From: Pseudophaeomoniella oleicola
Lineage: Eukaryota > Ascomycota > Eurotiomycetes > Phaeomoniellales > Phaeomoniellaceae
Reading direction: 5' to 3'
DNA: 64,000 nucleotides
Assembly: GCA_003868215.1 (NCBI GenBank)
Contig: QWDQ01000001.1
Coordinates: forward strand, 1-64,000
The notes below the pieces were generated by a model. It ran no database searches and was not told where the DNA came from. It worked only from the letters and a program-made list of their open reading frames with translations. This document shows positions 1 through 64,000 of this stretch, one piece after another. Made by a program: the position numbers and the translations under genes. Within the stretch, counting starts at the first letter, position 1; the number at the start of each line of letters is the position of its first letter.

Positions 1-77
<77 letters not shown>
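1..77. repeat. (CTA)n microsatellite
   Basis: About 25 perfect copies of the trinucleotide CTA fill the left edge of the window, so the tract may continue outside it. There is no reading frame or gene attached to it. Confidence 0.97.
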
Positions 78-380
78 GATGACATCCTGCTGAGAAGTTC
101 GTGAAGATTCAACATTGACAGGAAGATATTGAATGATCTTGACAAAACATCACGAGCTAACTTGACTCACGGAATCTACATCCACACTTTTACTCTTTAC
201 AGAGGGCTGGAAACTCAACTCCATGCTGAGATACTCTCTGCCCACCCACACCTGTTCGCTCGTTGGGGTTTACCGAACATTCGTTCTGGCCCCCGCCCCC
301 TTCCTTATTCCCAGATAAATTAATCTCATTGATCAAAACCGTTGTACGCCACGATAACGTGTTTTTACCGATTATGCCCG

Positions 381-443
381 TGTCATGTCATGCCATGTCA
401 TGCCATGCCATGCTATGCTATGCTATGCTATGCTATGCTATGC
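381..443. repeat. Pentanucleotide repeat, ATGYY type
   Basis: A run of five-base units starts as mixed TGTCA and TGCCA and ends in six or more uniform TGCTA units. The drift from mixed to uniform units suggests recent slippage expansion at the right end. It lies in gene-free DNA. Confidence 0.9.
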
Positions 444-1133
444 ACGTCATCATACCCAGATGTTACTGTACTGCTGCGAGGTATATATACGCAAGGAAAA
501 GAAGTATCGGCAACACATGGGCCACTGACCGTTGTACAAATCGTTCAGTGATACTCTAGGCAGGTAGGTAGGTCCCTCACCAGGCAGATCGAGACCGAAG
601 AACGAGGGCTAGATTCGACAATAACGTTACCTTCTCTAGCCCTATGCCCGATGTTTACACATGTTCGATACACGGATCGTAACGAAACTACTGGGAAGGG
701 AATAAGTCTCCGGATTTGCTTTCGTGGATGATCCAAGTTAAGTTTTTCCACTATTGACCAATCGATGGGTTGGTCCGCTCTCTGACTGGATGATTACTGA
801 TTGTGGCCTGTCTGAACCGAAAGACAGACAGATTGGCCGAGGGGAACGAATGCAAGGACGTAAGGACGCAAAGACGCAAGGGAAGCGAAGAAGAACGAAA
901 AGCGGTGTGAATGTCAGAAACGCCCTGACCACCACCCTCTCCCATCCATCCATCTATGCATCCAGACCTTGTTATCATCGCCTCATCTTAAGACATGACG
1001 GAACCAACATGACGAAATAGCAAGCAGCAAGCAGCAATAACAAGCGACGCCAATAACTACATACCATCAGTCCTCACTGTGCTTCAAAAAGGAACCTACC
1101 CACCGAGATCTAGATCGAATCGACCCCGCCGTA

Positions 1134-1175
<42 letters not shown>

Positions 1176-1185
1176 TACACACACA
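1134..1185. repeat. Compound (CT)n-(CA)n microsatellite
   Basis: A CT dinucleotide run passes directly into a CA run with one TA interruption. It lies in gene-free DNA. Confidence 0.93.
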
Positions 1186-2294
1186 GGTGGCGGTGAAGAA
1201 AAAGGACCTGAGCCAACCCCCTCCTTCTCTCACCATCACCATGATCAAGTAGCCTTCTTCACCTTCAACCACGTGTCCAAGCCTCGATCCTCAATCCCCT
1301 CAAACTTTCAACCCTTTCCTCATCCCCCCTCCCCCCCCGGGCGTGCATCTCCATCTGCATCTGCCTTCTTTTTTGCTTCTTTACTACCCACCCGTCACCC
1401 CTGTCAGTTGTACCAAAGAGAAGCAAAAGAAGAAGAAAAAGAAACATCTAGAATTCGATATTTTAAAAGATGGGTGTAAATGGATATATTTCTACCGGTT
1501 ACTTTAACGTCGTCGTTCGTTTGTAAGAAAGTTAGAACAACAGCAATAACCAATGGTGGCCTCCTCCTTATCCTCCTGCAATACCAAGAACAGCAATGAC
1601 ACATCCCTCGTGCTCAACCTCCAACCTCCTCGGACCTCCCCTCTTCTCTTCTCTTCTGTTCTTCTTCTTCATGTATCCCACCTACGCAATCTAACACACA
1701 ATAGTTCCCAAGACCTGAAGCCAGCCTCCCCCCCCCCATCCATCTCCTATCTTTGCTCAATCTCTTTGTTTCTTAGTCTGTAGGATGAGATGAGACGGTT
1801 GCTGTCTAAGCAAGTGGAAATTTTGACTGGCGAAAGTAGAGAGAGAGAGAGAGAGAGAGTAGAGAGAGGGACAGGGAGAAGAAACAGATGTACCATATAT
1901 CTATCTATCTAGGCAGGTACCTACCTAGGTAGGTACTTACATAGGCGAACACTGGATGGTTGGTGGTTGTAATTCGTCGTTATATTCAAAACTTGCTTGT
2001 ACTTGTACTTATAGAACTAATCGACTAAATTAAAAATAACAACAACAACAGCAAAGTACCAGAAACAATTCCAAACAAAAAATGATTGATCGATGAACGA
2101 ATGAATTAAAAAAAGAAAACCGAAGACAAGCAGAAGCCCACCCCTCCCCCAAAAAAACTATAAATTAAACTAGACGAGACGATACAGGAAGGATTGCAGC
2201 AATGAACAGAGCAAAAAAAAACTGTTTGAAAAATCTTGTTTGTTCGTGTCCTACTGGTCTCAGAGGACATCGACGACAACGATCACCTGATTTT

Positions 2295-3584
2295 TCATTG
2301 AGCGTTCAAGAACGGACAGCTTCCTCCTGGAGGAGCAGCAGCAGCAGATGAGGCGGCTGGTGATTCTCCTACTTTTGTTTCTGCCGAGTGATCATGGGGA
2401 CCTTCATGTTGTTGTTGTTGTTGCTCAGCTGGACTACCCGGATGGTGCAAATGGACAGCGTCATCGTTGACCAAGGGTTTGTTGTTAGTGCCCTCCTCGA
2501 TATCATGGGCGAAGGAACGCGTGTCAGGGGTTCCGTTGACCTGTCTGGTGAGGTCTTCAACGCCGCTGTCACCTCCGCCGGCCATGTTGTTCAATACCTC
2601 GTTCGCTTCGGTGTCGTTTAACTTCTTGCCGTCGACGGCGACTTCGACGTCGCTGGCGTCGGTGTCTGCGTCGGGTTTCATTTGGTTGAACATGTCGACT
2701 GGGTCGAACCAGGTCTCTAGCCCGTTCACTTGGAGCTTGTCGTTTAGTCTGGCGACGGTGACGCCCTGAATGTCCAGCTTGCCGCCATGGCCCTTGATTG
2801 TGATCTTCTCTCCTTTACTAGTTCGGATCGTTAGTATCACGTAATCAGATTGCAGCCCATGGGCATATCGAACATACCTGTTCCAGCCCGCATAATCTTG
2901 CTTCATCCAACCCCAATGGCGCCACCTGAACGCCACAACTGGCGGTGGACTGTACACCTCCAACACTTCCCATGCAAAATTCGGCATCATGTCTCGGAAG
3001 GTCTTGTGGCTCTTCTCGAAATCGGAATGTTTTGGGGAGTAGTACTGCGATGGAGCAATGATGGCATTATAGGTGCCCACTTTTAGCATATGTTCGGCAT
3101 CCTGAGGAGGGCCGCCGTTGATCGAAAATGTGTAATTGTCTGGGTCAACAGTCCTCCACTCGGATACTTTGGTCTTGTGCGAGGCCTCGATCTCCCAATT
3201 TTTTACCAAATTTTCAACCAGCGATTCAAGTGAACCCGACTGGTGAGAGCACCGTTTCTCTGTTACCAACGTCAGCCTCGTAATTGAAGAATTGGTATCA
3301 CCATCAAGACCGGACTGACCATCTCGATACACTTTACGCGTCGAGGAGTAGTTGGGTGGCGCCCCATATCGCCAGGTAACGTCGTCCTTCAGGATGGCAT
3401 CAGGATCTAGCATGTAGTCAGGGTACGAAGGCGATGACTCTGACGCTGGCAGCGCCTCAGCCGATGGCTTTTGGGTAGGAGATGTCATGTTCTGATCTTT
3501 ATGTAGGAGGCTGAGCACTTTGGTGTACACCAGCTTGAAACTCTGACTGATGAACGCCTCAAGTCGCTCTATGTTGGGCGACAT
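2295..3584 (-). CDS. Pathogen-related protein, SnoaL-like fold
   Basis: This resembles the fungal pathogenesis-related family that includes the Nectria PEP2-type proteins (SnoaL/NTF2-like). Seen: PDYMLDPDAILKDD near the N terminus, then ESLVENLVKNWEIEASHK, YTFSINGG, FAWEVLEVYSPPPVVAFRWRHWG and KGHGGKLDI, all in the family order. The frame is open throughout, but two 60-nt stretches interrupt the conserved blocks and have intron signals: 3319-3260 (GTCAGT...AACAG) and 2877-2818 (GTATGT, branch ACTAAC, CTAG). Removing both joins the conserved text cleanly, so the exons are 3584-3320, 3259-2878 and 2817-2295 (389 aa). A second Met at 3488 would give an N terminus closer to the family's usual length. 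The C-terminal 100 residues are low-complexity with a short polyGln. The biochemical role of the family is not established. Confidence 0.85.
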   Translation of the reverse strand: MSPNIERLEAFISQSFKLVYTKVLSLLHKDQNMTSPTQKPSAEALPASESSPSYPDYMLDPDAILKDDVTWRYGAPPNYSSTRKVYRDGQSGLDGDTNSSITRLTLVTEKRCSHQSGSLESLVENLVKNWEIEASHKTKVSEWRTVDPDNYTFSINGGPPQDAEHMLKVGTYNAIIAPSQYYSPKHSDFEKSHKTFRDMMPNFAWEVLEVYSPPPVVAFRWRHWGWMKQDYAGWNRYVRYAHGLQSDYVILTIRTSKGEKITIKGHGGKLDIQGVTVARLNDKLQVNGLETWFDPVDMFNQMKPDADTDASDVEVAVDGKKLNDTEANEVLNNMAGGGDSGVEDLTRQVNGTPDTRSFAHDIEEGTNNKPLVNDDAVHLHHPGSPAEQQQQQHEGPHDHSAETKVGESPAASSAAAAPPGGSCPFLNAQ

Positions 3585-4459
3585 TCAAGGCGACAAAGGA
3601 GCAGAGTCAGACAACACAAATATGATGTGATCACAGAAAGGAAAAGCAGAAATGAAAGTCACACATGTTCAGGTAGGAGCAGGTAGGCCGCTACTACTTA
3701 TGCCAATGGCAGTGGCATGGAGTGTAGGTCAAACATCCTCAACGGTGTTCCAGCAGGGCACCGACAGCTCCTGCAGAGTAATCTATGCTGTGGTCTACCC
3801 ATCCTGACCCCCGGGTTTCCCAGATGCACACATGGCAATAGATTTTGATTTTCATGCGCAGTGTGACCAATTGATCACTGCCACGCTGGGGGTCACCACA
3901 AGAGCAGCAGCGTGGGCATTGCAGTACAGAAAGCACTGACCAGCAGTGATGGATTCAGTGAAATCATTGGTCACACTGCGGGTTGTCTTCAGTTCAGAGA
4001 GTTTTTATGGGTGCTCCTTGCATAGGTGGCATGCAAAACATGCAAAACATGCATATCATTAAAGTTGTAAACCTGTGCGCTGCAGCATCGTGGCAAGCTA
4101 ACTCAACCGTCTTACCTTACAACACAATACTGCTGTGAAACCCGACTCCCAAATGCGGCTGGAAATGATTTAACATCTAGGTTGGCTAAGACCATGGGCC
4201 GGACAGTGGTTGTGACGAGAGTCGAATGCTGGCCTATGATGACTGTGGTGGTCGGACAGGTCAGATCTTGGCGGATGTTTTCCTTGAGTTAAACAAGGAT
4301 GCGCCATGTTCGATAGCGAGTTCTACGTAGTAGAGACCAGGCGGGACGCCATCTCCGGCCCGCCCTCGTAAATCCCCGAACAAGAGGCTGGCAACTAGTT
4401 TTGATTTCCACAAGCTTTGTTTTCCCTTGTGATCTGGCCATTTCACGACAAGCGAACAT
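3585..4459. other. Intergenic region with a foldback structure
   Basis: No gene is supported in this 875-bp stretch between the start of the pathogen-related gene and the 3' end of the esterase gene. It contains the inverted repeat listed at 3857-3980 and a small CATGCAAAA direct repeat near 4030-4055. Confidence 0.6.
3857..3980. repeat. Foldback (inverted-repeat) element
   Basis: The outer arms are a perfect 15-bp inverted repeat: CGCAGTGTGACCAAT at 3857-3871 and its reverse complement at 3966-3980. Further pairing lies inside, with TGATCACTGC against GCAGTGAT and CCACGCTG against CAGCGTGG, so most of the 124 bp can fold into one interrupted stem. I see no obvious target-site duplication and no coding capacity. 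It could be a MITE-like remnant or a structured regulatory or RNA-forming site. Confidence 0.55.
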
Positions 4460-5855
4460 CTAGAGCCCAAATGGATACGTCTCCCCCAGCGCTAGTGGAG
4501 TCTTTGGCTGCTTGACCTCCAATGACTGAACAGCTTTGGTCTCGTCAAACCACAATAGCACATCAAATTGGTTGGACAGATCAGCAGAACTGTAGTGGCT
4601 CCATCTCTCCGTATCTGGTCGATAGATGACCCCTATAATTGTCAGTATTATGATGAAGATCGAAACTAGCGAGATCGCAACTAGCGAACTGGACCTTACC
4701 AATATATCGGAATAGTCGTCGCTGGGCCAATTCTGTCTTTAGATCCTTGTCAATCTTGCGCATGTCGAGAACGAATCGGGGAATGTCCGTATCATGGGCT
4801 ACGCGTTCCCAGCTGTCTTCTCTTGATGGTCTCACATTCATGATCTTCATGTTCCCGTCCCAATGATGAGCAGCTGCCACGGTGCCTGTGTGGGTACTGC
4901 AGCCAACAATTGTGACATCGCTTTCAAAGTTTTCTCGACAGAGCTGACCAAGGTTCAGTTCACCGCGCTTAGCCATGCCTGTGAATCTTGCATCCCCTAA
5001 ATGACTGTCATGGGCCCACACAATTGCTTTACCGCCCCGGAATTTCATGAGCCGCGTCAGCGTCTCGAACATGTGCGTGTCACGTTTATTCCAACCCTGA
5101 TCGTCATCATAATACATTGCTCTGTAGTACTGCTCTGCATCTGCGACCAGACGAGCGTTCTGTTCGGCGCTATGGAACTCTTCGCCATCGTTTTGGAGTG
5201 ATGAGTATTCAAGACGATGTCTGAGGAGCTCGCGTAGCATTGCGATAACATTCTTCTCGCAGGATCGAAAGCTTGAGCGGAGTGACTCTCGGCCATAATC
5301 ATGTGGTTCTTCAATCCAGGGTTCAAGGCAGCCATACCGACGCCGCGCCTTCTCTGCCAATTCAGGGTCAACACGCTCCAGATATTTGGTGACAGCCGCA
5401 AGGGATGCACCCATGCTGTACAAATCAAGCCCGAAGATACCCGAGCGCTGGGTCTTGGGCAATGTGGCGTTATGATCCCGAAGCCAGTGGACGAGATCCT
5501 GCATTTCCTTGTTCCGCCACATCCAGGTGGGAAATCGTTTGAAAGGAGCGTCTTCACGCTCGTCTGCTTGCAATTCGGTGTTTGGGCCGGGCCTCTGTCG
5601 GACATACCGATCTAAGCTTTCAGCATCCGGCCAATCTGCTTCAAGGCAGATTGTGTCGAAGCCATGGTGCTCGACCAGGTATTTTGTGATTTCGGCTCTG
5701 GCGTGATAGAACTCAGAAGTGCCGTGGCTTGCGTCACCTAGCAGGACAATCCGGCTTGAGGAAAGGAAATCAAAGTATGAACCAAACGACTCGTCTGATA
5801 TTGGTGGTAGCTGAGTTGCGTATGCACGCATGGACTCCGACACTGGCGGACGCAT
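4460..5855 (-). CDS. Erythromycin esterase family hydrolase
   Basis: A member of the EreA/EreB/succinoglycan-biosynthesis esterase family, which in bacteria hydrolyses macrolide lactones; the substrate in fungi is not known. Seen: LGDASHGTSEFY near residue 38 containing the family's catalytic His, FDTICLEADWPDAE, FPTWMWRN, IFGLDLYSM, and VWAHDSHLGDAR with the second conserved His. A clear 67-nt intron (4699-4633) separates exon 1 (5855-4700) from exon 2 (4632-4460). Exon 2 supplies the family's C terminus, with RWSHYSSADLSNQFDVLLWFDET split across two blocks. The start was chosen at MRPPVSESM because homology begins there; the frame stays open to 5987. Bacterial enzymes usually read LGE before the HG motif; this one has Asp. 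The gene is head-to-head with the next gene. Confidence 0.85.
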
Positions 5856-6511
5856 GTTTGAGATGCCAATTGAAAATAGCTTTCTTCGTAGGAGTTTCGA
5901 AGCCACTTTGAATTCAACCCAATCACCGTCGTTCTGGTAAAATAGGTCGTGGAAGCAGTGACAATGAATGGTTGCAACAACGTGCACTTTGGTTCACAGG
6001 AAAAAGATGGAAGAGAGAGAAGAATGATAATGATACTTGATGAAGTTGATCAAACTGTGCATCAGGACAGAATTGTGAGGGATTGCAAGACATGATCTGA
6101 TTGGCTCTTCATCTGATTTCTCCTTTGACAAGGTCGCTGTTGCCAATCAATCACAGTGGCCATTTTGATGACGACGGCGGAGTAGGAGAATCCTCAATGG
6201 GCGAATTTGCAGAGGATTTGCCTTTGAAGTAACCATGACCTCACATAAACCCAAGGCCAGCGAATGGATGTTTTGACGGAACATCCCGGAAATATCCTTT
6301 CGGGGCAGAGGCAAACATGAGAAACGTGAGGATGCATCATCTTCTTTTGAGGGACAATTACAGTAGTATTCATCTAACACAACCTCGTCCAGGAGAGTGC
6401 CAAATAAGCGGCAGTTACTGAGATATAGATACCTACAACTGATTCACGCATATGCGTCGCCCCTTATCGAAGCTATCATGAGAGCTAGTCTGGAAGAGAA
6501 ATCTAGTGACC
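5856..6511. promoter_or_regulatory. Shared divergent promoter region
   Basis: This 656-bp stretch lies between two start codons pointing away from each other (the esterase leftward, the alpha-toroid protein rightward). Short open frames inside it have no recognisable content. I see no specific factor-binding site that I can name. Confidence 0.45.
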
Positions 6512-7573
6512 ATGTCCGAGTCTCCACACCTGGAACGTTTCCGGAACGCCATTGATGCTATCTACGGTCCATTACCTGCTACAGAATCAGAAGCCTCATC
6601 GTGGAGTCCTCCTCCTAAGGCTGGCGGATTCAAGGGGCGTTATCTATGGACCGATGCCTTTGGTGTCGTTGACCTGATCACTCTCTACAAAGAGTCCCAG
6701 GATGACTTGTACTTGACGCTTGCCAAGACTCTAGTTCACACCGTTCACGACATTCAGGGTAGGACACGAGATGGCAATTCTCGTCTACCAGGAGCGACCG
6801 ATATGATTCCTCTGGGCGGGGGCTTGCGTATCGGAAAGGAAGATGAGACAGGAGCCGATGGAGACGGGCAGTACCACCACTATCTGACCATCTGGATGTT
6901 TGCTCTCAATCGCCTGAGCATCGCCACGAAGGATGCCAAGTACAACGACCAGGCGATTCAGCTTGCTAAAGCCATTCATCCAAACTTCTTCATCGGACGA
7001 GAGACTCAGAGTCCCAGAATGGTGTGGAAAATCGCTATGGATATGTCGAGACCACTGGTCAGGAGTGAAGGGAATCTGGATCCCATTGATGGCTACATCA
7101 CGATGCGGAAGCTACAGGCCAGCGCCGATGACAAGCACGTCTTATCGGAAGAGATTGGCGATTATCAGCGGGTCATGAAGAGGAAAGGAAAGCACTTCGT
7201 TTCCGATGATATGCTTGACCTCGGCATGAGTCTTTGGTCGTCACACTGGCTTGCGGATAACGAGGATTGGGCAACTGATTTACGGTCGAGATGTATCAAA
7301 CAGCTATCGTCAATCCTCGAAGACGAATCGAATTTGGGCTCCATCTACTATCGACTTGCATTCCGGGAATTTGGCGCTTGTCTGGGCATCAGGTGCGGGG
7401 GCAGCGGCAATAAGATCTTAGAGGATGGTGCAACCAGTCTTCTTACACAGTGGGAGAAATCTATGTCACGGACCCCAGAGGACTTGAGACCAATCACACA
7501 AGTCATGTATGCTGCAGCATTGATACCGGGAGCTTTCCAGAAAGGGTATTTAGGCTCTGAACCAGATCTATGA
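6512..7573 (+). CDS. Conserved six-hairpin (alpha/alpha toroid)-like protein
   Basis: A 353-residue single-exon protein. Seen: YLWTDAFGVVDLITLYKES, HDIQGRTRDG, LGGGLRIGK and DGQYHHYLTIWMFALNRLS, then alternating helices with RLAFREFGACLGIRC near the C terminus. I recognise this as a family found in fungi, plants and bacteria with a six-hairpin-glycosidase-like helical fold, normally annotated as hypothetical. No enzyme activity can be assigned from the sequence. The start is the ATG at 6512, preceded by an in-frame GTG. Its head-to-head position with the erythromycin esterase could mean joint regulation, but nothing in the sequence proves it. Confidence 0.75.
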   Translation: MSESPHLERFRNAIDAIYGPLPATESEASSWSPPPKAGGFKGRYLWTDAFGVVDLITLYKESQDDLYLTLAKTLVHTVHDIQGRTRDGNSRLPGATDMIPLGGGLRIGKEDETGADGDGQYHHYLTIWMFALNRLSIATKDAKYNDQAIQLAKAIHPNFFIGRETQSPRMVWKIAMDMSRPLVRSEGNLDPIDGYITMRKLQASADDKHVLSEEIGDYQRVMKRKGKHFVSDDMLDLGMSLWSSHWLADNEDWATDLRSRCIKQLSSILEDESNLGSIYYRLAFREFGACLGIRCGGSGNKILEDGATSLLTQWEKSMSRTPEDLRPITQVMYAAALIPGAFQKGYLGSEPDL

Positions 7574-7676
7574 TTGACTCTACAAACTCCAACTCAGCCC
7601 GTTAAAACACATACCCAGTCTCTCATTGACTTAGAGCATGACTAAAAGTGGCTGTAGATCGCGGACTAGAGGACGA

Positions 7677-9233
7677 TCAACCCTTCTCCCGGGGCTTCAA
7701 TTTCGTCCAACCGCTGGTGCCCTTGGTTTTTGGATTTTCAGTGCTCCCGCCATGGTCTGCAGGTTGCAGAATGCTGGCTCTTGTTCTCGTTGTCATGATA
7801 CTGCGCGCATCATCCCAGGCTGTGCTAGCTTCCTCATTTCGACCCTTGACAAAGACGGTTTCATCCTCGTTGAAGTCACCGCCACCGTCGTCCCATTCCC
7901 TCTCCTCCAAGAGCTCCCATTCGGCATTCGACATTTCGCCAAGAAGAGCCCGCTTGAGGGAGTCTGCAATCGTCATGTAACGTGCCAATTTCCAACCACG
8001 AATGAGCGACATGCCTTCGTTGCTGGAGAGAAAGGAGTGGGCCGAAGCATGCGAATATTGTCCAAGCCTCGGTAATGATCTGCTCCGTTGTGATGGCGAA
8101 CCATTTGTTGGAAGCTTCTGACGGTATCCCACATCTCTTGAAGACCTGGCACGCTGTAAGGATGGCGATGGGCCGAAAAGTTGCCATAGGTTTTTGCCTA
8201 TACTGCATATATCTTCCCAGCTTTCAGTACCTGCGGAACATCCTTGTGACCGACAAAGCCACGCAATGTCCCATGCTAGCAGCGATACTGCCTCTATGAA
8301 AAGTGAATACCCGGTGGAATCTTCATGAGCGAGCTGCGGAAGTCGTTTCTCAACATATAGGGGTCGTACGCGGGGCAGTGGTCGTAAGTCGCCATGGCGA
8401 GATGCAGTTGGACTTGTGGTATATTGTTGAATTGGTGTAGTGCCGGGAAAGGGAATATCTCTTCCGGTGTATGAATTCGAAGGCGTAAGAATTGCCGGAC
8501 GCGGCCACGCTCTATGGGGGACAATGATTTCTGCGGGCAAGCGCACAGCTAGATAATGCGATGTAAGAAGTAGAAAATGCGATATGTTGGCTATTGCAGC
8601 CGACAATTCCTCCGGGCGTATATTGTTCATATCTCGTAGATCTGGAATAATGACTCCTCCTAAACTGTACTGTTCGACAACCACTCCATTCTTCATTCTT
8701 CGTTTGCATTTCAGGCCATAGAGCTTGGCAGCTTCGCGGCAGAGAAACGCTCGGTGTCCCTCCAACCTCTTTGCTTTGGAAATCCACGCCTGGTCCTTGC
8801 GCGACATTTCGTTATCCAAGTTTTCCAGAGTCATATTTCGACGAGGTGCGACAGTCTGACGAACTGCGTTCAAGATACGCTGACGTTCTGTCAAGCTAAC
8901 TTTTCGAGCAGATATATCTTGTCTGGCAGCCTGAACCTCGCGCCTCAACATCTCAGAGTGTGAGAGGATCTGCTCGAGTCTGGCATCGATCTGAACTCTT
9001 ACTGTTCGCGCCGATTCCAATTCGTAACGACGTGAGGTTCGTTGTAGCTCACGCCCTTCCTCATAACCTTCCGAACTCGAAGTTGTGTGTGCTATCTCAG
9101 ATTCCAGCCTTTCTTTCTCGAGAAGGATGATTGCATGGTCAATACGGGGTTGGTAAAGCACGTTCCGAGCGCATGTTATACAGTAAAACGGGAGTCGTGA
9201 GCTCGGGACCCGCGAGCACACTTCACACTCCAT
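7677..9233 (-). CDS. atg14: Autophagy protein Atg14
   Basis: Atg14 is the autophagy-specific subunit of the class III PI3-kinase complex (Vps34-Vps15-Atg6) and directs it to the phagophore assembly site. Seen: an N-terminal pair of Cys motifs (CEVC, then CITC) typical of Atg14; a long heptad-rich coiled coil from about residue 30 to 150 that would bind Atg6; and a C-terminal Vps38/Atg14-family region with SLGGVIIPDLRD, ISHFLLLTSHYLAVRLPAEI, EAVSLLAWDIAWLC and ESWEDICSIGKNLWQL. At 518 aa it has the usual length for filamentous fungi. There is a single exon and the start is the first ATG. The 3' end lies about 100 bp from the convergent 3' end of the preceding gene. Confidence 0.87.
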   Translation of the reverse strand: MECEVCSRVPSSRLPFYCITCARNVLYQPRIDHAIILLEKERLESEIAHTTSSSEGYEEGRELQRTSRRYELESARTVRVQIDARLEQILSHSEMLRREVQAARQDISARKVSLTERQRILNAVRQTVAPRRNMTLENLDNEMSRKDQAWISKAKRLEGHRAFLCREAAKLYGLKCKRRMKNGVVVEQYSLGGVIIPDLRDMNNIRPEELSAAIANISHFLLLTSHYLAVRLPAEIIVPHRAWPRPAILTPSNSYTGRDIPFPGTTPIQQYTTSPTASRHGDLRPLPRVRPLYVEKRLPQLAHEDSTGYSLFIEAVSLLAWDIAWLCRSQGCSAGTESWEDICSIGKNLWQLFGPSPSLQRARSSRDVGYRQKLPTNGSPSQRSRSLPRLGQYSHASAHSFLSSNEGMSLIRGWKLARYMTIADSLKRALLGEMSNAEWELLEEREWDDGGGDFNEDETVFVKGRNEEASTAWDDARSIMTTRTRASILQPADHGGSTENPKTKGTSGWTKLKPREKG

Positions 9234-9932
9234 GACGAGACAGACAGCCGGCGATCGTAACGAGCGATCGCCGAATGTATCATCTTCAGGGAGACTGCGA
9301 TGAAGTACTATTCGGTCGTGTTGTGAGGCTCAAGGTGGATGAGATACTGAAAGCTTCTCCGTCGAGGTAGATTGCAAGGTGCATTATCGAGATTGTGACC
9401 TCATCAGATATTGGTGAAGAGCACTGCCATTGATAGCGATTTGATCATTGTATGAATATCGAGCCGGTCACCTGTTATGTCGCAGAGATACAGTATATAG
9501 CATACTACATATGTGAAGGTGTGGAAGGTAGGTACTTGTAGCAATGGGTCTCGCAGCCGCGAATCAGGCGGTCGTGGACGTCACAGTCACATGTTCCCGC
9601 TGGCTAGGGCCTGGTTTGCCTAGTGACTCGGGACGATAGTTAAGCATTTCCCACATTATCGGTAAAGAGTCGCGACGCGTTCAGATAACAGTTGACAAGG
9701 TTCATGGACTCTGACAATGGGAATATGTTTTAGGTACCTTAGGCATGTCACATGTATTGAGGACCGCAGAATTTATAGAGGAAAGGAAGATACAGGTATT
9801 AAATATAAACAGTACCTACACTCGACTGTATCTATTGGCGCCCAAGAGCAGGTGTTGACCTTAACTACCATCAAGCACAGACCAGCTTATATTTATGAGG
9901 TACCTATAAGGGTACCTTACCTATAGCAAAAC
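9234..9932. other. Divergent intergenic region
   Basis: This 699-bp stretch lies between Atg14 (leftward) and the coiled-coil gene (rightward). Several GGTAGGTACT, AGGTACCTTA and GGTACCTTACCTA motifs cluster at 9525-9540, 9730-9745 and 9895-9925. No gene is visible. Confidence 0.6.
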
Positions 9933-10678
9933 ATGTCCGACTCTCAGCCAACCACACCCGTGACACCATCCCAGGATAGACCAACTACGAGTGACTCCAA
10001 CCAGTCCTTCAGATCCTCACGAAAGCGAACGAACGACGAGGTATACGAACCTGCGGTCAAAACTACATCCACACCTGTGACCCCCAAGAGACATTCCATT
10101 ACTATACTAGGACACTCTCGAAGATCAAGTATGGCTACTTCGACCAAGGACAATGTGCAACAACCCCTGGTTAACGCCAGCGCGGCCTCTCCAGAAGCGT
10201 CCCCGGGGGAGTTTGGCGATTTGGAGGACCCTGCACAGGACCTTGAGCCTCTCGATTGGCAGGACTTAGAAAACAGATTTTCGGAGGCCATGAGAAAGTG
10301 TAGTCAAGACGAAGAGAAGCTCGCGCAGGAAGCGCAGAATCTTTTTCAAGTACACAGTCCCTCAAGGTTCTGCACCACACGACATTATTGACATATACGG
10401 ATAGCTATTCTCGACGTGGATGTCAGTGACACCAGAGCATGAGGATACTCGAGCCATGAAACGGTATGCCCAACATTGACGAGGTATCTCGGCGGTGAGA
10501 TAACGATGAACAGACTGAAGACTCGCATCGCCCACGTCCAGACCTCAGAAGAGAAATTAGAGCAAAAGAAACAGCATTGTGAGCGCGCTTCCATAAGCCT
10601 ATAGTCAAAGTCTCACCAATTACAGATGCTCAGGTCGTCCAAGCATTCCAAAATGCACTTGCGCTGCTGGGGACTTAG
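9933..10678 (+). CDS. Small coiled-coil protein, unknown function
   Basis: I rebuilt this as four exons: 9933-10349, 10405-10463, 10514-10578 and 10626-10678 (197 aa). All three introns (about 47-55 nt) have GT-AG ends and the phases match. The first half is low-complexity and rich in Ser, Thr and Pro, with basic patches (SSRKRTNDE, TPKRHS) and many SP/TP sites. The second half (about 100-197) is a continuous amphipathic helix region (WQDLENRFSEAMRKC, then RLKTRIAHVQTSEEKLEQKK, then QVVQAFQNALALLG), which suggests a subunit of a larger assembly. I do not recognise the family. The first-exon frame ends in an intron, so an ORF-only annotation would give a false 152-aa product. Confidence 0.7.
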
Positions 10679-10907
10679 CGACTCGTAGTACATGACCTTT
10701 CTCCACCGGACGTCATTCTCCACATGCTCCTACTACGTACTCAGCGCCTTACCTACCTTACTTATCTACCATTCAGAACACATATATCGACAAGAGCTAT
10801 CTATTGAGACACCAGAGTTCTTACGAAGAACCTCTGTCCTGGCACTTTTAACAGCAGTCCTGGAATTGCGTGATAGCCGTATCTAGCACCAAGCTAGAGC
10901 CAAGAAA

Positions 10908-12108
10908 ATGGCGGATTCTCGTGACAGGGACTTGCTAGCGAGACTAAATGCGCTGAAGCAATCACATATTGACTTCGATGCTACAAGGTAAGATATAGAT
11001 ACTATTAGATGTTCTGTTTGGTTTGATCCTATAGCTATTAGACTACGTGCTAAGACATACAGGAAGAACATCGAATCTTCCGCCTGCTGGCACCACTGAC
11101 CCCTCTTCCTCCTTCTCAAATGATATAACCGCTCGCTTACGAGCATTGTCCCCGAATTCGTCCAATGTTGGGAAGCCAGGAACACCGTTAGACGTACCAG
11201 AATTACAAAATGAGGATAATGACAAGACCGTTGAGGAATTGCTAGCCGAGCTGGGATCGGAGGAGCAATGGACACTTGATGCAGATGATGGGCAGCAGAT
11301 AGAGGCACTCTTGAAAGAAGCTAAAGCTGTGCTTCCCAAAGAGAGTGAGCAGGCTGTTCAGGGTGATGATCCAGAGAACGCTGCAGCTTCTGAGCAGCGC
11401 CACCAGCGTATTGATGTCTCCGTCTTCTCTCCAGAGCCTGTGCCTCCAGCCCAGCCAGCAGCAGATGCAAGCACACTTGAAACCCTCCCGAATGAAGACC
11501 AAGAAGCAGATGAACTTTTGCAAAGAATCCTTGATGAAATTGAGCATGAACCGCCAGATACAAGTGCCTCTATGCAGGATGCAGAACCGGAGATTCCCCA
11601 GGATGCTCATCCCTTCACTGTAAATCCTAATCAATCTCAATCCGATACGGCACCACCACCACCATATTCCTCCCGCCATTTCTCCCCGTCCGCCTCAGCA
11701 ACAGACACAAATGCAGACCCAACCTCATCCATAACCGACGCCTTTTCCACCCTCTCGCTCCCCTCAGTGCCCACTTCCCTCCCCTCAGTCCCTACCACCA
11801 ACCCCGTAACTTCGAAACCCACCTCGACCCGAAACCCGCAAAATCAGGGAGGCGAAGAGCAAGACGAAGACGAATATTGCATAATATGCTATGCGGATGC
11901 TACTTTACGCTGTCTTGGTCCAGGCTGCGACGGAGACTTATACTGTAACTTATGCTGGAGTGAAGGGCACACGGGAGACGACGTTGGCAGGGAGATGAGA
12001 GCTCACAAGGCACTAATTCTGGATAGAGGTGAAGGCGAAGCGAAAGAGCAAGCCTCGAAGAAGAAGTCATCGGTGGGTAAGCCCAAGCGGAGATTAGTCG
12101 GAGCTTGA
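10908..12108 (+). CDS. ANCHR/ZFYVE19-like zinc-binding protein
   Basis: This resembles the abscission/NoCut checkpoint regulator family (ZFYVE19/ANCHR), which in animals binds ESCRT-III/VPS4 and delays cytokinetic abscission; the role in fungi is not established. Seen: exon 1 (10908-10987) encodes MADSRDRDLLARLNALK, the family's short N-terminal helix. The long middle is Pro/Ser/acid-rich with two amphipathic helices (TVEELLAELGSEEQW and EADELLQRILDEIEHE) of the kind that bind MIT domains. The C terminus has a Cys/His zinc module: CIICYADATLRC, CDGDLYCNLCW, then EGH and RAHK. Exon 2 is 11055-12108 (377 aa in total). The acceptor TAAG was chosen because it restores phase; other acceptors nearby do not. 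Confidence 0.75.
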
Positions 12109-12305
12109 GCAGTCGGATCCACGAGTGAACGGATGATGTTACCCGCTCTTTCGGTTCGTCGTCTGTTCCTGTCTCCATTATATCAGACCGTCACACATCG
12201 TTAACGACATCGAACAAACATTCTGATGCTAAAGCATAAACCACAGCAGTCATGGTGGCACCTTTGTTTTCACGACTCATCCACCCTCTCCGAAAACCTC
12301 GTTCA

Positions 12306-13007
12306 TCAACACAAATCATCCCAACACCTCAAATCCCAGAACACTTCCTCCAACCGCTCGCCAGTTGCGTTCCCCACCGCCTCAAGGGTCAACTGATTCC
12401 CTAGATCCAGAAACAAATCACAATGCTGAAACACCTGCTCTTCCGGGTCGGTCTCGTTGATCGAAGGAAAAGTTGTGTTGTAAACGACGCCAAAAGAGAA
12501 GCAATCGGCGTTGAGGAAACAGGCGGTTGCGCAGTCGGTGGCGGTGTGGGAGTTGGGAACTCTGTCGGTTACGAGGACAATGGCGTTGAGGGACGGGAGG
12601 CCGGTGGCTTGGCAGGTCAGCGAGGGGGGAGGCGGGGAGATGGACGTTGCGCAGGGAGTGAGGGAGGTTGACGTTGAGGTTGCGAGGGATGTGTTGGAAA
12701 AGAAAGTGGTAGTGGTGGAGAGTGAAGGTAATGTTGACATCGTGGTTGAAAATGTGGTCATGGTGTGAGAAGCAGAGCCACTAGCAGCGGTGATCCCTGT
12801 CGTACTTGCGTTCGAGAACGCCCTGCTCGCAGATGACATGGCTGAAGTCGTCGACGACATCGTTTCCGTCTCTGCTGTACATCTAGTCTCTGTCCCATTG
12901 ACCGAACAGCTACTACAAGCACCGTCGAATCCCGAACTCGCTGCAGCAGAGACACGAGGAGACCAAAGCAAGAGACCCAAACAGAAAATAGCGATAACGA
13001 TACTCAT
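12306..13007 (-). CDS. Secreted Ser/Thr-rich, Cys-containing protein
   Basis: A 233-residue single-exon product. Residues 1-22 form a signal peptide (MSIVIAIFCLGLLLWSPRVSA). Next come a short Cys cluster (GACSSCSVNGTETRC), about 90 residues of Ser/Thr-rich and probably heavily O-glycosylated linker, and a C-terminal domain with spaced Cys (SLTCQATG, ATDCATACFLNADCFSFGV, QHCDLF, RCWDDLC). The pattern in the last block looks like a PAN/apple-like or small extracellular module. There is no GPI-attachment tail. It is probably a cell-wall or extracellular protein; the function is unknown. It is transcribed toward the ANCHR-like gene, with 197 bp between the 3' ends. Confidence 0.72.
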   Translation of the reverse strand: MSIVIAIFCLGLLLWSPRVSAAASSGFDGACSSCSVNGTETRCTAETETMSSTTSAMSSASRAFSNASTTGITAASGSASHTMTTFSTTMSTLPSLSTTTTFFSNTSLATSTSTSLTPCATSISPPPPSLTCQATGLPSLNAIVLVTDRVPNSHTATDCATACFLNADCFSFGVVYNTTFPSINETDPEEQVFQHCDLFLDLGNQLTLEAVGNATGERLEEVFWDLRCWDDLC

Positions 13008-14277
13008 GGCTTATAGGTGCAATACAACGTGCTTCAACAAGGTAAGCAAGTCTGTAGGTACTGATGTAGGTACGGAATTATCAGGTTCGTTTGATCAAGC
13101 GTGAGCGTATAGTACCTAGGTAGGTAGCATCAACAACAATGAACCTACCTTACCATCACCATTCTTCAAAACAATAAGAGAAAAGGAAAGAGCACGGGCA
13201 GGCCACATGATCTGACGTGCGTAAATCACATTGGCAATGCAAGAACTACTTACAACGACATATGTAATTAATGCATCTTTTCATCGATCATTCATTACTT
13301 ATTCATTCCGTTGCGTGGCAGGAGGGAGAAAAACAGCTTCTTTCCTTTCCCCTCCCGAATACATACATGTATTCTGTACCTAAGGTAGGTACTCGTCATA
13401 GCAAAGCAAGTACCTGTCTACCTTACCTAACTTACCTTGGCCCGCTCAGTTCGCAAACGAGAACCATTTTGCTGCCTTCAAACGAAAACTATAGAACTTC
13501 CTATTCGTTGCAGAAATCAAACATTGAAACTAATTAATGTATTAATTAGGTGGCTAAGATGGTTACGCAAGTTGTGGTAATTACTACAAAATAAACACGG
13601 GAAGTAAACACTAAGTATCGGAATATTTTCCATTCAAGAAAAACGATTCTCAACATTTCCCAAAAGATGGAAGCAGTATGTAACCACCTACTATGCTTAG
13701 ATACAAGTGCCCAACAACGTCTTTCAATCTGACATGCGGCGGCGCTTATGACGACGAAAACGAAAGAAAACTGCCGTTCATTCGTTGGTAGACTTGACTC
13801 CGCTCGGGTTACTGTAGAACACTGCATGGTTTGAGTCAACATGATGAAGTACATAAAGTACAAACGCGTCAATTTTACCCGACTTATGGCCTCTGGTGAT
13901 GTGGCTCGCGCAAATGCATGCGAGTCCTGCACCCGATCAGTGGGTGCAGCCAAAACTTTCCGAGCGTGATCATGAAATCAATCCGCACTATTCTACTGGA
14001 CCGTGGGTTTTCGAGAGACGGTTCCTCTGTCAAATGCTCTCGTTATAGACTAGGCTTTTTTGACTAAGTGGTATCTGTGGCGAAAGATGCAGATGAAGAA
14101 CTATGCTCAAAAGTCCCCGGAATCGACTAAGGAAAGGCCTGGAACAATAATGCTGATAAAAGATGAATAGCAAGCGTCAACGTAAAGCATTCATCGGCCT
14201 GTTACATCGGCCAACGCGATCATTTTTAAGAAAACCAAAATCTCTGCCGTCAACATACGACAGATCATCCCGCCTCA
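13008..14277. other. Gene-poor intergenic region
   Basis: This 1.27-kb stretch has several AGGTAGGTA/TACCTTACC motifs (13075-13155 and 13375-13440). A 135-codon open frame on the minus strand has no recognisable features and looks accidental. Confidence 0.55.
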
Positions 14278-16071
14278 TCAATCTTCCTGTGCGTCGCCTT
14301 CGCCACCTCTCCGGTACTGTCCGCTGACGCGACCACGAAGATCCTCCCATGTAGCACCAAATCTTCGTCCGGTGCTCGCTAACAACCCTTCCTCTTCCTC
14401 CTCTTCGGCGTCTTCATCCCACGCTTGCGTGTCCAACTTAGGTGTCCTGAATAAGGTCATGATGAAGACAATTAGGAAAACCAAGAGGAAAGCAAATTGT
14501 GCCCAAAAATCAACGACACCAAAGAAGAAGAAGTTGACGGTAATCCTGTTCAGGAATGTCGAGACAACGGAAGGGGTACAGACGTTCTTGGCAGCTGCGT
14601 TGCTGGCTGTTTCGCTGCATGACCTGATGTGATTGGCGTGATTGGAGCAGTCGGGTTGCTCACCTGCGTGACGTGGTGGATGGTCACAAAAGGTTTGGGG
14701 ACCCCACGTGGAATACTGTGGAACAACCAGCATTGAGATCGAATAGTTGAGAGCGAGCGTAATAAGACTCAACAGCTCTGCCGTAAGGAGCAATGCTTGC
14801 GGTGATGTATGACCCTTACGAATGCGGAAAATCTGGAGCCAAAGGAAGCGGATGCCCAGTGCCGCGAGTCCGACAATTGACCCGCTGAAGAAAAGCAAGA
14901 CAAGCAGGAGGAACAACACATAGTCAATTGGGAATACTCTTGCCGATTTGACAAAGATCCAGTTGATCGGTTGGAAGATGTTGATATCCCCAAGGAGGTA
15001 TCCGCATCGTTGCTTGCAGACCGAATTCTTCGCCTTGTCAATGCCTGTAATGAGCATGCTGACCCAAATGAAGAGGGTAACAAGCAGAATCAAAAGGCCA
15101 CCGATCAATTTGAGGGGACGGAAGAAAGCTTCTATCTTAAGCCAGACTTTTACAAACCACGATCTGCCCTCACCAGAAGCTTCCTGAGCAATGCGCTCAC
15201 GTCTCACTAACGTCCTTTCCTCTCGTACGAGAGCCTCGAGTTCCCTTCGATCTTTGGAAGAGAGTCCGGAATTGCCTTCGTTACGACCTTCTAGTTGTCT
15301 CTGACGTTCGCGGTTCTCTTCGAGCTGTGCAGCGGTACTTTCCGTCAAGGCGGGGGCCGAGACCGAAGGCGCAGATTTGATGAAGGTCAATGGTAGTAGA
15401 GCGAGACCCGCACCTGTATACAGAGTGTAGATGATAATGCCAACGGTTATGAGTAAGCCCAATGCAAATGTCAAGGCTCGTTCTCCATGATTCTCAGAAA
15501 GTAGATACCTGAGGTAATCGAAGTCGTAGTGACCTTTGGCTTTTTTGGCGACAGGAATGAAGAATCCAACCAAAAAGAGGATGACCACCAAAGCAATGAA
15601 TGCGATCGTATACTTGAATGCTCCCCAGAAACGGCTGCCAAAAGTCTGTGTTCCTTCCTCAGCAGCAACCTCATCGTACTCCTCATGCCAGAAGTAAGTG
15701 AATGGGATGAAGAGGAGACAAAGCAAGGCGTCGAGAGAGTAGAGGGTATAGTAGACGATCTCAAGGGTGTAGAGGATGTGGTCTACCCGATCCTGAGTGG
15801 CCCAGTCTTTGCGCACACCTCTCTTGGAAGATGTCGTGGAAGAAACAAGCGCAACGTCGACAGGTAAGAGCAGAACTGTCGCTAACAGTGCGGTAATTGT
15901 GATGATGGAAACCGTGGAGACTAGAGCCGATCGTTCGCGGGGTGTCTGGTAAACGTAGACAAAAATCGCCGAGATGATGAGAAGCAAAGCGATGACGACA
16001 GCATAGACCACCCAGATCAAAGTGGTCTGGATGTAGCCTTGAGTAGCCATAGTCGAAAGTCCGGTGTCCAT
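14278..16071 (-). CDS. LMBD1-type lysosomal/vacuolar cobalamin transporter
   Basis: A member of the LMBR1-domain family annotated in fungi as probable lysosomal cobalamin transporter, a polytopic vacuolar or lysosomal membrane protein. Seen: about nine membrane segments (starting [20 protein letters not shown]), a basic/acidic coiled region at about 255-310 ([13 protein letters not shown]), family blocks [46 protein letters not shown] and [19 protein letters not shown], and an acidic C-terminal tail. The first true ATG is at 16071 (597 aa). A second at 16050 (MATQGYIQ) gives the N terminus most like relatives. The upstream frame continues only from a TTG. Confidence 0.85.
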
Positions 16072-16754
16072 TGTTATGAAAGACCCAGGAGAGTCGGTAT
16101 GGTGAGCAGATACTTGTTGCGACAAGCAGGTAGCAACTGCTTACTCGCGAGACAGAACCGAGGGAAGCTTAAACACGACACAGCATCTGGGCAATTGATC
16201 CTATCTGGAGAAAAGGACGAGATATACGTCGAGGATGGAGGTGAATAGACGAGAAAAAGGGTTGTGAACGAGATGTGATGCGAGTAGTCCTTAGGGTAGT
16301 TGTTTCCACTCAAGAACTGGCGAAAACATGTCATCGCATTCGTCTTCTCTCCCTTCGTCATCGAGGCTGGTTGACCTTCCCCACATTTGAGGAAGCTTGA
16401 GCCACGGTTCAAGCCACACCAAACATCAAGGAGAGATTTGAAAGAACAAAGCTAAGGATCAATTGTCTACCTGCATTATTTAACACCTACTATCGAGAAG
16501 GATATCGTAGTATTGTATGTGCCATTGTGCTTGGATCTTTGAGCTGCTGTCGGTACTGGCCTTCGACTTCAGACGCAAGACCTAACAATTGTCGTGTCTG
16601 GTCGAAAGAAAAACTACGCGCTCAACTAATCAACCCGGGGATTGGGACTCGACTTGAAGCAGCCTGATAATCGCAGCTCATATGAAAATGGATCAGGATT
16701 TGTCTAAATGATCATGCATAGAGCACTATATGAGTATCATTGTCGAGATCAGTC
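16072..16754. promoter_or_regulatory. Divergent promoter region, LMBD1-like/CFT1
   Basis: This 683-bp stretch lies between two divergent start codons. It should hold both promoters and 5' leaders. I recognise no specific site and no further gene. Confidence 0.45.
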
Positions 16755-19700
16755 ATGCAGTGTTATACCGAGCTCATACCGCCTACAGGGGTCACTCAAG
16801 CCCTGTCCCTCCCATTCACTTCTGCTTCAGCCAACAATCTCGTTATAGCGAAGAGTTCAGTTCTGCAGGTATTTGCGCTCAAACATATCGAGACTGGTTC
16901 AGAGACAAAACTTGTCTTGGTTTCGGAGCATCATGTTGCCGGCACCATTACGGCTCTCAGTCGAGTCAAGACCCTGAACTCGAAGAGTGGCGGGGAGGCG
17001 GTGTTGGTAGCTGTTCGTGATGCTAAGCTCAGTCTGGTGGAATGGGATCCAGAGCTACATGACATTTCTACGGTCTCTATACACTACTATGAAAGTGAGG
17101 ACCTGCAAAGAAACCCATGGGCTCCGCATATCAGTCAATGTGCCACTCATTTGACGGTCGATCCGAGTAGCAGATGTGCTGCATTCAACTTTGGTCAGCA
17201 AAACCTGGCAATTTTACCATTCCATCAGCTAGGGGACGACCTTGTTATGGGAGAATATGAGTCTGACATAGACGGCGACAAGCCCGACAATGGCAAAGCT
17301 TCCAATGGTGACGCTGTAACATTTTCCACACCGTACGCCGCCTCCTTCGTGTTATCACTAACTACCATTGATCCCGGGTTACTGCATCCCATCGATTTCG
17401 CATTTCTCCACGAGTATCGAGAACCAACGTTTGGTATACTTTACACCACAAATGCTCGGTCGCAAGCACTTGCGCATGAGCGCAAAGATTTCACCCACTA
17501 TGCAGTATTTACCCTTGATCTCGACCAAAAAGCATCTACGACTCTGTTATCCATTTCGAAATTACCGAATGACTTGTATAAAGTTATAGCACTGCCACCG
17601 CCCGTTGGAGGTACTTTGCTCCTAGGAGCGAATGAATTGGTGCATATTGACCAAGGGGGAAAAGCCAATTCGATCGCAGTGAACGGATATGCACGACAAT
17701 GTTCAACATTTCCCATGGCAGATGGTGCAAGCCTTAATCTCCGGCTAGAAGGTTCTCAAGTTGTCCCACTTGGGCCTTCTTCATCTGATCTCTTCCTTGT
17801 TCTATCTGATGGCACTATCGCTCTTGTCACGTTCAAACTGGACGGCCGGACTGTGTCGACGGTACAATTGCAGCCGTTGCAAGAGGACGTAGAGCTATCC
17901 CCTCTTCTGTCAGCAGCATCTTGCAGTGCTAACATTGGACCCGGCTTGACCTTTGTTGGAAGTGAGAATACAGACTCTGTGCTTCTGGGTTGGACGAGAT
18001 CTGACTCGCACGTGAAAAGACACAACTCCAAGGCAGCACTGCGTCGCGGAGATGCCATGGATGGTAATGGCGACGCGGTAACCCTGGAGGACGACGACGA
18101 AGAGGACGACCTCGACGAAGACCTATATGGTCCCGGCGAAGAGGCTCAACCTCAGCATTCACGATCCATCGAGAACGGAATGCAACAGAGAATTGACTTC
18201 ACAATTCACGATCGTCTCATGAATATTGGTCCAATTCGGGACATGGCATTCGGGACCAGGCCACGGTTAGGCAATTCTGATTTGGGACTTCGCTCTGTCG
18301 AACCCGCTTCCAATCTTGAACTCGCACTTTCGAGTGGGAGGGGTAAAGCTGGAAGCATAACTGTGCTGAGTAGAGAGCTAGACCCTGAGACAAATACTGC
18401 GGTCGCTCTCAACAATGCGAATGGAGTCTGGTCTGTGCAAATCAGAGATCGTGATGCTGCCGTCCAAAGTGATAATACCCAGCAGTATGACCAATACATG
18501 ATTGTGTCTACATTAATAGCGTCAGGAGAAGAGGAAAGCACTCTCTACCGTCTAAGCGGTACCGGGATGGATAGGGTAGATGGCACTGAATTTGATCCCT
18601 CAGCTGGGGGAACAATCGCTGTTGGCTCCATTGGTGATGGGACACGTGTCGTCCAGGCGCTCAGTGGCGAGCTCCGCAGTTACGATTCAGCATTTGGGCT
18701 GTCACAGATTCATCCCGTGGTTGATGAGGATACTGGTTCCTTTGCTCAAGTAATCAGCGTCAGCTTTGCGGATCCCTACGTACTAGTATTACGGGACGAC
18801 AGCACTGTAGTCCTTTTACAAGCAGACAAGAGTGGCGATTTGGAGGAATGTAACCTACCAGATTATCTGATGGTATCCAAGTGGCTTTCGGGTTGCCTGT
18901 ACAAAGATTCCACGGGTTTATTTGGAGATGGGATTATGCTCTTTCTGATGGGCGCCGATGGCTCTCTTTCTGTGTTTGATACTTCATCTCTGGAGCAGCC
19001 AATTTACACCAACAAGGGAATAGGGTTTCTTCCAGCAAGGCTGACACCAGAACCAATACCGAAACACTGGCGACAACAAGCGACTTTGACAGAAATACTT
19101 GTAGCGGATATCGGAGATACTATTTCCAGTACTCCTTATATGTTTCTCAGGACGAGTACTGACGATATCGTTATGTATCAACCATATCGTGCCCTAGTCC
19201 AGGATTCTCTAGGAAACTGCACGGATTTCCTGGCATTCAAGAAAAGCCGCAGCCGGCTGATACCAAAATCGCCGGCTGAAGCGGCCGAAGAAGCGTTAGA
19301 GGCGGACACAGTGAAGAAGCACAAACCCATGATCGTTCTCCCGGACTTTGGTGGCTTACGGACAGTCTTCATGCCTGGGACCTCTCCAACGGTCGTCGTG
19401 AAGACATCTCGCAGCCTCCCACAAATGTACCAGTTACGCACCAGCGTCGTCAAAGCTATGACTGCTTTACATACTAGTAGTTGCCCTCATGGGTTCGCCT
19501 TCATTGATGAAACCGGTTACTTGCGGTCGACATCAATTGAGACCGAGAGTTTACTTGGAGGGCTGCCATGGCTAGCTTCAAAGAAACAATTGGGCACAGA
19601 TATTGCGAATATTGCATTCTCCCCACGGACTGGAACATATGCTCTGGCCACTAGCGATACCGTGGATTTCCAACTGCCACAAGATGACGAGTGGCATCCT

Positions 19701-21000
19701 GATTGGCAAGGGGAACAACTAACGTTGGCCCCACAGGTTGAAAGATCGTCTTTGAGAGTGCTTAGCCGGAAAACTTGGAACTTCATAAGCACTTATCAAT
19801 TCGACAATGACGAACGTGTGTTGTGCCTGAAAACCATTAACCTTGAGGTTTCTGAAGAAAGCCATGAAAGGAAGGACCTGCTTGTGGTAGGCACTGCAAT
19901 CACGAAAGGGGAAGACCTTTCCATCAGAGGCGCGCTTTATATCTTTGACGTTGTTGATGTAGCACCTGAGCCGGGAATTGAAGAGACAGATTTGAAATTA
20001 AAGCTTATTGCAAAAGAAGATGTGAAGGGAGCAGTTACAGCTTTATCCCAAGTCGGATCGCAAGGGTATCTCATTGCAGCTCAGGGCCAGAAATGCATGG
20101 TTCGTGGATTGAAAGAGGACAATACTATTCTGCCTGTTGCTTTCCTGGACATGAACTACTATGTGAACGTCATCAAAGAACTGAAGGGAACCGGACTTTG
20201 TATTCTAGGGGATGCTTGCCATGGCCTTTGGTTCACAGGGTATTCGGTAAGAACATATTCGAGGACCCTGTACCCTATGATGCTAATAATTGGTAGGAAG
20301 AACCCTATAAACTCCAAGTATTTGGAAGAGACTATGACAACATGGAGGTTATGGCCGCAGACTTTCTCCCAATGGGGAAGCAACTTTACATAATCTCCGC
20401 AGACGGAGACTGCGATCTTCACGTATTTCAATATGACCCAGAAGGTATGTGCAAGTAGCGACAATCACATGGTATGGCGTCGCTAAGTGCTTCACAGATC
20501 CGCAGTCAGTAGGTGGAACGCAACCGGTTCCTGGGACGCGTCTTATGCACCGCAGCACGTTTCATACCGGATACTTTCCATCGTGTCTATCACTCATTCC
20601 ACGTACCCCTGTCTCTTCCGAACTGGCAAGAGCGAGGTCAACGGAGGACATGGATGTTGATCTGAACATCGCAGAGCAGAATTTGTTGCTGACAACTCAA
20701 GAAGGGGCAATTGCCTTAATCACCCCACTATCTGAGCAAGCCTACCGCCGACTCTCTACTCTTCAAAACCTGCTTGTCACTAATTTGGAACATCCATGTG
20801 GTTTGAACCCCCGAGCTTTTCGATCTGTGGAGACCACAGGACTTGGAGGACGAGGCATGCTCGATGGGGATTTGCTATGGCGCTGGCTAGATCAAGGCAG
20901 CCAGCATCAGGAGTCATTGGCGGACAGGATCGGAGCTACTATCTGGGACATACGGGGTGATTTGGAAGCAATGGGCGGCGCGGGCTTGGGCTATGTGTAG
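16755..21000 (+). CDS. cft1: Cleavage and polyadenylation factor subunit Cft1 (CPSF160)
   Basis: Cft1 is the large beta-propeller scaffold of the nuclear cleavage and polyadenylation complex that recognises the poly(A) signal region. Seen: the N terminus [26 protein letters not shown], an acidic insert at about residues 443-465 that is usual in fungi, [16 protein letters not shown], and the C-terminal block [20 protein letters not shown] followed by [18 protein letters not shown]. The start is the ATG at 16755. Exons are 16755-20246, 20297-20444 and 20498-21000 (1380 aa). Both introns are about 50 nt, with GTAAGA/GTATGT donors and a GCTAAT branch site in the first. The length fits the family. 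Confidence 0.93.
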
Positions 21001-22112
21001 ATACATGCAATAGAAAGCGAATTTATCCGTCTACCAGTAATTCGTGATGCTCATGTAATTTGTAGACTGAAGCTTTGGGGCATGGGCACATGGTGCTTGC
21101 GGTAAAGGAGCATTGGATTGATTACTAAGCGTCCGCTCGGGCGGGAATCGAGAGTCTGGGGAAATGGAGCGTGGCAGGGAGGCTAAAGAGCGATAAGCTC
21201 GCAGAGCCGCACCTTGTCCCTGGCGTCGATCATAGTTTGGTGACTGACAATGATATCTACAGAAAGTCTCATATCGACGAAATCGTGGCTGGAGCGCTAT
21301 CGAGAAGTTCTAGTTGGGCCGGATCAAGATGTATATAGACAGCTTCCTCTCTTCAACGCGATCCAAATGCAGCCCAAAATGACTTCTCTTAGAAGTGGTG
21401 AAGAAGATTCTCGATTGACGGTGAAATATTGTTGTCAATGTGTTTCTTTAGATCACAGCGATTCGATGGGGAATGGTGCAATCTGATTGGTTGAGATGTC
21501 CAGTTTGTTAGCGTGATTCGCGATCGTTGGTGGATGCCAAGACCCCGAGAAGCCAAAGCAAGAAGCAAGCCGTGCTCAACCAGTCGAACGGTAAAGCGAC
21601 AGGAAACCCATCGATCATCTTTGCTCTCCCTGATTCATCGACTTCATCATCTCGAGAGTCTCTGGGTTTGGTGTTTTTGACTAATGTTTATCTCTGTGTT
21701 GCGCCTATGTCCTTGATGACAATTACGACGCGCATGAAGGAGTGCCTTCAACTATTCATCCAAACTGCTTAACGAACGCGACTGGGCTAGCGACGTCTGG
21801 GTTGGATTCAAGTCTCAAAGATACATTCAATAGAAAGATAATACCATACACCGTGGTTGTATTGCAAGGGGGGCAAGGTCCAGTGGAAGAAGTCACAAGT
21901 GTTTACGGACGGGAACAGTCATAGGTACTGCGCCGTTGATACCTGATTGCAAACTCCCCTCAGTCAAGGCTTGGAAAGGCCCCGACTCTCAAGTAAGCTT
22001 CCTCCTCGTATCTTCATTCTTCCATCTCTCTTTTGGCTACATTCTTTGTCCTATTTGATCCAGAGCTTGACTACTTTCGAATCCTCTCTGCACAACCTGC
22101 TTACCAGCGAAC
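21001..22112. other. Intergenic region upstream of yta7
   Basis: This 1.1-kb stretch contains the Cft1 3' region and the likely promoter and leader of yta7. A pyrimidine-rich segment at 21990-22090 fits a 5' leader. The open frames inside are short and unconvincing. Confidence 0.5.
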
Positions 22113-25100
22113 ATGGCAGGTTTCGAGGAATCGGTACTCTACGCCCCCCTAGTTCACTCTTCTCTTTCAAGGCCAGAGCAACAGGTATCAGGGACCTCTG
22201 GAGCGGCATATACCGCTGGTAGTCCCAGTGTATCAGTTGAACAATCCCGGCCAATCCCTCCCATTCCCGACCCACCAACATCTTCCTCAATCATGCCTCA
22301 CTACAAACCTTTGAATAAGCGAACGCTAGAGGAGATTGCGGAGGCTGAAGATCCCGATGATGTCGATTACAGTGACCACGAAAAGAGATCTCCACGTCGC
22401 CATAAGAGAGCAAAGACTAGCAGGAGGCAGAAGAGAAGAAAGAACCGAGCATACGGCAGTGGCTCTGACGATCCTTCCTCCGACGACGATGAAATAAGCG
22501 ACGATGATTCATTTGGTGGAATCTCAGATGAATCTGAACCGGAGACTAATGAGAAGGGAAGGCCAGTTCGACGTGCGGCGAAAGCTAAACCGAAATACGA
22601 GGAGCCGGAAAGTGGAGAAGATTTACCCTCGAAGACATCGGCCTCGGAGGTTGAAGACGAACTGGAACAAGAGGAAAGAAGGAAAACTACTCGAGGTAAA
22701 AAGAAGTCGTTGATCGTAACGCTTAACGTTTCTTCTCCCGTCGGAACAGCCAGAAATCTACGAACGAGGAGTGGTAGCTATGGTGGCAAGTCCATTCCAA
22801 CGAATGTGGACATCAACTCTCGTGCCACAAGACGAAGCTCCCGTCATATCGCTGACGAAGACGACACTTTGATTGCGCTTACGACCTCGGGCCGTCATGC
22901 GCAGGTGACGCGCCAAGGGACCAGGTCCCCTGAAGGCGTGCCACGTCGTGCAATAAGAGGAGGCAAATATCCATCGAAAAGCACCATTGATGAGGAATCT
23001 GGTGACTCAAATGCAGCGCATGCGGGACCCGAAGATGCAGAAGAGACCGAAGTAGCACATAAAACCGAAGGTGTCCCTAGAATTCTTTCCGACATTCAAG
23101 ACGTCACGATTGAAGATGTTGATATGGACGACGGCAATGTTATCGCAGAGTCCATGCACGACGATGATGATGATGATGATGCTGAAGGCGAGGAAGATGA
23201 CGAGGACGATGGCCCTATCACAAGCAAAAGAAAGACCAGAACGAGTCAGGTGGAAGCCGAGCCTCTGGTAGAGGCAGAGGAGGATGATGCTCGTTCTGGA
23301 GGTCGTTCATTGAGAAGATCGGTGCGAGATAGAAAGGGCTCAGCGCGCAGCAGCCAACGAAAAGCGATGGATGAGAGCAGCGATTTTGAACCAGGTGCTG
23401 AAGAGGACGCTGGTGAGTCGGAGTCTGTGTCCGAGGCATCCGATGAATCTCCGCGAAAGACTAGCCGGCGTGGGAATGATGATACTAGCAGCAACGGCAG
23501 GAGACCTACCAGAGTAACCAGACGATCCGCCCGACACAGTCCCGAGACCGACATGGATCAGGAAGCCGAGCTGGCTGAAGAACTCGCGGAACTGAAACCA
23601 ACACGTCGTTCGAAGAGGAAGCGAAGCCCGGAAATACAGATCTCATATGAGCCAAGAAACCGGGGCAAACGTCCGGACTATCGATTACTCCGTCCAGAAC
23701 TTAATGTGCCATTGGAAGACCTGGAAGAGGAGCAGGCGCCAACGCCAACTCGCCGAGGTAGAGGTGCTGCTGGAGGAGGTGGAGGTGGTTGGCAGCGCAG
23801 TTTTCTCCCAACAGCCGGTCCTTTCGGAGGAGGTGCTAATGGGCCCCCAGTGCTTGGAAATCTCGGTGGGTATGGCGCTACTGGTGGCGTGGACTCTGAC
23901 AGTAGTGACGACGAGACCATGCAGCGCCCTAAACCGCTCGCAGGTGCTGTTGGAATGACTCCAATGACAGCCCAAAATCCTAACTTCGGCCTGTACCCTG
24001 GTGCTCAAGCACACAATGCGGACTCTATGCAAGGCCCTGCTGGCACGCCAGCGAACCTTGGAAAGGTCAAAGATAAACAAGCTCTTGCGGATGCTGACCC
24101 TCTTGGGGTACCACAAGATGTTGGTTTTGACAGTGTCGGGGGCTTGGAGGGACATATCGATCAACTGAAAGAAATGGTGGCTCTACCGTTGCTATATCCA
24201 GAGATTTTTCAACGGTTCCATATCACTCCACCTCGCGGAGTGCTGTTTCATGGTCCACCGGGTACTGGGAAAACATTACTAGCCCGAGCGCTTGCGTCAA
24301 GTGTAAGTACACAAGGTCGTAAGGTCACCTTCTATATGCGCAAGGGTGCAGATGCGTTGAGCAAATGGGTGGGAGAAGCAGAGAGACAACTTCGCCTACT
24401 CTTTGAGGAAGCACGCAAGAACCAACCCAGTATAATCTTCTTTGATGAAATTGACGGCCTTGCACCAGTTCGATCAAGCAAACAGGAGCAAATCCATGCT
24501 TCAATTGTCGCCACCTTGCTTGCTTTGATGGATGGCATGGATGGTCGCGGCCAAGTGATTGTTATCGGTGCTACAAATCGACCTGACTCTGTTGACCCTG
24601 CTTTGAGGAGGCCAGGACGCTTCGATCGAGAATTCTACTTTCCACTGCCCAACACCGAGTCGAGACGCGCCATCCTTGATATCCACACCAAGAATTGGAA
24701 CCCTCCCTTGGACCCAGCAATCAAAGATGAGCTTGCTGAGCTGACCAAAGGTTATGGAGGTGCTGATCTGCGAGCCCTGTGTACTGAAGCTGCATTGAAC
24801 GCTGTGCAGAGGAGATACCCTCAAATCTATCGCTCCAATGTAAAACTACAGATTGACCCGACCAAAATCGAGGTGACCCCAAAAGATTTCATGATGACTG
24901 TGAAGAAGATCATTCCATCCTCGGAGAGGTCGACTTCTTCAGGCGCTGCTCCACTCCCTTCCAGTGTGGAACCTCTTTTGCGGACACCATTGGAGGAGAT
25001 CAGAAGAATCGTGGCTGAGATTTTGCCTCAAAAGAAACGATTGACTGCCCTTGAAGAGGCGCAATTCGAAGAGCCTTCGAATGAACGCGGGTTCAAGAGA

Positions 25101-27437
25101 GAAAGAATGCAGCAGACTTTCGAAATGTCGCGCGTCTTTAGACCTAGGTTACTCATACGTGGTATTCCTGGAATGGGTCAACAGTATCTAGCGTCAGCGT
25201 TGCTCAATCATTTTGAAGGATTACACGTGCAATCCTTCGATCTTCCAACGTTACTGAGCGACTCCACAAGATCCCAGGAAGCAGCCATTGTGCAACTATT
25301 CACGGAAGTGAAGATGCACAAACCGAGCGTGATATACATTCCCAATGCGCTCACGTGGTACTCAACCGTCGGGCAAACGGTCATCAATACTTTTATCGGC
25401 CTCCTGCGGTCTCTGAAGCCAACAGACCCTATACTTCTTCTCGGCATTCTTGAGTCGGAGTCTCATGAAACTGAAACCGAGTCCGAGATGATTCGAACTC
25501 TTTTTGGTTATTCCAAGAAAAACCAGTTTGAGCTACCAAAACCTGATAAAGCCGCGCGCCGGGCGTTCTTCACCACAATCATTGATTACATCAAGACTGC
25601 ACCGGCAGATTTCCCAGATCCTGAGAACCGGAAGAAGAGAAAGCCCGAAATCCTTCCCCCTGTTCCGTCTGAGAAGACCCCCGAGCCACCTCCACTCACG
25701 AAAGAAGAGCTTAGGCTCCAAAAGCGCAAAGATAGACATACACTCAACCTCCTTAAGATTCGACTACAACCCATCATGGATCAGATTCGGACCAAATATC
25801 GGAAGTTCCGCGCTGGAGTCATCGATGAAAGTCAGATACGTTATTTATTCGAGGAGGAAAATCCTGCTATCGTCACTTCCGATCTTCCAATTGAACGACG
25901 TCTCGTGGCATCATTCAGACCTTACGAAAAGGATATCGATCAGCATGGAGAGCCAGTTCTTCGAGAGCAGAGCACCGGCAAGATGTTCTACAACATTGAT
26001 AGCGTCATCATCGAGAAACGTCTTTCAAATGGGTACTACAAGCGACCAAAGGACTTCCTGGCGGATATCAAACGGCTGGCGAAAGATGCCAAAGCTATCG
26101 GCGATCCCGATAGAATTCTCAAGGCAAATGAGCTCCTCACTAACGTCGAGGTCGATATAGATACAATCGAAATGGGTGAACCTGCTTTAGCAGCAGAATG
26201 CGAGAAGGTATACATCCGTGAACGGAAAAGAGAGGAAGAGGCGATCGAGAAGGCTCGAAAAGCGGCGGAAGCTAATGGTACTGTGCCGCCTCCGAGGGTA
26301 CCTAACATCCCACTTAACAATGGCGAAGTCATTTCTGAAAAGGAATCCACCGGAGCGATTCAACTGGGTGAATCTGTGCCTGATGCTCATTTCACCGGTC
26401 CACTGGCCCCGCATACCCCCCCAAACCACTCCAATCCAACGTCAACAGTGACAAATGGTTATCCCGCAATGGATATGACTACGGGTGGCGGCTCAGATCT
26501 GAACGAAAGCTCCAGCAACAATGCTACAAATGGCTCCAAGGACGGGGATACACAGATGGGAGGGACAGATGAACCTAACTCCAATCCGGATTCCGCGGAC
26601 CATTCTACGCAGAAATCTTCCTTCGGGCAATCGGCTCAGCCGCGGCCTCCTCACTCATATACAGCACCATCTCAAGCCATGCGACAGGCATCCGGAATGT
26701 CTGGTCCTCGCTCGCAGGTCGATACCATGACGCCACTTGCACCAGGATCACAACCTGGCGATTACACTAACGAGGCGTCAACTACTCAGACAACCAGCAA
26801 GAAGTCCTCTGGACCTCAAAATAACACCCAGGGCTCTGGTGACTCGAACCAGAAAGACATGCCACGGCCCGACTTCGGCAACTTCGCCGAGAGGTTGGAT
26901 GAAGATATTCCTGATACCCAGGGAACAAAGCCTAATTCCGGTCCTCACTCCTCCCAAGGGGACAATGGAGAAATTGTTCTCAATCTTCAAGGTTCCCAGT
27001 CAACCGGGCCGAGCTCTGGAAGCCAGGGCCCCATCTATAATAGACCGCAACAAGGTTCTCAACCCCAGAATCCACCTGTCCCTCTATTTGATGCTCCGCA
27101 GCCTCGCCCGCGTGCCCATTCTTCGAACATTTCTAGTCTTCTTAACGATTCCGCCGCGATGACCGATCCAGAATTGACAGAGACGCAATCCTATGGCCAA
27201 TTGATTATCGATTATAACGAAGCTGGCGAATTCCATGAGCATATCAGTGGCCAAACGAGTGGATGCACCGTGGAGCAATTGGAACAAGTGAACACTGCGC
27301 TGATGGATACTATATGGAGAACGCGAAATGAGTGGAATAGAAACACGGTGATGGATGAGCTAAGGATCTCCTTCGAAGTGGTGTATGAAGATCTGCAGCA
27401 AACTCAGGGGGTTGGTGAGGCCAGCTGGCAACGCTGA
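22113..27437 (+). CDS. yta7: Yta7/ATAD2 (Abo1-like) AAA ATPase with bromodomain
   Basis: A nuclear chromatin ATPase that handles histone H3-H4 and sets boundaries or nucleosome density; yeast Yta7 and S. pombe Abo1 are relatives. Seen in the 1774 aa: a long acidic/basic disordered N terminus (1-640), AAA1 with Walker A GPPGTGKT at about 714 and Walker B SIIFFDEIDG at about 773, the RPGRFDREF arginine-finger region, a degenerate AAA2 (GIPGMGQQ, VIYIPNA, with no Walker Lys or acidic pair), a bromodomain-like helical region at about 1205-1350, and a disordered Ser/Gln-rich C-terminal 400 residues ending in a helical tail. It is a single long exon. The first ATG is at 22113; homology could also support the Met of MPHYKPLNK, about 60 residues in. 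Confidence 0.92.
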   Translation: MAGFEESVLYAPLVHSSLSRPEQQVSGTSGAAYTAGSPSVSVEQSRPIPPIPDPPTSSSIMPHYKPLNKRTLEEIAEAEDPDDVDYSDHEKRSPRRHKRAKTSRRQKRRKNRAYGSGSDDPSSDDDEISDDDSFGGISDESEPETNEKGRPVRRAAKAKPKYEEPESGEDLPSKTSASEVEDELEQEERRKTTRGKKKSLIVTLNVSSPVGTARNLRTRSGSYGGKSIPTNVDINSRATRRSSRHIADEDDTLIALTTSGRHAQVTRQGTRSPEGVPRRAIRGGKYPSKSTIDEESGDSNAAHAGPEDAEETEVAHKTEGVPRILSDIQDVTIEDVDMDDGNVIAESMHDDDDDDDAEGEEDDEDDGPITSKRKTRTSQVEAEPLVEAEEDDARSGGRSLRRSVRDRKGSARSSQRKAMDESSDFEPGAEEDAGESESVSEASDESPRKTSRRGNDDTSSNGRRPTRVTRRSARHSPETDMDQEAELAEELAELKPTRRSKRKRSPEIQISYEPRNRGKRPDYRLLRPELNVPLEDLEEEQAPTPTRRGRGAAGGGGGGWQRSFLPTAGPFGGGANGPPVLGNLGGYGATGGVDSDSSDDETMQRPKPLAGAVGMTPMTAQNPNFGLYPGAQAHNADSMQGPAGTPANLGKVKDKQALADADPLGVPQDVGFDSVGGLEGHIDQLKEMVALPLLYPEIFQRFHITPPRGVLFHGPPGTGKTLLARALASSVSTQGRKVTFYMRKGADALSKWVGEAERQLRLLFEEARKNQPSIIFFDEIDGLAPVRSSKQEQIHASIVATLLALMDGMDGRGQVIVIGATNRPDSVDPALRRPGRFDREFYFPLPNTESRRAILDIHTKNWNPPLDPAIKDELAELTKGYGGADLRALCTEAALNAVQRRYPQIYRSNVKLQIDPTKIEVTPKDFMMTVKKIIPSSERSTSSGAAPLPSSVEPLLRTPLEEIRRIVAEILPQKKRLTALEEAQFEEPSNERGFKRERMQQTFEMSRVFRPRLLIRGIPGMGQQYLASALLNHFEGLHVQSFDLPTLLSDSTRSQEAAIVQLFTEVKMHKPSVIYIPNALTWYSTVGQTVINTFIGLLRSLKPTDPILLLGILESESHETETESEMIRTLFGYSKKNQFELPKPDKAARRAFFTTIIDYIKTAPADFPDPENRKKRKPEILPPVPSEKTPEPPPLTKEELRLQKRKDRHTLNLLKIRLQPIMDQIRTKYRKFRAGVIDESQIRYLFEEENPAIVTSDLPIERRLVASFRPYEKDIDQHGEPVLREQSTGKMFYNIDSVIIEKRLSNGYYKRPKDFLADIKRLAKDAKAIGDPDRILKANELLTNVEVDIDTIEMGEPALAAECEKVYIRERKREEEAIEKARKAAEANGTVPPPRVPNIPLNNGEVISEKESTGAIQLGESVPDAHFTGPLAPHTPPNHSNPTSTVTNGYPAMDMTTGGGSDLNESSSNNATNGSKDGDTQMGGTDEPNSNPDSADHSTQKSSFGQSAQPRPPHSYTAPSQAMRQASGMSGPRSQVDTMTPLAPGSQPGDYTNEASTTQTTSKKSSGPQNNTQGSGDSNQKDMPRPDFGNFAERLDEDIPDTQGTKPNSGPHSSQGDNGEIVLNLQGSQSTGPSSGSQGPIYNRPQQGSQPQNPPVPLFDAPQPRPRAHSSNISSLLNDSAAMTDPELTETQSYGQLIIDYNEAGEFHEHISGQTSGCTVEQLEQVNTALMDTIWRTRNEWNRNTVMDELRISFEVVYEDLQQTQGVGEASWQR

Positions 27438-27861
27438 CATGTTCCTCATAGATGCATGGTGACGATGTCTGGGGCGCTCTGCATTGGATTGGCTTTCTCG
27501 GAGGATACTGCGCATATGACTGAAAATTGTAGACACTTGATTCAAATTTGTACAAATACACTACCTATATTTGTCATTCGTCTTCTAATGAACCGTGCTA
27601 GGGCTCTTGCTAGTCTTTCCGTTACTTTTCCGACCTGTCTTCCTGTCATGCCATTAAACAAAAAACATAGTCACGTGATATACCCGTCTTGGCATAAAAC
27701 ACCGCGGAATCGAAAAGGGAACTCGGAAGCATCACGTCTCCAAATGTTCAACTCCGGATAATTTTGCGGTGTTTGCGGCTCGCCATCCATATCACTCATA
27801 GTGAAAGAAGAAGCTCGTATCAGGGAACACCGGGGCTATCCCTTGATCTTAGACATTCAAT
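27438..27861. other. Intergenic region yta7/mL54
   Basis: This 424-bp stretch between two genes on the same strand should hold the yta7 terminator and mL54 promoter. No gene or specific site is recognised. Confidence 0.5.
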
Positions 27862-28713
27862 ATGATCTGCTCGTCGTGTCGGCGGCAACTTTTGTCGCAC
27901 TTCTCGACCTCAAAATACAATGGCATGCTTGCAACCTTACCTTTTGCAACGCTCTCTCAATCACGGACATATCATGCCTCTCCAGCCATCAGATCATCTG
28001 CCCCGACAGCACCGACTTCTCGTTCCTCTCCATCAGTAACACAGCCCCTTACAGTACCGCAATCCTCGAGCTTCCCTGGCCCGTCACAATTCCCTGCACC
28101 CCAATTAGACAGCACGACACCGAACACACTACCACCGTCATCGCCGAAGAGGCAGTTGCCGATCTCGAAAACACCCGGTGGTGAACCGCTGAGAGGTCTC
28201 AGCTACCTGAAAAACCAGACCCAGGTCCTCGCCAAGGAAGATAGTGAATATCCGGATTGGTTGTGGGATCTACTGGATGAAAACAAAACGTCCGGCGCAG
28301 GGGTTGACGAATATGGGTTGGAAAAAGTAGATTACAACGGTAAGTCACACCTTGCTTCTTTCCGATCATAGTCCTTCGGCATCATCATCATCATCTTCTT
28401 CTTCTTCTTCTTCTTCCCACCCACCCACTCTGCCCAACGTCTCTGCTTCAATCGATTTTCCAATCCCTTCCAACTAACAATTTCTCTTCTCACAGCCCTA
28501 ACCAAAAAGCAACGCGCGAAACTCATGAAGAAGCGTCAAGCCCTCCTCGCGACCATGCCGAAGATCATCCCCCCCCACGAACAGAGCACCGACCTGACCG
28601 GCCAAGGCGCCACGCCGCTCGAGCATCTCGAGAAGAGGGACGAGGTCGTCAAGAGCGCGCGGCAGGCGAGGAGGAAGAGCCTCAGGGAGAGGAATTATTT
28701 GGGTGGGATATAA
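27862..28713 (+). CDS. mrpl37: Mitochondrial large ribosomal subunit protein mL54
   Basis: A component of the mitochondrial 54S ribosomal subunit (yeast Mrpl37). Seen: a Ser/Arg-rich mitochondrial presequence (MICSSCRRQLLSHFS, then SQSRTYHAS), a Pro-rich linker, and the conserved core with GGEPLRGLSYLKN, EDSEYPDWLWDLLDE and LTKKQRAKLMKKRQA. Exons are 27862-28339 and 28496-28713 (231 aa). The intron phase gives DYN followed by ALTKKQ across the junction. The 156-nt intron carries an ATC/TTC microsatellite (28381-28415). The second exon is markedly GC-rich compared with the first. Confidence 0.88.
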
Positions 28714-29549
28714 AAGTGGTAGTCGAAGGAGACACAAGGAGGAGAGAGTGGTGTGGGGAGATTGAGTCATGTATAGCTAGTTGGGGTGCAGAGAGTACAG
28801 TGGGGGAATCATTTTGTGTCTCGTATGTATGTATGTACCATCATTGCAAAGCAGAAGGAAATAGTTTACACAAAGAAACTCAACAAGTGCAGCACGTTTT
28901 ATTAAATCAACATTACTCCCTTTTTCTTTCTATTCTTTTCCACGGAAATGAGAACGAGGGAAAGGAATCAATCCTCTCGCCTGCCCTCACGAAGAGAACA
29001 AATATGTACATACATGCTCATGCTTCCTAACGGATTATAGAAAAAAGGAGTCGACAGAAAAGAAAAAAGGGATATGACAAGTAGCTGAGTAGCTTCGATG
29101 ATCTACTATTTAAAAAGAAAGGGAAAACATCTGAGATAGTAAGCACCTAGCTAGCTAACTATATGGGCTGTCTTTGAAAAGTAGACACGGACAAACAAAT
29201 TTCATTAACCCAGGTAAAAAAAAACATCTGTCCCCAATATCAATTCCCAGAATCCAAATCTTCCATGCGTCTTGGATCGTCCAAGGTTCATCATACCATA
29301 ACTTCAAAATGAGAAACTAAAAAATCAATACGATTTCTGATGCCCACCAACGATAGTACTAGGGTGGGGGAATACCGAATTAGATGAGCGCCCTTTCCCT
29401 TCTTCCTGGTCATGAACAGTCGCAGTCATGAACAAAACACTCACCCACCCACTGCCAATGACGCCTTCACTGCTCAGTCAGCCCAAATGCAACCATGTAT
29501 ATGCGGACCGCCTTAACGAAGATCAAAAGCCAGGCAAAATCTAAAGAGA
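28714..29549. other. Convergent 3' region
   Basis: This 836-bp stretch separates the 3' ends of mL54 (rightward) and the membrane-protein gene (leftward). It is A/T-richer than its surroundings, consistent with 3' untranslated and terminator sequence. No gene is seen. Confidence 0.5.
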
Positions 29550-31023
29550 TCAAGCCCGGATGCTTGTACTGCCACCAGAGGACCACCTGAGTCTCTTCAA
29601 ACCATCAGCTCGTGCGGCAAGTTCTTGTCCACAAGTGTTGCTGGAACCGCCAATATCGGCAGCACCAGCACCACCTGCTTCGATCCGGCCGACTTCTCGA
29701 CCAAAGACAAAGCCGGCGGAGAAGCTGATGGCGGAAAATAGAATAACGACACCCGCAGAAACCATCCATGTCATCAGGGTAGGTGAGATAGCAGATTCAT
29801 CCATAACCCCCGGACCACGTGAAGTTGACGCTGGTCGTGATTTCTTCGAATTACGATCTTTCGACGTTTCGCGCGTGGCTTTTCGCTTCGCCAACGCAGC
29901 AGCAGAGGGCTTCACAGAGGCAGGTGGACTTGGTGCGGAGGACGACGAGGAGGTAGCTTTGCCAGCGTACCTTCTCGGTGGCAGCGCAGGACCAGGTTCA
30001 TCCTGTCCCATGAGCTGAGACTCTGGAACCATGCGTAATGTGTTTGTGTCAACTGTGTCTCCGGGAGGACGGCGAGCTGTAGTTCTTGAAGGTGTATCGC
30101 GCTTTGGCAGGCCACGAGCAGCTGCGGCACAGGAAAGTAAGGTTGACAAACTCGCTCGCAGGGCCGCGTCATGATCTGGCTGGTACGTATGGGATGGTGA
30201 TATCATGTTATAAGGTGTATGACTTGACCGCGGGGAGCGTGATACAGAAGGTCGTCGTAGATTGCGCGCAGTGAGGGTACGATTTGTTGGCAACCGATCT
30301 GCAACCGGAGGGGGAAAGTAAGAGTCGGGCAGTGGTAACGACGCAGATGTCGTCCTGCTTGTTTGCGATGATGGTGGGTGTGTAAAAGCATTTGGTTGGG
30401 GTGTGAAAATGGTGTTTGATGTACCAGTCCCCAGAGCGGTTGACGTGTCATCCTCATCATCCTCATCGTCTTCATCGACATCCATTTCGTTATCTCCCTC
30501 CAGGGGCGGCGATTCCTCTTGATGTGCCAAGTCTTCGTTTGAACTGCTCATCACTCTATCTGACTCACTTGAACTCTCGTCGTATTCATCTTGACTACTA
30601 CCTGCTGCACTTGATGGTCTGGTGTGTTGCTCCATATTGTTCGCAATGATCTCCTGAAGTCGCCTGCGCCGTCGTGGATGGCGACGATTCTGGACGTTAA
30701 GGCCAGTCGTGATAACTTCGTCGCCGATCGAGGAAAGGGAGGATGAGGACGGCTGGGAAGCGATCTCGACCCAAGAATCTACGTAGTAATACCATGAGCT
30801 CATCTCGCCAAAAGTACAAGGATGCAGCAATCAGAAGGGAAGTTGACAACGTTTGAGAAGAAGACAAGGGCGGTGCAGTACTCGGCGACGTACCTTCTGA
30901 CATGAACCTGTGCGGGCCGCTTGCTGACCTTGACATAGCCCTCGATGCCCCCGTCATATGGGCGATAGCATCCTCACGACCTTGCCTTCTCGATCGCATC
31001 AAGTCTGACTGGTTTGGCTGCAT
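29550..31023 (-). CDS. Acidic single-pass membrane protein, unknown function
   Basis: Two exons: 31023-30894 and 30778-29550 (452 aa). The 115-nt intron has GTACGT...CGTAG, and splicing creates the smooth junction RFMSE followed by DSWVEIASQPSSSS. The protein begins with a basic, Ser-rich region, then has an Arg cluster (RRHPRRRRR), a strongly acidic stretch (EMDVDEDDEDDEDD), Ser/Pro-rich disorder, a Lys/Arg-rich segment, and near the C terminus one hydrophobic helix (LMTWMVSAGVVILFSAISF) followed by FSAGFVFGREVGRIEAG. The helix plus glycine-rich exit looks like a tail-region anchor. I believe this family is conserved in filamentous fungi, but I know no function. An unspliced reading would start at an internal Met and be wrong at the N terminus. 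Confidence 0.72.
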
Positions 31024-32778
31024 AATAATCTACGTGATGTTCTAGGTCGATCTGGTGTCCAAAGTTGATGGCGTAGATAGAAGGAGGGAGGGGTATTGTG
31101 ATATGGGTGGATCCGTCGATAACGAATGATCAGCGATGTGTTCCTTCTGCTGTAGTTGATCACGTTGTTGACCTTTCGTCCAGCGCAAAAGCAATGGCTG
31201 AACACCAGGACTCGACAAGTGACAAACAACAACTGGTGTGATGGAATGAAAGAGGTACAAGTTGACCTCAAATATAAGAAAGGGATGATCGAATCTAATC
31301 AGGCGCCGTCACTGTCGATGATGAGCGGTCCGGAGTCGGGAGGCTGAGGTGAGAGGTGAGTATTGCTGGTATCGTACCGGTTTCAGTAACTCGAGGTAAG
31401 GTTTGGTAAGGTAATCCTACGTCGTGTGTTGCCCTTCCTTACCAATGTACGTGTTCACCGCAATTTCTCTGGGTCCAGTTCATGACAGGTTCCTGGTATC
31501 TCACGAGATATTTGGATTTGGAGGATAAACGGTTTCAATGTCCTGTTGACGCAGAGTATGACAAGTATGTACCCTTCCTTGCTTTCCGGGATCTGCTGTA
31601 CATGTGTTGTATAACTTGTTTCAAGAGAGATAATAGGCCCGGTAGATGGCCCTGTCGATGCCCGTCTCGGTATCATTGGGGGAAGGGAATGATGTGATCC
31701 AGTGGGGCAGCGATAAGCTTAGGTATGGTACGTGGTACGCGGTACGTGGTTACGGGTATCGTGTAACTAAAGCTAAAAGGTAATCACCGTAGTGCTGCCC
31801 TAAAGTAATTATAGCGTCCAGAGTTGTGAAGGAGGGACGATATCATGGCATTGATCCAGCATATCAGAGTCCCGAAGTCGGTCACCGCCGGTGATCTCAG
31901 TTGGATTGAAGTACAGATCTACGCGTTGAGGAACAAGTCCGTTGCACATACATTGTATTGGGTTGAGGGATGACTTTGAAACTCAGGGACATCCATCTTG
32001 CCATTATCGTTGAGATGCAGTAGTGTGTCTTTGAACACATGTAGGTATGCGTCTGCTGAAGTAATTATTAACAGGATGTATTGGCTGATGTGCGAACTGG
32101 AGAGACATATATCACACCGGCATATGGCGTACGTCTTGTACATACCACTATATCCTGACAGCGTATTGATTTTGTTTGCGACTAGCTGTCCCTCTGTCCC
32201 TGGCAGAAGATGGTGACTGGGCGGGGTGAGGATGTCTTCAATGTAATAGAAGAGCTGTGCCACTTCAGTCGTCCCGTCTAATATGACCTACCCTGTCACG
32301 ACACATCCGAGTTATTCGCCGAACATCATAAGTGCCTAGATGCATGTCACTTCCGACACAACCGAGGACCCTGCTCATCGCCGGCAGTTTTACTGTAGAT
32401 TGATTGGCGTTAGGGCCAGGGGAAGTTTGCAAGGCTATACTGACGAGGAGTCTTTTTATGAAAGTCATGAATTGTACCACCCAAGTGTATCTATGTCCAC
32501 ACCGGAATCCGGCCCAAGTCACAGAGACAATACCACGATATGAAATGTTAGAAACCACCAACACGACTAGACTTTTCCCTTCCAATGAAAGCAAAACAAA
32601 CATAAGCATGCATGAGAAAGTTCATCCACAAGCGGTGTACAGGGAGTGGATAGCCTGATGCAGAAGGTGCAAGAGAGGTATCATCGACGAACACAGACAT
32701 ACGAGACATTGTACATTCGTGCATACTCACCCGATCAGTTCACTGGGAACCCAGCGTCTGAGTCTGTGCCCAACTCAT
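31024..32778. other. Long intergenic region
   Basis: This 1.75-kb stretch lies between the promoter of the membrane-protein gene and the 3' end of nsr1. A short GGTACGYG repeat cluster lies at 31722-31760. Open frames on both strands are short and unconvincing. I could not identify a structural RNA by eye. Confidence 0.5.
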
Positions 32779-34318
32779 TTATTCAAAGGTCATCTTCTTA
32801 CCAGAGAAGTCACCGAATCCTCCACGGTTGGTAGTAGCACCACGACCACCTCGAGCACCACCTCGGCCACCGAAGCCTCCACGGCCACCACCACGGCCAC
32901 CACGGTCGCCAAAGCCTCCACGGCCGCCACCACGACCACCACCACGACCTCCAAAGCCTCCACGGCCACCGCCACGGCCGCCACGAGCTGGAGAGTCACC
33001 GTTGCTGGGACGAGGAGAACTGTAGTCAAGACGGACGATACGTCCAGCAATCTCAAAGCCTTGCATACCATCATACGCAGCGGTGGCCTCGTCAATGGAC
33101 GCAAACGTGACATAACCAAAGCCCTTTGGAGCGCCAGTCTCGCGGTCAGTAGGGAGACGGACACCGGTCACGGTACCATGTTGGCCGAAGGCGTCAGAGA
33201 CGAGGTCTTGGGTAACATCGAAGCTGAGGTTACCAACGAAGAGCGTGTCAGATGGCGGGCTGGCTTTGTCGCCGAAGGACTTCGCACGAGCCTGGGCGCG
33301 ATCAGGACCAGCATTCTGGGTACGAACGGTGGCATAGTCGAGGTTGATCTTGCGGTTGTCGATCTCGGTGTCTTTCTTGGCAGCGTATGCCTTTGCAGCA
33401 TCGGCGGCGTTAACGAATTCAACATAACCAAACCCCTTGGAGCGGCCAGAGTCGCGATCGGTGACGATGCGAACACCGGAGAGCTCACCGAAGTCCTGGA
33501 ACTCCTGGCGGAGCCACTCTTCATCAACATTCCAGGACAGGTTGCCAACAAAGAGATTAGGACTACCCGTGGAATCATCTGCAGCTTCGGCATCAGCCTT
33601 CGCCTTCTTTGCAGCGAATGGTGATTCTTCATCTTCGGCCTTGCGTTTCTTAGCAGGTGGTGCTGGCTTTTCCTTTTCGTCCTCCTCGCTGGACTCGTCT
33701 GAGGAGTCGCTGTCACTCTCAGCACTTTCGTCTTGGGCTGGGAGTAGATGTCAGTAAGCGCCAGCGAATTCAGGGCTTTTTTTTTCATGACTTACCACCA
33801 ACGACCTTCTGAGCCTTGGCGGGTGCAGCCTCTTCGTCGCTACTCTCGCTTTCATCGCTCTCACTCTCTTCGACGGCCTTTGCAGCAACCTTCTTCACGG
33901 CAGGCGTCTCATCCTCGGAATCTTCACTCTCTTCCTCGGAAGACTCAGCCTTCTTGATTTGCTTAGCCGGGACTTCATCTTCGGAAGATTCATCGGAGTC
34001 GGAGTCGGAGTCAGATTCAACCTTCTTAGCGACAGTGGCCTTACCATTGGCCTTAGGCTTAGCCTCAGCCTCGCTGTCGCTGCTGTCAGAGCTCTCGCTT
34101 TCCTCTGTTTCAGACTCCGATTCTGGCTCTGGTGTAGGCTCCTTGGCCTTCTTCTTTGACTTCTTTTCATCCTTTCCGGCAACGGACTTGGCAACTTCCT
34201 TGCCCTTAGCCTTGACAGCCTGAGCCGGTTTGGTCACACCGGCACCTTTAGCCTTGGTGAGAACATCTTTCTCTGGCTTAGGAGCCTTAACGTATTTGGC
34301 CTTGTTTGTCTTAGACAT
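32779..34318 (-). CDS. nsr1: Nucleolin-like RNA-binding protein Nsr1/Gar2
   Basis: A nucleolar protein for pre-rRNA processing and 40S assembly. Exons are 34318-33796 and 33737-32779 (493 aa); the 58-nt intron uses GTAAGT and CCCAG, and the phases match. Seen: a Lys-rich N terminus, alternating acidic-Ser tracts with Lys/Ala linkers (about 65-195) that are classic casein-kinase-2-type nucleolin repeats, an NLS-like KKRK, RRM1 at about 235-312 (RNP2 NLFVGNLSW, RNP1 KGFGYVEF), RRM2 at about 338-413 (TLFVGNLSF, KGFGYVTF), and a Gly/Arg-rich GAR domain at about 425-485 ending KKMTFE. The architecture is exactly that of Nsr1/Gar2/nucleolin. Confidence 0.93.
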
Positions 34319-35117
34319 TTTCAATGGTAAAACTATTGACAGGCACTGGTTAGCCATGGTTCCTGGGAGCGTTGCCATCGGCATCGTTTCAGAACACCCA
34401 GGGTTCTCAAAGAACGAAGAGGGTAAGTTGTGCTCACTTGGTAAAGATAACCTGTATTCTAAGTTATGATCCTTCAACAGAGCTCTTCTTGAACTAGTGC
34501 GGCAAAATGTCCCTCAGATCCCACGGAATAGAACAATTCCCTCAGATCCCACTACTGCAATGGTTTGCAGTTTTATTGAGTACGGGTATAAGACGCAACG
34601 GTCTGATAAAGCCCTCAGTAATCCCACTGTAGATAACTCAAAAGCCCACAGTTGCTAGACAAGTCAATACCCACGACTTTGTTTGCGAAATCCCACTGGC
34701 AAGAAGTGACAGATCCCTCAGATGCAGAGCGCAAGATTCCCTCGAACCACAAAAGTAGAACCCTCAGTGACCCTCAAACGGATTAGAATAAAGAGGTTTC
34801 CTGTGTAGTAATAAAGCAGGAAGATATGCTGTTGTATGGAGCAAGTGGAAAAAGAAAAGGAAGAAACTGATAAGGTCTCGATTCCAAGAAAAGTTATGCG
34901 AAACAAATTGTAGGCGGTGAAAATCTCATTTTTCTGCCCGAGACCCGCCCACGCCATCTTCTTTTATCGATAACATGGGCCTAACCATAACTGGAAATAA
35001 AAGTCTCAACTCCAGAAACGCCGGTGAGTACTGTATCCACAGTCTACTTTTAAGGGACACGTCGAGCTTATCAGTTGTCTTGGGCATCTCTACAGGAGCA
35101 TATACAGCGTCGGCATA
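34319..35117. promoter_or_regulatory. Divergent promoter region nsr1/alg6 with repeated CCCTCAGATCCCAC motif
   Basis: This 799-bp stretch lies between divergent starts. The 14-mer CCCTCAGATCCCAC occurs exactly at 34511-34524 and 34539-34552. Degenerate copies (CCCTCAGTAATCCCACT at 34612, CCCTCAGATGC near 34712, CCCTCAGTGACCCTCA near 34762) follow. Such spaced copies upstream of a ribosome-biogenesis gene may be regulatory sites. Confidence 0.5.
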
Positions 35118-37129
35118 ATGTCCTTCGCTGCTTCTCATAAACCTCGGAAGAGGAGAAAGGATCTTTCTTCCATGTCAACGGCGGCTAACCAGGATCTCGT
35201 CGTCCACAACAAGTCCAATGCTGCCAAGCATGCTTTCCCTTTGGTGGCTTTCCTATGGCCAGCTCGGGGAACAACTTCTGGATGGATCATTTTACCATTG
35301 GTTCTCATGACCGTGGGGCTCTTTAGATGGTCACTTGGATTATGGGGTTTCTCAGGTATGCCTCTGGAACTGTTCTTTGCAGGCTTTCTCTGATAGATAT
35401 CACGCTCAGGATTTAACATACCGCCAATGCATGGGGACTTCGAGGCCCAGAGACACTGGATGGAAATTACAAACCATTTACCGGTCTCTCTCTGGTACTT
35501 CTATGACCTATTATACTGGGGATTAGACTATCCGCCTTTGACAGCCTACCATAGCTGGCTCTGTGGAAAGATGTCAGTATTATGTACCCGCTGATATCGC
35601 ACATCTGACTGACATGATAATAGCGGCTCATTGATCGACCGAGCATGGTTTGCTCTTGATGAATCACGTGGCTTAGAGGGACCATCAATCAAACTCTTCA
35701 TGCGTGCTACTGTCATTGTCTCCGAGTATCTCACCTATATTCCTGCTGTGGTCATCTTCCAGAGGAATTTCGGCCGCATGAACGGTGTCGGTGCAACAGC
35801 ATCAGCAGTAGCTCTGGTGGCCATACTCATGCAACCAGGGATCATACTGATTGACCATGGCCATTTCCAGTATAATACGGTCATGCTAGGGCTGGTTGTT
35901 GCAGCCATCTCTTGCTTCATGACGAATCATGTGCTCTGGGGGAGTGCACTATTTGTAGCAGCTCTCGGCTTCAAACAAATGGCTCTGTACTATGCCCCCA
36001 TTATTTTTGCATACCTTCTCGGGGCATGTTTTACACCTCGTTTCCGACCCGGGAGACTGCTCCTCATTGCCACTATTACCCTTCTCTCATTCGCTCTTCT
36101 CTTCGCACCCTTAGTCCTTGGTGCACTGTACGAAGATTACAGAGAACCTGTCTCGTACAACAGTAAACTATCGCCGCCACCTTTGCTTGAAGACCTACAA
36201 AAGCTCGGTATCGAGATTCCACCCTTTTCATATGCTTACACTATTGTTCTGCAACTCACTCAGGCGATCCACCGCATCTTTCCATTCGCTCGCGGTGTGT
36301 TCGAAGACAAAGTCGCCAATTTCTGGTGTCTCCTAAACCACGCCGTGATCAAATTGTCAGCCCTACCAACATCCATACCGTTACCACGCCTATCTCTCCT
36401 TTTCACTCTCGCCTCGGTCTTTCCAGCGAGTCTCAGCGTTCTCGTGATACCCCGGAAGTCTATCCTCCTCCCGGCCCTCGCAAGTTGCTCTTGGGGTTTC
36501 TTCCTTTTTTCCTTCCAGGTCCACGAGAAGTCCGTTTTGCTACCCCTACTCCCAACAACACTTCTGTTGAGCGGCAGTAATGGTCTCCATCCTTCCATAC
36601 GCGCATGGGTTGGATTTGCAAATATGCTGGGGACATGGTCGATGTACCCTCTCCTTTCTCGCGACCAGCTTCGCACCCCTTATGCCGTGATGACACTCCT
36701 GTGGGCATATCTTCTCGGTCTTCCTCCATCATCTCTATCGGCCTACCTACCTCGCCGCGATGCAGCAGGTCAACTCTCCACCGATGGCCCCAACATCTTA
36801 ACGACCATGACCCATCTCTCATTTTACGCAGCGATGCTGGCCTGGCACATCCTCGAGGCCTTTATGCCACCACCTCAGGCTAAGCCAGACCTCTGGGTTG
36901 TCCTCAATGTCATCGTCGGCGCTCTCGGCTTCGGCTTATGCTACATGTGGACCACGTGGAAAACAATCGCGGGAACCGGGCTTCCCAACAAACTCTTCGA
37001 GTGGTGGAACAAACCCTCTTCTTCATCGTCATCTTCTCCTACTCCCTTTGAGGCCGACAACAAGAAGAAACCAGAGAACATCACCAAAGGCTCCAAGCAA
37101 CACCATCCAGCAAGCAATGGCAAACCACC

Positions 37130-37161
<32 letters not shown>

Positions 37162-37211
37162 CCCCCACAAAACCGCAACAGGGCGTCGGAAAAGCCGGAA
37201 AAAAGAAATAA
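35118..37211 (+). CDS. alg6: ER alpha-1,3-glucosyltransferase Alg6
   Basis: Alg6 adds the first glucose from dolichyl-phosphate-glucose to the Man9GlcNAc2-PP-dolichol precursor of N-glycans in the ER. Exons are 35118-35355, 35410-35572 and 35624-37211 (662 aa). The joins restore family text: [39 protein letters not shown] and IDHGHFQYN. About ten membrane segments are visible, with HGHFQYN and [12 protein letters not shown] as hallmark blocks and [11 protein letters not shown] near the C-terminal half. The second donor is GTCAGT, a variant also used elsewhere in this window. The C-terminal tail is an unusual Ser/Lys/Gln-rich extension with ten consecutive Gln (about 37126-37160). Confidence 0.92.
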
Positions 37212-38033
37212 GAAAACAGCAGCCACAGCAAGCATGCAAGCAAGCAAGCAAGCAAGCAAATAAACATGTACAGTTACTCCACAAAGACAAACAAAAGAGG
37301 AGGAAGTCTAACCATACAGTATCACCTCCCCTTCCTTGTATACCATCATCATCCCAATTTTTCTTCTTCTTTCTCACCCATTTACAATCAATGTAACATC
37401 GATACTGAAGTAGATATCTACCTATACGAACATTCTTACTTCTCTCATATATATATATCATAATGATGAAAATAAAAATAAAAATTAGAATATCGTCTTT
37501 TGAGGTTGGGAAGTTTTGGCGGGGTATGGCATTCTACATTTTGGATATCAAACCAAAAACCAGACCATTCATCTCTCTCTCTCTCTCTCTCTCTCATCGA
37601 ATCGAGTCGACTCGTTATTCTTCGCTGTCTTAAGTCTCATGTTGTATACAAACTATGTAGGTACGTATGGATGTAGACAGGTATTTCTACTGATATAACG
37701 ACGACCGGACAGCTAAGTGGCTCTTCTTCTGCTCTTCTGCTGATTACTAGCCAATACGCACGTAGGTTGCCCGAATCGAAAGTACTGGCTATGTTGAGTA
37801 CGTGGGTATCTATACTTCGTACATGCTCCTAGATAGGTATCTAGGCTTTTAGCAGAGAGAAAGAGAGGGTGCTCTTGGTCTGGGTCGAATGGTATGGATA
37901 TCTATCTGATTGATGCGGGAAAGACCTGCTTGATGCTGCTGCTACTGCTGCTGCCACCGCCGTTGATGATGATGATGATGATATTCAAGTCTCACACGGT
38001 CTCAGACCCTGTCATAAGGAAATCTCTCGGGGC
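37212..38033. other. Convergent 3' region with simple repeats
   Basis: This 822-bp stretch between alg6 and sec66 3' ends holds a (CAAG)n run at 37228-37260, a (CT)n run near 37570-37594 and a GATGAT run near 37967-37983. No gene is seen. Confidence 0.6.
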
Positions 38034-38977
38034 TCATTTCTTGCTTTTCTTCTTTTTCTTGTTGCCGCCGCCACCACCCCCACTTGGTGCCGAGGCTTCC
38101 TTTTCTACCAGGACAGCATCATCGTCGCTTCCAGCAGCAGCAGCAGCAGTCGTATTGTGAGCGGCTCGGATCGCTGCTTTCTTGGCGACTGCATCCATTC
38201 CGGTCTTCGCGTCTTTCACGGCTTCTGCTTCCTTCTTTGCCTCTGCGTCAGGTGCAGCGCCAAGATCGCGGAGCGCATCGGCTCTCCGCTCATCCCGTCG
38301 TCTTATCCATTCCGCTTTTTCATGTTCCTCGCTCCCTCTGATCTTGCCCAGTCTCTCGTTCAGGGTGTCTCTGTTCACCATCTCGCTGGCCGTTTGGAAA
38401 ATGATTTGGCCCCACCCGTTCGCTAATGCGTTCGCTTCGTTGACTACATCCTTGACTTCATCTTCAAGCTCTTTCTCGGCTCTGATTAAGCGTTCCCATA
38501 AGTCGTCGCCTACTGACCCGCGTTGGAGAAGGGTTTGGAGAGCCGGTTTTCGAGACCGGATATTTATGATGCGTCTAACATCTTCGCAGGCGCGGAGTAT
38601 TAGGGCGGCTCGTATTATCGAGTCCGGAGGTTTGGGAGAATCGGTATGTAGGAGAGTTAAGTAGATATCGCGGGGTGTGTGAGGTGGAAAGTAAGGTGAA
38701 AGATGGAGAGATTTGGCTGTAGAATGCATAAGTCAGTTGATGTCAAGAAGCCAGAACAATGTGACAGAGCGCTTGGGTCGGCGAAGAAATAGATTCATCT
38801 TGCGACCAGATTTTATACTGTCACAGCGCCAATCTGCAGCTCGAAACTGCCATGAACGTGGGTAAAAAGCAACTCACCAGCTTTTCGCTTCCTATAAAGT
38901 GAAGAGAACGTCCCCAGCGATACAACGAGTATGCCCAGATACGCAAAGGGTATGAGTAAGGAGACCCAGTCAACCAT
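38034..38977 (-). CDS. sec66: Sec66/Sec71, post-translational translocon subunit
   Basis: A subunit of the Sec62/63 complex that drives post-translational import into the ER. Exon 1 (38977-38878) was not obvious from long open frames. It encodes MVDWVSLLIPFAYLGILVVS, the family's lumenal start and single membrane anchor, then LYRKRKA. A 161-nt intron (38877-38717) follows, and exon 2 (38716-38034) begins AKSLHLSPYFPPHTPRDIYL. The total is 260 aa. The cytosolic part has ALILRACEDVRRIINIRSRK and NALANGWGQIIFQTASEM, both Sec66 blocks, and ends in an Ala/Gly/Lys-rich tail (GGGGGGNKKKKKSKK). Confidence 0.92.
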
Positions 38978-39622
38978 CTTGAACGGTGATTTCTAGGGTG
39001 AACAGTCGAAAGGTAGGATTCGAATAGAAAAAAGCAGCGCTCAAAGGCGCGTGACCAGAGAAAGGGTCTATTTTATTCAGCCCGCCTATTTCGACACCTC
39101 AACATGCGCATCTAGATCTTCCTCGTTGTTTCTGAGTGGTATACGTATGGGCGCATGCGCTTAAGTTTCGAAGGATGTAGCATCAGTAAATGTATCGTCA
39201 GGCCAGAGTGTATCTCCAAACCCGTTCAGGGTCCAGTTACTGAAAGGTGGAGCCAACACACTCGAGGTAGGAGAGAACAGTAGAGTAATTACTACAACTA
39301 ACAAACTACAGGATGCAACATTCGCAAGAAATGGTTATTAAATCCATGGCTGTCCATTCATTATCTTTCTAACTGTTAAATCGACTCAACAATGGGGTAT
39401 ATGTAAGTTCTAGGCTCTAGAGACTCTGGAGGCACCAAGGGGTTTCAGGCGGCGCAAGTTTCCAAGGAGTCTTCTCTTCAATCCAAGCCATGCTCTGCAG
39501 ACTGTGGCCTGACTCTGACATTCCGTCAACCAAGATATCTATCCTCAGACGCCAGTGATCCATGGGGTCTACAGCCAATGTGGTATTGTATATGACTTGA
39601 GTCTCTTTTCTTTTCGTAACCA
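38978..39622. other. Intergenic region sec66/rna1
   Basis: This 645-bp stretch between two minus-strand genes should hold the sec66 promoter and rna1 terminator. No gene is seen. Confidence 0.5.
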
Positions 39623-40870
39623 TCATACCTTGGCCTTCTTCTCCAATAGATCCGCCAGTTCGTCGACGTCCTTGTCTTTCTTCTCTGCAACGGTTTCGTC
39701 TTCTTCTTGATCGGCCTGCTTCAAGATCGTTTCTTGTTCTTCCTCTTCTTCTTCCCCTTCCTCCTCGTCTTCTGGCTCGCTGTCTTCACCTTCAAGCTCA
39801 TCGAGCTCATCTAGTCCCCAGTGATCCTCAGGATGCTCCTCCTTCCCAAATTCTTCTTTCCGGTCTGAGAGCAGCTCGGAAATTGCCTCAATGTTGGGAT
39901 CTTCTTCATCGAATTTGTTGCCGTTGAGCTCGATTCTTCTGCCATTTGGTAAACCTTCTTTGAGCGCTGTGAGGAGAGCTACCAATCCCTTTGGGTCGAT
40001 GTCGTTGTATTGTAGTCGTAGGATCTCGAGAGCCTTGTTTTGTCCTTTGGCCAATTCTTCAAAGACCTTCACGGCCCCACGAGCGCCAAGCAGATCGTCA
40101 CCAACACCGAGCTCTTTCAGACCCGTCCAATTGCCAATTACTTGTGCCAACGCCGTTGCGCCTTTGAGAGTGAATGTGTTATCTTGCATGTCAAGGACTT
40201 CAAGATCTTTGCAACTCTTCAACCCCTCCTTGAGAAGATGACTGATACCTTCTTGTCTGATACCATTCTGAGTCATCTTCACGCTCTTCATGCCAGATGA
40301 GTGCGCTTGGTATGCCTTTGCCCATGCTGCCATGCTGCCATTTTCCAATCTATTTCTGCCGCAGACTATACTCTCAAGATCGGGAATGTCTTTTCCTGTC
40401 TTTCGTACTTCGGCCTTGCGCTCGGCAAGGAGACTAAGAGCATCCGCTATTGATGTTCCCGCAATAGGACCCATACCATTATTATTGAGGATGAGATGAC
40501 GTAGTGGGGTGTGCTTGCCGAGGAAGTCAACAAGCGGGTCTTTTGTGTTGAGCCCGAAAGCATTGTCGCTCAAGTCGATTGTGTGAAGTTTTGGACATTC
40601 CAACAGAGCGGTCAGTAGAGCCGACAATGCAGGAGGGATTTCTTCGAGTAGGCGGGAGGTAAAAATGTCATGGAGATCGATTGATTCGAGAGATTTCTGA
40701 GAAGATAGAAGGGGCGCAAGCGCTTCACTGGCACCCACACCAAATGTGTTGCCCGAGAGATCGATGTGTTTTATTTCAGTAGACTCTTTCAAAGGACCAA
40801 TGTGTGTCTCGAGGTCGGCGGCCGAATCGAGCTTGAGACCCTTGTTCGCAAGGGAAAAGGTGCCCGCCAT
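39623..40870 (-). CDS. rna1: Ran GTPase-activating protein Rna1
   Basis: RanGAP stimulates GTP hydrolysis by Ran on the cytoplasmic side and so drives directional nuclear transport. The 415 aa form a leucine-rich-repeat crescent (IKHIDLSGNTFG, LHTIDLSDNAFG, LRHLILNNNGMG, LEVLDMQDNTFT, LEILRLQYNDID, GRRIELNGNKFD) and then a strongly acidic C-terminal tail of about 60 residues. HDIFTSRLLEEIP matches the loop that carries the catalytic Arg in S. pombe Rna1 (here about R73). It is a single exon with the start at the first ATG. Confidence 0.95.
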   Translation of the reverse strand: MAGTFSLANKGLKLDSAADLETHIGPLKESTEIKHIDLSGNTFGVGASEALAPLLSSQKSLESIDLHDIFTSRLLEEIPPALSALLTALLECPKLHTIDLSDNAFGLNTKDPLVDFLGKHTPLRHLILNNNGMGPIAGTSIADALSLLAERKAEVRKTGKDIPDLESIVCGRNRLENGSMAAWAKAYQAHSSGMKSVKMTQNGIRQEGISHLLKEGLKSCKDLEVLDMQDNTFTLKGATALAQVIGNWTGLKELGVGDDLLGARGAVKVFEELAKGQNKALEILRLQYNDIDPKGLVALLTALKEGLPNGRRIELNGNKFDEEDPNIEAISELLSDRKEEFGKEEHPEDHWGLDELDELEGEDSEPEDEEEGEEEEEEQETILKQADQEEDETVAEKKDKDVDELADLLEKKAKV

Positions 40871-41517
40871 AGTTGACGAGATAATAGGTCACTTGTTGTA
40901 CTTGGATGTCTCGATGACAGATTGGTTGACTTTCGGTTTCGCCAATATTCTGTTCTCAGAAAAGAGACCAAATAGCAGAGGTGGTTGTGGTTCTAGATCG
41001 TATAAATTGGCCCTTTGAGACAAAGCGACTTGTTTACTTCACTCTCCTTGCCCCGCCGTGGGACCGACATTTTTTTGGGCACCGGTGAGGAGGAGGAGGG
41101 GGACTGACGATTCTATTGAGGGTCAAATCTATTTAATTATTGTAATCCTGCTGGCCCCTGATTCTTCGCTACAATCTACAAATGCAACCCCTCCAGGCAT
41201 CATAAGATCCTCCAGTATATATGATATAGCGAGAACACTGGATATGTGAACCCCACCCATGATGATGGCCAGATCAAATGCAGATAAGAATAAACACAGT
41301 GCTTTTTGCTAACCCAGATCCGTTAATGCTTGGTTGTAGTACAGAATCAGGGGCCGACTTTATCGACTTGATATGACAGATAACTGAAGTCCGGGGGGAC
41401 ATGCGATCTTACTAGAGCCATCTAGATACGAAAGCTCGATATCTTAGATGATTCACAGTATAGTGTCTTTCCTCAAGGCTCGATATACAGAGACCTCACC
41501 AATGATGCTAGAGATCA
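40871..41517. other. Intergenic region rna1/CHAT gene
   Basis: This 647-bp stretch upstream of rna1 and downstream of the CHAT gene marks the left edge of the accessory island. No gene, terminal repeat or transposon end is recognised. Confidence 0.5.
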
Positions 41518-43697
41518 TCAGAAGAGAGAAACGGTCCTGGAGACCTTTTCACTTTCTGGAGTCCATGTAAAGCCCGATTTTGGTGCAAACTCCGTGAGAG
41601 CCGCATTTCTGAGGACCTTGCATTTCCCCAGGTTTGTGTTGAACCAATCCTTAGCCCCTCTTTTGCCACAGACTCCGACGAGAACCAGGTACGGTCTGTC
41701 TTCTCGTCGGTCAGGATCGAAGTGCTCTTCGAGCCAGGCTTCCAGTCTCTCTTGTGCTCGTGTGTGGTATGGCAACTTCTCCGACTCTCCAGGGTATAGT
41801 CGAGTTACGCCCTCCACAATGACCACCGAGGCTGTATCGCTGCTTGAGCTTCGAAGTCGAGATCCAAGTCCATAATACCAAAGCTGGCATGTATGCATCA
41901 ACGATTCTCTCGCATCTCGCTCCAGAAACCATTCCGCCGGGATCACCACACAGCGATTGATGAACTTCGTCCGTATCCAGACGTCTGTGAATATCTCGAG
42001 CAAGCCAAGCAAAGCATTGGGCTGGCTTATCCGAGCAGTGTTGGGGGTAGTGTGGAAGAAGACAACGCGCCGTCGTTTGAGATCACTCTCTATCCTCAGC
42101 ATATTCTTACGATCCTGCCGGTGTTCTTCAAGACGCGCCCGAAACCACGAGAGCCGGTGTTCTTGGAAAGCGATGCGCAGGGGGAAAAGCACAAATGGTG
42201 TTATGCAGTAAGAGCTTTTAATAATGGTGGTGAAAGTCTGACTGGGCATGGCGAGTAGACCATTGAACAGGTGTTTGAATACCCAGTGTGCAACAGCGTA
42301 GAAAACAAGTATTATAACGGCTTGGACCAGAGACAGTGGTCTGATAAATGATGGCCATAGATTGAAAAGTCGGAACAGCCAACTTGGATAATCCGCAGGG
42401 GGATCAATATAGAAACGTCTGCCGTTTGAGTACACCACTGGAACAAACCAATCCTGTATCTTGACATATTGGCGGCAGTTATAGTTCCACCGTTCTCGGT
42501 CTTGAAACAACCGGAGACGTGCCTTACTGGCAGCTTCGGCGAATTCTCCATGTCGCAAGAAGAGCTCCTCGTAGAATGGCGTATAAAACTTCTGTGATAA
42601 GCTATCGGGAACATTGTAAGACATTGCAAGGACATTTGAAATGCCGTGATTCACGAATTTCCAGCTGAGGTTAGCATCTATTCCAGTATCTGCTCGGGCA
42701 GTCTTGCACGCGCTGAGGACTGCACATTCGATGCCATGGTTCTTGAGGAGGATGGCGAGATCGTCCGCCTCTGTTTTGACTGTCTTCAGTCTATCCTTTG
42801 TATCGTACTGATTAAATTCAAGGAACGCTGTCCCGTCATCCCTGTAAAAGATCAGCCATGTGAGTCTGACCATATGGCAGCTACTCACGAGATGCCTCCA
42901 TGCATGTCGAAATGTACTACTTTGAAGAACCCAGGGCCGGACACATCAGTCCGACGGTCCAGATGATTTCTCAGCTCTTCAGAGCTTCCGGGGCGGACCA
43001 CTTCGAGATGTATCTCTTGATACGAATCTCGCTTTCGGAGAGTCTCCTGAATTTCGAGGATTGCACATTGGATGGTCCCAGGACTGAGGACATCCGGATT
43101 ATTTTCATGGACGTATCGCCGGGCCACAACCAATAGGACGTTGAATGATTCTTTCCAGACTAACCCTACACGACGTGATTTGGATCGCTGCGGTATGCGA
43201 CGTCCACAAGGGCTAGGAGATGAAATGAGGCGCTTGACAGTGACAGCAGTCGGTTTGTACAACCGATCCAAGTGCCACAGAGATAGATCTTCTAGATGCT
43301 CCCAGTGAAGGCTGTGTATAGACTTCGAAACATAGTTTTGGCCTTTCCTCCCTGCGTACGTGCATGTATCACAAACGCTGATACTGATGCGGGCCCCATC
43401 AAAGATCTGTAAGTCTGGAATTTCTAACGATTGAAAGAGATCAATACGGTATTTGTCAATGCTTTTTGATCTCTGGGTGAGTAAGTCCAAATCGACATAA
43501 AGAGACCTCAAACAGCGATCTAGATAGTCTTTACAGTGTTGATACTGCAAATTGTCAAAGGGATCGGTGATCAACCTCTCGTCGCTGAGAGCAGTGCCAT
43601 TGATGCAAATTAGAATCCTCCATCTCTGCTGATCAATTAGAGCATGCTCTGCGATTGTCTGTTCCAAGATGATCTCGACGCTGTTCTGGAGGTTCAT
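41518..43697 (-). CDS. CHAT-domain cysteine protease with membrane segment
   Basis: CHAT proteases are caspase/separase-clan enzymes that in fungi often act as effector domains of NLR-like proteins. Exons are 43697-42889 and 42841-41518 (710 aa); the 47-nt intron lies just after the catalytic His motif. Seen: a CHAT domain from about residue 185 (FNVLLVVARRYV, LEVVRPGSSEELRNHL), VVHFDMHGG with catalytic His at about 266, and AVLSACKTA with catalytic Cys at about 315, so both active-site residues are present. After the domain (VPVVYSNG at about 403) comes a hydrophobic helix at about 440-462 (LVQAVIILVFYAVAHWVF) and a weaker one at about 475-495, then a 215-residue cytosolic-looking tail of unknown fold. 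There are no TPR repeats. It is divergent from the next gene. Confidence 0.82.
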
Positions 43698-44405
43698 GAA
43701 GGTGACGGAGCCCCAATAGACCGTTCTTCAAGAGACCTTTTTGGACAGAGACCTTCTTGGACAGAGACCTTCTTGGACAGAGACTCAACTTTCTGACAGT
43801 CTTCCATGTTCGATCGTATATATCACGTTGACTCCGCTTCACTGTGCACGAATCATTTCGGGGAGATAGTGATGCAAGCCCCATTTGATAGTCTGCGGCT
43901 CGTTACGACCCTGCTTCTTACAGGGGATAGCAATAGCGTTGACGCCGCTGTAAAGAAGCGAGTTCATTGGTTCGAGTCATCACATCCTTGTACATGTAAG
44001 ACAGCCCCAACCAGCCACTCCAATAGCGATGCTTTGGCCCCTGAGTGCTGGAGTTTGCCTTATGACATCGTTTGCTGCCTTGCTATAAATCGGAATGGCA
44101 AAGCCCATGGAGGCGCAGCGCCATGGAATTATCACGACAGCTTATTGACCATGTATAAATTTCTCGCAAAGGAGCAGAGTGATTCGGGATAACCATCTTC
44201 TAATCCGACTCTTAAGACGTCGGATCAAACCAATGAAGCCGCTGTATTTCCAGCATCGTCTATAAATACTTTACCTCATCGACTGCTCAGGAAATATAGG
44301 AGCCAAATACCCACCAAGTCCAGTCAAGAATCGTATTAAGTTCGTCGGAACATTCATACGACCCCGGAAAGAACATCGGAACGTTGCCTTGTGGAGGGTG
44401 AAAGC
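43698..44405. promoter_or_regulatory. Divergent control region of the CHAT / unknown-protein pair
   Basis: This 708-bp stretch lies between start codons that point away from each other. It includes the 16-bp tandem repeat next to the CHAT gene. A 128-codon plus-strand frame inside it has no recognisable content. The geometry would allow joint control of the two genes. Confidence 0.45.
43731..43778. repeat. 16-bp tandem repeat in the CHAT gene 5' region
   Basis: Three adjacent copies of AGAGACCTTCTTGGAC, the first with one mismatch, plus a partial fourth. They start 34 bp upstream of the CHAT start codon and so probably lie in its 5' leader or core promoter. Confidence 0.9.
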
Positions 44406-45446
44406 ATGTCGCATCATCGAAGCAGTACGGACGTGCCGTCCGAAGATGCCTCCTATATCATCCTCGAAGCTCCCGTCAGCGGGGAGCGCAAGCGCCGGAT
44501 ACTGGGCAGCGTCATTCCCTCAGCATACGTGACCAATCCTTTTGCACATTATCGCCCTAACTGGAAGGATCCTGCTCTCGAAAGAAACAAAACGGATTTA
44601 GCAGACCTGGAGAAACTGATGACAAGCTTGTCAGAAGAGAAGGAAGCCGTGGAGTTGACAGACTTGACGACAGGGAAAGTTGGCAACAAAGCAACAAATT
44701 CGGCAGCAAAGCTCACAGACTTGTTCAAAGCGTACGCCAAGCTTGCAACTTCTCAAGAAGTGACTATAACAGCAGGCAAGGCCAGACGTTATACCTTTGA
44801 CAATCCTGGCGCCGATTTACAAGACCGTCTATTCCAATCCAACTCCTGGAGATCGCAAGTGCAAAAGCTGATCAACGAGCTCAGATCGAAGCACAAGCCG
44901 ATGCTCTATCTGGTCACAGGAGTTTTCGTGTGCAGCGACATTGAGGTGACTTGGAAACGGAACTCAGATACGACTGCAGGTGCTGGGGCGGCACTCAATC
45001 CCGAGACTGTCATGGGCAATCCAATGCCGCTCACTGGGGACAAATTGAACGCTGAGTTTGTTATTGACCATAACCGCTCGAATCACAGAGACGTGTTCGC
45101 AAAGTCCAAAGCGGAAGTCATCTTTGCTGTTTCGTACAGTATTCTGGAGTATGAGTATGAAGTTGATCCTGCAGCTCCTCCTCCAAGCACCTCTTCCAGG
45201 ATCCTGCAACGGATCGGCATCGGAAAGAAAGCTCATGTACCAGGGACCATCAAGTCGGTCTGGCTTGGAGCACCGATTCGGGGACAGGGGATCGACCCCT
45301 ATGCAGGTGAGGACTCTCCCGTGGAATCGACCAACAGCCAGGAGTCATATAATTTTGCCTACATCCCGCCTCAGTACGTCGTCGCTGGAGAGCATAATGC
45401 CAACGGGGGAGCATCGTCAGAACAAACGAACGGTAATACACACTAA
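44406..45446 (+). CDS. Fungal accessory protein, possible gasdermin-like pore former
   Basis: A 346-residue single-exon product of a family I remember as widespread hypothetical proteins in fungi; I cannot name it firmly. Seen: an N-terminal block RKRRILGSVIPSAYVTNPF, an acidic/basic middle, WRSQVQKLINELRSK (about 148-162), then PMLYLVTGVFVCSDIEVTW (about 165-183), a Gly/Ala-rich stretch, and AKSKAEVIFAVSYSILEYEY (about 232-251). The order of a helix, a strand reading LYLVTGV, and a later strand followed by a short C-terminal region is reminiscent of the gasdermin N-terminal domain. The divergent CHAT-protease neighbour is the known genomic partner type of fungal gasdermins. That link is inference. 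The start is the ATG at 44406; the frame extends 5 codons upstream only from GTG. Confidence 0.6.
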   Translation: MSHHRSSTDVPSEDASYIILEAPVSGERKRRILGSVIPSAYVTNPFAHYRPNWKDPALERNKTDLADLEKLMTSLSEEKEAVELTDLTTGKVGNKATNSAAKLTDLFKAYAKLATSQEVTITAGKARRYTFDNPGADLQDRLFQSNSWRSQVQKLINELRSKHKPMLYLVTGVFVCSDIEVTWKRNSDTTAGAGAALNPETVMGNPMPLTGDKLNAEFVIDHNRSNHRDVFAKSKAEVIFAVSYSILEYEYEVDPAAPPPSTSSRILQRIGIGKKAHVPGTIKSVWLGAPIRGQGIDPYAGEDSPVESTNSQESYNFAYIPPQYVVAGEHNANGGASSEQTNGNTH

Positions 45447-45707
45447 GGACTATCATGCCATTTGGGTTGGAGTTTGGTTAGGTCATGCGATATACCCTTT
45501 CTTATTTACGAAAAGCCATCTATATTTGCGAGAAATGTTTCAAGGACTGTCTTCCCAAGTCGTTAAAATACATACAATATCATATCATATCAATTGTTCA
45601 AGACAAAGCGGCAACTTACGTAGTTTAGATGAAATCGTATCTCATTAATCGGATATTCTACCTAACTGCTCAGGGTAAGTATGTATGTGCTTTGCCGTGA
45701 AACAGAC

Positions 45708-47733
45708 TCAGGCTTCCTGAAGATATTCTAGGACTCGCTTTTCATTCTTCCACTCCTCCAACAAGCTGTGCAAATCCTTGTTTCTTCCATCATCCCGGTA
45801 AACACTGGCCAGCTCGGCAATCACCCGAGTGGCGCGTTCAATGTCATCCAAATCACCGTCTGGCCCTGACTTTTGCCCGCTTTCGTTCCTTTGCCGAGGC
45901 GCTTTATTGGCCTCAACCTCTTCGTGGTCTACTTCCACCGACTCTCTCAACAGTCCCTGGTTTAGAAGTATGGCTTTTCGTCTTCGAAGGATGATTTCAT
46001 ATTCCTTCGCTGCACTTTTCAAATCTCCCTGTCCACGATATGTCATCGCTAAGTTCTGCATCGCTCTTAGGGTATCTTCATGACTGTCGCCAAGAAACTT
46101 CTCCCTAGACCCGATCACGTTGTGATACAGCTTCTCAGCTTCCGCATACTTCCCTTGAAGGTTGTACAGAGAAGCAGCCTCTGCCATGGCGCTCAAGGTG
46201 TCTGGATGATGCCTTCCAAGTCTGCTATATCGAACAAGAGTCACATGAAGTAGATACTTTGTGGCTTCAGCGTAGTGACTCTGGGACAGTGTAACCTCGG
46301 CCAGTTGGATGAGAACTTCAATCGTGCGGGTATCACATATGCCGTATGCTTCTTGTAAAGCTACGAACAGCCGCTTGTATAGCAATTCTGCTTTGTCAGG
46401 CTCTCCCTCTTTGACATAAACTGCTGCCAGTCTGTTCAAAATCTCAAGTGTAAACGCATCGTTAACGCCATTGAGCTGTTCGCAGCGCTTGAGCCCATTC
46501 TTGTAATACTCGATTGCTTCGTTCCACTGCTGCTCGCGTGCACACATCGATCCTTCAAATACCAGTTCTTTGACAGACCGATCTTTGATCTCTTCAATAT
46601 GCACTGTAGTAACGTTATACTTGCTCGGAGCGTAATGAGGTTCCTTCGATGTTTCCATGGCCTCTTGTGATACCAATGCGGGTAAAGGTGACGGTAGCTG
46701 AGCAAGGTCGCCAAAATAGCGACCACAACGCTCGTCGGCATTGCGTTCTTCGCGACGGCATTGCAAGATACACTTAGCTACTTCCTGATAGTCCCGATCT
46801 TTGGGGGTCTCGAATTTGACTAGATTGACATGGCTTCTTTCCGTGAAACGGTGCTTATACCAGCGTCGAACAGGAGCAGTCCCTCCATAGTCAGGGAGGA
46901 CGATATTTTCTGGAACAATCTGACTTCGGTCAGTAACGTGAGCAACGTCTTCAAGATACATAGCTACTGACCCAGATTGAGGACGACTTGTCTTTCTTTG
47001 CGGTCCTTTCGCCCTCAAAAAAGCAATGGTTCTGGAAGAGCGATTGGATACTTTTGTATCTTTCATTTTGCAGAGTAAACAATTCGCCCTGTCGCTCCAG
47101 AGGTTGGGATAGAAGTTTCTTCGGGATATCGGTTGTAGCCTCCACAATCCTATTCAATACTTCCTTCCATCCACGTCCTTTATCGCCTTGCGGAGTGCCG
47201 AAGAAAAGAACCCCGATGGTGCTCAATTGAATCGCTTTAAATGCGCGTTCTTTTTCGCCAACAGAGGTACTCGCGTTCACAAGTGCATGCTTGACGATCA
47301 GCCCACCCAAGCTGTGGGCAATGAAGATGATCGGCCTGTGCTCAATCTCTTTCGGCCTTTTTCGCGCAATTACCTCGATCAATTGGTTCGCATGCGCGTG
47401 CAATGTCTGTGTGAGGTTCTTTGCAGCCCACACATCGTCTGCCCGATAACCGTACGTCAGAACGCGCGCATCAGGCACATCTTGACGTATGAAATCAGCT
47501 ATCCAGTTGACGCTTCTACCCCGCGTCTTCGTCGTCCACGTCTCTGAAGCATCTCCACCGATGCCGTGGACGCAGACTATATCCAGGCTTGGGCTGCGTC
47601 CTTCATAGACGGTGCTTAAACCTTCCGTACTCAGAATCAATCTCCGAAGTAGCGATGCATATAGCGATTGAGCGAAGCCGATAGCATCCGCTGCAACTGC
47701 TACCGCACCTATAGATGCTCCGATAGTTGCCAT
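45708..47733 (-). CDS. Alpha/beta-hydrolase (lipase-like)-TPR protein
   Basis: This looks like a fungal NLR-type protein without its nucleotide-binding core. Exons are 47733-46972 and 46919-45708 (657 aa). The 52-nt intron has GTCAGT, branch ACTGAC and CAG; a downstream donor would add four residues. Seen: a hydrophobic N terminus (IGASIGAVAVAADAIGF), an alpha/beta-hydrolase of the DUF676/serine-esterase type with VCVHGIGG (about 53-60) and FIAHSLGG with nucleophile Ser at about 141, a linker IVPENIVLPDYGG and ERSHVNLVKFE, then kinesin-light-chain-type TPR repeats from about 370 to 575 (NEAIEYYKNGLKRCEQLNG, AEAEKLYHNVIGSREKFLG and similar) and a final helix. It is convergent with the unknown gene, with 261 bp between the 3' ends. 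Confidence 0.8.
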
Positions 47734-49373
47734 CCAAGATTATCTGCGAATTTTCATTTAATCTCCTCATGCTGTGATTTCCATGACAGTTCTGGACGAG
47801 GAGAAGCGGGTCGCGCTGAATTTCAGCAGATGACGGTCTGGCCTCACGTTATGCCCCATTCATCCACCCTTGAAGAATGACTGGATCGCTCGCGATCTTG
47901 AGTTGCCCAAGCTTCACCGTTGTGTCAGCCTACCTGGAAAGATGGCAGGTGGCTACCACGGGTTTGGTCGCGAATGGGTGTTCCAGACCTAAATTTAGCA
48001 ACCATTGGCCACAACGCTTGGAACGCTCTGTACAGTAAATATGCAGCAGGGATATTAATGCTCAGCCGCCAACTGGAATAATTCCAGGTTGTTCTTTGAC
48101 AATAAGTTAGCGACCTAAGACGGTGGTGGTATGGGCACTTCCTTGTTCGGTGGTAGGCTGAGTCGCGACAAAAGCAGCGACTGATCAAAGCGCCACAGCA
48201 ATAACTCTAGGCTGCTATAGGTGCCCACTTGAGTCTTCACAACTTCACCATCTCCTACCACTGTGGCTTCTTGCAGGGCGCTAAATGAGTGTGAGTGTTT
48301 ATTGATAAACCATAACGTCTGCATTTCAGGATCCTAGGTAAGCAACAATGTCAAGGATGAGCAGGACAGGTTTGCAGGCTCGCTTTTACCGCGACGATAT
48401 CGTCTCATGTGTCTGAATGGTAGTAGTATTGGATGCAAGGCTTACGGTATGTTGGTCTTCCTCAAAAGTCTGGGTACTCAGCAGATTTTCAACATATGAC
48501 CGGTGTTATTCTGTAAGACAGTCTAAATGGCTACCGTCTATCATCCAACCAACTTCTCAGCATTTGAGTCATGCTTCTTTGTCATTAATCGGACATAACC
48601 AATGAGATGGGTGTTCTGGAGTCATAGGCGATTGGCCATGACTTTGCGGCATCGTTCGGGTATACCCTCATGTTTTAGCAGGCAGACTCCCTTCTCTATG
48701 GAGCGGATTGTACAAGTGCCATTATACCACAAGGCATGAAGATAGGCACAAGGCACGGAGGCAAATAGGCAAGTATTTGACAGGACCAACACGCAAACTC
48801 TTAAGGAAAACGCCTGAGAGTGCACGAATCGAGATTCACCGAAATCAGGTATAAAACATGGCTCTCCGCCAGCCCTATAACACCCACCTCAATCACATCG
48901 GGCCAAAAGTATCAGGCCGAAAGCATCATGGCGCAGAGGCAAACATATCGAGTGGTATATGAAGGATTAGTGAACTTGTGTAAGAGAAGTATCTTTTCCG
49001 ATTTGGCTGAAAAGTTGTAACAGCACCTTTGCTGTCTCATGCTATTGGTGCATCTCAGGGTAGAAGTAACGATCTCAAGAGTACGTCTGAGAATTGTCGC
49101 AGGTAGAAGAGATGCCCTAGCCCTGGACTGAAGAATGATACTTTGATGTTTGATTCCGATATACATTTGGTTCATGGGTATTATTATTGAAAATGTTGCT
49201 TATATAATATCTTTTTAGGAGAAGAGAAGACATCATTGGAGTCTGCATCATTTGAATCTTCCCCGGTATTTACCGCATTACCAATCAGTCTAGAATATTT
49301 TTAACCCATTCATCTGTGAGCGTTCGATCACTGCAACAGACGTTCCTGTACATATCACCACGTTCTCTTCAAC
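47734..49373. other. Long gene-poor region
   Basis: This 1.64-kb stretch right of the accessory island has only short, unconvincing frames. A small inverted repeat CTGGAA-TAA-TTCCAG lies near 48074. The right part should include the cox17 promoter. Confidence 0.5.
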
Positions 49374-49874
49374 ATGTCTTCAGCTGCAGTTGCACCAACT
49401 CCTATGGGTAAGGTCTTTCCTTCGCTCCCTCGTCCAACCCGCTGACAAGTTGGCCACCACAGTTCCGGATAATGCGGCCTCATCTCTTAAGCCAGCTGGC
49501 GCAGAAGCCACGCAGAAAGTAAAGGTATGTGGCCATTGTATCCTGCTGCAATCTCTTCGGCGGGGGGAGGGGGGGCATGAGTAGTCTTTGTTGGGTGGGA
49601 GGCGTCTATTCCCATCGGTCGCTCTATCATTCACCTCGTGAGGTTGCCCTGTACTCTGGGGGGCGTTGGGGGGTTCTAGCATTACTACATCACTCTTGGA
49701 CGCTTTTAGGACATGCGCTGACATTATGACTAGCCGTGCTGCGTGTGCAAGGACGAAAAGCAAACTCGAGACGACTGCATGCTGTTCTCAAATGCCGCCG
49801 ATCCCCAGGAAGACTGCAAAAGCATGGTCGACAAGTACAGAAGCTGTATGGCAGGCTATGGTTTCAAGATATGA
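49374..49874 (+). CDS. cox17: Copper chaperone Cox17
   Basis: Cox17 carries copper in the mitochondrial intermembrane space to Sco1 and Cox11 for cytochrome c oxidase. The 78-aa gene is split into three exons, 49374-49407, 49463-49524 and 49734-49874, so no exon yields a long open frame. Seen: a variable N terminus, then KPCCVCKDEK with the copper-binding CC pair (C34, C35) and the twin CX9C motif (C37/C47 and C60/C70), ending SCMAGYGFKI, nearly invariant in the family. All introns are GT-AG (55 and 209 nt), the first with a GCTGAC branch site, and phases are consistent. The second intron contains G-rich tracts. Confidence 0.95.
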
Positions 49875-50947
49875 GGGCGCATCAGAGATGTCTCTGGACA
49901 GCATATCGCGGTGCATCCCGATCGCTTTCGTGTACGCTGTTCGGGCGCTCGCGCATGTACATTAAACTGGGACAACAAGGGCATTGCACGGAGTTTTCAG
50001 CATCCAAACTTGATGGCGCATAAACTGTATTATACTATTAAAGATTAAAGATAATTACAACCATACATAAAAGACCTACAGCACCTGTGGGCAATCTTTC
50101 TTTTCTCTGAACTTTTGGTTTCTTGATAATGTCTTCTCGACTCGTTGTGCTTCCGTTGAAGCCATCAGGGACTCTGTGATCTTGATCACAGTGCTCGCAA
50201 TTTGTTCAGGGACATAGTCGTATATGATGCCGATGGAGGCATTTAATATTAGTCTGATCCTGTGCCCTGGCCAGCGTGACATTGATAACGGCCATATCGC
50301 AAGGGCCGAAATACGACTCTTGGTATGACCGGAGCAACGTACGCATACAAGCTATAGACCATACATAAGAAAGTAGAGCATGTCTCTGAGAAAGTCGCTT
50401 ACCTGTTAACCGACATACGTAAGCGTTGCACGTCCTCTCTCCAACGGACAACTCGTGATGCCTGCATCCTCATTGGGCCCCCATTCAATTTCTTGTCTTA
50501 TCCGCCTATTCTACAACCATTTCGGTCTTAACCGCACACGGGAAGTGTACGTGCAAGAGCTGACCTCCAGCTGAAAAGTAAATGTTGGTAGAAGCTTAGT
50601 CCTGGTCGCCGACTAAGTTAGACTGGGATAATGTCTGTATATGAATACGAGTTGTCAGTTCACCTCTTAATCCATCCCCACGAATTGTTGAGAAACCTGA
50701 GCTGACTCCGGTCCATTTCATCTATTGTATATTGATATTGATTGTCAGGCGAGGCAGTCAGTCGGCTTTCTGGTTTCTTTGAACCGGGTATTATATTGCT
50801 TTACCATCCTTCACACTCCAATATACACAGTTCCGACGTATATATTGCAATCCAGTCCCTCCTCCATCTATAGTTCTTACTCTATTTCCCCGCCCCTCCT
50901 CAGGAACCACCCCGTTCCTGTATCCGATCTGCCTACGTACCCACACC
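49875..50947. other. Intergenic region cox17/hydrolase
   Basis: This 1.07-kb stretch contains the cox17 3' end, no supported gene, and a pyrimidine-rich segment at 50860-50945 that fits the 5' leader of the next gene. Confidence 0.5.
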
Positions 50948-52342
50948 ATGCCACTCTTTACCTCTTCCCCCGACTCCGACCTCCCAGCTCAAGTGGACGC
51001 CTACCTCTCCCATCCCCGCTTCCACCACAAGCTGCACCTCCCCGCCTCCGCCTCTCACGCCCTGGACCTGGAAGTCACGTACTCCGTCGTCGGGACCGGT
51101 TCGGACGATATCGACGAAGATGGCAAGATCACGGATCACGGGGCGAGCTCAAAAATTCCGACCATTATTTGGGCAGGCGCCATGTTTGCGACGAGGTGGC
51201 AGGGGACTTGGGGCCATTGGCTTGCGAAAGAGAAAGGGGTCAGGGTTGTTTATGTGGACAGGTGAGTTCAAGTTCCTTGTATTGTTTACTTGGCTGTATG
51301 AACCTTTCTTGCTTTGTTATTGGGCGGTAGGGGGTGAAGGGGTAATGTGGTGCTGCTGGCAGATTGACTACGCATGGTTGACAAGGTACTGCTTATGACT
51401 TATTCTAATACATATGTCAGACCCGGGTTCGGCGGCTCTACCCCCGTCACGTTGAACCAGCGGATACCGGTTTGGCTCGAAACTATACCACATCTGATGC
51501 AGGCCCTCAACGTCAAGCACGTGGTCCTAGCATCTCAAAGTGCCGGTACCATCTTCCAGATGAACGCATTGTACCACCTACGCGACATCCTCAGCCCAAC
51601 AAACCCATACATTGCATTCTTCGGACCATGGGTGCATCCAGAGCATTCCGGAGTTACACTTCTCTCGATGGCAAAGCTACTTCCAGGTTCCTGGATATCT
51701 CGTATGGATCAAATCCAGGGCTTCATGATCAAGAACATAAATCCGACCATTGGCTTTTCATCCGGACTGCTCTCTAGTCTTTCCTCGGCCATTCTCCCCC
51801 AGAAGTCCGCCACTCAGAAGCAGAAGGCAGAAGAGGAAGAAGCTAAGAAGATTCAGGCTTATGGTCTAGAAGAGAAAGAGCGTGATCTCGTAGATGCTGA
51901 GGTGTTTCGCCGTGCCCTGTCCGAAGGTACGAAAGGAATCGGTGACGAGGCGTTTCTCTGTCTCAAAAAGGTCCCTGCTGGAGAGAACAACCCTATCAGT
52001 TGGGGGCCTGCTGAAGATTATGATGCCTTCGTCAAAAGTATTGCAGAGCGAGAGCGAAGACGCATCTCCGATCTGCAACAGTCTCCACAAAGTGGAGAGA
52101 GCCCGAATCAAGAGAGATTGAAGGTCGACGCTTTCTTTGGGGAAACGGATTTCATGATCGGCAAGAAAGGCGACAAGTATTTCAGAGACTGTTGGAACAG
52201 CGAGGAGGTTCGTGATGTTATATCATGGGAAGGTACTGTCATCGAAGGAAGTGATCATGATACTGTGGTCCAGTGTTGGAGGGGAGGTCTAGGCAAGGCG
52301 TTCGAAGAAGCAAGGAAAAGCTTGGTCGATGAAGAGCAATAG
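50948..52342 (+). CDS. Alpha/beta-hydrolase fold protein
   Basis: Exons are 50948-51261 and 51421-52342 (411 aa); the 159-nt intron splits an Arg codon and yields YVDRPGFGGST, a classic hydrolase loop. Seen: TIIWAGAMFATRWQGTWGHW (oxyanion region), nucleophile elbow ASQSAGT with Ser at about 145, a charged helical insertion (ATQKQKAEEEEAKKIQ) in the lid region, FFGETDFMIG with the likely catalytic Asp, and EGSDHDTV with the likely catalytic His. The full triad is therefore present. No signal peptide is seen, so it is probably intracellular. The substrate is unknown. The gene ends 50 bp from the convergent dioxygenase gene. Confidence 0.8.
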
Positions 52343-52392
52343 CATCAGAGGTGATCGGTGGCATGCTCCTTGAAGGGAAGCTGCCGCAAAAC

Positions 52393-53418
52393 TCAGGCAA
52401 GTAATTCCTTTGTATATTCAAACTGTTCCAGCAAGAATTCGGGTGATTTAAGGTCGACCCAGCCGAGATTCGGCTCTGATTGTTTCCAGCCAAGCCTGTC
52501 TTGGACGAGATTGGAATAGGTTCTCACATCCGATATTGGATAGCTCAGATATGGGATTTCCTGGTAAAATGAATGTTAGGATGGAGTGCGACATCTATAC
52601 CTCAGCTTACCTCTTGACGATATATCCCCCCACACATGAACATGATGTGCACCGTACGGCTACCCTCTTGCAAGGAGTATTTGCCTCCACCGTGATATAA
52701 ACTGCCCAGCATGATGAATGCTTCTCCAGCTTTGAGCTCGGCATCAATCACACCTTTCTGACCATCAGATCCAAAATCCGGCTTCTCATCACCCCAAAGA
52801 TGGGAGCCGGGAATCACCCTCGTCGCACCATTGGCTTTGTAAGTATCACATCCAGGGACGAATAGGCCTAGAAGCATATCCCGGCCTTTACTGTACTTGT
52901 CAGCTTCAACATGTCTGGCATGATGGTTTTTGTCGTCACGATGAAGGTCCTGGGCCTCCGTTCCTGGACGGGTGTCCATGGTTATCGAAATAGACAGAAG
53001 CGGGTGACATGTGTTTGTACTTGGTCTGTCGCCATAATAGACCGTACTTTCTATAGCGAGGAAATGCTCAGCCAGATCCTGTTAAACATTAGCCATCCTT
53101 GTAACTCTCCCTGCTTTCGCCGTGTGCCAACTTCTGCAATGGCAGTTCTTAAGCACACACCTGATACAGCTGGTCGGAGAAAAAATTCTCCCGGACTGTA
53201 CGACTTCTCCCGACAAGTCTCGTACAGGTCGCTGTTCCGCCATTCAAAGCGCCAACTGTACTGCCACTGCTACAGGCATCTAAGTATGGCTGGACTTCAC
53301 TTTTGGCGTCTGCTAGTGACTCCAGGTCTGTAAAATCGGTAACAACTGCACAACCGTCCTGTTCAAGAGCTTGAATAAAGGCGTCTAGACCTGACGAACG
53401 GGGGAGTCTTTGGATCAT
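52393..53418 (-). CDS. Phytanoyl-CoA dioxygenase (PhyH) family enzyme
   Basis: A non-haem Fe(II)/2-oxoglutarate oxygenase related to fungal secondary-metabolism PhyH enzymes. Exons are 53418-53161, 53078-52611 and 52560-52393 (297 aa), all phase 0, with GTGTGT/ACAG and GTAAGC/CCAG splice ends. Seen: EQDGCAVVTDF near the N terminus, DLHRDDKNHHA giving the iron-binding HXD (H132, D134), GATRVIPGSHLWGDE, LGSLYHGGGKYS with distal His at about 215, and RTVH with the likely 2-oxoglutarate Arg at about 227. An upstream in-frame Met at 53481 would add 21 residues; I prefer 53418. The substrate cannot be read from the sequence. Confidence 0.83.
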
Positions 53419-53819
53419 TTTGAAGAGATCTCTTGCGTATGTATGAGGACAGGTTAAATCTATGCCCCAACGACTTTGCAATTCCGACTAAGATCCTACA
53501 ATTTGAACTGGTGGGATGGCACGGGCATTACTACTTTATATAATCCAGACCGTGGAGCGACGGGTCCGGACGCAGATCTCCATATCGTGTGCACATGTCC
53601 GTTGATCACGGATGGGATTCCGATGTGGACCGCGCCACGACTTTCGGCCATCTCAGGTACCGTGTCGCAGCATGAACCACAGTGAGCTAGTGACGGCGGT
53701 AGTATTGAAGATTTATGAGAACACAACTCTTTTTGATGTGCTGACCTATTGGATTTACGCCCTGTCCATAGCAATTATACCCTCCAGCAGCCCACTGACT
53801 ATGAAGACCTTAGCCCGAT
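53419..53819. promoter_or_regulatory. Divergent promoter region PhyH/sec10
   Basis: This 401-bp stretch lies between two divergent start codons. No named site is recognised. Confidence 0.4.

Positions 53820-64000: not shown

Follow-up and report, generated by a model that had tools for sequence, protein, structure and literature searches.

The window, by which we mean the whole analysed stretch of 64,000 nucleotides, contains three adjacent genes (Table 1): a CHAT protease gene, a divergently transcribed gene encoding a protein that we call P0001, and a gene for an alpha/beta hydrolase-TPR protein. The initial annotation had placed the same three genes here, describing a CHAT protein with intact His and Cys, a divergently transcribed unknown protein and a hydrolase-TPR protein, and in all of these points, coordinates included, our reading agrees with it. 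The left neighbour (39626-40885) encodes an LRR protein, which is consistent with the rna1 gene (RanGAP) named as a neighbour in that annotation. Positions 1-77 of the window, which are also the first of the contig, are made up of repeated CTA triplets, a simple sequence at which the assembly ends.

Table 1. Features of the window and of the second CHAT locus (C22)
Feature	Position	Strand	Size	Basis or remark
CHAT protease gene	41518..43697	minus	710 aa	Pfam CHAT match and ORF/intron reading
Intergenic region between the CHAT and P0001 ATGs	43698..44405		708 nt	sequence read
P0001, candidate gasdermin	44406..45446	plus	346 aa, single exon	profile match to the P0002 family
Alpha/beta hydrolase (DUF676)-TPR gene	45708..47733	minus	657 aa	Pfam
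C22 CHAT gene	224092 down to 220646	minus	1149 aa from first ATG	His and Cys motifs present
P0002	C22:224450-225361, stop included (L006:3451-4362)	plus	303 aa, single exon	

The CHAT protease gene and its divergent neighbour

The CHAT gene is composed of two exons (43697-42889 and 42841-41518) separated by a single 47-nt GT..AG intron (42888-42842), its start being set at the first ATG in frame, with further exons upstream possible. The encoded protein belongs to the CHAT family (Pfam PF12770; 50.1 bits and E 3.3e-13 against a curated cut-off of 24), with a match that spans aa 213-401 and includes the motifs HFDMHG (His266) and SACKTA (Cys315), whose His and Cys we presume, as predicted from the sequence, to be catalytic. 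Behind the protease domain, at about aa 434-459, lies a single predicted membrane segment with a mean hydropathy of up to 2.1, and because of this strong hydrophobic segment the protease is predicted to be membrane-anchored. No Pfam domain scores above its cut-off in the approximately 250 aa downstream of the segment, and Pfam detects neither TPR, WD40, ANK or NB-ARC nor any other repeat or NLR domain in the protein. Sequence comparison with the PDB gave no chain up to E 10, and a genome search with exon 2 returned the self-match alone up to E 1. By these predictions, the window CHAT protease would be an unusual one, anchored in the membrane and devoid of a detected repeat or NLR domain.

The CHAT gene and the P0001 gene are divergently oriented, with an ATG-to-ATG distance of 709 nt, and both promoters presumably lie in the region between them. 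Three tandem 16-nt TCTCTGTCCAAGAAGG-like units occupy positions 43733-43780, upstream of the CHAT ATG. On its other side, P0001 stands tail to tail with the hydrolase-TPR gene, at a distance of 261 nt.

The P0001 frame has a codon score of 0.111, versus at most 0.024 in the five other frames. No homologue of the protein was found among 5.8 billion proteins, where 3094 candidates shared words with it and none passed, and a denser database search with aa 150-255 yielded 24 word-sharing candidates, again with none passing. Additionally, P0001 matched nothing in Pfam up to E 10, nothing in the PDB by sequence and, like P0002 and P0007, nothing in PADLOC, and within its own genome the search for a paralogue returned only the self-match. 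A model predicted from the single sequence reached a pLDDT of 31 and is unusable.

A second CHAT locus with a gasdermin-like neighbour

A search of the genome (26.1 Mb in 112 contigs) revealed at least three CHAT matches, all above the cut-off: C22 with 94.4 bits, the window with 44.3, and C71 with 19.2 (26.5 with neighbours). The C71 match sits in a frame of 2128 aa and, judged by this length, is taken by us to be separase. The C22 and window proteases differ in size (1149 versus 710 aa) and give no BLASTP alignment with each other. Pfam sees CHAT alone in the 1031 of 1149 aa of the C22 protein that were scanned, so that a description of this protease as 'CHAT-TPR' is not borne out.

Adjacent to the C22 CHAT gene, and divergent from it with the ATGs 358 nt apart, lies the gene for P0002, the pair being flanked by genes for an RPB3-like protein and a phosphomannomutase. 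P0002 has 18 database homologues, of which the four named ones are from Trapelia and Xylographa, both lichen fungi; a full-text search of the available literature collection for gasdermin together with lecanoromycetes found no paper. The predicted model of the P0002 family, of moderate confidence (pLDDT 60), was compared with the PDB by Foldseek, and ranks 1-18 were all gasdermins (best E 4.6e-4), ranks 1-14 being RCD-1 of Neurospora. The modelling run contained one sequence from outside the sources stated for the tool. The structural matches of the family also include bacterial gasdermins, and cystatins and cholesterol-dependent cytolysins rank behind the gasdermins in the VIA structural-match list. 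Our results thus point to a gasdermin fold for P0002, as judged from the predicted model. At the sequence level, neither P0002 nor its family profile matched a gasdermin in the PDB, and the Pfam Gasdermin model matched nothing in the genome up to E 10.

As other possible protease partners, subtilisin (S8) genes were looked at and set aside: their four matches lie at three places, and in the 10-kb surroundings read at each place no ORF gave a score against the P0002 family, although this kind of scan could overlook a gasdermin of P0001-like divergence elsewhere.

Probable relationship of P0001 to the P0002 family and the place of the hydrolase-TPR gene

When scored with the P0002-family HMM, P0001 reaches 10.7 bits over aa 82-246, a collinear match of about 165 aa, and only one of 50,000 shuffled P0001 sequences scores as high. 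With P0002 itself left out of the profile, the score is 11.4 bits and the proportion of shuffles as high is again 1 in 50,000, while the reversed profile gives -1.2. Among the 242 window ORFs of at least 80 aa, the P0001 frame ranks first with 10.5 bits, followed by one with 2.6, and among the 653 ORFs of at least 60 aa at ten other loci of the genome P0002 alone rises above 3.8 bits. On the other side, a pairwise Smith-Waterman comparison of P0001 and P0002 was equalled by 4 of 500 shuffles, and BLASTP between the two gave nothing convincing.

Hhalign, run with P0001 as a single sequence against the P0002 family, returned a probability of 0.4% and a P of 0.16, with an alignment over largely the same stretch; what speaks for the gasdermin-like look ascribed to P0001 in the initial annotation is the predicted fold of the related P0002 family. 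Known gasdermins were not matched directly by P0001 in Pfam, in the PDB, or in the PDB with a profile containing P0001 (alignment A3, in which P0001 was combined with 17 of the 19 A2 rows, P0005 and P0017 being omitted), and neither that profile nor the one of the P0002 family reached RCD-1 in the PDB. A relationship of P0001 to the P0002 family is supported, though not proven, at the level of the profile and not by hhalign.

The hhalign value, the empty Pfam, PADLOC and PDB searches and the lack of a usable model count in favour of an alternative in which P0001 is some other fast-evolving partner of the CHAT protease, be it a substrate, an inhibitor or an effector of a different fold, with a profile score that reflects chance or composition. 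The rarity of equally high shuffles, the absence of a score with the reversed profile, the collinearity of the match and a genomic arrangement identical to that of P0002 argue against this explanation, which we consider unlikely. P0001 is, in our judgement, probably a gasdermin. Adjacency alone is weak evidence, and the two genes might in principle be neighbours by chance, with no functional link; yet of the three CHAT genes detected in 26 Mb, two lie beside a divergent gene, at ATG distances of 358 and 709 nt, whose product is a member of a single family or scores against it, which makes mere coincidence highly improbable. Because P0001 scores against the P0002 family, the model of that family is gasdermin-like and the C22 CHAT gene likewise has a divergent intronless neighbour, the window pair is most likely a second, highly diverged CHAT-gasdermin pair of this genome.

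The third gene has an intron (46971-46920) that carries ACTGAC close to the 3' end, and its product matches DUF676 (E 1.7e-7) and TPR_12 (E 3.9e-26), in keeping with the hydrolase-TPR identity first assigned to it. In the initial annotation, all three genes were taken to form one candidate self/non-self or cell-death cassette. As an upstream NLR-like receptor or as a second effector, the hydrolase-TPR protein would in that case engage the CHAT protease, and the protease would in turn cleave the gasdermin. The genes are indeed adjacent, the hydrolase and TPR domains are present, and DUF676 and Abhydrolase_6 are listed among fungal NLR N-terminal domains in the account of PMC9815663. Nevertheless, neither NB-ARC nor NACHT, the central domain of an NLR, is seen among 25 of the 26 Pfam matches of the protein (up to E 1), and the gene stands tail to tail with P0001 instead of being divergent. 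In addition, by eye, no hydrolase-TPR gene appeared among the ORFs of at least 130 aa in 20 kb at C22, where the two flanking genes were identified, and none of the ORFs in the 10-kb stretches read at the hydrolase relatives on C18, C23 and C35 scored against the P0002 family, a scan that could miss a gasdermin as diverged as P0001.

Since no hydrolase-TPR gene was seen at C22 and no P0002-family ORF was detected in the stretches read around its relatives, adjacency is the sole reason to include it, and a module of three genes appears improbable. Of the cassette first proposed, what is supported, without being proven, is the CHAT gene beside a gasdermin-like protein, through the P0002-family profile, the predicted fold and the C22 arrangement, whereas the inclusion of the hydrolase-TPR gene is not supported. 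It is most likely an ordinary neighbour, drawn from a wider NLR-like repertoire. Near the C18 hydrolase match, a 964-aa open frame (L018:5637-8528) resembles by eye an NLR-type NTPase, with the P-loop GEAGTGKT.

Proposed mechanism and comparison with known systems

Taken together, gene order, the His and Cys motifs, the profile similarity of P0001 to a family of predicted gasdermin-like fold and the same arrangement at C22 lead us to regard the CHAT gene and its divergent neighbour as a two-gene fungal gasdermin module, composed of a caspase-like CHAT protease and its pore-forming substrate, with a probability of about 0.7. Such a pair would probably serve the cell as its own suicide switch, a type of module that other fungi are known to possess. 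In P0001, the stretch that matches the profile (aa 82-246) is the putative pore-forming core, and the tail of about 95 aa that follows may be an inhibitory, cleavable part.

The mechanism that we propose takes the CHAT-TPR/gasdermin pair of P. anserina, as described in PMC12881547, as its model. The CHAT protein would be tethered at the membrane by its single predicted transmembrane segment and activated by a signal that reaches its N-terminal or C-terminal region; incompatible fusion, a virus or another insult might provide the trigger. The protease would then cleave P0001 in the linker behind the core, at approximately aa 250-285, and removal of the C-terminal tail would free the core, which may oligomerise in the plasma membrane and open pores that lead to cell death. 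Cleavage, pore formation and a self/non-self role of the pair are inferred here. In this regard, the heterokaryon-incompatibility locus hetB of A. fumigatus has two idiomorphs, one of which, according to the account in PMC11138114, encodes a predicted protease with a CHAT domain; this makes a role of the window pair in allorecognition plausible.

Our findings suggest that location beside a CHAT gene can reveal a diverged gasdermin where sequence search fails, in a genome that offers two likely CHAT-gasdermin pairs with dissimilar proteases. If this is true and general, many fungal gasdermins may be unannotated and could be found beside CHAT genes. It is also conceivable, at slightly less than even odds, that a new control part is at hand, in the form of a membrane-anchored CHAT protease without known repeat or NLR sensors and a gasdermin that sequence search alone does not see, the gasdermin of the C22 pair being conserved in other fungi.

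Gasdermin-based cell death is common to animals, fungi and bacteria. Bacterial gasdermins resemble the window pair in that the genes for the pore former and for a protease lie together (PMC10197012), and differ from it as anti-phage systems of bacteria; PADLOC recognises none of P0001, P0002 and P0007. RCD-1 of Neurospora crassa is the top structural match of the P0002 family, to which P0001 is related at profile level. It acts, however, through the encounter of two allelic variants and not by proteolysis, in the description of PMC12881547, whereas P0001 is longer, is paired with a protease gene and has no sequence-level match to RCD-1. In HET-Q1/HET-Q2 of Podospora anserina, as in the mechanism proposed here, a gasdermin is activated by a protease from the same locus. 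The same account (PMC12881547) describes HET-Q2 as a serine protease of subtilisin-like type and the genes of the pair as idiomorphs; in the window, the protease is a CHAT protease, and its gene and that of P0001 occur next to each other in a single genome.

The nearest comparison is with the fungal gasdermin/CHAT two-gene clusters of Clave et al. 2022, as described in PMC10197012 and PMC12881547. These accounts name repeat or NLR domains (TPR, WD40, ANK, NB-ARC) for such CHAT proteases; the window protease differs from them in having none of these detected and in carrying a predicted membrane segment, and the window's gasdermin candidate differs in that no homologue of it was found by sequence. 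What the window shares with these clusters is that a gasdermin-like gene, here a candidate, adjoins a CHAT protease gene, and, if P0001 is a gasdermin, the protease gene lies well within 10 kb of it, the two ATGs being 709 nt apart.
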